From a virus: a stretch of 37,816 nucleotides of DNA. Below, in pieces: positions 1 to 37,816 of this stretch (position 1 is its first letter; every line of letters starts with the position of its first letter). The translations under genes and the position numbers were made by a program. Under the pieces are notes generated by a model. It saw only the letters and a list, made by a program, of their open reading frames with translations, was not told the origin of the DNA and did not search any database. The DNA lies in the IMG/VR virus record IMGVR_UViG_3300021960_006589, positions 1 to 37,816 of that record. The stretch is one strand, 5' to 3'.

Positions 1-753
1 TGACAGATGACCTAAAACTGCTTTACTATCTTGTCCAAGAACCATACAACATGGAACGACAGCCCCTTCTCTTCTTCCAGTCCCTCCAGCCCTTACAATT
101 AGATCTGGAGAGAATGGTCTACCACAACTACGTTTCTTCTTACCTATTCTCCAATCAACGTCAAGCTGTCCTGACCAGTTATGCATTTTCCAAATTGAAG
201 CTTTTATTCCAGGAACATGATCAATCCAATTTCTTCTATAAGATGCTACTTCATAATTAACTCTATTGTTATCTAATATAAGATGATATGATCCTATACT
301 TCCTCCATATTCAATTGCTGCATTAGCATTATCCATAACATTAAAGAAAGCATCTTTGCTCATTTGTTCTTTATACAGGTTAGGGGTATATCCAGTTACC
401 GATATACGTGCAAAGTGCATACCAGCATCAATTGTTTTTTTCATAATGTCATCCTTAAACCAAAATCCATTGGTAATAAATGACATTTTAAACCCTTTAT
501 CTGTACCTGCTTTAACAAAGTCGGGCAACTTCTTATTCATTGTAGGTTCACCAGATCCTTCTAAGTATATTTCTTGAACTTCTGAATCTTGAAGTTGATC
601 TAATATATTTAAGAACATCTGATAATTCATCATTCTTTTAAATGATTTTTCTCTGCCATCATCAAAAGAATGTGGGCAAAACTGACAGCTATAGTTACAC
701 GATCCACATATCTCTATAACTGCTTTGCTTATTGGTAATTTTACCGTTGCCAT
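1..753 (-). CDS. Radical SAM enzyme with SPASM-like C-terminus (3' end outside window)
   Basis: The start codon is at 753 and the frame stays open to the window edge, so the C-terminus is missing (at least 251 residues seen). Near the N-terminus CNYSCQFC gives the CxxxCxxC cluster motif (C19, C23, C26) that binds the [4Fe-4S] cluster and SAM. YLEGSGEPTMN is the GGEP-like SAM-binding strand. Toward the end, a Cys in SCGRPF and a CC pair in VVPCCMV resemble a SPASM/twitch domain, which holds auxiliary clusters. The family makes a 5'-deoxyadenosyl radical to modify peptides, sugars or other small molecules; the substrate here is unknown. The start overlaps the end of the upstream gene by 13 bp, suggesting one leftward operon. 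It differs in sequence from the second radical SAM gene at 7717-8457. Confidence 0.85.
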   Translation of the reverse strand, partial: MATVKLPISKAVIEICGSCNYSCQFCPHSFDDGREKSFKRMMNYQMFLNILDQLQDSEVQEIYLEGSGEPTMNKKLPDFVKAGTDKGFKMSFITNGFWFKDDIMKKTIDAGMHFARISVTGYTPNLYKEQMSKDAFFNVMDNANAAIEYGGSIGSYHLILDNNRVNYEVASYRRNWIDHVPGIKASIWKMHNWSGQLDVDWRIGKKKRSCGRPFSPDLIVRAGGTGRREGAVVPCCMVLGQDSKAVLGHLS

Positions 754-1259
754 ATCTGTACTCCTGGTTTATCATAAAGACGTGCAATATGATACCAAGA
801 TGTATCAGACCCCACATACAACTTACATCTCTGTATTTGTCTAACTTTACTTATAACTTGTGCCGCGCTTTCAAAGTTTCTGGAATCCCCAAGATCAATT
901 ACATTCTCCATTTCAACTTCAACATCAAGAATTTTTATCTGATGATGGGGTTTATCTGATGAGAATCTTGATCCTAGTATCCAAGAAGATACAACATGTT
1001 TTTCTTGATTATCACACGGAGCAAGATAATCTTTCATTAGATGTCTTATCTGATGATTGGTAAGTCCAGGATCAAAGTCTTCTTCTCCGTTGTCTCCAAC
1101 GTAAAGAGGGTTTACATTATTAAACATAAAATTGTACACAGGCATATATTCATACACTTCATTAATCAGACCTTGTGGTAAGTAAGAAAGATCACCTTCA
1201 AAGAAAGCATCTGCATAGATAGTTCTTTTTAAATTTAACCAAACTGCTCCTTTAAACAT
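741..1259 (-). CDS. Short glycosyltransferase family 9-like protein
   Basis: A protein of 172 residues. I chose the ATG at 1259 rather than the upstream in-frame ATG at 1310: it is preceded by AAGGA and overlaps the previous stop by only 8 bp. The C-terminal part, around LYVGSDTSWYHIARLYDKPG, resembles the nucleotide-sugar-binding end of GT9 heptosyltransferases (pattern GxDTGxxHxAxxxxxP). The protein is about half the usual 330-350 residues, and the first half is not recognisable. It may be a reduced GT-B enzyme or a fragment that keeps only the donor-binding domain. Its place between a kinase-like and a radical SAM gene suggests a role in sugar or cofactor modification. Function is inferred from one motif. 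Confidence 0.55.
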   Translation of the reverse strand: MFKGAVWLNLKRTIYADAFFEGDLSYLPQGLINEVYEYMPVYNFMFNNVNPLYVGDNGEEDFDPGLTNHQIRHLMKDYLAPCDNQEKHVVSSWILGSRFSSDKPHHQIKILDVEVEMENVIDLGDSRNFESAAQVISKVRQIQRCKLYVGSDTSWYHIARLYDKPGVQIWQR

Positions 1260-1764
1260 TTTTCCATTCCTTTTCAAAAACACTAGCTGCCTCTTGTAAT
1301 GACATGTCATACAACTCTAACCACTTCAATCCAAGCAATTCGTTCTTATACCAGTTGTATGCATCTTCTCTGGATCCTAACGTGACATAGTCATCCCAAT
1401 CAATTAAGTATGGTTTGTTATCACTTGTTTGATAAATTATATTGTAGTGTTGAAGATCCCGCTTTGACCAATCATATCCTAACGAATCAATTAATGTCAA
1501 ATAGTTAGATATGTTTTCATTATAACCTTTAAGGTTTACAGGTTTATGATCAATGTATCGTTGAGTGACGACATAACAATTATCTCTTGATTCTTCTGAA
1601 ACAAAAAGTTCTGGTTGCGCTATCTTCATAAGTCGTGTGGCAAACTTTACATCTTCAATGAAATCTTTAGTAAAGTAATGTTTTTCAACATAAAGATTAT
1701 TTCTATTAATAATCAGATGAGATCTACCCAGTAAGTTCTCACCCTCCTCTAGTATTAATTTCAT
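1252..1764 (-). CDS. Small protein-kinase-like fold phosphotransferase
   Basis: 170 residues. KRDLQHYNII (D103, N108) matches the catalytic loop HxDxxxxN of aminoglycoside phosphotransferase/choline kinase-like enzymes, and LIDWDDY (D122-D125) matches their metal-binding IDWxD. A lysine in LYVEKHY (K28) could be the ATP-binding lysine. Such enzymes transfer phosphate from ATP to small molecules or sugars. At 170 residues it is much smaller than typical members (250-300), so the N-lobe is minimal. It is followed directly by the GT9-like gene (8-bp overlap). The 84 bp before it (1765-1848) hold no gene; they contain an AT-only inverted repeat and a T8 run on the minus strand, but no convincing promoter or terminator. 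Substrate unknown. Confidence 0.6.
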   Translation of the reverse strand: MKLILEEGENLLGRSHLIINRNNLYVEKHYFTKDFIEDVKFATRLMKIAQPELFVSEESRDNCYVVTQRYIDHKPVNLKGYNENISNYLTLIDSLGYDWSKRDLQHYNIIYQTSDNKPYLIDWDDYVTLGSREDAYNWYKNELLGLKWLELYDMSLQEAASVFEKEWKNV

Positions 1765-1848
1765 TCTTCATTCTCATAAATAAATGTGTGCTCCCGTTGC
1801 TCTTTCTTTTTAAAGAGAGACTTAACGCGATATAAAAAAAACTTTATT

Positions 1849-2628
1849 CTATACTTTATATTCTTTGTAATTCTCATTAAACATCTCCGCTAATTTTATG
1901 TGTCCTTGTTTGTTTGGATGAGCATCCCCATTGCCTACTCTCTCTTCAGCTGTAAGATTTTTATCAAAGAAATATCCCCCTAGGCTAGGTACAAACGGCC
2001 ATCCAATAAGATCTATGTCATTCAAACTGTCCATAATATCAAAGTAGTCACTATTTAACAATTCGTTTGTTATTGCGTTTCTTGTTGACTTATTGAACCC
2101 AGACAACGGTTGAAGCATTTGAAACACATGCAACTTGATTCCACGTTGTTTGCAAAGCTGTTGTAGAATGTAGATATCTCTTAATGTATCGTCAATCATT
2201 GTTTTTATTGATAGAGGAGTGTTGAAGATAGCTTTTATTTGAGATTCTTCGTTACCAGTTAGTCTTTCGAGTGCTTGAATATCCTGCTGGCTTATCTTTG
2301 TTTCTCTTTTACCGTAAAGAGTGTCTTTAATTTTATCAGGTGCACCATTAAATATTTGAGGATTGAACGCTCTACCTCTAATAGAAAACCTTACCCATTG
2401 ACTCAATGCTATAATTATTCTACTAACATTGGAGTTTTTTAATAATGCATCAATAGCATTTCTGATTATCAAATCGTTGCCTATCCCTGATTCCGAAACA
2501 TTAATAACTTTGTCGTCAAACGATAACTGATCAGCCCATATTTTCCATGGAGCTTGGATTGGTATTCCTGGTTCAATTAAAACTCTTAGATTGTTTTTAC
2601 TAAAACTGTCACCTGATATAATTATCAT
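1849..2628 (-). CDS. SGNH/GDSL-type hydrolase (copy 1)
   Basis: 259 residues. The N-terminus begins with a beta strand leading into SGDSFS (GDS at 6-8, nucleophile block I). A central SESGIGND may supply the oxyanion Gly/Asn, and GDAHPNKQGH near the C-terminus (D235, H237) is the acid/base block, spaced DxH rather than the classical DxxH. SGNH enzymes remove or transfer acyl groups, often acetyl groups on polysaccharides. The ATG at 2628 follows GAGG and overlaps the upstream SGNH gene by 20 bp. The two proteins share layout (GDSF start, HPNxxGH end) and look like a diverged tandem duplication. Beside a carbamoyltransferase and glycosyltransferases, it probably edits a glycan substituent; the substrate is not known. 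Confidence 0.75.
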   Translation of the reverse strand: MIIISGDSFSKNNLRVLIEPGIPIQAPWKIWADQLSFDDKVINVSESGIGNDLIIRNAIDALLKNSNVSRIIIALSQWVRFSIRGRAFNPQIFNGAPDKIKDTLYGKRETKISQQDIQALERLTGNEESQIKAIFNTPLSIKTMIDDTLRDIYILQQLCKQRGIKLHVFQMLQPLSGFNKSTRNAITNELLNSDYFDIMDSLNDIDLIGWPFVPSLGGYFFDKNLTAEERVGNGDAHPNKQGHIKLAEMFNENYKEYKV

Positions 2629-3400
2629 AATACGCCTCGTATATTTTGTTAGCTATCATTTCGTGACCTTTATCGTTGGGGTGACTGTCTTCTGGTCCAA
2701 ATGATTTATCAGTTTCCCTAATAAGATCATCTATTGTATTGCCTCCTATTGATTTAAGTGTAGGCCAATCCACAAAGGTTTCATTGTCAATGTGATTAAA
2801 AAGATTTTCATCTAGTAAAGTTTGAACAATCTCCTTAATAGGAGATTTATTTTTATGTTTTGAAACAATATATTCTATAGGACTAATTGCTTGAATAAAG
2901 ATATGATTAATATTATTAGAGTTGCAGTAGTTTTGTATAACAAATATATTTGTCAACCAATCGTTTATTGATTTACTCATATATCTGCTCCACATGTGTT
3001 GCTTAACAATATACTCTCCTAAAGCAATTGCTGGCTCAATCATTATTTTATATCTGTTGACTTTATGAACAGAATTGTTGTAGTGCCCAATAGGATCAAT
3101 GCTGATATCCTTAGTGAATCCAGTTTTGTTTATTGTAGATTCCCAGTGAGACACTCTACCAGCATTAGTCCAAGCTATGCAAACACAATCAGGATCACCA
3201 TTAACAGCAATGTAATTAAAAAAATCTCTTAGTATAAAGTTGTTACTAGCACCGACATAAGCACCATTGTACAGCAGCCAATCGTCTCCTAGTTTCTTCT
3301 TTACAATTTCTGGCCAACACGTTGTTAATCCTGTTTGATATTTTTTAGACCAATAATCCTTATCTGTAAAACTATCACCACAACAATACAATTTCTTCAA
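2609..3400 (-). CDS. SGNH/GDSL-type hydrolase (copy 2), TTG start
   Basis: 263 residues. CCGDSFTDKDYW (GDS at 8-10) gives the serine block, YVGASNNF a possible glycine/asparagine block, and EDSHPNDKGHE the C-terminal Asp/His block. No ATG fits before the GDS strand. The best start is TTG at 3400, which overlaps the preceding stop (TTGA) and has GGAG about 10 nt upstream, so translation is probably coupled to the carbamoyltransferase gene. A second TTG three codons later is possible. Same family as the gene at 1849-2628. Likely a secreted-type fold esterase or acyltransferase acting inside the infected cell, since no signal peptide is visible. Substrate unknown. Confidence 0.75.
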   Translation of the reverse strand: MKKLYCCGDSFTDKDYWSKKYQTGLTTCWPEIVKKKLGDDWLLYNGAYVGASNNFILRDFFNYIAVNGDPDCVCIAWTNAGRVSHWESTINKTGFTKDISIDPIGHYNNSVHKVNRYKIMIEPAIALGEYIVKQHMWSRYMSKSINDWLTNIFVIQNYCNSNNINHIFIQAISPIEYIVSKHKNKSPIKEIVQTLLDENLFNHIDNETFVDWPTLKSIGGNTIDDLIRETDKSFGPEDSHPNDKGHEMIANKIYEAYYDNYIR

Positions 3401-4713
3401 AACACTTTTACTCCATATAGCTTTTCAAAACCTTTTGCATGCTTTATATTATCAACCATAGGTTTACCCTTTACATTCAAAGAAGTATTCAGTAGCATTG
3501 GACATTGAGTTTGTTCATACCATTCTTCGAGTATAGGTCTTAACACAGACTTACAATCCTTCTTTACAACTTGAACTCTAGCTGTGCCATCAACATGAGT
3601 TACTGAACGATGGTCATGTTTTGCCACCGCCACATACTGCATATATTCGTTCATAGGACCAGTAAAGTATTCATCTGCATATTCTTCCAATATGGCTGGA
3701 GCAAATGGTCTGAATCTTTGACGTTGCTTTATGTCATTGACTGTATCTTTAATATCCAAACGAGGATCGGCTAGAAGACTTCTATTGCCTAATGCTCGTG
3801 GTCCAAATTCAGCCTTACCATTCGCCACCCCACAAACAGAGTTATCTAATAAGTACTTAACTACTTCTTTTGGGTTTACTTCTCTGTCTATGTTGGTACC
3901 AAGATAAGGACTAACCCAGTTAAGTTGTTTGTCAAGATAAGCAGCTGCAGCTCCTAATGATGATCCAGCATCACCTGGATTTGGAAATATCCACACATCA
4001 TTAAATAGTGGTCTTATCTTAGTATTTGCAACACAATTAAGAGCTACCCCTCCACCATAGCATAAATAAGCAGAGTATGATCTCGCCTTTGTCATAATAT
4101 TAATTATTTCTTTTTCGAGATATTTTTGAGCACTAGCAGCCAAAGTATTTTTATCTACCGCAGGCATATGCAGCCCCCTACAACCCCTATGTAGATTGTA
4201 CTCAGAAAGATACGAAAGGTCAACAGGTAAAGACCCATATGCAGCCATCCCCATTAAGATATATTCATCTTCCATAGGCTTCAAACCAACATAATCTGTG
4301 ATTGCCGAATAAAATAATCCTAAAGATTTAGGATATCGCATTGACCATTTCTTCTTTTTATTATACCATATAGAAGCCGTATCCCATTCACCTATAGCAT
4401 CAATTACGACACAAACAGGTTCTTCTTTGAATGGTCTGGTATAGTAGGCAGCAGCGGCGTGCGACCAGTGGTGATCAACATAGGCGTTATGCTTATCTCT
4501 AGTGACCCAACTCTGGCCATATAATAGTCTTCTTATGTTCTTTTTAAATGGTTTTTCATAGAAGACTGTAAAGCCATTGATATCGACATGAAGTTTACGA
4601 TCATTCTTTTTTCTTGAGTGTCGCTCACTGTGATGAGCTTCAATAATATCCTGCCCCTCTAAATAACAATAAGCAGCATCGTGAAACCCATAAGACAATC
4701 CAATTGTAGTCAT
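3397..4713 (-). CDS. NodU/CmcH-family O-carbamoyltransferase
   Basis: 438 residues, somewhat short for the family (usually 500-600). The N-terminal Kae1-like domain is clear: IGLSYGFHDAAYCY, then VDHHWSHAAAAYY with the metal-binding His residues, VVIDAIGEWDTASIW, and YGGGVALNCVANTKI. The C-terminal YrdC-like part has AEFGPRALGNRSLLADPR and FRPFAPAIL, signatures of carbamoyl transfer. The family uses carbamoyl phosphate and ATP, through carbamoyl-AMP, to carbamoylate a hydroxyl on a sugar or other small molecule. Similar genes occur in T4-like cyanophages. It leads a leftward operon with two SGNH genes and starts 10 bp from a divergent glycosyltransferase. An exact late promoter box lies 30 nt upstream. 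Acceptor unknown: glycan, nucleotide or DNA base. Confidence 0.9.
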   Translation of the reverse strand: MTTIGLSYGFHDAAYCYLEGQDIIEAHHSERHSRKKNDRKLHVDINGFTVFYEKPFKKNIRRLLYGQSWVTRDKHNAYVDHHWSHAAAAYYTRPFKEEPVCVVIDAIGEWDTASIWYNKKKKWSMRYPKSLGLFYSAITDYVGLKPMEDEYILMGMAAYGSLPVDLSYLSEYNLHRGCRGLHMPAVDKNTLAASAQKYLEKEIINIMTKARSYSAYLCYGGGVALNCVANTKIRPLFNDVWIFPNPGDAGSSLGAAAAYLDKQLNWVSPYLGTNIDREVNPKEVVKYLLDNSVCGVANGKAEFGPRALGNRSLLADPRLDIKDTVNDIKQRQRFRPFAPAILEEYADEYFTGPMNEYMQYVAVAKHDHRSVTHVDGTARVQVVKKDCKSVLRPILEEWYEQTQCPMLLNTSLNVKGKPMVDNIKHAKGFEKLYGVKVF

Positions 4714-4723
4714 AGTATATCCA

Positions 4724-5629
4724 ATGAAAAGATTAATTTACAGTATTTATATCGACATTCCCAAAGAGCTATTAGACCCTCAGCCTCCTCATCACGGAGA
4801 GACAGAGGATAAAAATATCAAAGCAAAACGTCAGTTTGCTGAACACTACCCTTGGCTGTTACAAAAGCAGATAGATTATGCAGCTACCATTGGAGCTGAG
4901 TATAAGCACTTTACATACGATGACAAATATCAAAAGTTAAGAGAATGGTATAATGAGACTTATCCATTCATAACAGAATACAACATTGTAAACTTCTATA
5001 AGATTCATCTAATGTATGAACTAGCAGAACAATATGATGAGATACTTTACCTTGATCTAGATGTGTTACCAGTGACAGAAGAGAACTTCTTTGAAGCTCA
5101 TGATTTATCTAAAGGAATAGCAATCAAGAAAAATTCTCATGGAATGCATATGAACAAAGATTTTATAAAGCATAGAGAAGATCTTTATGAAAGGAAAGGC
5201 ATGGCTGGGGGAAGTATAAGAAGCCCAATGGCTAAGTGGTGGAATTCAAAAGCTCTGTGTTTGGAATATGGTAAGCCTATAGAAGATATTCCAGTTTACA
5301 ATACTGGTATTGTGGGTTTCAACAAATACTGGCTAGACAAACTAGAATTCTTTGAAGATTTTGAAGAAACGCTTTATGAGATGAAAGAGCTATGTGAAGA
5401 TGAACACACTATGTATCCAAAGTTTGCACAGGCTCTATTTGGATACGACAATGAGACTATCTGGGGATTCAAGGCTCATATGAATGATGTTCCATCTGTA
5501 TGGTTGGATGGTAGATGGCATACGTTTCTTGACAAGATGACAATCATTCCCAGTAAGTCTAAATTGGTTCATATTATCAACAAGAGCTTTGACGAAGTGA
5601 GAGATTGGTATGAAAAGAATAATATTTAG
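4724..5629 (+). CDS. GT-A glycosyltransferase (tandem copy 1)
   Basis: 301 residues. LYLDLDVLP contains the DxD motif (D111, D113) that binds Mn and nucleotide-sugar in GT-A enzymes. VYNTGIVGFN (about 192-201) and a late LVHIINKSF histidine (about 283) match the layout of GT8-like and capsular-type transferases. No membrane segment or signal peptide, so it is likely cytoplasmic. Donor and acceptor cannot be read from sequence. The ATG at 4724 is 10 bp from the divergent carbamoyltransferase start and has no clear ribosome-binding site. The next gene begins within its last 20 bp. Its N-terminus (MKRLIYSIY) closely matches that of the next protein, so the two are paralogues. Confidence 0.8.
   Translation: MKRLIYSIYIDIPKELLDPQPPHHGETEDKNIKAKRQFAEHYPWLLQKQIDYAATIGAEYKHFTYDDKYQKLREWYNETYPFITEYNIVNFYKIHLMYELAEQYDEILYLDLDVLPVTEENFFEAHDLSKGIAIKKNSHGMHMNKDFIKHREDLYERKGMAGGSIRSPMAKWWNSKALCLEYGKPIEDIPVYNTGIVGFNKYWLDKLEFFEDFEETLYEMKELCEDEHTMYPKFAQALFGYDNETIWGFKAHMNDVPSVWLDGRWHTFLDKMTIIPSKSKLVHIINKSFDEVRDWYEKNNI
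4744..4751 (-). promoter_or_regulatory. T4-type late promoter box for the carbamoyltransferase operon
   Basis: The minus strand reads TATAAATA exactly, the T4 late promoter consensus recognised by gp55-loaded RNA polymerase. It ends 30 nt before the carbamoyltransferase ATG and lies inside the coding region of the divergent glycosyltransferase gene. Confidence 0.65.
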
Positions 5630-6404
5630 CATATATGGTGATAATGTTAACAATGTTGGTGAAAGTGTAACAGATTATAAATCAAATAACTTTCGCGCAT
5701 ATAAAGATCAGTTAGTTAAGTGTAAACAAGTGTATGCAAATAAGTGCAAAGCTGACTTTGTTTTGATAGACACTTCTCTAAACAACTTTGTGGATATACA
5801 ATTTGAAAAGATAAGACTGTTAGAAGAGTTTGCGCGTTCGTATGATGAGGTTCTGTACTTAGACTTTGATGTTATTCCTAATTATTCAGCAAGAAGCATC
5901 TTTGATAGTGTTGATACTTCGAAGTTAAGTATGCACCCTCTCAATAGACCTCTCAATGGGATTTATTTAAGAGGCGCGTTACTATCAGATTGGCTAGACT
6001 CTCAAAGCATGTACGTTAAGACATGCTCTAAAAGATCTATGCTACTACTAGAAGGAATAAACGGTAATAATTTAACATATAACACTGGAGTAGTGTTAGG
6101 CAATTCCGAGATTATAAAACAAGTTAATTTTACAGAACAGCTAGATGATATGCATGAGTTGTTAGAAGAAGCATGTGAAGACAATCTTTACCCACCAGAG
6201 ATATCAAGGCATTTTGTTCCCAACAATGAAGTTTACATTAGCTATTTGATTGAGAAGAACAACATTCCTCATCACGATCTATCAATGAACTGGAATTTTA
6301 TTCTTGATGATGTTAAAGAGTATGCAACAGCGTCTGCTGAATTAATTCATGCAGTAAATAAAAACTTTGATATGTTTAAAATGCTTCTGGATTACAATGC
6401 TTAG
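5610..6404 (+). CDS. GT-A glycosyltransferase (tandem copy 2)
   Basis: 264 residues. MKRIIFSIYG at the N-terminus, LYLDFDVIP with DxD (D85, D87), TYNTGVVLGN, and LIHAVNKNFD near the end line up in order with the previous protein, showing a tandem duplication followed by divergence. A cytoplasmic nucleotide-sugar-dependent transferase is expected. The ATG at 5610 lies in the last 20 bp of copy 1, so expression is probably coupled. Specificity is unknown; two paralogues plus a third small transferase suggest successive sugar additions to one acceptor. Confidence 0.78.
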   Translation: MKRIIFSIYGDNVNNVGESVTDYKSNNFRAYKDQLVKCKQVYANKCKADFVLIDTSLNNFVDIQFEKIRLLEEFARSYDEVLYLDFDVIPNYSARSIFDSVDTSKLSMHPLNRPLNGIYLRGALLSDWLDSQSMYVKTCSKRSMLLLEGINGNNLTYNTGVVLGNSEIIKQVNFTEQLDDMHELLEEACEDNLYPPEISRHFVPNNEVYISYLIEKNNIPHHDLSMNWNFILDDVKEYATASAELIHAVNKNFDMFKMLLDYNA

Positions 6405-6972
6405 AGTCATTTGTGTGTGCACCGGAAATAAATTTAAACAGTGGTATGTCGACAACTTGAAATACCAAGTAGACAAGTACTCTAAGTTACAGTATGATGA
6501 ATTTGTAGTTATAACAGATGATAACTATGATGGTGTCTTCAACAAACTACAAATGTTTGATAGGTATAGAGACGGACAGAACATCTATTTTGACTTGGAT
6601 GTTCTGATAAAAGGAGATTGTAACAGCTTTCTTAAAAAAGATTTCACACTATGTTTTGCTCATTGGAGAGATGAATATCATACAAGAATTAATAGCTCTA
6701 TCATATCTTGGTATGGAGACGTATCACACATCTATGAGATGTTTCAACAAGATCCTGATTATTACATGACAAAATACTATCGTGGTATTGATCAAATGTT
6801 ATATGAAAATATTGAATATAAAGTCTATCCCAATACTGATACATACTGCTCTTATCAAACAGTTACAGAAGAATTACCTTTTAACGTATATCTTTTTAAT
6901 CAGAGACATCAGAAGATGCTTGAGCCTGGCTGGCATCAAAAATTTCAATTGCCGCTCTCAGAGCATCGATAG
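6397..6972 (+). CDS. Compact GT-A glycosyltransferase (third in row)
   Basis: 191 residues from the ATG at 6397, chosen because it overlaps the previous stop as ATGCTTAG; an earlier in-frame ATG at 6367 lies well inside the upstream gene. IYFDLDVLI (D66, D68) is the DxD motif, followed by NSSIISWYG and RGIDQMLY, in positions where GT8-like enzymes have acceptor-loop and NTG/DQ motifs. It is shorter than the two preceding transferases and lacks their late His segment, so it is a different subfamily or a trimmed one. Its last 77 bp are also coding on the opposite strand for the gene ending at 6896. Confidence 0.7.
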   Translation: MLRVICVCTGNKFKQWYVDNLKYQVDKYSKLQYDEFVVITDDNYDGVFNKLQMFDRYRDGQNIYFDLDVLIKGDCNSFLKKDFTLCFAHWRDEYHTRINSSIISWYGDVSHIYEMFQQDPDYYMTKYYRGIDQMLYENIEYKVYPNTDTYCSYQTVTEELPFNVYLFNQRHQKMLEPGWHQKFQLPLSEHR

Positions 6973-7420
6973 GAGTATTGGACCTACGGATTTTCTTCTT
7001 TAGATCTTTGTCCTTACATTGCTTAACAAACTCTTTTTCAAACAATTGAAGTTTAAAGAAGAACAGTTTTTCCTTATGAAGTTTTTCATTATAAGGGTCA
7101 AAGATTAAATCAATAAGGATCTTATGAAAGTCGCTAGTGCCCCCATCATCTAAGTTAACTAACCATCCTTTTTCTTTAGCAATTTCAATAACCTGATCCT
7201 TAAATGCTTGTTCAGATTCCTTTGTATATGTCCAAGTGTTTTCATGAATCTCATCTACAGTAACATGCTCGAGTAGTTCCTTCCACTGAGGATCTTCATC
7301 TTTTGTTTCCATAATGATTTCTACTAGTGCACCTGGATTATCAGGATCTTCCCAATAACTCATTACTGAATCTCTTTGTTCATTTCTAAAGTATGCATTG
7401 ATGTATCTAAAATTATTCAT
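6896..7420 (-). CDS. Conserved-looking protein of unknown function
   Basis: 174 residues, not recognised. The N-terminal half is acidic and rich in Trp and Glu. The C-terminal third has a run of Lys/Glu helices (HKEKLFFFKLQLFEKEF, then KDKDLKKKIRR) and a final segment NTPIDALRAAIEIFDASQA. No membrane segment, signal or catalytic motif is visible. The ATG overlaps the SPASM gene stop as ATGAATAA, so it belongs to the same leftward operon as the radical SAM pair and methyltransferase. Its 3' end overlaps the convergent glycosyltransferase by 77 bp. It may be a helper or substrate protein of the radical SAM system, but that rests only on position. Confidence 0.6.
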   Translation of the reverse strand: MNNFRYINAYFRNEQRDSVMSYWEDPDNPGALVEIIMETKDEDPQWKELLEHVTVDEIHENTWTYTKESEQAFKDQVIEIAKEKGWLVNLDDGGTSDFHKILIDLIFDPYNEKLHKEKLFFFKLQLFEKEFVKQCKDKDLKKKIRRSNTPIDALRAAIEIFDASQAQASSDVSD

Positions 7421-7724
7421 TTGATTCTTCCTCTACTGTGCACCACCGTTTACATTGCCTAAGCGCTTTATCATTAGACCAAGATTCAATTAACTCATCC
7501 CACCACGGATGTTCATTAATTGAATCAAAGTCATTCTTAAAAATATTTAGGTCATCTTTATAATGATCGTACTGATGCATTATGTGTTGGTTTTCTCTGT
7601 ACCCTGATTTTTCTCCTGAAGCTCGACTTTGATAATCATTGTTTACTAAGTAGCAACAAGGATACACTTGACCATCAATATTGATTACCATTTGATTAAG
7701 CTCACGCCACTTACATTTAATCAT
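7413..7724 (-). CDS. Stand-alone SPASM-like domain protein
   Basis: 103 residues. The cysteine pattern fits the auxiliary [4Fe-4S] domain at the C-terminus of SPASM radical SAM enzymes: C4 in IKCKWRELN, then VINIDGQVYPCCYL (C23, C24), then CKRWC (C91, C95). In fused relatives this segment directly follows the radical SAM barrel. Here it starts at an ATG overlapping the stop of the barrel gene by 8 bp (ATGATTAA), with GGAG about 12 nt upstream. The two products probably assemble into one enzyme. The frame of this gene has a TAA immediately before its ATG, so an upstream indel cannot explain the split. Alternative: a decayed enzyme, though both halves look intact. Confidence 0.75.
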   Translation of the reverse strand: MIKCKWRELNQMVINIDGQVYPCCYLVNNDYQSRASGEKSGYRENQHIMHQYDHYKDDLNIFKNDFDSINEHPWWDELIESWSNDKALRQCKRWCTVEEESNE

Positions 7725-8457
7725 TTAAGTACACAACTCCAGATGGCATTTTTTTTCTATATATTTCTTCAACAGAGTGTTTGGTTACCATATCAGTAAC
7801 AGTAGCAGCTTCTAATATGTCCTGCTGTCCACGCTCGTTTATAAAACTGAAGCTGTCGTTTGTAAATGTGGGAGCTGAATAAAATCTATCAGTAACAAGC
7901 CACTTGTGAGCATATGCTCCATATGATTTAACTAAGTCAGATATTTCTGCAATATGCTTTTCGTTATGTTTGAAGACAATAGTCAGAGCCCATGCTTCAG
8001 CAGGCGTGCTTGAGAGTTCTTTCATATGATTTAAGACTTTACTAAGCTCTGTTTTCCGTCTATATTTAGCATGCATTTCTTGTGTACTTCCATCAACCGC
8101 AAACACAACTGTAAGTTGATCTTTTCCAGCACAACCCAGTTCCCACCAAAACTCTTCATCTCTCATAGCCCCGTTAGTGTCAATAACAATCTTAGACTTA
8201 CTGTTATCAGTTATATATTGAACTATGGGAAGAATGTCTTTATTCATAGCAGGGTCGCCCCAAGTCCCACAAAAATTATATTGTCTATGCCGAGAGGGGT
8301 GAGGGAATACCTTTTTAAAAGTTTCTAAATTCCATTGTAGAAGTGGTAGCCAGTCTGCTTTGCCAAGTCCGTTGGGGTTGGTTCGATGACACTGAGGGCA
8401 AGCTGCATTACAATACGTCGAAACGTCTAGCCACACATTAGGATCTCTTAACCACAT
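7717..8457 (-). CDS. Radical SAM core enzyme lacking its C-terminal SPASM domain
   Basis: 246 residues. STYCNAACPQCHR carries CxxxCxxC (C16, C20, C23). FCGTWGDPAMN corresponds to the GGE-type SAM-binding strand; IVIDTNGAM and TVVFAVDGS are later barrel strands. The protein ends at about the point where a SPASM domain would begin, and that domain is encoded by the next gene (8-bp overlap). The family modifies peptides or small molecules by radical chemistry; the substrate is unknown. The start codon overlaps the methyltransferase stop as TAATG, so the genes are translationally linked. No signal or membrane segment. Confidence 0.85.
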   Translation of the reverse strand: MWLRDPNVWLDVSTYCNAACPQCHRTNPNGLGKADWLPLLQWNLETFKKVFPHPSRHRQYNFCGTWGDPAMNKDILPIVQYITDNSKSKIVIDTNGAMRDEEFWWELGCAGKDQLTVVFAVDGSTQEMHAKYRRKTELSKVLNHMKELSSTPAEAWALTIVFKHNEKHIAEISDLVKSYGAYAHKWLVTDRFYSAPTFTNDSFSFINERGQQDILEAATVTDMVTKHSVEEIYRKKMPSGVVYLND

Positions 8458-9056
8458 TAAATAACTCCAATCACCATATATCTATCATGATTTTCGAATG
8501 GCATTGTACCACTATAGTAGATGTTAGATAAAGGTGTCTTCATCATAAACTCTTCAAGACTATCTACACAATTTACATGATCCTCAACAGAGTAGTAATT
8601 ATTAGATTGAACAGCTACTATTGTTTCTTGTTTTAACGATCTGTAGATATGCTCAACATATTTCTGTTCAATATGTTCTATACTGGTGTTAATATAAACT
8701 TTACAATCAGGAACATTCAAAGTTGTATCTCTAGTTTCAAAGTTTATATTATAATCATCGAACAAGTATTCACCCATGATTTTACATCCTGGATCGATAT
8801 CAGAATTGACTATTATATTGTCTGGAAATTCTTTTCTAAGAAGATATGATGTTAGTCCTAACCAACCAGCAGCAACATGTATGTCTTCCATGCCAATGTA
8901 ATCTGAAAGACAGTCTACCAACCACTGCTTACCAGACCAGTGCTTGGGTCCTAGTCCGTTACCTACTTCTTTTATTCTATTGAGATTTAGTTCGTCGGGA
9001 TTGTCATAAATATATTCAACGAGCTTGAAACCTCGTTTCAAGATTTGATTATCCAT
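8457..9056 (-). CDS. Class I SAM-dependent methyltransferase-like protein
   Basis: 199 residues. HVAAGWLGLTSYLL fits the first SAM-binding loop, with AGWLG where GxGxG usually stands. VNSDIDP is the acidic end of strand 2 that would hold the SAM ribose. VYINTSIEHIE is the motif IV region, in a form (NTSxEH) seen in small phage methyltransferases. The glycine loop is degenerate, so activity is likely but not certain. Its stop and the next start overlap by one base (TAATG), as does its own start with the upstream coiled-coil gene. In context it may act together with the radical SAM enzyme on the same target. Confidence 0.65.
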   Translation of the reverse strand: MDNQILKRGFKLVEYIYDNPDELNLNRIKEVGNGLGPKHWSGKQWLVDCLSDYIGMEDIHVAAGWLGLTSYLLRKEFPDNIIVNSDIDPGCKIMGEYLFDDYNINFETRDTTLNVPDCKVYINTSIEHIEQKYVEHIYRSLKQETIVAVQSNNYYSVEDHVNCVDSLEEFMMKTPLSNIYYSGTMPFENHDRYMVIGVI

Positions 9057-9784
9057 TATATAATCTTATTAAGTATTCCGACAACTGTCTTTGCAGTTGT
9101 TTTTTTATCAGACATTTTCTTTAACATCTCAACAACATTTTCTTGATTATTGATAACCGTAAGAAATTCCACAACGTCTTTTACTGACTTCTCTAAGTCT
9201 TCAGTTGACACACCAGAGATTATGAAAGAGTTAATCTTGGCAATTTGCTCATTGATTTGCCCGTCTCTTTTTTTAGAAAGAGCTTCGTGCATGACTACTT
9301 TCTTTTGTAACTCTTTAATCACATTATCAGTGTGTAACTGAGCTGCAATTGCTTTCTTCTTCCAATCTTTAATCACACTTTCAGTGTGCAACTGAGCTGC
9401 GATTGCCTTTTTCTTCCAATCTTCCATTCTTTCTCGCTCACGCGCTGCATGAACTCTAGCTTCTAAAGAATGTTTTTGCCACCTATCAACTTCCGCTTGA
9501 TACCTTTCAACTTCTGCTTGACACCTATCTACTTCACCTTGATATAGATCCGCTGCAGCAGTTTTAGCAACCTCTACAACACTAGCCATTTGTTGTCTCT
9601 TAAATTCAGCTGTAGTATCTAAAATTTTCTCGTTAGTCCAGCCTAGATCTTTTAGCGCTTTGTGCTGCACTGTGTCTGGTTGAATATATTCTTCAATGAT
9701 ACCATCTTCTTCAGATTGATGCAACACCAGAATAGTGTCTTGTTGATCATTTGTATATCTTGCTTCTATGATATCTTTATACAT
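9056..9784 (-). CDS. Coiled-coil protein of unknown function with internal repeats
   Basis: 242 residues. A folded N-terminal part (about 1-65) with beta strands (ILVLHQSEEDG) is followed by a long charged helix (about 65-185) containing short repeats (AEVERYQ, AEVDRWQ) and an 18-residue tandem repeat beginning DWKKKAIAAQLHT. The C-terminus is Lys/Val-rich and ends in GILNKII. It resembles proteins found next to fibre genes in marine T4-like phages, perhaps a virion component or fibre assembly helper, but no family is recognised. It lies between the fibre block and the modification cassette and is coupled to the methyltransferase by a TAATG overlap. Confidence 0.65.
   Translation of the reverse strand: MYKDIIEARYTNDQQDTILVLHQSEEDGIIEEYIQPDTVQHKALKDLGWTNEKILDTTAEFKRQQMASVVEVAKTAAADLYQGEVDRCQAEVERYQAEVDRWQKHSLEARVHAARERERMEDWKKKAIAAQLHTESVIKDWKKKAIAAQLHTDNVIKELQKKVVMHEALSKKRDGQINEQIAKINSFIISGVSTEDLEKSVKDVVEFLTVINNQENVVEMLKKMSDKKTTAKTVVGILNKII
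9314..9421 (-). repeat. Two tandem 54-bp repeats inside the coiled-coil gene
   Basis: Adjacent 54-bp units (9314-9367 and 9368-9421) encode 18 residues each, starting DWKKKAIAAQLHT and differing at only two residues (ES versus DN). The DNA copies differ at a few bases, so the duplication is recent but not brand new. Confidence 0.85.
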
Positions 9785-9792
9785 AATTTTTC

Positions 9793-10746
9793 CTACGTTT
9801 GTTCAATTCTTAGATAGTAAGTGTTAGCTGTAATAGCGGTACCGTTGGGAAACTCCTGAGCTCTATAATCATCAGCGCTTACAAATCTTGTTTGATAATT
9901 ACCTGAACCATTAAGAATAGTATCTGACATACCAGTTCCTCTGTTATTTCCCGAGCCATTAATATTATATCTAATTCTAGATCCTTCTACACTAGCCGCT
10001 ACATGTTTAACACAGTTCTTAAGAATATCATCAAAGCTAGCTGTAGTGTATTCTTGTAAATCATTATCAGATCTAATAAAAATAGGCGATGAGTATGATA
10101 TAGCCGATCCAGCATTTACTCTGAATAGATAATAGTTAGCTATTGTATCAGGAGTACCGTCCATATTACTACCAATATTACCTGAGGTATAATCAGATAG
10201 ATCAGCTCTTGTATCGGTAAAGACAGGAGTTGAGCTTATAAGAGTAGAGCCAGTTAGAGTGTTAGCTGAATGTATTCTGTACGTACCAGGTTGATCTGTA
10301 CCATCTGTAATATTATCAATTGCAGGATATATAAACGTGTCGTACATATCCGTAAGCGTCATAGCTTTTATATTACCACTATCACTGTAAACAGGAAACG
10401 CTATATTGTTAGTATCTGCAGTCTCGGTTGTACTAGCTGCCGTTTGATTTATTCGAGAGTAGTTAACAGACACAGTTCCTGGCTCTGCTGTGGTAGATTC
10501 CGGTGCATACTCCGCTGCACCATCATCATCAGCATCTTGATTACCTGTTGTTGTAGATACAGCTCCAGCTATTTTTCTAGTATCAGTTATAGTTCCTAAC
10601 CCACCTCCAGATGTAACGAAGGTAAGATTTACTGACGGGTCAGTAGAATAAAGATATCTTACTTGAGATTTTATCTCGTTTATCTGGGTAGTCGTCATCT
10701 CTTGGAGATTGCTTCCATTGAGACGAAGCGGAGTTCTCACTGCCAT
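9793..10746 (-). CDS. Putative virion structural (fibre-associated) protein
   Basis: 317 residues, rich in Thr, Ser, Asn and Asp with few charged or hydrophobic runs, typical of beta-rich phage fibre proteins. It begins MAVRTPLRL and has an early helix (QINEIKSQVRYLY). Later segments such as SSPIFIRSDNDL and a final NTYYLRIEQT suggest beta domains. No enzyme motif. The ATG at 10746 follows a strong AGGAAG ribosome-binding site and sits 2 bp after the large fibre gene. Such genes commonly lie beside fibre genes in marine T4-like phages and may encode a fibre tip or accessory protein. The exact role is unknown. Confidence 0.7.
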   Translation of the reverse strand: MAVRTPLRLNGSNLQEMTTTQINEIKSQVRYLYSTDPSVNLTFVTSGGGLGTITDTRKIAGAVSTTTGNQDADDDGAAEYAPESTTAEPGTVSVNYSRINQTAASTTETADTNNIAFPVYSDSGNIKAMTLTDMYDTFIYPAIDNITDGTDQPGTYRIHSANTLTGSTLISSTPVFTDTRADLSDYTSGNIGSNMDGTPDTIANYYLFRVNAGSAISYSSPIFIRSDNDLQEYTTASFDDILKNCVKHVAASVEGSRIRYNINGSGNNRGTGMSDTILNGSGNYQTRFVSADDYRAQEFPNGTAITANTYYLRIEQT

Positions 10747-10748
10747 TA

Positions 10749-13547
10749 TTAACTTCCTGCGCCATAGAGTGTCTTTATAGCTGATCCAGCTGAGTTATAA
10801 ATTATTAAAGATACAGCAGATTTTAGTTCAGAGCTACCAACAGCATCAGCTGCAATCATTGCTGTTGAGACTTGTGCTTGAGATACAACTCCGGAGGTGT
10901 TTGTTGTTAAAACTCTATCAGCGGTAGTCATACCTCCAAGTTTAATAGGTACATGAGAAGCTAACCCAAGAGTAACTCCGTCACTTGCAGCCTTTAAGAA
11001 TTCTCTAAGTGATCCTGCTTTCATGTATTGGTATGAAACTGTAGCGCCTTCAGATCCATCAGTCAAGATAGAAGATGCTGATGAAACAGTATGATACATA
11101 AGTTCTTCACCGGCGTCATTGTGCCCCGACATACTCAACATAGCTGAAGTTACAACAGATGGACTCTTATCTGCATTTCTAATATTAAAATTTGCAATGG
11201 TATCAGAATCACTAACTTGAACTGAGCTGGTTGGTCTAAAATATATACGAGGTGAGTTGTTATACCCTTGAATAGATTTAACATCTGTAATATCAGAATC
11301 TAAATGAAAAGTAGTACCACTTAAGTTAATATTATTACCAGCAGCATATGTTGTGTCTGTAGAAGTAATGGTAATATCATCACCAGATCTAGTTATAGTG
11401 CTTGCACCAGCGCCTGTAAATGTTACAGTTTGATTTGAATATACTGGAGCAGAACCTCCTGTACCACTTGCAGCGATATTCCAGCTAGCATAATTATCAT
11501 AAGTATTTTTAATAGATACGGCACCACTTGATACTGTAAAGTCATTTGTATTAAATGAGGCAATACCTTTGTTAATGGTTGAGGCATCTTCTCCTTTGAT
11601 AGTTGAGCCATCAAAGTCAATACCTTCACCAGCAGTCATTGCTGTTAGAATAGATGTCGCTGTAGGACCTGTGTATGTTATTAATCCAGAAGTATTATTA
11701 TATGAAACACTTCCTAAGTTAGAGGAAGATACAGAAAGCTGTCCAGGAACATCTGTTAGTCTTGCAATCGTGCCTGCATTAACTCCAGAGAATTCCCATT
11801 TATCATTAAGCTCGTTAAATTGTAAAATAGCATTAGCTTGATCACCTCGCTCTATTTCGATTCCAGATCTAAGCGAAGTTGCTGGGGTGCCTGTTTGACC
11901 GCTATTGAGAACCATAATGTTATCTTCAATAGTCATTTCAGCAGTATTTAAAGTAGTAGTGGTTCCACTAACAGTTAGGTTACCCGTTACAACCAGGTTT
12001 TGAGGAACAGTAATATCGTCCGCCAGTACAACATCTAATGTACCGTCTACATCTTGATAGGCAACAGAAACTCCTGTCTCAGTGTTGCCAGTAAACATTG
12101 CTCCGACTACGTCTTGAATCTTTTCCGGGTTTAGTCTAATAATACCATTTGAACTGTCACCTAAAAATGAGCTATCAGTTAGATCACTAAACACCACTGC
12201 TCTGCTCATATTACCAAGAGTACCTAGCTGCCAGTAATCTAGATCTTCTCTCCACAGAAGCTGTGCACTATCTGCAGTACCACGATCTACAATAAAACCA
12301 GCATTACTGACTGGATTACCAGTTGTACCTGATAGAACTTCTAAGAACTGAGCTGCGTTAGTAGTTGTACCACTTACAGTAAAGTTACCAGTAACTGTAA
12401 AGTTACCTCCAGCTGAAATATCATTTGTTACTGTTAGATCATTTCCAATAGTAACATCATTAGGAAGTCCAATAGTAGCAGAAGATCCTTCGCCTGGAGT
12501 GTGAGTAACCTCTACTTCATTAGAGGTACCAGTGATACCTGACATATAGTTACCAGCAGTCTCTGTTCCAAGAATAACACCGTTGTCTTTAATTGTTACA
12601 TTACCACCAGTAACTAAGAAATTAGATGTATCAAATTTAGCAACACCTAGACTTGAACTAGTCGCAGTTTCTGCTGCTATGGCTATTTGATTATTAGTTA
12701 CTGTAGTATCGATAGCAGAACCAGCTGCAAAGGTAATTGTATCGCCTAACGTTACATCATCTGTAACTCCAGCAGACGCTGCAATCTTAAACGCTCTACC
12801 AGTTGATGTTACGATGCCACCTATGTTAACATCACCATCTACTACAACATTATCTCTAAACTCTGCACTATCTGTGACTGTTAACAGACCATCAATAGTA
12901 GTATTGTCTAGTGTTGTAACACCATCTACATCGAGATTACCAGTAATAGATGCACTATCAGCTGCTAACCTATCTACAAAGGCTGTACCGTCTAGATATA
13001 GATGCTGCCATTGTTGAGTTGTACTACCAAGATTATATGTATCGTCTGTATTAGGAATAATATGAGAATTAACATCAGCATTGAATACAACATTGTCAGT
13101 ACTAGCATCACCTAGATTAATATTAGAGTTTGTACCAGCTTTAAATGTTACTTCACCGTCTACAATAAGAGTACCACCCATTGTGGTATTTCCTGTGACG
13201 TTTAGGTTGGTGTTAATATTTACAGAACCATCAACAACTATATTGCTTTTAAATTCAGCACTATCGGTTACAGTTAATTCATCTCCTAGAAAGGTATGAG
13301 AGTTAACTTTAAGGTTGCCTTTAATAACATTACTAGCTGCAGAGTCTCTCATATGAAGCTTAGCAGAGTTTATTAATGTATTATTAATAGAGTCTAATCT
13401 AGTATCTACTTCGTTAATAGCTCCAACTATATCTGAGTCTTGAGTAGTGGATAAAGCTCCTCTCCACCCTACGTCACGAGAGATGATATTAACCTTTTCT
13501 TGAAAGGTCTTTACTGTATCGCTAATATTTACAATCTGCTTTGGCAT
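10749..13547 (-). CDS. Large repetitive tail fibre-like protein
   Basis: 932 residues. After a short N-terminal helix (DTVKTFQEKVNIISRDVGW) come many short beta repeats such as LTVTDSAEFKSNIVVDGS, LNVTGNTTMGGTLIVDG and NLTVSGTTTTLNTAEM, followed by repeat units containing GFIVDRGTADSAQLLW and GIEIERGDQANAILQF. DDTYNLGSTTQQWQHLYLDG is a motif common in phage fibre shafts. The C-terminus ends in SSELKSAVSLIIYNSAG, with no intramolecular chaperone seen. This layout fits a trimeric beta-structured fibre that contacts the host. The gene sits 2 bp after a small conserved gene. A late promoter box 148 nt upstream, inside that small gene, may drive it. Confidence 0.85.
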   Translation of the reverse strand: MPKQIVNISDTVKTFQEKVNIISRDVGWRGALSTTQDSDIVGAINEVDTRLDSINNTLINSAKLHMRDSAASNVIKGNLKVNSHTFLGDELTVTDSAEFKSNIVVDGSVNINTNLNVTGNTTMGGTLIVDGEVTFKAGTNSNINLGDASTDNVVFNADVNSHIIPNTDDTYNLGSTTQQWQHLYLDGTAFVDRLAADSASITGNLDVDGVTTLDNTTIDGLLTVTDSAEFRDNVVVDGDVNIGGIVTSTGRAFKIAASAGVTDDVTLGDTITFAAGSAIDTTVTNNQIAIAAETATSSSLGVAKFDTSNFLVTGGNVTIKDNGVILGTETAGNYMSGITGTSNEVEVTHTPGEGSSATIGLPNDVTIGNDLTVTNDISAGGNFTVTGNFTVSGTTTNAAQFLEVLSGTTGNPVSNAGFIVDRGTADSAQLLWREDLDYWQLGTLGNMSRAVVFSDLTDSSFLGDSSNGIIRLNPEKIQDVVGAMFTGNTETGVSVAYQDVDGTLDVVLADDITVPQNLVVTGNLTVSGTTTTLNTAEMTIEDNIMVLNSGQTGTPATSLRSGIEIERGDQANAILQFNELNDKWEFSGVNAGTIARLTDVPGQLSVSSSNLGSVSYNNTSGLITYTGPTATSILTAMTAGEGIDFDGSTIKGEDASTINKGIASFNTNDFTVSSGAVSIKNTYDNYASWNIAASGTGGSAPVYSNQTVTFTGAGASTITRSGDDITITSTDTTYAAGNNINLSGTTFHLDSDITDVKSIQGYNNSPRIYFRPTSSVQVSDSDTIANFNIRNADKSPSVVTSAMLSMSGHNDAGEELMYHTVSSASSILTDGSEGATVSYQYMKAGSLREFLKAASDGVTLGLASHVPIKLGGMTTADRVLTTNTSGVVSQAQVSTAMIAADAVGSSELKSAVSLIIYNSAGSAIKTLYGAGS

Positions 13548-13549
13548 CT

Positions 13550-13771
13550 CTATTTCTCTACTAGTTTGGTCAGTAAATCTTTTATATCACTCATATCATT
13601 CTTTAATTGATCTACATCAGATTTTAGTTGTTGTTGCTCCTGCTGCTGCAATCGCCAATTATATTTTCGAGTTCTAGCTAAGTCACTCTCAGATCTATTT
13701 ATATTAATAACAGCACCAGTTTTTTTATCTCTTATAAGATCTGTATGCCCTTCAACTTTTAAATGATTCAT
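13550..13771 (-). CDS. Small conserved coiled-coil protein of the fibre block
   Basis: 73 residues. The N-terminus (MNHLKVEGHTDLIRDKKTGA) reads like a short beta segment, and the rest is a Gln-rich heptad-like helix (RLQQQEQQQLKSDVDQL) that could form a trimeric coiled coil. Similar short proteins starting MNHLKVEGH lie next to structural genes in marine T4-like phages. It fits tightly between the DUF4815 gene (1 bp away) and the fibre gene (2 bp). Likely a small virion part or fibre connector; function not established. Confidence 0.75.
   Translation of the reverse strand: MNHLKVEGHTDLIRDKKTGAVININRSESDLARTRKYNWRLQQQEQQQLKSDVDQLKNDMSDIKDLLTKLVEK
13696..13703 (-). promoter_or_regulatory. Possible late promoter box inside the small coiled-coil gene
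   Basis: Exact TATAAATA on the minus strand, 148 nt before the fibre ATG. It lies within coding sequence and farther from its gene than the other boxes in this window, so it could be chance; it would allow separate expression of the fibre gene. Confidence 0.35.
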
Positions 13772-13772
13772 A

Positions 13773-16700
13773 TTAAACCGTTAATGCTATAATTCTTAAA
13801 TCGCCAAAGCGAGGAGTCTTTGCGCTATTGGTAGATTTCATAACTATTTTAACTTGGAATTGATCGAAGTCATCTAAATGACCTCCTATTCCTCCAGGTA
13901 AGAATCTATAATCTCTATAGATAGTTGGATTATCATCTGAAGGCATATCTGTTTCCGGAGCAATCAAAACAAAGTCATTATCAAGTAATCTACCACCGCT
14001 ATTAGTTCTATAGTAAACATCGAAAGATGCAGCTGATGGCTTGTTAGCAGCTAACATAATTTTTAGACCCTTAGCTTTTTCAGCTAGAGTAACCGGTCTT
14101 GTAAGATGTTTAGCTAATGTAGACCCTCCTCGAGCACTTGTTTCTACAACAGTATTCAATGCATTGTTATTATCAATTCTATTGTGTATTGTAGCTACAG
14201 ATGTTCTTTGAAGATCAATTACTGGGGATACCTTATCGGATACAGAAGTAAAGTCTAGTTTAAATGTACCAGACCTTTCTCCGGCTGATAATTTAACTGT
14301 ATCATTAGCTTTAGTAGCAAGTATCTTAGGAGTTTGGAAGTAAATATTTCTGTTGATTGGATAAGAAGTATAAGATGTCTCTTTTTGATAAGCTGTTTGA
14401 TTACTTGAACCAAGAGATTTTCCAGACGTTAGCTTTGCACTTAAAGATATGTTAGTAAGAGGTGGTAGTATATTTTCTACTTTTACCATCATAGTCTCAA
14501 ACATGTTCTGCCGTTCAATAGTAAAGTTACCTCCTCCAATAGTAGAAGAAGTAGCAGTTGATCCTGCTGTAAATGTAAAGTTATCACCGTCAATAGCTAC
14601 TACTGTTCTTCTAGTAGGAGTCGACCCTTGGAAGTTAATACTATCCGCTGGAATACCACCTGTAGAAGCAGCACCTAAGATTTTTACAACATCTCCGATC
14701 TGCAGTCCATGATCTGGAAGATGTACAGAAACTGTAGCACTATTATTTGTAGTTGTAAGAGCATTAGATACATTAACCATAGCAGGAGAACTATTCTCAA
14801 TAATAGCTGAACCAGTTGTATTAAACTGTGCTCTCATCAGTTCGAAAGTAAGATCTTTTGTTTGATCCGGCTCCCAAGTTCTAGCGTTTTGAGATTTAAA
14901 TAATGAACCCAAAGTAGCCTGTTTAGTTAATCTTCTCTCTGTAGATCCTAATAAGAATTCTCCAGCTTCTGCTACGAACACTTCATACTCATTAGAATCA
15001 GAAAGAAGTACTATAGCGTACTCTTCATTACCTGATAAGTAGACAGGCTCTTCTAATGTAAAAGTAGTAACCGCTGTACCATCATCAGATACTGTAATAG
15101 CAGAAGGAGATTTGAATAAGGTAGATCCTGGTACAATTGCATCTGCAGATGGGTGACCGTTTACCATAGGTCTAAGTTGAGCTACAACTGGTACTGCTCC
15201 GGTTAAAGGTTTAGATTTAAATCTAACTTTAATAGATGTGATAAACACCCCTTCAAGATCTTCTACAAGGAAGGACTGAGCTAGAGGATCTTTACCTCTT
15301 CTTCGAGTCTCAACTGAAACTCCGGTAGATACTCGAGTTGTTGAAACACCAAGGTCTACAATCCTAGTAGAGAGTACTGTTTGCTGTCTATGTATAGTAA
15401 TACCTTGAGCAAAGTATTTAGCATCTGCAATAGAAGTACAAGCGTCTTCATCATTTATTGATATGTCAAGAAGACTAAAAGTACGATCACCTGCAGCAAA
15501 TTTAATTGCATCTGTGTGAGGTAAGAAGAAAGATCCAGCTAAAGATCCATCTGCTTCTGTAACCAGTGATGCTGTAGGTCCATCTGGATGCTCTGTTATA
15601 TTGTTGTAACCTGTAGAATAATCTGAATCAAGAGTAGATATGCGTCTGAAAGTTTCTTTCTTTACCCAGCTAGCTACACTTTTATTAGAGAAGAATGGAA
15701 AATGTCTTGTACTTGGTTTTAGTCCTTGAGCTTTGAAAAAGATCTTTCTAGTGCGCATGAAAGGAATAAAGGTACGGTTGACTTCTACACCTTCTTCATC
15801 AATAAATTCTGTCTTAGTTCTTAGCCCTTCAACCTTAACGGATGTATCATTTCTAAACAAAGGAGTAGTAGTTGTGTTACCGTCTCTTACAGCATTAGCT
15901 GTATCTCGTTGAGTAGCTCCTACTAAAGTATCTCCTAATTGATCTCCAAGCGAAATATTTTCAGCACCTGACCAGTTAAAACTCCAATCATCCCAAACTT
16001 GTCCGCGAATATTACCCTGCTCAAATCCTCCGTCTACTACAATAGGATCTGTAAATGCTGTTTCAAACCATTCATCAGATGCAGGTGAAAGCTCCATAAA
16101 GCCTCTTTTCTGAACAACAGCAAATGGGTTAACATTTTCAAAACCTGTTACATAATCATTTTTTAGATAACTGATCTCATCATGCTTTAGAATTATGTTG
16201 TCCCCAAATCTCCTTACGTTTGAGTTACCTGAATTGTCACTATCATAATAGAGTTTAACATTTCTGTTAGTGAAAGAAGGACGTAGCTGTTTGCGGGATG
16301 GGTCAATAGCTGCTCTATAATCTAGAGAGTTAACAAAGGATCTAGATTGGTCTTTAAAGTTATCTACAAAGAAACCAGACTTACTTCTACTTAATCCAGC
16401 AGAATCAAACACATCCATTTGAGATGTTTCTAACTCAAGTAGGGTTAGGGCTGTAGTTTCTTCTAAGCTAGATACTCGCTGCTCTAGCTTACCAATGTCT
16501 GCCATTGTAAAGCGCTTATATCTGAGCATCTCAGACTGTAAATCATTGTCATCAACAACATATGGATTCATTGTTACGTTAAATAAATCCAGAGAATTTT
16601 CAGGTGATTTAGGAAGCTTAGGTTGTACTGCAGCTGCACCTAATTCTACAGAAATATTACTGTTAGTATCAATAGCTACTTTTGCTGATTGAGCTTGATA

Positions 16701-18854
16701 ATAATTCACATCAAAGTTAATTAGGTCGGTAGGTCTAGGTAGCTCGTTAATAATAGCTCCTGAACCAAAATTTCCAGAAGAGTTAACTACTGGTCTAAAG
16801 TCTAATACGTTACGTAGGTTAATTACACTACCATCTGCTTTACTGAAATTTTGAATATCTTCATAGTCTACTTGACCAATATACGAATTAACTGCGAAAA
16901 AGTCTCCACCTGCTCCATGTTCAAAGAATTTATATTTTACATATACAGCTGAAGGAGCAGTATTACCAGCAATAAGATTAAGTTTACCTAATGCATAAAA
17001 ATCATCTCTTTGACCATTATCTGTTTCATAGATAGCTGCAATACTATCTCCATCTGAATCAGTTGATTTAATTACATCGAAAGAAAAAATATCAGCTTTA
17101 TCTAATGTGCAGTTACCAGCACCGTCTGGAGAAATAGTTTGAGTTCTCTCTGTAAGAGTCTTTGATCTAACAACGCCAGCTGATTTATTAACATAAGCAA
17201 GTATTTCGAGAGGAGTGCTATTACCTTCTTGAGTGTCTATAGTAGATGTTGCAGATCCTGCTCCTGTAGTACTAGCATCTAAAGTAGATATGGTATCATT
17301 AGTAGGAGATATAATCCAATCTGTTGTATTAGCAAAGTTCTCTCCAGATGCAGATAATGATATGTTAACAACTCCGGAACTATTTGTAGAAGCTGTAAAT
17401 CTACGTTGAACCGCTAATGAGATATCAGAGAGTGATTGAGGTCTAGTTGTAGGAAGGTCAAATAGCAGAGAGCTATTAGCAGCATCTTTTAAAATGGCTT
17501 TACTTTGCTCTAGTACTAAATTCCAATAATCGGTTGCACTATCTCCAATTGATTTTGCTTCAGCAAAGTTTTTACCAGAATTCATTTGAATTGCAAAAAG
17601 ATAGAGTCTATAATTAGCGCCGTCTTCTTCTACATGCCTAACTCGAGCTGTACCAATAGTATTTCCTCCATAATTAATAGCATCTCGCAAATCCATTTCT
17701 TGCAATTCGTTAATATCTGGAAGACCTTTGTTACTACTAACTATTACATAACTACCATAACTAGCTGCTACTACTTGATTGTTCAAAGCTGTGGTAGTTC
17801 TAGGTTTATCAACTGTAATAATAGTATCTCCACCTGTAGCAGCTCTGTATCCATCTACATAAGCAGTACCAGATGATACGATAAAATCTAGTTTTGTATT
17901 ATCGGAATCATTAGTTTCAAAAAGTAACTCAAAAGGTTTAACAATATAATCACCAGATTCTTCTCTAGTTCTAAGAGCTAAAACATTATCTATTTGATTG
18001 TAATTATCTACTGCTGTCACTTGAGAGGTAATGACGCCGTCTCTTACTTTAGCTACTTCAATATAATTTTCATCAGAGTTAATTTCATCTCTAGTAGCAA
18101 TAGTAAGTTTAATTCTATAACGATCTGCACCAGGAGAAGATAGATTAGGAGTTGCCCCTTGGTTATCGAATAAAGCCGCATCATCTGAAGAACTAACAAT
18201 ATCTTGTGTTACTTTAAACCCAACGCTAAAGCTAGGTTTGTTATTATACTTACTAACAATCTTAGATTGAGCTGTACTATGTACAAAATGTTCTTGTGCA
18301 AAAAAGTCACCACCATGAATAGATACTTTACACCCTTGACCAACAGCGGGGTTGGATACTGTATTAGTAGCTTGTACTGTTAGCGGATTGGAGCCGCCAT
18401 CATTTATAGTATCGCCTGGAGCGACTCTTACAGGAGCAGTACCTGCATTTGACACATTAGTGCTTGTATACTGTACAAAAAGAGTTCCTGGTTCACTGCT
18501 TGAAACTACAGGAGTAGCTTCAATTACTTTAAATGTTACACCGCCTGCAGAAGTAAAATTAAGCCCTTGTAAAGTAGTTAAATCTTCTGGAAGATTATTA
18601 ACAGTAGTATCTAATTTAATAAATTCATACTCATTATTTACTGTCACTCCTCCAGGATTTACAGCAGCGCCTTCTTTAAAAATATGTTTGCCTAATCTTC
18701 CAATCTCTGATTGAATAATAGTCTGTAATTGAGTAAGCTCGCGGGCTTGTAAAGCACGTCCACTGTTGAACAATACTCTGTGATAGTTATCGCTATCACT
18801 GTAATCATCTTTGTATGTAGATGAAAATATTTCCGATGTAAACGCTTGAGTCAT
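13773..18854 (-). CDS. Giant DUF4815-type virion structural protein
   Basis: 1,693 residues, the largest gene here. The N-terminus has HRVLFNSGRALQARELTQL followed by IGRLGKHIFKEGAAV, the signature of DUF4815 proteins found in marine phages. The middle is a long mosaic of beta-rich domains, with one helix near SLEETTALTLLELETSQM. Further on, KDPLAQSFLVEDLEGVFITS and YLSGNEEYAIVLLSDS suggest a jelly-roll-like module, and the C-terminus ends in a lectin-like segment (FDQFQVKIVMKS). It lies just after gp8 and before the fibre genes, where T4 has gp9-gp12, and may replace the short-fibre/baseplate-periphery proteins. A receptor-binding or fibre-anchoring role is inferred from position. Confidence 0.85.
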   Translation of the reverse strand: MTQAFTSEIFSSTYKDDYSDSDNYHRVLFNSGRALQARELTQLQTIIQSEIGRLGKHIFKEGAAVNPGGVTVNNEYEFIKLDTTVNNLPEDLTTLQGLNFTSAGGVTFKVIEATPVVSSSEPGTLFVQYTSTNVSNAGTAPVRVAPGDTINDGGSNPLTVQATNTVSNPAVGQGCKVSIHGGDFFAQEHFVHSTAQSKIVSKYNNKPSFSVGFKVTQDIVSSSDDAALFDNQGATPNLSSPGADRYRIKLTIATRDEINSDENYIEVAKVRDGVITSQVTAVDNYNQIDNVLALRTREESGDYIVKPFELLFETNDSDNTKLDFIVSSGTAYVDGYRAATGGDTIITVDKPRTTTALNNQVVAASYGSYVIVSSNKGLPDINELQEMDLRDAINYGGNTIGTARVRHVEEDGANYRLYLFAIQMNSGKNFAEAKSIGDSATDYWNLVLEQSKAILKDAANSSLLFDLPTTRPQSLSDISLAVQRRFTASTNSSGVVNISLSASGENFANTTDWIISPTNDTISTLDASTTGAGSATSTIDTQEGNSTPLEILAYVNKSAGVVRSKTLTERTQTISPDGAGNCTLDKADIFSFDVIKSTDSDGDSIAAIYETDNGQRDDFYALGKLNLIAGNTAPSAVYVKYKFFEHGAGGDFFAVNSYIGQVDYEDIQNFSKADGSVINLRNVLDFRPVVNSSGNFGSGAIINELPRPTDLINFDVNYYQAQSAKVAIDTNSNISVELGAAAVQPKLPKSPENSLDLFNVTMNPYVVDDNDLQSEMLRYKRFTMADIGKLEQRVSSLEETTALTLLELETSQMDVFDSAGLSRSKSGFFVDNFKDQSRSFVNSLDYRAAIDPSRKQLRPSFTNRNVKLYYDSDNSGNSNVRRFGDNIILKHDEISYLKNDYVTGFENVNPFAVVQKRGFMELSPASDEWFETAFTDPIVVDGGFEQGNIRGQVWDDWSFNWSGAENISLGDQLGDTLVGATQRDTANAVRDGNTTTTPLFRNDTSVKVEGLRTKTEFIDEEGVEVNRTFIPFMRTRKIFFKAQGLKPSTRHFPFFSNKSVASWVKKETFRRISTLDSDYSTGYNNITEHPDGPTASLVTEADGSLAGSFFLPHTDAIKFAAGDRTFSLLDISINDEDACTSIADAKYFAQGITIHRQQTVLSTRIVDLGVSTTRVSTGVSVETRRRGKDPLAQSFLVEDLEGVFITSIKVRFKSKPLTGAVPVVAQLRPMVNGHPSADAIVPGSTLFKSPSAITVSDDGTAVTTFTLEEPVYLSGNEEYAIVLLSDSNEYEVFVAEAGEFLLGSTERRLTKQATLGSLFKSQNARTWEPDQTKDLTFELMRAQFNTTGSAIIENSSPAMVNVSNALTTTNNSATVSVHLPDHGLQIGDVVKILGAASTGGIPADSINFQGSTPTRRTVVAIDGDNFTFTAGSTATSSTIGGGNFTIERQNMFETMMVKVENILPPLTNISLSAKLTSGKSLGSSNQTAYQKETSYTSYPINRNIYFQTPKILATKANDTVKLSAGERSGTFKLDFTSVSDKVSPVIDLQRTSVATIHNRIDNNNALNTVVETSARGGSTLAKHLTRPVTLAEKAKGLKIMLAANKPSAASFDVYYRTNSGGRLLDNDFVLIAPETDMPSDDNPTIYRDYRFLPGGIGGHLDDFDQFQVKIVMKSTNSAKTPRFGDLRIIALTV

Positions 18855-18866
18855 ATTAGTCTTCCA

Positions 18867-20234
18867 TTAGAGTTGGATAATAATTTTTATATCTTCTGTT
18901 TGATCTGCGGATCTCTGAACTGCTGCTCTATTATCTATATAGATTACTTCACCTGTAGATGTATCAACATCTGCATTAAGATACGCTAAAGTATCTCCAT
19001 CAGCAGAAGTTAAATCTAGAACGCCGTTACCTGATGTCCCTATTTGAGTAATACTTTCTTGTTCTTGAAAAGACTTAAATTGAGTATCAGAGTCCTGAAT
19101 ATACCATACTTCATCTGAATCTGTCTTTACTACATAAGCTTGAGCTCCGGAGGTACTTCCCACGATAATTTTATCTAAAGAAAAACTAGCTCCTATGCTA
19201 GAAAATTTCATTCTTCTTAAAGCATTACCCGTAACACCTCCAAATAAAGTTGAAGCATTAGGTACTTGAATATTTTTTACCAGAGATACTTGTCTAAAAT
19301 CGTTACCCACTACCCAGTTGGATCCTTCATCTCCATCTGGTTTTGCAGTAAACATAATAGCAGTTGCTTTTAAATCATCTCTAGGATCTGCTCCGAATCC
19401 AGCTGCAGGGCTTAAGATAGGTCTTATGTTTGCTCCTGTACCATTACCTCCAGTAACATCTACATGCGCAAAGGAGAAATTTCTACCATGAGCTTTTAGA
19501 CCATCTGAATCCGCAATAGTTACTTTTGTTACAGCTCCGCCACTAATATGAGCCACTGCATTAGCAGCTACTCCGTCTCCAACTACACTTATTGTAGGTA
19601 CGGTAGTGTAACCTGATCCACCACTAAGAACTTCGAAACCAGCTATTTGACCAGCAACTGCAGCATTTTGAATACCAACTTGCTCAACGTGATCAGCAGG
19701 GTCGTCATTACCCGCTGCTGGGAATTTAGTTACAGGCATAAAGTTAGCAGATAAGAATTGAGAAGCTCTAAGAGCACCTACAGAATATAAAAACTTCCAT
19801 ACATAACCATCAGCAGTTTCAAATGAAGTGGTTAAAGTACCACTAGGTTTAACAGTAGATGTTACAGTTTGTCCTTGTGCATTTTTACCAGCTTCTAAAC
19901 ACACATAAACGTTATTCTCTTCTGTAATAACGTAAAAGCTATTATTTGCATGTCCAGAAGAGTTATCATTATATCCTTGATAGATAGCACCTAATGTCCA
20001 ACTAGCTCTGGGTACAACAAAGGAATGCGCTTCTACATTTTTTATGGATGTAAAGTTTTGCTGAGCATCTCTAATTGTTCTAATAGTATTGGATGGAGTA
20101 GGAGCCTCATCCTCTGCATTCCAATCAACGGGTCGACCTACAGCAACATAATATTTGTTTGCTGCACTGTCTACATCTGCTTGGAGATTAATTAGAACTT
20201 CTTTTTTAAATCTATCTGTAATAATTGCTGGCAT
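18867..20234 (-). CDS. 8: Baseplate wedge subunit gp8
   Basis: 455 residues against 334 in T4. Two motifs match T4 gp8: FVVPRASW (72-79; T4 has IPRRDW) and ADGYVWKFLYSV (141-152; T4 GDGYVWEYLFEI). The extra length comes largely from an inserted glycine-rich beta segment after about residue 190 (SGGSGYTTVPTISVVGDG), a type of repeat common in cyanophage structural proteins. gp8 dimers form part of the baseplate wedge together with gp6, gp7, gp10, gp25 and gp53. The ATG is preceded by AAGAGA. The gene lies between the fibre-like gene at 20250 and the DUF4815 gene. Confidence 0.85.
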   Translation of the reverse strand: MPAIITDRFKKEVLINLQADVDSAANKYYVAVGRPVDWNAEDEAPTPSNTIRTIRDAQQNFTSIKNVEAHSFVVPRASWTLGAIYQGYNDNSSGHANNSFYVITEENNVYVCLEAGKNAQGQTVTSTVKPSGTLTTSFETADGYVWKFLYSVGALRASQFLSANFMPVTKFPAAGNDDPADHVEQVGIQNAAVAGQIAGFEVLSGGSGYTTVPTISVVGDGVAANAVAHISGGAVTKVTIADSDGLKAHGRNFSFAHVDVTGGNGTGANIRPILSPAAGFGADPRDDLKATAIMFTAKPDGDEGSNWVVGNDFRQVSLVKNIQVPNASTLFGGVTGNALRRMKFSSIGASFSLDKIIVGSTSGAQAYVVKTDSDEVWYIQDSDTQFKSFQEQESITQIGTSGNGVLDLTSADGDTLAYLNADVDTSTGEVIYIDNRAAVQRSADQTEDIKIIIQL

Positions 20235-20249
20235 TTTATATCTCTTATG

Positions 20250-21263
20250 TTATGCTACGTAAACTAGGGCAGCTGTGTCACTAGATGCGTATGTTTTCTC
20301 TGACATTAGTAACCAACCGTCTGTATTGTCAATCCAAATCATGTTAACTAACCCATTTTCTCTAAGATGTAATGTAGTTCCATTTTTAAAAGTAGCTGGA
20401 GTTACAGTTACTTCTCCTGTACCAATATTAGCTAATGTTTTAGTTTCTCCAACAAATGTACCATTAGCTAAACTAACTCCTGTTAAAGCTCCTCCAGCTT
20501 CGAAGATAGTCAATGGCCGTTGAAGGTTGATCGCGGTGTTACTTGAAATCGTTTCAGAGCGATATCTTATACCGCTTTGTATATGAACTAATCCGCTATT
20601 CTTACCTGAAATACCTATACCCACATTAGCGTCTGTACCTAATCCAGCTAATTGAGGAATACCATTTGTAGCTGCATTTGATACTTGTATATGATTAACT
20701 GCACTAGATGAAGGCGTTATTTCAAATACTTCAGCTCCGTTAACATCGTTTACTACTCCTGTAATAGTAGGATTAGTTAAGACAGGAGTTGTAAGTGTTT
20801 TATTTGTTAATGTCTGGGTATGAGCATTAAATGTAAACTCATCGTTAGTTGTTAATAATGGTAATGTAATAGTTCTATCTGCAGCTAACTCACTTACTGC
20901 TACAACATACTGATGATCTGCACTCGTATCATTAATTTGAGGTGTAGTCAGTACTGGAGATGTTATTGTTTTATTTGTAAGCGTTTGCGTAGCTTCGTTT
21001 AAAGTAATTATGCCTCCAACGCCTGGTAACCTTATTGTGGACTTAGAAGATCCTTCTACAAAGCCTAGAACAGTATTGTGAGTTAGACCGTTATAAAGAA
21101 CGCCACTATCAGTCAGAGATACTTTGTTTGTTATTTGTGCACTGTCACCGAGAAGTGTGTATAATTCTCTAAAATTATCATTAATCTTACCAGACGCTGA
21201 ACGAAGAGTATCTCCTGTTCCGTCATTGGCTGTAGTGCCTCTATTAATATTCTGTCGTGCCAT
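20250..21263 (-). CDS. Fibre-like virion structural protein
   Basis: 337 residues. The N-terminus, NINRGTTANDGTGDTLRSA followed by KINDNFRELY, is a widespread anchor motif of marine phage tail structural proteins. Two related repeats follow (TQTLTNKTITSPVLTTPQI and TQTLTNKTLTTPVLTNPTI), typical of trimeric beta fibres. The C-terminal third (GNGTFVGETKTL to WIDNTDGWLLMSE) looks like a globular beta tip. It sits between the gp7-position gene and gp8, which suggests attachment to the wedge. An exact late promoter box lies 27 nt upstream, so it starts a transcription unit that includes gp8. Confidence 0.8.
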   Translation of the reverse strand: MARQNINRGTTANDGTGDTLRSASGKINDNFRELYTLLGDSAQITNKVSLTDSGVLYNGLTHNTVLGFVEGSSKSTIRLPGVGGIITLNEATQTLTNKTITSPVLTTPQINDTSADHQYVVAVSELAADRTITLPLLTTNDEFTFNAHTQTLTNKTLTTPVLTNPTITGVVNDVNGAEVFEITPSSSAVNHIQVSNAATNGIPQLAGLGTDANVGIGISGKNSGLVHIQSGIRYRSETISSNTAINLQRPLTIFEAGGALTGVSLANGTFVGETKTLANIGTGEVTVTPATFKNGTTLHLRENGLVNMIWIDNTDGWLLMSEKTYASSDTAALVYVA

Positions 21264-21290
21264 TGCTAAATCCGTTTCTAGGGTTAGTAA

Positions 21291-21298
21291 TATTTATA
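21291..21298 (-). promoter_or_regulatory. T4-type late promoter box
   Basis: Exact TATAAATA on the minus strand in the 42-bp gap before the fibre-like gene, 27 nt upstream of its ATG. Consistent with late transcription of the fibre-like gene, gp8 and the DUF4815 gene. Confidence 0.7.
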
Positions 21299-21305
21299 AT
21301 GGTTT

Positions 21306-22274
21306 TTAAGCTGAATCTGAATCATACCAAGTATATTTAACTTCATCCATAGTATCAAACATTGCTCTATCTTGAGACATATCAGCAACATTTGTAGATG
21401 AATCACCATCCAATGTTGGAGAGCTCGTACCAATAAGCTCGCTAATTGATCTGTAGTTCTGATTAATCTCATCGATAGAAATATTCTGTATCTCTTCAAC
21501 AGATCCTGGAAGATCAATTCTGAGCTTACCGTAAGTACCTCTTCCATCAGAATCAACTTCACCTGTAAGATCAGTAACCATGTGTCCAAAGGTAAACAAG
21601 GCTTCCCCTTGAATAACTCTATCCACCTGAGCAGGTATAAAGTCTGGCATAATACCTAAGGTTAAAGAACTAGAAGTTTCAATACTAACCTGACCTCCAA
21701 AGTACATACCTGCAGGGTGGACAAATAGCTTATAAGCTTCTGCCCATTCTGATGTAGGTAGATCTGCTTTTATTAATATAGCAAATACTTGATATAATTT
21801 ATCATCTGTTAAATATTTTTGAGACTCAGATCCAATTTGAGATTCTGCTTCTCCTACTATAAATCTATCTTCTTTTGTATATCTTACATCTGGAGATATT
21901 CCGAAAAACATTCTGAAGAATTGTTGTATTGAATATAAAGAGCCTTTAGACCTATAAAGATTATTTGAAAATTTTGCTGCAGCTCTTTTATTTTGAAACC
22001 CTTCAAAGTAAGATTGTCCTAGTAAAAGCTCATCTTCTAAGTAAGATAGTAAAGAGACATCATTAGCTGTTATATCTCTGGATGTAATAATATCATGTAC
22101 TAAAGTTGCAGGAGATTGATCTGAATCTTCAAATTGGTTATATGCTTGAAGTAATTTTATTAGTTTAGGATAATCAGACTTAAAGTAGTCAGGAAGCACC
22201 TGGTCTACTTTATGATGATCAGTGTACCTATAATCTCTACGAAAATTATCTTTTAACGTGTAATCTCTAGCCAT
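21306..22274 (-). CDS. Conserved baseplate/tail structural protein in the gp7 position
   Basis: 322 residues. N-terminus MARDYTLKDNFRRDYRYTDH, then a helical region around FKSDYPKLIKLLQAYNQF and RSKGSLYSIQQFFRMFFG, then HPAGMYFGGQVSIE. T4 order is 25, 6, 7, 8, so this gene occupies the gp7 slot, but it is only about a third of the length of T4 gp7 (1,032) and I see no convincing sequence match. It may be the minimal wedge core that gp7 provides, or a separate protein. It follows gp6 with a 6-bp gap, which supports co-expression and co-assembly. Confidence 0.7.
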   Translation of the reverse strand: MARDYTLKDNFRRDYRYTDHHKVDQVLPDYFKSDYPKLIKLLQAYNQFEDSDQSPATLVHDIITSRDITANDVSLLSYLEDELLLGQSYFEGFQNKRAAAKFSNNLYRSKGSLYSIQQFFRMFFGISPDVRYTKEDRFIVGEAESQIGSESQKYLTDDKLYQVFAILIKADLPTSEWAEAYKLFVHPAGMYFGGQVSIETSSSLTLGIMPDFIPAQVDRVIQGEALFTFGHMVTDLTGEVDSDGRGTYGKLRIDLPGSVEEIQNISIDEINQNYRSISELIGTSSPTLDGDSSTNVADMSQDRAMFDTMDEVKYTWYDSDSA

Positions 22275-22280
22275 GTTAAC

Positions 22281-24122
22281 CTACGTTGAAGTTACAGGTA
22301 CTGCAGTTGCAAATGACTGTGATAGATCAAAATCAAGAATATCTTCTCTTAATGGTGATACAGCACTTTGATTTGCTGGCAATACACTAATTTTTATATT
22401 GTTTACTCCTCCTATAATAGCATTAGGAATAAATCCATTTATAGTAAGAGTACCTGCTGCAGAGTTAAAACTACCCGCATTATCTACAACAACAGAGTTT
22501 CCATCTAAAGATACAATCTGTAGTTTATTAGAGCTTAGTTGATTTTTAAAGCTACATGAAATACCATTTACTGCAAATGCTGTACTTCCTACTATATAAT
22601 CTACATCATCTGGTACTGCTATAGATGCAGGAAATCTGAGAACAATATTATTCTGTTGACCAAGAAGTGGAGTAATTCGTTGTTGCATTTTAACTGTAAT
22701 TCTAGAAGAAAGAACAGCAGGAGAAATTTCATCGATTAGAGTTAGAAGGTTTGAACGTCTAAATGATTGTCCAAACTTTCCTAGATTATTATTAAAGTAA
22801 TTCGTTACAACTGTATTAACATTGTCTGTAATAGTATTAAGAGATAGAGTAGTAAGCTTATTATTAAATTGAAAAAATGTGCCAGTTTCTATAAATGTTT
22901 TTACAGGGTCCACAAATCTTAATCTAAAAGATACTACTGATAGTTGATCAACTAACTCTTGAATGCTATTTTTAGTAGTAGTCTGAGTAGATGTAGGTAC
23001 ATCATCTTCAAATACTATTGACATAAACACAGCGCCAAATTCTGGCTTTAGAGCTTCTTCTCCTCCGTAAGCTTTAATATCTTTTATGAGAGTAGAAAAA
23101 TTACGAAGAACTAAAGAGGAATAATCATCAGAAGTTACCATTCTATTTTGTGATGCATATTGAAAAGGAGCATTCGTTCTGATTGATTGATCAGTCTCTT
23201 TTACATCCCCTCCTAGAGAGTTGGTTACAGTAGTTGCTATAATTGGATAATTTGTTCCTTGACCTACATTTGTACCTCCTACGTTCACTGTAGATATGGA
23301 TGAGAATGTAGTTCCTTCATTAGCATCACTACCTGTAACTGATAAGTAGTCTACTTCTATCTTGTATCCGGCTTTAGGGGTGACTCCAAATGTATTACCA
23401 TCTCCAAAAGATAACTCAAAGAATCCATTAGGAGATTCTTTAATTATATAAATTGCAGTTTGAGAGTTAATAAGAGTAGCGTTTTTAATATTTGTATATG
23501 TAGTAAAATCTACTGAAGTAGGACTCTCATATACTCTAACAATAACTGTATCAATGTCTAAATTTTTATCTGGAATAATATAAAGAGCGTCTTGAGATAT
23601 AGCATCAGCAACAAAGGTTTTTGTTTTCTGTGAGCCTTCAAAGATTGTAATATTAGATGATCCGGATGCTGTTTGAAATCTATATATACCTGATCCATCA
23701 TCAACTGCACTTACTGTTTCTCTAGTTTGAAATGTAAAGCTTACATCATCTATAGAGCTGTTAAATAGTAATCCTGGTGTTAACGATACGATAGAAGGTC
23801 TGTTAGATAAAGTAGATAAATTAATAGAAAAATTTACTACTGCTCTTGAGGCAGTCATAGATTTAGGTATATATCCAATACCTTCAGCTAACGACACGAG
23901 AGAGCTTCTCAGCTGTGCTGTCCCAAGGAATGACTCGTTCAATGCGAAGTTAGCGATAAGGCCATTGTAGTGAGTATTATAAGCTAGGACATCAAGTATA
24001 TTAGAAAGACCTGAAGCTTCGAAATTATAATCAGCAAACTCATCTTGCTGAGCCAAGAACGTCTTTAAATTATTTTTTATAGACGTAAAATCTAAGTTGG
24101 TTGACTTAATTGTTGTTGCCAT
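22281..24122 (-). CDS. 6: Baseplate wedge subunit gp6
   Basis: 613 residues (T4 gp6: 660). The N-terminus resembles gp6/gpJ-type proteins: LDFTSIKNNLKTFLAQQDEF, then ILDVLAYNTHYNGLIANFAL and LRSSLVSLAEGIGYIPKS. The middle contains the gpJ-like segment YQYASQNRMV-type region (FQYASQNRMVTSDDYSSLVL) and KAYGGEEALKPEFG. gp6 dimers form the inner ring that holds the wedges together and binds gp25 and gp53. It overlaps gp25 by one base, so the pair is translationally coupled. Confidence 0.92.
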   Translation of the reverse strand: MATTIKSTNLDFTSIKNNLKTFLAQQDEFADYNFEASGLSNILDVLAYNTHYNGLIANFALNESFLGTAQLRSSLVSLAEGIGYIPKSMTASRAVVNFSINLSTLSNRPSIVSLTPGLLFNSSIDDVSFTFQTRETVSAVDDGSGIYRFQTASGSSNITIFEGSQKTKTFVADAISQDALYIIPDKNLDIDTVIVRVYESPTSVDFTTYTNIKNATLINSQTAIYIIKESPNGFFELSFGDGNTFGVTPKAGYKIEVDYLSVTGSDANEGTTFSSISTVNVGGTNVGQGTNYPIIATTVTNSLGGDVKETDQSIRTNAPFQYASQNRMVTSDDYSSLVLRNFSTLIKDIKAYGGEEALKPEFGAVFMSIVFEDDVPTSTQTTTKNSIQELVDQLSVVSFRLRFVDPVKTFIETGTFFQFNNKLTTLSLNTITDNVNTVVTNYFNNNLGKFGQSFRRSNLLTLIDEISPAVLSSRITVKMQQRITPLLGQQNNIVLRFPASIAVPDDVDYIVGSTAFAVNGISCSFKNQLSSNKLQIVSLDGNSVVVDNAGSFNSAAGTLTINGFIPNAIIGGVNNIKISVLPANQSAVSPLREDILDFDLSQSFATAVPVTST

Positions 24123-24568
24123 TATCTCAGCCTCGATAGGTTCGTAGTGAATGTTACTATTTCTTGTGTGCTAATTATTTTAAAAACTACAGATACTCTC
24201 ATATCGTTTTGATCTGGAAGAACATTAACACTTATATCTTCTATGGTTACTCTCGGTTCGTAAAATTGAATAGCGTTTATAATATTTTCTCTTACTTCTT
24301 CTTGCGTTTCCTCATCTGCTAACTCAAATAACAAACCTCTTAGATTAGCACCAAAAAAAGGTTGAAATGGCTTTTCATAAAAATCTGTTAGTAACAAGTT
24401 TTTTACAGCTTGCTTTACTGCAGCTGCATCTCTCTTCTTGTAAACATCTCCAACTGGACGTTTATTAAAGGTAAGATCAATATCTAAATAATCTACAGAT
24501 CGAGTAGATACAAGCGAAGTCTTTTGCAGATTGCCATCTTCTGTAGATAATACTTTTCTTATAGCCAT
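24122..24568 (-). CDS. 25: Baseplate wedge subunit gp25
   Basis: 148 residues (T4: 132). Contains FYEKPFQPFFGANLRGLLFE, INAIQFYEPRV and ISVNVLPDQNDMRVSVVFKI, matching the gp25/GpW-like wedge family. It links the wedge to the first sheath ring and is conserved in contractile systems. The ATG at 24568 follows GGAA. An exact late promoter box lies 23 nt upstream, so it heads the transcript that continues into gp6. Confidence 0.93.
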   Translation of the reverse strand: MAIRKVLSTEDGNLQKTSLVSTRSVDYLDIDLTFNKRPVGDVYKKRDAAAVKQAVKNLLLTDFYEKPFQPFFGANLRGLLFELADEETQEEVRENIINAIQFYEPRVTIEDISVNVLPDQNDMRVSVVFKIISTQEIVTFTTNLSRLR

Positions 24569-24591
24569 TTTAATTCCAAATAATTTATCTT

Positions 24592-24599
24592 TATTTATA
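24592..24599 (-). promoter_or_regulatory. T4-type late promoter box for gp25-gp6
   Basis: Exact TATAAATA on the minus strand in the 33-bp gap between the SGNH-like gene and gp25, 23 nt before the gp25 ATG. The placement fits a late promoter well. Confidence 0.75.
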
Positions 24600-24601
24600 T
24601 G

Positions 24602-25711
24602 TTAAATTAGAGTGTTTGCTATAGCAATGTAAGACTCAGGAGTTAAAGACTTTCCATCTAACCCAAGAGTATATTCGCTGGCATTTAAGTCAATAATTCT
24701 TACATTATGTCCAAATCTTGTACTTTGCTGAGAAAGTTCTGAAAGTATAGTAGCTCTTACTGCCTTTTGTCTATCTACATTACCTTGAGTAGTTAGAGGA
24801 GGAAGTAAATATGTTACAACATGTCTCTTATTTGCAGCGGTTCCTACAATTTTGGCTACAGATCTTGCTATATCAAAAGGCTCATCTGTAGTAGTTACAG
24901 CATCATTGTAACCAGTAGATATTACTACGTTTGATTCCTTTTTAATTTTTCGTAAGTTTTTAAATATTTCATTATTTCTAGCAAGTCTACTATCTTGTGC
25001 ATAAGACTGCCATGGTGCTCCTCCATAAGCTCTAAGTAGCCTAGCATGAAAATCACCTAATGTAAAGTAACCTTCAACTTCATCAGGAACGTCAGCTGGA
25101 AATTCTACTTTACTTATCGGAGATTCTGTAACCTCAATCAACTGACCACTAGCTAGTAAAGTATTGTTAAACTGAGTTTCACTAGTACCTTTAAAATTAA
25201 CATCGTAGTTAATTGGTATTTCAGGTGTCTGTATAATAATTTGAGCGTTAAGAGTGTCTTCTTGATTAGTGTCATAATCTAAAATAATCTTATCAAAAAA
25301 ATCAAGGTATATTTTTATATACCTAATTAATTCAAAAGTTTTATCAATATCCATTTTTTTATTTCGTCTTAACTCATACACTATACTTCGACCTGTAGTA
25401 GCTAAGTAGTTTGGATTAGTATCATTTTCTGTTATTTTCTCTTCTGGATCAGCTTTATATAACCCTTCTACAACTACTAGTTTATGAGAAGCGAATTTTT
25501 TATTATTACTAATACTTTTTAGTATTTGAGCATGTGGTAGAAGGTTTCTAGCAATCTGTTTACGTTGCTCTTGATCTGTAATGTGATCTAGTGTAATGTT
25601 TTTTAGAAATGTTCCTACTGATATACCATCATTTAAAGCAGTAGTTGCAGATATACTGTTAAGGTTCTCTGGTAAAAAACGTAAGTCAGGAAGATAATTT
25701 GGTCTGGACAT
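24602..25711 (-). CDS. SGNH-fold-like baseplate-region protein, probably inactive
   Basis: 369 residues. The C-terminal 155 residues follow the SGNH hydrolase order: LGDFHARLLRAYGGAPW (219-235) where GDS normally stands, VVISTGYNDA (262-271) as GxND, and LGLDGKSLTPESYIAIAN (349-366) where DGxHLTPEGY is expected. The nucleophile Ser is replaced by Phe (GDF) and the catalytic His by Ser (DGKS), so hydrolysis is unlikely. The N-terminal 200 residues are not recognised and contain a helical stretch (FELIRYIKIYLDFFDKI). It lies between the spike gene (1-bp overlap) and gp25, so it may be a structural hub or spike protein derived from an esterase. Function is inferred. Confidence 0.7.
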   Translation of the reverse strand: MSRPNYLPDLRFLPENLNSISATTALNDGISVGTFLKNITLDHITDQEQRKQIARNLLPHAQILKSISNNKKFASHKLVVVEGLYKADPEEKITENDTNPNYLATTGRSIVYELRRNKKMDIDKTFELIRYIKIYLDFFDKIILDYDTNQEDTLNAQIIIQTPEIPINYDVNFKGTSETQFNNTLLASGQLIEVTESPISKVEFPADVPDEVEGYFTLGDFHARLLRAYGGAPWQSYAQDSRLARNNEIFKNLRKIKKESNVVISTGYNDAVTTTDEPFDIARSVAKIVGTAANKRHVVTYLLPPLTTQGNVDRQKAVRATILSELSQQSTRFGHNVRIIDLNASEYTLGLDGKSLTPESYIAIANTLI

Positions 25712-27105
25712 TACACTTTAATCCTTTTAGCTGTGAGAGCAGAAGAAGGACTTCCTAGAGGAGTTTGACCTTGTATTACTGTAGAGGAAATATCTTCTAC
25801 TGTTGATATATTAGGAGGGGTGGTATTAGCGTACTCAGGAGAAAGCTTACCCTGTGAAATCATAAGAGATATAAACTCTGAATTATTTCTGTGAGCTGGA
25901 TCTCTTAGTTTTCTTCTTACTTCTTCCGGAGATATTTCTTTATTAGAGACTCCAGCAGTCTTTACAGATAAGTTAATATTGTTTTTCATTATATCACTAG
26001 GATCTACTTTAACCTTTTTAGCTCCTTTAGTGCTTTTTGTTCTATAGTCAGCTAAGAGAGTAGATGTAGGTTTAGCAGTTGCTGTTGTATCAGTTGGTGT
26101 ATTTGTAATTGAACCGCGTACACCTACACTACCTGTATATGTAGATGGAGCAGCACTACCATCTGGATAAGATTGATGTTCTGATGTAGCAGCAACATCA
26201 GCAGTACCATCCAGATCGCCGTGGAACGTTGGTGCGGTTACACCAGCTGTAAAAGTGCCAGACACTCCATAGATATTCTTTACATAAGCAATTATATTTT
26301 CACCACCTATCGTACCTGTATCTCCAAATACAGATAAGTTATCAGCAGCTATGTTAGCTTCTGCAGAGGTAAGTACAATCTCTTGTTCTGCAGTCATAGT
26401 TAGTATACCTGATACTGCTTTTACATCATCACCTTCTACAAATAAATTATTAATACCTTTTACTACAGTAGTAAGACCTTCTAGGTATTGATTAGCGCCA
26501 GCTCCTGTAACGATGCTAGTTTGATTGCCATCTACAGTCTTTATATCATCTCCAGATATAGAAGTTTCTACTGGACCTCTTACTACTTCTGTTTTCTTAG
26601 AAGAATTAACATTAAACTCTCCTCCAACATTAATATCTAAATTACCTGAAACATCTAAGGTTAAGTTACCTTCAAATGTCATGGTACCATTCTTTACTTC
26701 AAGAAAGTAATCTTCATTTGCTTTATCTATTCTTCTTTTACCTGAAATAATAATACTACCATCAGGTCCTATATTAATACCGGTACCAGATTTATGGCGC
26801 AGCATTATTCTCTCATTACCTGGAGTATCATTATACTCTACTGTATGCCCTCCTGGGGTGTTAAAGGCTTGAACTTTACCATATTCGTTATTAGTACCTT
26901 GAATGGTATCATCCGGAACATCTGCACCATATAGATCAATCTGCTTACCACCATTATTTGTTACAGGTTCTCCTTCTCCTCCTGGTATAGGATGTATACC
27001 TCTAGGATCATTATACCCGTCTGTGATTATACCTTGAGTTTGAGTTCTACCGCTACCTAAGGTATTACTTCTTTCTAATAAACTTTCTACATTCTTAACA
27101 GACAT
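25711..27105 (-). CDS. Central spike-like protein with beta-helix (gp5 C-terminal-like)
   Basis: 464 residues. About residues 80-250 read like the gp5/VgrG spike: FNTPGGHTVEYNDTPGNERI, LRHKSGTGINIGPDGSIIIS, then repetitive strands (GTMTFEGNLTLDVSGNLDIN, GGEFNVNSSKKTEV) expected of a triple-stranded beta-helix. The Ser/Thr/Pro-rich part after about 300 (SVGVRGSITNTPTDTTATA) and the C-terminus are not recognised. In T4 the beta-helix is the C-terminal part of gp5; here it is a separate gene, downstream of gp5 with the amidase-like gene in between. It probably forms the membrane-piercing needle below the hub. One-base overlaps on both sides suggest matched expression. Confidence 0.78.
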   Translation of the reverse strand: MSVKNVESLLERSNTLGSGRTQTQGIITDGYNDPRGIHPIPGGEGEPVTNNGGKQIDLYGADVPDDTIQGTNNEYGKVQAFNTPGGHTVEYNDTPGNERIMLRHKSGTGINIGPDGSIIISGKRRIDKANEDYFLEVKNGTMTFEGNLTLDVSGNLDINVGGEFNVNSSKKTEVVRGPVETSISGDDIKTVDGNQTSIVTGAGANQYLEGLTTVVKGINNLFVEGDDVKAVSGILTMTAEQEIVLTSAEANIAADNLSVFGDTGTIGGENIIAYVKNIYGVSGTFTAGVTAPTFHGDLDGTADVAATSEHQSYPDGSAAPSTYTGSVGVRGSITNTPTDTTATAKPTSTLLADYRTKSTKGAKKVKVDPSDIMKNNINLSVKTAGVSNKEISPEEVRRKLRDPAHRNNSEFISLMISQGKLSPEYANTTPPNISTVEDISSTVIQGQTPLGSPSSALTAKRIKV

Positions 27106-28484
27106 TATATGCTCCCTTGAGCTGCAGCAATTAGTTGTTTAGTTGAGAATGATCTAGCCGCGCTTCCCTTATTAACCTTTTTAAAAGATTCTATAATTGA
27201 GGCTATAGGAACTCCAACTTCTACTTCTGATTCACCTATATCTAGCTGTGCGTCAAATATTTGACCTCCAGGCCAAACCTCGTAAAAAGTTTCAGCTATC
27301 ATTCTTACTGTCTCCCCTTGCTTAACTGTAGCTGATGTATCTTTTATATGTGGTACAACTATGGCAATAGAGTAGTCTGTATGAGTATCTGAATGATCTC
27401 CAGCTTTAAAAATGGTTCGACCTTTTTGTAAATTACCATTAGGTAACACTACATAGTGAAAAGGCATTCCATCAGATCCAGCTTCTACATAAGTTTTATG
27501 TATATCATTAGCTGTTAATACTTGATTGGCTGTCATTTCATGTCCATAAAATACTAACTCTGTAATCTCTCTAGTACATTTCAAAAACTCTACGTTTAAA
27601 TACTCTTGAGTAGAAATCATTTCAAAAAAGACATCTGGAGTTTTAGCTCCTTTCCATTCATTAGCTTTACTTGTAACATCTAGTACTTCAGTAGTTGCTT
27701 CTCCTTTTAACGGACTCTCTACTTGACTTGCTATATTTTCAGGTACTTGATCTAAAGCTTTTTCTACTGTCTCTGGTGGTAATTTGGTTGTCTTAACCAC
27801 ATCGTCTACAGCTTGACTCTTATCTCCAGCTAAAACTTTCTTCAATACTTCAGGAGATTGTTCTGGGGTAACTCCTAAATTCTCTATAATACTTAGTGAT
27901 GTATTATCTACAGATAGAAAAACATCTTGTAATAGATTACCAGTTTTAGATCCTAGAAGGTTAGAAAATGCCGATGTAAAAGCACCTATAGAGCTAGAAA
28001 AATCCCCAGCAAAAGATGCAAAATCTTTACTAACTAAATCACCAACTTGAGACGAGTATTGAGAGGGTAAAATATTTGTAAGTATACCATTAAGCTGACT
28101 ATCAGAAGGAGTTGCAATTGCTCCTATAGCGGTCTTTACTCCTTCAGCTGTAGGGTTAGTAATAACAGCATCTAAAAATCCATCTGCTACAGCTGCCCCA
28201 GTTATAGCGTTTAGAGCTGTTTGTGACGAACTTACATCTTTAACTACCTGACTTTGTAGTCCAGGTAGGTTTTCGGTTAGAATAGCCATTCCCTTTTTAG
28301 GATCGGAAGCTGTATTTAAGGCTTGAACCCCACTAATAGTTTCATTTAATGTCCCCCCTAAACTTGAGGAGTTTAAAGCTTGTATAGAAGACGCAATATT
28401 AGAAGTGGAAGATACTAAGTCGGAAAATCCAGATGATATACCTAAACTTTTTAACTTATTATTAATTAAATTTAAACTTGTCAT
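27105..28484 (-). CDS. Tail protein with amidase_2/PGRP-like domain
   Basis: 459 residues. The first 280 are Ser/Thr/Ala-rich and low in complexity, with short helices. From about 308 an N-acetylmuramoyl-L-alanine amidase-like domain appears: ELVFYGHEMT (H315), then GMPFHYVVLPNGNLQKGR (H343), then AGDHSDTHTDYSIAIVV (H364). The middle segment closely follows the amidase pattern YHyvIxrdGxvxxGR...GxHaxxxNxxSIGI. The first His is in a changed context (YGHE rather than HHT), so zinc binding needs checking. It would cut the peptide side chain of peptidoglycan, complementing the gp5 lysozyme domain. Located between gp5 and the spike gene, so probably carried on the hub. Confidence 0.72.
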   Translation of the reverse strand: MTSLNLINNKLKSLGISSGFSDLVSSTSNIASSIQALNSSSLGGTLNETISGVQALNTASDPKKGMAILTENLPGLQSQVVKDVSSSQTALNAITGAAVADGFLDAVITNPTAEGVKTAIGAIATPSDSQLNGILTNILPSQYSSQVGDLVSKDFASFAGDFSSSIGAFTSAFSNLLGSKTGNLLQDVFLSVDNTSLSIIENLGVTPEQSPEVLKKVLAGDKSQAVDDVVKTTKLPPETVEKALDQVPENIASQVESPLKGEATTEVLDVTSKANEWKGAKTPDVFFEMISTQEYLNVEFLKCTREITELVFYGHEMTANQVLTANDIHKTYVEAGSDGMPFHYVVLPNGNLQKGRTIFKAGDHSDTHTDYSIAIVVPHIKDTSATVKQGETVRMIAETFYEVWPGGQIFDAQLDIGESEVEVGVPIASIIESFKKVNKGSAARSFSTKQLIAAAQGSI

Positions 28485-29599
28485 TATCCACTAAACTCCG
28501 TATATACTGCTTTTGAGTCGGCTAGTCTTTGGAGGTATTCTTGCTTATAAGATTTTAATGCAAGACTTTGTCCTGAACGTCTCTTCTCATAAGTTTTAAT
28601 CCCACCTGCTCTTATGTATGTTCTGTAGTTACTTACATCAGCTCTCTCCCTCATAAAGTCAACAGAGGTCTGAGGGTTCTCATATTGAGAGAATACTGTT
28701 TCAGTAGCTGACTCCAGAGTCTGATCATCTTTTAAATAAGAAAATACAAATGACATACTACCTTCTAATTCATGAGTAACAAAAGATAATTGCAAAGCTA
28801 AGCTTCCAACATATGCGTTGTGTTTAAGAGCATACTCTTCTAGCGGAACTCTTCTTCTTTTTCCAGTCCATTGAGCTAGTCCATACCCCCCTCTACTACC
28901 TGACACAGCAGGTTGATCTTCATTAGTATTAGGTTCCAACCTAGGACCAGCCTCGTGCATAAAATTACCTACAAAAGCTGCAGCTATAAATCCAGGGTTA
29001 TTATGACCTCTTTTTTGAAAGTATCCTTTAAGGTAATTAAAGATCTGCTCTTTTCTACCACTACCTACTAGCTCTATATTAATATCACCTGAACCAGCAG
29101 TCAGTCCGTTTAACTCATTAGCCTGATCTTGATCTAAGAACTGCCCATTAGGTCTCGCTCCTGCTTCTTCTAATCTTAACCTCATTGCCTGACTAATCTG
29201 ATCTCCTACTAGGTACTGATAAGATTCAGATGATTGAGTGGTTGGTACATAAGTATCTTCAGGGCCATCAAATGCAACTCTAAAAGCAGGGTTATGAGGT
29301 ATAGAACCTATAACTAAAGGAGTTTGAGAATGTTGTCCATCCATAAAAATACCAAACACCTGAGCTCCAACCTGAATACCTATTGGCTGTGTTACCTGAG
29401 ATGTACCTCCATCTGTTACAGGAAGCACAACATTAGCCCATGGTAGATCTGTATCTGCAATAAGATCTGTGCGATTATTATGAATGCCAAATATTCTTAC
29501 TCGCACTCTACCTAATCTATCAGGATCATCTATTGATCGAATGACTCCTATAAACCATCTCGTATCATCCCCGTAATATTCTGTATTAATAGTTCTCAT
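28484..29599 (-). CDS. 5: Baseplate hub subunit and tail lysozyme gp5 (without beta-helix)
   Basis: 371 residues. The N-terminal OB fold matches gp5/VgrG (WFIGVIRSIDDPDRLGRVRV, then DLPWANVVLPVTDGG and GAQVFGIFMDGQHSQTPLVI). From about 185 a Phage_lysozyme2-type domain follows: IFNYLKGYFQKRGHNNPGFI, AAFVGNFMHEAG (E216 as likely acid) and GGYGLAQWTGKRR (237-249). This differs from the GH24 lysozyme inserted in T4 gp5. The protein ends without a beta-helix, which is encoded by a separate gene nearby. It would open peptidoglycan at the tail tip during entry. It overlaps the gp27-like gene by ATGA and the amidase-like gene by one base. Confidence 0.88.
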   Translation of the reverse strand: MRTINTEYYGDDTRWFIGVIRSIDDPDRLGRVRVRIFGIHNNRTDLIADTDLPWANVVLPVTDGGTSQVTQPIGIQVGAQVFGIFMDGQHSQTPLVIGSIPHNPAFRVAFDGPEDTYVPTTQSSESYQYLVGDQISQAMRLRLEEAGARPNGQFLDQDQANELNGLTAGSGDINIELVGSGRKEQIFNYLKGYFQKRGHNNPGFIAAAFVGNFMHEAGPRLEPNTNEDQPAVSGSRGGYGLAQWTGKRRRVPLEEYALKHNAYVGSLALQLSFVTHELEGSMSFVFSYLKDDQTLESATETVFSQYENPQTSVDFMRERADVSNYRTYIRAGGIKTYEKRRSGQSLALKSYKQEYLQRLADSKAVYTEFSG

Positions 29600-30993
29600 T
29601 TGGTTTTATCCGTAAGCTTTACAATGTCCATAATTGTATCATGAATACCTTCTGTAAATTTATGTCTAGTTCTATAAATAAGAAATTTTCCAGACTTGTC
29701 TTTATCTAGTTGATTACTTCCTTTACTAACCATAGTTGATTCAGGATAATGAACTTGAATGTTTGTCCCTACTCCTATACCATCACTAGCCAAATAAGGT
29801 ATGCCTGTTACATTAATCTGATACACATTGTTCATTAAGATTGCTCTTAATGAAGCTGATTTAATTTTTAACTTGTAAAGAGCTGATTGTTTTGGTTCAT
29901 CATGATAACCCGCTAACGGAGTTTTACCGTCTTCTTCATAATGCTGTCTCGAAGTTACAATACTACTAAAAATCTTAGAAGGAAATGATGAAATGTTTAT
30001 CTCTCTCTTCTCTGTAGGTCCCATCATTAAAGTGTTATCATACCCTAGAGAGGATTCAATATCTGCTCCTGTGTCTATACTCTGTACAAATTTATTTAGA
30101 GTTTCATTAGCACTATGAAAGCTCTCTGCAGAAGTAGTTCCTGAAGTTAAATCATGAACGTTAAAATGACTACCAATTGCTCCTCCTTCAGCTAACCTCA
30201 ATGTGCTTTCAACACTTGTAGCTGTAAAACTTTTTATATGAAATAACTCTTTTCTAAGTCTATCCGGAGAATTAGATGATCCAGGATCTGTAATAGCAGC
30301 TGCTTGGGAAAAAGTATAGGCATCTTCTTTATTCCAAGCATCTTCTCTCATTAGAGTATCTAAATCGTTCATGACAAGGTTATCATTACGAAGGGTAGAG
30401 TATAAAAAATACGGACTACCATTAGAGTATGCCATTCGATCTCTTAACCAATCAGCAGCTTCTAAAGGTTTCCAGTATGGGATGTTAACTCTCATTGGAC
30501 TTTGCTGAGAAGAATTTCGGCTAAAGAAAAATATTTCTTTATTAAGCTCTGATTTTAAAATGTTTGATATAATTAACTCAGGGTGACCTTTATAAGACTT
30601 ACTTATTTTTTGTATATTAGAAAGATAAGCATGTTCCTCTAACAGAGTTACAGTATGCACTTCTGTTTTATCATTAACAGACTTATTAGAAGCTAATCCT
30701 GTTATCATAAAGTTTTTTAAAAATAGTTTAGAAGACTCTTTAGCCTGTAATCCTATCTGTATTTTTTCACTACCTTTAATTCCAAATTTACTTTTTAGTT
30801 TAGTATCATCTACAAAGGTCATAGATGCAGTTAGATAGGGACGCTCTAAACTTTCATATATGTTAAGTTCAGCTACAGATCCTCTTATATCAATCGGTTT
30901 AGAGTTGGGGTTATTATTTTGACTGAATTCAGGAAACCTATCAGTATAGAATAATACTCTCTCTATAATATATTGGCTTTGAGCGTTTGACAT
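29596..30993 (-). CDS. 27: Baseplate hub protein, gp27-like
   Basis: 465 residues (T4 gp27: 391). The start SQYIIERVLFYTDRFPEF and segment VAELNIYESLERPYLTASMT, with HTVTLLEEHAYLSNIQKISK and IPYWKPLEAADWLRDRMAYS, fit the hub fold shared by gp27, Mu gp44 and the N-terminus of VgrG. It forms the trimeric ring joining the tail tube to the gp5 spike. Position directly before gp5, with ATGA overlap, supports the call. The match is by fold pattern and context rather than close identity. Confidence 0.8.
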   Translation of the reverse strand: MSNAQSQYIIERVLFYTDRFPEFSQNNNPNSKPIDIRGSVAELNIYESLERPYLTASMTFVDDTKLKSKFGIKGSEKIQIGLQAKESSKLFLKNFMITGLASNKSVNDKTEVHTVTLLEEHAYLSNIQKISKSYKGHPELIISNILKSELNKEIFFFSRNSSQQSPMRVNIPYWKPLEAADWLRDRMAYSNGSPYFLYSTLRNDNLVMNDLDTLMREDAWNKEDAYTFSQAAAITDPGSSNSPDRLRKELFHIKSFTATSVESTLRLAEGGAIGSHFNVHDLTSGTTSAESFHSANETLNKFVQSIDTGADIESSLGYDNTLMMGPTEKREINISSFPSKIFSSIVTSRQHYEEDGKTPLAGYHDEPKQSALYKLKIKSASLRAILMNNVYQINVTGIPYLASDGIGVGTNIQVHYPESTMVSKGSNQLDKDKSGKFLIYRTRHKFTEGIHDTIMDIVKLTDKTK

Positions 30994-30995
30994 TA

Positions 30996-31751
30996 TTATT
31001 CTCTCAAGAGTCTAAAATAATCATTTACAATTGTATCAATTACTTTTGGTTTAATAACAATAATCTCTTTAAGCTTATCATTATAGTTTATGTTATCTTC
31101 TAAAATAGTTACTGGAGTTAACCCTGAAGTGTTTTGATTAAAAGTGTCAATATCTACAATATCCCCGCTAGAGTTTTTATAATATAACACAGAATTATAT
31201 TGCTCTGATTCACCTATAGCTGTTATAACATTAACCGCTTGCTCTTCTGCAGTAGCACCAGCCGCAATCTGCTCTGTTGCTCCAAAGTTATCTTTATTAC
31301 CGTTAACATCCACAGTATCTGATGCAATAACTAACTGACCTAAATCTAAGTTACGCTCTACTATTTTGCCTGTAGTTCCAGATGTTTTCCCTATAACTGG
31401 AACACCAGGTAAAAAGAAAGAGGCAATATTACCTTCTGTAACTACTGTTCGGTGAGGAAATCTTTTCTTAACTAGCTCTCTCATCTCTCTTTCTGGGAGA
31501 GGCCAACCTGATTCTTTTAATTTATCATTCATTAAGAAAAAAGTCCAATGATAATCTGTAGTATCATAAAGCTTTTGAGATACAGTGTCTGGTCTATCTC
31601 CATCAAGGATAGTATACTTTTCATAAAAAGCAACTTCTTGCTTCACCTGGTCAATAATATCAACATATGCAGAAATGTTGTTAAATAATATATCAGGTTC
31701 ATTATCTCCGAAATTATAATCTACTACTGGAAATTTATTGAAATAAGACAT
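30996..31751 (-). CDS. 53: Baseplate wedge subunit gp53
   Basis: 251 residues (T4: 196). YTILDGDRPDTVSQKLYDTT followed by DYHWTFFLMND (about 47-76) is the LysM-like core of gp53, and the C-terminus IVNDYFRLLRE matches the family end. A beta-rich segment of about 90 residues after 105 (GKTSGTTGKIVERNLDLGQL onward) is an apparent insertion relative to T4. gp53 clamps adjacent wedges in the assembled baseplate. The ATG overlaps the gp48 stop as TAATG. Confidence 0.87.
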   Translation of the reverse strand: MSYFNKFPVVDYNFGDNEPDILFNNISAYVDIIDQVKQEVAFYEKYTILDGDRPDTVSQKLYDTTDYHWTFFLMNDKLKESGWPLPEREMRELVKKRFPHRTVVTEGNIASFFLPGVPVIGKTSGTTGKIVERNLDLGQLVIASDTVDVNGNKDNFGATEQIAAGATAEEQAVNVITAIGESEQYNSVLYYKNSSGDIVDIDTFNQNTSGLTPVTILEDNINYNDKLKEIIVIKPKVIDTIVNDYFRLLRE

Positions 31752-32707
31752 TAGTAACCTTCCTTAATAAGATCTCTATGCAGAGTGCTTGATTCTACAA
31801 AGGACATTGCAATGTCTACTTCAGAGAAGTCACCTCCTTCAAGAAAGCCCATGCTACTTGAATTGTATGTAGCAGAAAAACTCTTTATGTAAGAAGGTAA
31901 TATCTTTGTAGCGAGATGGTCTTTTTTATTAGTATATGTCATAGTTATTTCAAACACGTTTGGAAATTTATAACCAGCGTTAATATCTCCAAGAGGTATG
32001 ACCTCTGGATAAAGGTTAGTTCTAAAAAAGTCAATAATACCTTTTATCTCTTTAGTTTCATCTTTAGATGTTGGAATCATTTTAAAGTTAAATGTAAATT
32101 CTCTTAATGGGACACTTTTAAATAAAGCTCTAGTATTGGGATTAACTGCCACTCTAGTAGCAGAAGATACTGCACCTCTTACTTGATCTGATGGTATTAG
32201 TTTAGCAGCTCTGTTTACTGCAAGTCTTGCTACATCTTGCGATAAAGGAGATCTTCCTGTAATAGCATCTACAATAGATCCAACAGACCCGGCTACATTA
32301 CTCATAAGAGAAGGTAAAAGAGCTCCTCCTTGCTGCAATCCTGCTTGAGTACCTGCTCCAAGTATACCAAGATCGATATTATCGTATTGAGCTGTATCTG
32401 TAATTTGTATAGCCTGAGGTAGATAAAGAATAGCCTTACCTTGGGAACCTCCTTCAAATTGTTGATTGGTACCTGGTACAGTGTCTTTATCAGGATTTGT
32501 AGCGTTAAACTCTTTTAACCTTTGAGCTTCTAATCTTCTATCAAAAGATCTAAAATCTTCTTCAGTTTCAATATTCTTTGTAGGAAGACCAGCAGCATCA
32601 AACAAGAAGTCTACATCGAATGCTTTTATCTTACGTGCATTAAACGTAACCTTAGCTTCGTACTTTACATCCTCTTTATCTAGAGGGAACTGATGAAGGG
32701 TTGCCAT
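31751..32707 (-). CDS. 48: Baseplate tail tube cap gp48
   Basis: 318 residues from the ATG at 32707, chosen over a TTG 12 bp upstream because GGAA sits at the right distance. The C-terminal half has the tail-tube-like fold: FTFNFKMIPTSKDETKEIKG, FRTNLYPEV, FPNVFEITMTYTN, and an end region (ATYNSSSMGFLEGGDFSEVD, then IAMSFVESSTLHRDLIKEG) that parallels the T4 gp48 C-terminus (NFNGLAIAPNLPSTFTLEI...). The middle (LLPSLMSNVAGSVGSIVDAI) is Gly/Ala-rich. gp48 caps the hub and primes tube polymerisation together with gp54. An exact late promoter box is 36 nt upstream. Confidence 0.85.
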   Translation of the reverse strand: MATLHQFPLDKEDVKYEAKVTFNARKIKAFDVDFLFDAAGLPTKNIETEEDFRSFDRRLEAQRLKEFNATNPDKDTVPGTNQQFEGGSQGKAILYLPQAIQITDTAQYDNIDLGILGAGTQAGLQQGGALLPSLMSNVAGSVGSIVDAITGRSPLSQDVARLAVNRAAKLIPSDQVRGAVSSATRVAVNPNTRALFKSVPLREFTFNFKMIPTSKDETKEIKGIIDFFRTNLYPEVIPLGDINAGYKFPNVFEITMTYTNKKDHLATKILPSYIKSFSATYNSSSMGFLEGGDFSEVDIAMSFVESSTLHRDLIKEGY

Positions 32708-32717
32708 ATATAATTCC

Positions 32718-32725
32718 AATAAATA
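32718..32725 (+). promoter_or_regulatory. Probable rightward late promoter for gp4 block
   Basis: AATAAATA, one mismatch from the late box, ends 25 nt before the gp4 ATG in the 43-bp divergent gap. The spacing matches the exact boxes elsewhere in the window, but the mismatch lowers certainty. Confidence 0.4.
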
Positions 32726-32743
32726 GTAGTTACACTTTGAAAG

Positions 32744-32751
32744 TATTTATA
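32744..32751 (-). promoter_or_regulatory. T4-type late promoter box for gp48-gp53-hub genes
   Basis: Exact TATAAATA on the minus strand, 36 nt before the gp48 ATG. It overlaps the first base of the divergent gp4 start codon. Confidence 0.7.
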
Positions 32752-33263
32752 TGGCTTATTCCGGAAAATATCTCGTAAAACATAGAAGTAAGTATAAGGG
32801 CGACCCAGATAAGGTAGTTTATCGCTCTATGTGGGAGAGACATTGCTTTGTTTGGTGTGATAGTAATCCTAATGTAAAGAACTGGTCCTCAGAAGAAGTT
32901 GTGATACCATACTTTTGGGATGTAGATAAGCGTATGCATCGATACTTTATGGATCTTAAAATAAAGTATAAAGATGGAAGAACCATTCTTGTTGAAGTTA
33001 AGCCAGATAAAGAAACTAAACCTCCTAAACGTCCAGACAAATCTAAACGCTATATTAACGAAGCAATGACATATGTTAAGAATATGAATAAGTGGGAAGC
33101 TGCTAATGAGTATGCTAAAGATAGAGGCTGGGAGTTTCAGATATGGACTGAAAAGACTCTTACTGAAATGGGTATTATGCCTAAGCAAAGCAAAAAAGGC
33201 GGACTAAAAACGTTAAAACCTTTAAAACCCTTTCGTAAGAAAAAGGTCAGAAAAAAGACATAA
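32751..33263 (+). CDS. 4: Head completion protein gp4 (TnsA-like nuclease fold)
   Basis: 170 residues (T4 gp4: about 150). YRSMWERHCFVWCD (E29), RYFMDLKIKYKDG (D68) and TILVEVKPDKE (E82, K84) give the E...D...ExK order of TnsA/restriction-type nucleases, as in the gp4/gp50 head completion family. The tail is strongly basic (LKPFRKKKVRKKT), suggesting DNA binding. gp4 acts after packaging to complete the head before tail joining. It starts the rightward block, divergent from gp48. Confidence 0.88.
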   Translation: MAYSGKYLVKHRSKYKGDPDKVVYRSMWERHCFVWCDSNPNVKNWSSEEVVIPYFWDVDKRMHRYFMDLKIKYKDGRTILVEVKPDKETKPPKRPDKSKRYINEAMTYVKNMNKWEAANEYAKDRGWEFQIWTEKTLTEMGIMPKQSKKGGLKTLKPLKPFRKKKVRKKT

Positions 33264-33271
33264 ATAGAGGT

Positions 33272-33859
33272 ATGAGTAATTTATTTCAAAATCTAGAGAT
33301 GGAAGCATTCCGTAAAGGAATAACTCCTCGTACAGCAGAATCAAGAGACTGGTTTCGTAAGAAAGCTCAGTCCCTTCGTCGTGTCAATCGTAATACTATT
33401 ATGAAAGAAGAGCCTATTGAGCTCAAGAGTACTTTTCAACCTGGTGCTATGGCTATGTTCTTCTATAATCCAAAAACAAAAGACAAGCTGCCATACTATG
33501 ACTCTTTTCCTTTAACTATTATTGTTGATAAAGCAGAAGGAGGTTTCTATGGAATGAATCTACACTACCTACCTCCTATCTTAAGAGCTAAGTTTTTAGA
33601 TGTTTTATTAGATAATACTAATAACAAATACTATGATGAGAAGACTAGATTTGCTGTTAACTATAATTATTTAAAGAACTCTGCTCGAACAAAATATTTT
33701 AAACCATGTTTTAAGCACTATCTTACATCTCATGTAAAGAGTAGGTTTGCTGTAGTGCCAGCTCCTGAATGGGAGATTGCTACGTTCTTACCTTTAGCTG
33801 ATTGGCAGAAGCAAAGTGGTAGTAAAGTATATGCAGATTCAAGAAGGATGCTTAGATGA
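33272..33859 (+). CDS. Conserved protein downstream of gp4 (possible DNA end protector, gp2)
   Basis: 195 residues. Segments AESRDWFRKKAQSLRRVNR, GAMAMFFYNPKTKDKLPYYD, YGMNLHYLPPILRAKFLD and FKHYLTSHVKSRF are typical of a conserved family in marine T4-like phages. In T4, gene 2 (DNA end protector) is the neighbour of gene 4, so a gp2-like role is possible, but I cannot confirm it from sequence. AGAGG lies before the ATG at 33272. The basic N-terminus and the SH3-like beta segment would fit a nucleic acid or virion role. It overlaps the next gene by ATGA. Confidence 0.7.
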   Translation: MSNLFQNLEMEAFRKGITPRTAESRDWFRKKAQSLRRVNRNTIMKEEPIELKSTFQPGAMAMFFYNPKTKDKLPYYDSFPLTIIVDKAEGGFYGMNLHYLPPILRAKFLDVLLDNTNNKYYDEKTRFAVNYNYLKNSARTKYFKPCFKHYLTSHVKSRFAVVPAPEWEIATFLPLADWQKQSGSKVYADSRRMLR

Positions 33860-34533
33860 ATATTAATCAATTAAAAGCTGTAGCTTCAAGAGCGAATGGC
33901 TTTGCCATGGCTAATCAGTTTATGGTTACTCTACCTTCTTTAGGAGGTAGGTATGACACTAACGATCTTAACGTTCTTTGCTCTAATGTAAATATGCCTG
34001 GTAGACAGATCCTAACCCAAGAGAGATTAATTGGTATTAAAGGACGTAAGATGCCTAATGGCTTTGCTTCTGATGATGTCAATCTTACATTTAATGTTAT
34101 GAATGATTATAGAATAAAACAATACTTTGAAGACTGGCAAGAAAGTACTATTAGTCAAAATACACATGAAATAAAATATGCTAAAGACTATTGTAGAGAT
34201 GTAAGAATAGCTCAATTAAGAAAAGGTAAAGCTTTTGACTTTCCTATAGACAGATTTTTCGGTATTAATATTGATATTGATTTACGTACCGACGATGCTG
34301 TGGTGTATGAAGTGCTTTTAATGGATGCTTTTCCTACTACTATGAACGGTATTGAGTTAAGTAATGAATTAGACGGTTTAGTACAGCTAAGTGTACAGCT
34401 ATCTTACAGAAACTGGAAAAAAGTCACTAACAGAAAAACCGTTAAAAATAATAATCCTAAACCCCCAAACACTAGCTTAAGACCGAGAGCTAGACCAGCT
34501 AAATCACCTGTGAGAGGTCCTGCTGGGCAATAA
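33856..34533 (+). CDS. Tail-tube-fold protein, gp54-like tube initiator
   Basis: 225 residues. ANGFAMANQFMVTLPSL starts the fold. SDDVNLTFNVMNDYRIKQYF and EDWQES correspond to the middle of T4 gp54 and gp19 (VISFRMDSE...QDWV), and VYEVLLMDAFPTTMNGIELS with LVQLSVQLSYRNWKKV matches their final strands. It is larger than gp19 (163) and smaller than gp54 (320). The C-terminal 40 residues are basic and Pro-rich (PNTSLRPRARPAKSPVRGP), probably disordered. With gp48 present and this gene next to gp26, a gp54-type initiator is likelier than the tube itself, which usually follows the sheath gene. Confidence 0.7.
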   Translation: MNINQLKAVASRANGFAMANQFMVTLPSLGGRYDTNDLNVLCSNVNMPGRQILTQERLIGIKGRKMPNGFASDDVNLTFNVMNDYRIKQYFEDWQESTISQNTHEIKYAKDYCRDVRIAQLRKGKAFDFPIDRFFGINIDIDLRTDDAVVYEVLLMDAFPTTMNGIELSNELDGLVQLSVQLSYRNWKKVTNRKTVKNNNPKPPNTSLRPRARPAKSPVRGPAGQ

Positions 34534-34550
34534 TTATAATGGAGTAAATT

Positions 34551-35252
34551 ATGGCACTACCTAAGATTAATTCAAGTCCAAAGTATGAAATGGTAATACC
34601 TTCTACAAATGAAACCGTTCGTTTTAGACCGTTTCTTGTAAAAGAAGAAAAAGTACTAATGATTGCTATGGAATCAAATGAAAACTCTCAAATGCTTGGA
34701 GCTATTGTAGATACATTAGATAGCTGTATAGAAGGAGGAGTAAAAAGAGACTCTTTAACTACGTTCGATGTAGAGTATATGTTTACTAAATTAAGAGCAA
34801 AATCAGTAGGTGAAACATCTAAAGTTGGAGTTAATTGCGAGCACTGTGAATTACAAAATGAAGTAGTAATTAATATTGATGATCTTAAAGTAGAAGTAGT
34901 TGAACCTAACTTTATGGTAGAGTTAGATTCAAATATTTCCATTGAAATGAAGTGGCCTACTTATTCAACTATAGTAAAGATGAACCCTGAATCCAATGCT
35001 ACAGATCAAGTGTTTGCTGTATTAAGAGCTAGTCTATCAGCTGTACACACAAGTGAAGAAAGAATTGATCTTAAAGATGAATCAGAAAAGGAAATACACG
35101 AGTTTATCGAATCTATGGATAGAGGTCAATTTGAAAAGATACAGCAATTTATTGAACAGATGCCTAATCTATCGCATAATGTTAATTTTAAATGTCAACA
35201 TTGTAATGAAGAAAATAATATTAAGCTAGAAGGAATGCAAAGTTTTTTTTAG
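34551..35252 (+). CDS. 26: Baseplate hub assembly protein gp26, zero-frame product
   Basis: 233 residues. The N-terminus (MVIPSTNETVRFRPFLVKEE) matches gp26 (T4: LPDGVHRFKPFTVEDY). Two CxxC pairs, VNCEHCELQN (96-99) and FKCQHCNEENN (215-218), form a likely zinc ribbon, as at the T4 CPKC. The frame ends in QSFF followed by TAG directly after eight T. The 61-codon continuation in the -1 frame resembles the T4 C-terminus, so this stop-terminated form may be only one of two products. GGAG lies 8 nt before the ATG. gp26 helps assemble the baseplate hub. It sits just before a tape-measure-like gene, where other phages place frameshifted tail chaperones. Confidence 0.85.
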   Translation: MALPKINSSPKYEMVIPSTNETVRFRPFLVKEEKVLMIAMESNENSQMLGAIVDTLDSCIEGGVKRDSLTTFDVEYMFTKLRAKSVGETSKVGVNCEHCELQNEVVINIDDLKVEVVEPNFMVELDSNISIEMKWPTYSTIVKMNPESNATDQVFAVLRASLSAVHTSEERIDLKDESEKEIHEFIESMDRGQFEKIQQFIEQMPNLSHNVNFKCQHCNEENNIKLEGMQSFF

Positions 35253-35341
35253 TATGTCTATCTCACAATGATTTAGCTACTCATTATCAAACTAACTTTT
35301 CTTTAATGCAGCATCATAAATATAGTTTGAGTGAGATAGAC
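35243..35341 (+). promoter_or_regulatory. Putative -1 programmed frameshift signal in gene 26
   Basis: The zero-frame codons AGT TTT TTT TAG contain the slippery heptamer T TTT TTT at 35243-35249, with the stop at 35250-35252. Six nt later begins GTCTATCTCAC (35256-35266), whose perfect complement GTGAGATAGAC lies at 35331-35341, giving an 11-bp stem with a 64-nt loop and one further possible T-G pair. Slippery run, 5-6 nt spacer and stem are the three parts of known -1 sites. The pairing is seen in sequence; frameshifting itself is inferred. Confidence 0.7.
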
Positions 35342-35434
35342 GAAATGATACCTTGGGAACGTGAAGTCTATCTTTCATTACTAATAGATTATTTAAAACA
35401 AGAAGAGCAAGCTAGAAGAGAAGCAGGTCACTAA
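35249..35434 (+). CDS. 26: gp26 C-terminal extension in the -1 frame
   Basis: 61 codons open in the -1 frame after the T run. They read LVCLSHNDLATHYQTNFSLM and continue with KYSLSEIDEMIPWEREVYLS. This parallels the T4 gp26 C-terminus as I recall it (FYQINHTLVKSNYSLNSIMK, then MIPAERGFVLKL). The shifted product would be 294 residues. An independent start is possible only at ATG 35306 (42 residues), which has no ribosome-binding site. The stop overlaps the next ATG as TAATG, so ribosomes that shift would be delivered to the tape-measure gene. If the T run is miscounted, this is simply the end of gene 26. Confidence 0.8.
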   Translation, partial: LVCLSHNDLATHYQTNFSLMQHHKYSLSEIDEMIPWEREVYLSLLIDYLKQEEQARREAGH

Positions 35435-37122
35435 TGGCAGAATTAAAAGATGTAATAGAGCAACTTCAGGTTAACAATAAGACCTCTATTGATACAAATA
35501 AAAATCTTAGCAAACTAGTAGATAAACTTACAGGTGGAGATTCGCTTGAGGATAGGCTAAAGAAGTCTAGAGGAAAGCAATCTAGCACTGGACTTGTGGA
35601 TAATATTAATGAAAAGGGATTACTTAAAGGTACAGGTACATCTCTTCTATCAGGCATTACAGGTATATTTGCAGCTATAGGAGGATACGTTACTAAATTT
35701 ATTAGCGTGTTTAAAAAGGTTGGAGGGTTTATTGCTACGTTTGGTAAACTTGCATCTAAACTTTTTCTTCCATTAACTCTTGCTATAGGAGCTATATCCG
35801 GTATTGTTGCAGGGTGGAAAGACTTTACAGAAGGTAACTATTGGGAAGGTACAGAGAAAACAATTACAGGGTTTTTTAATTCAATAGTAGGTATACCTCT
35901 GGATTTGATTAAGGATGGAATAAGCTGGCTCTTAAAGAAAATGGGGTTCAATGAAACCGCGGCTATACTAGATGACTTTAAATTTACAGAAGAGTTTGCA
36001 AAGATTATATCCAGCTTGTTTGACGGAGTTAAAGAGTCAGTTAAAGTAGTTACAGATTTATTTAAATTTGAAGAAGAAGACAAGACAGCTTTAGGGTTAT
36101 TAGGTAAACTTACAGATCTTGTATATGCTCCAGTTAATATGGCTATAGGGTTTGTAAGAGGTTTGTTTGGATTTGAAGAAACAGACGAGCCATTTAAACT
36201 GCAAGATTGGATTAGTGATAAAGCTCTTGAAGGAATAGCTTGGGTTAAAGGACTATTTACTTGGGCAGGTGAAAATATAGCAACTGGATGGACTAATCTA
36301 ACAGATTACATATCAGGTGTTTGGGATGATATTAATACTTGGTTTACAGATAAATTCACCTGGGCTGGATATACGATTGCAAAGGGATGGACCAATCTAA
36401 CAGATTATGTTGATATCAAATGGAAGTCTATCTTACGTTGGTTTACAGAAAAGTTTGAATGGGCAAAAGCTGACTTAGCAAAAGATTGGACTAACCTCAC
36501 CACATTTGTTGGAGCAAAATGGCAGCAGGTAGTTGATTTTATTGATGAGAAGTTAGGTATTGATATTTCACAGCTACCTAACCTTGACTTAAAGGCTACC
36601 CTTAAAAATACATATGAAAATGTAAAAAATAATTTTATGTCCTCTATGGAAGACCTTGCTATCTGGTTTACAACAATGCCTAAAAAAATTGGATTGGACC
36701 TTGAAGAAGAATGGGTTTATGCAGTAAAAAAACTTAAAACTGGTTTCGTTAGATTTGGCGAATGGATTGCTAGTTTGCCAGATTCTGTCTTACTTGCAGC
36801 TTTAACAAAAGTCCAAGAGACAGCACCAAGAGTATCCTCATTTTTAGGAATAGATGAAAAAATAACAAACGCCAAAGATCGTCTTAAAAATAGATCGACT
36901 TTGTCAGCAGACTCTATTGAACGTATAGACACGTCTACTGCTAAGCGATTAGGTGAGATTAATAAAAAACGTGCAGATTTGGAAACATATGCACAATCGT
37001 TGATAGACGCAAAACAATATAATAATACTACTATGAATGGGTCTGTTGTATTACAACAAGACACTCCCACAGCTGATCCTCTCAACGGCGGGAGTGCTTA
37101 TGATTTTATAGGGGCTAGATAA
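35434..37122 (+). CDS. 29: Putative tail tape measure protein, gp29-like
   Basis: 562 residues, close to T4 gp29 (590). An N-terminal charged helix is followed by hydrophobic segments between about 72 and 128 (LLSGITGIFAAIGGYVTKFI and LFLPLTLAIGAISGIVAGW), as expected for a tape measure that meets the membrane during DNA entry. Three consecutive 33-residue repeats rich in Trp follow (276-374), each with WTNLT near the middle; 33 is three times the 11-residue spacing seen in tape measures. The position right after gp26 equals the T4 order 26-51-27-29, and the TAATG junction couples it to the frameshifted frame. The C-terminus ends in Gly/Ala-rich DPLNGGSAYDFIGAR. A different membrane-associated structural role is possible. 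Confidence 0.65.
   Translation: MAELKDVIEQLQVNNKTSIDTNKNLSKLVDKLTGGDSLEDRLKKSRGKQSSTGLVDNINEKGLLKGTGTSLLSGITGIFAAIGGYVTKFISVFKKVGGFIATFGKLASKLFLPLTLAIGAISGIVAGWKDFTEGNYWEGTEKTITGFFNSIVGIPLDLIKDGISWLLKKMGFNETAAILDDFKFTEEFAKIISSLFDGVKESVKVVTDLFKFEEEDKTALGLLGKLTDLVYAPVNMAIGFVRGLFGFEETDEPFKLQDWISDKALEGIAWVKGLFTWAGENIATGWTNLTDYISGVWDDINTWFTDKFTWAGYTIAKGWTNLTDYVDIKWKSILRWFTEKFEWAKADLAKDWTNLTTFVGAKWQQVVDFIDEKLGIDISQLPNLDLKATLKNTYENVKNNFMSSMEDLAIWFTTMPKKIGLDLEEEWVYAVKKLKTGFVRFGEWIASLPDSVLLAALTKVQETAPRVSSFLGIDEKITNAKDRLKNRSTLSADSIERIDTSTAKRLGEINKKRADLETYAQSLIDAKQYNNTTMNGSVVLQQDTPTADPLNGGSAYDFIGAR
36259..36555 (+). repeat. Three tandem 33-residue Trp-rich repeats in the tape-measure-like gene
   Basis: Units of 99 bp (36259-36357, 36358-36456, 36457-36555). 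Each encodes a (T/E)WA start, a WTNLT core 11 residues in, a W at position 22 and an F/W about position 29. The third copy is the most diverged. Spacing of aromatic residues at 11-residue steps fits a helical tape measure. Confidence 0.8.
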
Positions 37123-37816
37123 TTAGTCGTCAGCTGCTAGCTTAGCAAAGTACGACATAGTATCATCCTCATCCAGATTAGTATTCTCTGCTGTAGAGAT
37201 CTCTGGTTGAGGAGCACCTGTAGGTTGCACAGGAGCGGCCGCAGCAGGAGCTGTATAAGCTTGCGAAGTATCAAGAGATACTTGCTCACGAACAGTACGA
37301 GGAGCACTCTCACCTAGAACCATAGCAAGACGAGACTTAAGCTCATCATACGTTTTATAGTTCTTAGGATCAGTCCACTCAGACATATCATGCTGCTTAT
37401 TATAGATAGCCTCTAAGTCGTCATCACTACCAGCAATTGCTGATGGAGACTTAAACGCAGAAGCATCGTAGTTAGGATAGCCTTCTACCTTACGAATCTT
37501 AACCGTAAAGTCAGCACCATTCCACATATCAAATGGATTAACAGGAGCCTCGTCAGGAAACTGAGGCTGCATAGAGTCCATAATCTTATCAAAGATCTTT
37601 TTACCAAAGCGATACATCTTTACTTGACCTTCGTTCTCTGGATTAGATGGATCTGAGATAATTAGTACGTTAGCAATATAGCGAAGATTACGCTTACGCT
37701 CACGCACGATACGTTTAGCTTCTTCAGAACCATCTTCGTTCCAAAGCTTGCTATTGCTTTCTGATAAAGGATCAGCTTGACCAATAGAAGTAAGAGACTT
37801 CTCTACGTACCATTGA
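37123..37816 (-). CDS. 32: Single-stranded DNA-binding protein gp32 (5' end outside window)
   Basis: About 231 C-terminal residues are present and the frame is open to the right edge, so the N-terminus is missing. NVLIISDPSNPENEGQVKMY and FGKKIFDKI match T4 gp32 (NILVVKDPAAPENEGKVF, FGKKIWDKI), as do NGADFTVKIRKVEGYPNYD and the acidic tail TNLDEDDTMSYF that recruits replication partners. Where T4 has zinc ligands C87 and C90 (CPVCQYISK), this protein has DPLSESNSK, so the CxxC is gone. gp32 coats ssDNA in replication, recombination and repair. Its stop abuts the stop of the tape-measure-like gene (TAATTA), with no terminator between. Confidence 0.93.
   Translation of the reverse strand, partial: QWYVEKSLTSIGQADPLSESNSKLWNEDGSEEAKRIVRERKRNLRYIANVLIISDPSNPENEGQVKMYRFGKKIFDKIMDSMQPQFPDEAPVNPFDMWNGADFTVKIRKVEGYPNYDASAFKSPSAIAGSDDDLEAIYNKQHDMSEWTDPKNYKTYDELKSRLAMVLGESAPRTVREQVSLDTSQAYTAPAAAAPVQPTGAPQPEISTAENTNLDEDDTMSYFAKLAADD

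Follow-up and report, generated by a model that had tools for sequence, protein, structure and literature searches.

A divided central-spike module in a T4-like phage and statistical avoidance of double loss of lysozyme and amidase sites among its relatives

The spike locus and its genes

The window, the whole 37,816-nucleotide stretch of viral DNA that was analysed, carries on its minus strand, in this order, genes for a gp27-like protein, a gp5-like protein, a protein with T7-lysozyme/PGRP fold, a beta-helix spike, one further protein, gp25 and gp6. The gp5-like, amidase-fold and spike ORFs abut, all on the minus strand, and are flanked by the gp27-like gene and, past one more gene, by gp25. 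The features are as follows.

29596 to 30993, minus strand: gp27-like hub, between gp53 and gp5 (PHROG 350 'tail protein', E 4e-38)
28484 to 29599, minus strand: gp5-like protein, 371 aa, OB fold and Phage_lysozyme2-type lysozyme (PF06714, PF18013, PHROG 430 positions 12-129)
28700 to 29062, minus strand: lysozyme domain, residues 180-300 of the gp5-like protein (profile A7 against 3csr)
27105 to 28484, minus strand: 459-aa protein, helical N part and T7-lysozyme/PGRP-fold C part (PHROG, HMM, AlphaFold/Foldseek)
27174 to 27608, minus strand: amidase-fold domain, about residues 293-437, apparently without an intact zinc site (alignments, column reading)
25711 to 27105, minus strand: separate beta-helix spike, 464 aa (PHROG 430 positions 331-588, E 1e-20; weak Gp5_C match below cutoff)
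24602 to 25711, minus strand: spike-associated protein (Pfam GDSL match below cutoff; homology to longer spikes)
24122 to 24568, minus strand: gp25 wedge protein (Pfam PF04965, 7e-14; bait for the gp25 scans)

The name gp27 for the 29596-30993 product is our assumption, made from its position. The gene order of the window is repeated in contigs L003-L013 and L020-L022, with protein identities of about 45-82% and as far as the contigs extend, and the layout is therefore not due to chance. The results show that a T4-like central-spike module, divided among separate genes, is encoded in the window.

In the gp5-like protein both domains named by the first-pass annotation were confirmed by Pfam matches above cutoff, with Gp5_OB (PF06714, E 1.3e-6) at the N-terminus and Phage_lysozyme2 (PF18013, E 2e-19) at 70.6 bits against a cutoff of 28.2. 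The OB assignment was further supported by profile A3 (the window and 14 relatives), which matches T4 gp5 in the PDB with E 8e-19. The beta-helix was likewise found in an ORF of its own, as had been claimed, and PHROG 430 (T4-type gp5) is divided over the two genes, with positions 12-129 on the gp5-like protein and 331-588 on the spike. By tblastn the spike matches genes annotated as gp5 or tail lysozyme in T4-like phages. When order and fusion state were checked in relatives, the gene order recurred and the spike was a separate ORF in 112 of the 116 gp5 rows that extend far enough downstream, which makes the split a trait of the lineage. Glu216 of the lysozyme aligns with the catalytic Glu45 of gp13 from the podovirus phi29 (profile A7 against 3csr, E 1.5e-10) and is invariant across the 8 rows of profile A7; judged by this alignment, the window lysozyme keeps its catalytic Glu.

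The locus shares with the T4 gp5-gp27 complex a gp27-like hub gene beside an OB-fold protein, a wall lysozyme and a beta-helix spike. T4 gp5 is described in excerpts of PMC3004832 as one chain with a T4L-type lysozyme, cleaved between Ser351 and Ala352, whereas the window has separate genes, a phi29 gp13-type lysozyme (PF18013) and an additional amidase-fold product encoded in between; a single chain with T4L-type lysozyme and beta-helix, cleaved post-assembly, was not found here. As the OB fold with the lysozyme and the beta-helix are encoded separately, the cleaved state of the T4 chain would exist without proteolysis.

The protein between the gp5-like gene and the spike

The first-pass annotation placed an amidase_2-like protein between gp5 and the spike, and its fold and position hold. 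Against Pfam the 459-aa protein gave no Amidase_2 match at E 1; it matches a PHROG 'amidase' (E 7e-5), and a profile of 11 relatives matches T7 lysozyme (E 6e-4). The AlphaFold domain at residues 271-440 has block-mean pLDDT of 73-93 (whole model 68), and a Foldseek search with the model found LysCS, T7 lysozyme and a PGRP with E 1e-4 to 7e-4, so that a T7-lysozyme fold is indicated by both Foldseek and HMM. Syntenic relatives with an intact site align to T7 lysozyme with E 1e-22 and place H, H and D on its zinc ligands; as read from these alignments, many relatives have a zinc amidase at this position. The T7 lysozyme match, the Foldseek result and the homology to intact syntenic relatives rule out a chance likeness to amidases. 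GenBank phages were rejected as a place to look for relatives; tblastn with the 459-aa protein gave no match there at 1e-5, and for an intact related protein the 25 matches listed of 917 were to lysozyme, amidase, endolysin or unannotated genes.

One site decays, hardly ever both

From 219 gp5 rows, 40 without a scored lysozyme or amidase domain (incomplete contigs, different enzyme folds, or absence of a recognised domain) were dropped, and the remaining 179 were reduced to 125 gp5 clusters. Both sites were intact in 45 clusters, the lysozyme Glu was lost in 44, the amidase site was lost in 35 and both were lost in 1; each scan took the best 80 of a capped candidate list, and the counts are samples rather than a census. 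The Gln of the AQW motif tracks the Glu, as Q stands there in 76 of the 80 clusters that keep the Glu and in 5 of the 45 that lost it. In the gp25-baited scans alone, with 48 clusters, 19 were intact in both, 11 had lost the lysozyme, 18 the amidase and none both (P of no overlap 0.0024, ignoring kinship). The two gp25 scans form one sampling frame, since they used identical patterns and a shared set of 583 candidates and differed in the first sequence used for ranking; some of their contigs were also recovered by other scans.

Some rows were scored individually. The Glu of L156 was read by eye, as the HMM alignment ended there, and L128 was left out because of a gap at the Glu column. L309 (H/H/E) was scored as zinc site lost, L221, with Asp in place of the Glu, as lysozyme lost, and L203 as intact, since its sequence holds the DPYFDV motif. 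L264, L267 and L278 have two of the three ligands, perhaps because the first His is shifted by one residue; their gp5 is OB-only and they lie outside the clusters. Contig L193 looks dead in the lysozyme and amidase modules alike, which goes against the rule. Other enzyme folds, several recognised by motif only, occupy the slot in some contigs without a Phage_lysozyme2-type lysozyme, and no hydrolase was recognised at the spike locus in C48C1, HTVC008M, Mosig, L040-L042 and L216, so a hydrolase at the locus is not universal. Three MAG contigs were considered for host identification and rejected, because their origin is unreliable; L287 (Glu lost, amidase intact) and L288 (Glu kept, zinc site lost) fit the rule, and L289 gave no amidase match.

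On a tree built on gp53, gp27 and OB (124 tips, one of the 125 rows left out) at least 10 lysozyme and at least 6 amidase state changes are needed. Under an irreversible model the second loss is 0.065 times as fast as the first, and dependence is favoured over independence (LRT 17.4, 1 df). Dependent loss was also favoured under a reversible model (LRT 10.4); in one reversible variant, from which the window clade was omitted, the LRT fell to 3.9. Fit was better for the reversible models (lnL -62.7) than for the irreversible ones (-79.7); this points to exchange of modules, and the independent events may therefore be fewer. Simulations under independence, with margins not conditioned, gave at most one double loss in 4.4% of 4000 runs; an independent-pair test on the tree had too few informative pairs. 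Taken together, double loss is statistically avoided across the relatives.

Could the pattern be mostly shared ancestry and sampling, with a few old lineages that fixed different states and scans that returned their neighbourhoods? On trees of the domains themselves, 9 lysozyme changes and 3 amidase changes are enough, every scan was limited to its best 80, and the A4 scan, with patterns that included an HW motif, brought back only intact amidases (61 of 61 scored contigs). However, the gp25-only bait gives the same pattern and the tree-based models still favour dependence, and we consider this explanation unlikely. An effect of the host, in which one enzyme is useless against the peptidoglycan chemistry of a given host and therefore decays, and the other is required, would be in line with the repeated and seemingly reversible state changes on the tree, and with the swapping of enzyme folds. 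By itself it leaves the long retention of a dead fold unexplained, and it too appears improbable.

The catalytic site of the window protein

In alignments the ligand slots of the window protein hold Tyr313, Gln413 and Glu422 instead of H/H/C or H/H/D. Zinc slots 1 and 3 are lost in all 11 aligned rows (the window and 10 relatives), and slot 2 is His in only two rows, the window not being one of them. The catalytic Tyr (T7 Y46) is Phe in 11 of 11 rows, Phe342 in the window. The alignment with T7 lysozyme is offset by one at slot 1, where the T7 His lies over Gly314, and there is no His either way; the counts use a corrected column for the second zinc His, GHND being a structural motif and not that column. 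According to excerpts of PMC8124813, the Tyr-to-Phe exchanges T7 Y46F and PGRP-LB Y78F abolished activity, PGRP-LB mutants still bind peptidoglycan, and single zinc-ligand mutants of PGRP-LB retained some activity on certain substrates. Missing motif residues do not prove that activity is lost, and both activity and inactivity are here deduced from sequence. With dN/dS of 0.02-0.13 in 4 pairs of relatives, the dead fold is under purifying selection in relatives despite the lost site.

The fold alone would suggest a second hydrolase; the domain, which seems to have no intact zinc site, is better read as a pseudoenzyme. It might still be a metal enzyme, with the site rewired via clade-specific invariant His such as His315 and His379, since neither varies among the 11 rows, His315 is two residues away from the former ligand position on the same predicted strand, and slot 2 is His in the two rows mentioned. 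The Phe in place of the catalytic Tyr, the variable slots 413 and 422, and the different ways in which other clades lost the site speak against such rewiring, which we regard as quite improbable. A live second amidase adding cleavage on the peptide side, as the first-pass annotation proposed, draws on the fold, the gene position and the existence of intact relatives, but all four catalytic-site positions are changed in the window, and this is very improbable. The zinc ligands on which such activity would depend are missing in the alignments, a reading from sequence and not from a structure model; the added activity may hold for syntenic relatives with an intact site.

A proposed module with two hydrolase slots

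We favour, with a probability of about 0.7, a spike module with two slots for wall hydrolases, of which usually one is live, where the dead fold persists in a structural or peptidoglycan-binding role. Once the tail has contracted, the spike would pierce the outer membrane, and the phi29-type lysozyme tethered to the OB fold would, judging from its family, open the glycan strands; the products are presumably present in the virion. The amidase catalytic centre of the window appears to be gone, with the fold retained in a non-catalytic role, most likely to bind peptidoglycan or to pack spike and hub. Lysozyme and amidase slots would be partly redundant, so that either may decay to a pseudoenzyme or be swapped, with at least one live hydrolase usually kept per spike module. 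More tentatively, 'at least one live enzyme' may be a rule, with the dead amidase (perhaps also the dead SGNH-like domain beside it) as a peptidoglycan-reading part that seats the sole live hydrolase, a viral counterpart of the catalytic-to-non-catalytic PGRP transition in animals.

No description of reciprocal decay of spike hydrolases, or of a dead amidase at this position, was found among the papers listed from open-licence PMC full text. With losses recurring on both sides, such decay amounts to a natural experiment on the number of wall-cutting activities required by a contractile tail, and it makes testable whether dead hydrolase folds in virions act as peptidoglycan-binding parts.

Non-catalytic PGRPs such as PGRP-LC and -LE share the T7-lysozyme fold and the lost zinc site (excerpts of PMC8124813), but these are animal receptors that retain the Tyr, whereas in the phage protein Phe takes the place of the Tyr and binding to peptidoglycan is putative. 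The tail-tip enzyme phi29 gp13 shares the lysozyme family, with the Glu aligned to Glu45, and the presence of two wall-related folds at the tail tip; it differs in being a single chain with an M23-type second domain, described as LytM-like in parts of PMC10394673. In the Anabaena myophage A-1(L) the hub gp15 also bears several wall-hydrolase folds, there as three domains within one hub chain, one of them a lysozyme domain, with activity reported for the endoglucanase and the peptidase (partial text of PMC10966104). Methylophilales phage Melnitz (L210) shares the separate genes for OB protein and spike; the amidase HMM found nothing within its 19.8-kb stretch, and unlike in the window both OB protein and spike have VanY/M15-like matches, below cutoff.

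The product of the further gene (24602-25711) is composed of two parts. In relatives with longer spikes, the C-terminal part of the spike is homologous to the N half of this product; the C half has an SGNH/GDSL-like fold without the usual Ser and His motifs.

Gene layout of the baseplate operon

ORFs and family matches place a T4-like baseplate operon on the minus strand of the window (37.8 kb, a virus record), with the genes in this order:

gp48/54-like protein, minus strand
gp53, minus strand
gp27-like protein, minus strand
28484-29599, minus strand, gp5-like protein (OB fold and Phage_lysozyme2 domain)
27105-28484, minus strand, 459-aa protein
spike, minus strand
24602-25711, minus strand, 369-aa protein
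gp25, minus strand
gp6, minus strand

This is the separation of gp5 functions described in the first-pass annotation, at the coordinates given there, as PHROG 430 (the T4-type gp5 family) is divided between two genes, with positions 12-129 on the gp5-like protein and 331-588 on the spike. That annotation also asked for the fusion state in related phages; of the 116 gp5 rows followed by 6 kb or more of sequence, 112 encode the spike in an ORF of its own, and in Melnitz OB and spike are likewise on different genes. The remaining four rows (L049 = C48C1, L211 = Mosig, L212 = HTVC008M, and L216) show the spike-profile match on the OB protein itself. Because the 112 rows and Melnitz keep the spike apart from the OB gene, the split is a trait of the lineage and not an oddity of a single phage. 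PMC3004832 describes the T4 gp5 chain as cut between Ser351 and Ala352, and the lysozyme activity of the gp5 trimer with its helix as only 10% of that of the monomer. Whereas T4 obtains the cleaved state by proteolysis, the separate genes of the window would yield it directly.

The amidase fold is conserved without its catalytic site

The lysozyme domain family of the gp5-like protein aligns with phi29 gp13 (3csr, E 1.5e-10), and counted along the printed alignment Glu216 of the window falls on gp13 Glu45. The passages on these residues in PMC10394673 suggest Glu45 as catalytic and report its counterpart Glu41, in a structurally similar GH184 enzyme, to be essential by mutation.

In the 459-aa protein, a helical N part that is poorly predicted precedes a T7-lysozyme/PGRP fold at the C terminus. 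Amidase_2 scores above the Pfam cutoff in four syntenic relatives (L030, L033, L043, L045), and a profile from seven such proteins matched T7 lysozyme (E 1e-22) with H, H and D over the zinc ligands, which we take to be H17, H122 and C130 in T7. In alignment A1 (the window and 10 close relatives), by comparison, ligand slot 1 holds Tyr or Phe; at slot 2, two of the 11 rows have His and the others Q, R, E or N, and slot 3 varies among E, P, S, N, T and K. All 11 rows carry Phe in place of the catalytic Tyr. The profile alignment of A1 to T7 lysozyme places slot 1 one position off, on Gly314, with no His under either register. As described for the mutants in PMC8124813, T7 Y46F and PGRP-LB Y78F abolish activity and single zinc-ligand mutants of PGRP-LB lose some or all of their activity according to the substrate, while all these PGRP-LB mutants, Y78F included, retain peptidoglycan recognition. 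The first-pass annotation proposed a live amidase here and named absence of the zinc ligands in a structure model as one refuting observation; their loss is seen at sequence level, in the alignments, and a live enzyme is thus improbable. The dead fold is conserved and under purifying selection in relatives (dN/dS 0.02-0.13; four pairs from six relatives other than the window, with sequences shared between pairs). In L044, L045 and L047 an extra ORF of 297-340 aa lies between gp5 and an intact amidase.

Reciprocal loss of the two catalytic sites

The lysozyme Glu and the amidase ligands were scored in 219 gp5 rows from 266 loci, the window among them. Both domains were scorable in 179 rows, and clustering at 90% gp5 identity gave 125 clusters, none with mixed states:

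Catalytic states in 125 sampled clusters
Both sites intact: 45
Lysozyme Glu lost: 44
Amidase site lost: 35 (9 from the window's clade)
Both lost: 1

Fourteen different residues stand in for the lost Glu, and the Gln of a nearby AQW motif tracks it (Q in 76/80 Glu-kept vs 5/45 Glu-lost clusters). Among amidase-lost clusters, 31/36 have none of the three ligands and 5/36 have one. The only scored contig lacking the Glu and all three ligands is L193 (L193:752-3186), where no third enzyme was seen by eye within its 6-kb contig and one may lie elsewhere. Ignoring kinship, the Fisher p is 1e-7 across all clusters. The A4 scan, whose patterns contained an HW motif, gave intact amidases in 61/61 scored contigs. 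With gp25 as the only bait (two scans of the best 80 of 583 candidates, one sampling frame under two rankings), 48 clusters resulted: both sites were intact in 19, the lysozyme site was lost in 11, the amidase site in 18 and both in 0 (P of no overlap 0.0024, margins fixed, kinship ignored).

On the gp53+gp27+OB tree, parsimony requires at least 10 lysozyme and at least 6 amidase changes. An irreversible model with its own rate for the second loss (124 tips) was preferred over independence (LRT 17.4, 1 df), with second loss at 0.065 of the first-loss rate. One or no double loss occurred in 4.4% of 4000 independence simulations, and in 0.4% of the 542 with margins near those observed (mean 12.7). 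The reversible fit was much better (independent lnL -62.7 vs -79.7), which points to module exchange, and therefore independent events may number fewer than the parsimony count; dependence was favoured here too (LRT 10.4). With the window clade left out, the irreversible LRT is 14.6 and the reversible LRT either 8.8 or 3.9, depending on root. Own-domain trees with catalytic columns removed still required at least 9 lysozyme and at least 3 amidase changes, and the treekit independent-pair test was uninformative. Taken together, our results show a statistical avoidance of double loss of the lysozyme and amidase sites.

Other enzymes at the hub

Other enzyme folds occur in some of the contigs that lack Phage_lysozyme2, in accord with one live hydrolase per hub. 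The 905-aa gp5 of L031, L034 and L035 joins OB, an M15-like stretch (by motif; Pfam on the L031 protein gave no peptidase match) and a dead amidase fold in one chain. Motifs point to lytic-transglycosylase-like sequence in L082, whose amidase is intact, and in L323, whose amidase is dead. L050 has a CHAP match above cutoff, L222 and Melnitz have sub-threshold matches to Hydrolase_2 and VanY respectively, and L264, L267 and L278 have an OB-only gp5 with a short amidase. Counting against this reading, C48C1, HTVC008M, Mosig, L040-L042 and L216 gave no match to the lysozyme or the amidase HMM; for the OB proteins of the first three and of L216 Pfam found no hydrolase, and it had no match for a C48C1 gene annotated 'peptidase'. 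L193, dead in both modules, also counts against it.

Most likely, the spike would pierce the outer membrane, the hub-borne OB protein would carry the lysozyme to peptidoglycan, and the amidase-fold protein would be retained as a binding or packing part; the data themselves show the gene layout, the residue losses, purifying selection in relatives and the avoidance of double loss, and what we infer is enzymatic activity or inactivity, binding and virion location. There are precedents for several hydrolase folds in a hub or tail tip, such as the A-1(L) hub (PMC10966104) and phi29 gp13. Among the papers listed from open-licence PMC full text, none described reciprocal decay or a dead amidase at this position.

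Neighbours of the spike

The N half of the 24602-25711 product corresponds to the C-terminal half of long ORFs, relatives' spikes among them (97/98 matches in ORFs of at least 600 aa; L031:4402-6468 was one long ORF compared), or has a separate ORF of ~200 aa as its counterpart in other relatives, so the spike has been divided or joined depending on the lineage. Sub-cutoff M15-like peptidase matches lie near the spike C-terminal end in L048:7254-9158 (Rhizobium phage RHph_I1_18) and L210:5665-7665 (Melnitz). The C half of the 24602-25711 product has an SGNH/GDSL-like fold (Foldseek top PatB, a peptidoglycan O-acetyltransferase, E 7e-5, then GDSL-type esterases; Pfam match below cutoff). In 16 aligned rows (window and relatives, some near-identical) the expected GDS position reads GD[F/I/V/L]H and the last-motif His is missing, and pLDDT is low in the stretch with the first motif; possibly, a second pseudoenzyme adjoins the spike. 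Elsewhere, the window encodes a carbamoyltransferase at 3397-4713 (N domain E 2.5e-37, C domain E 5.5e-46).
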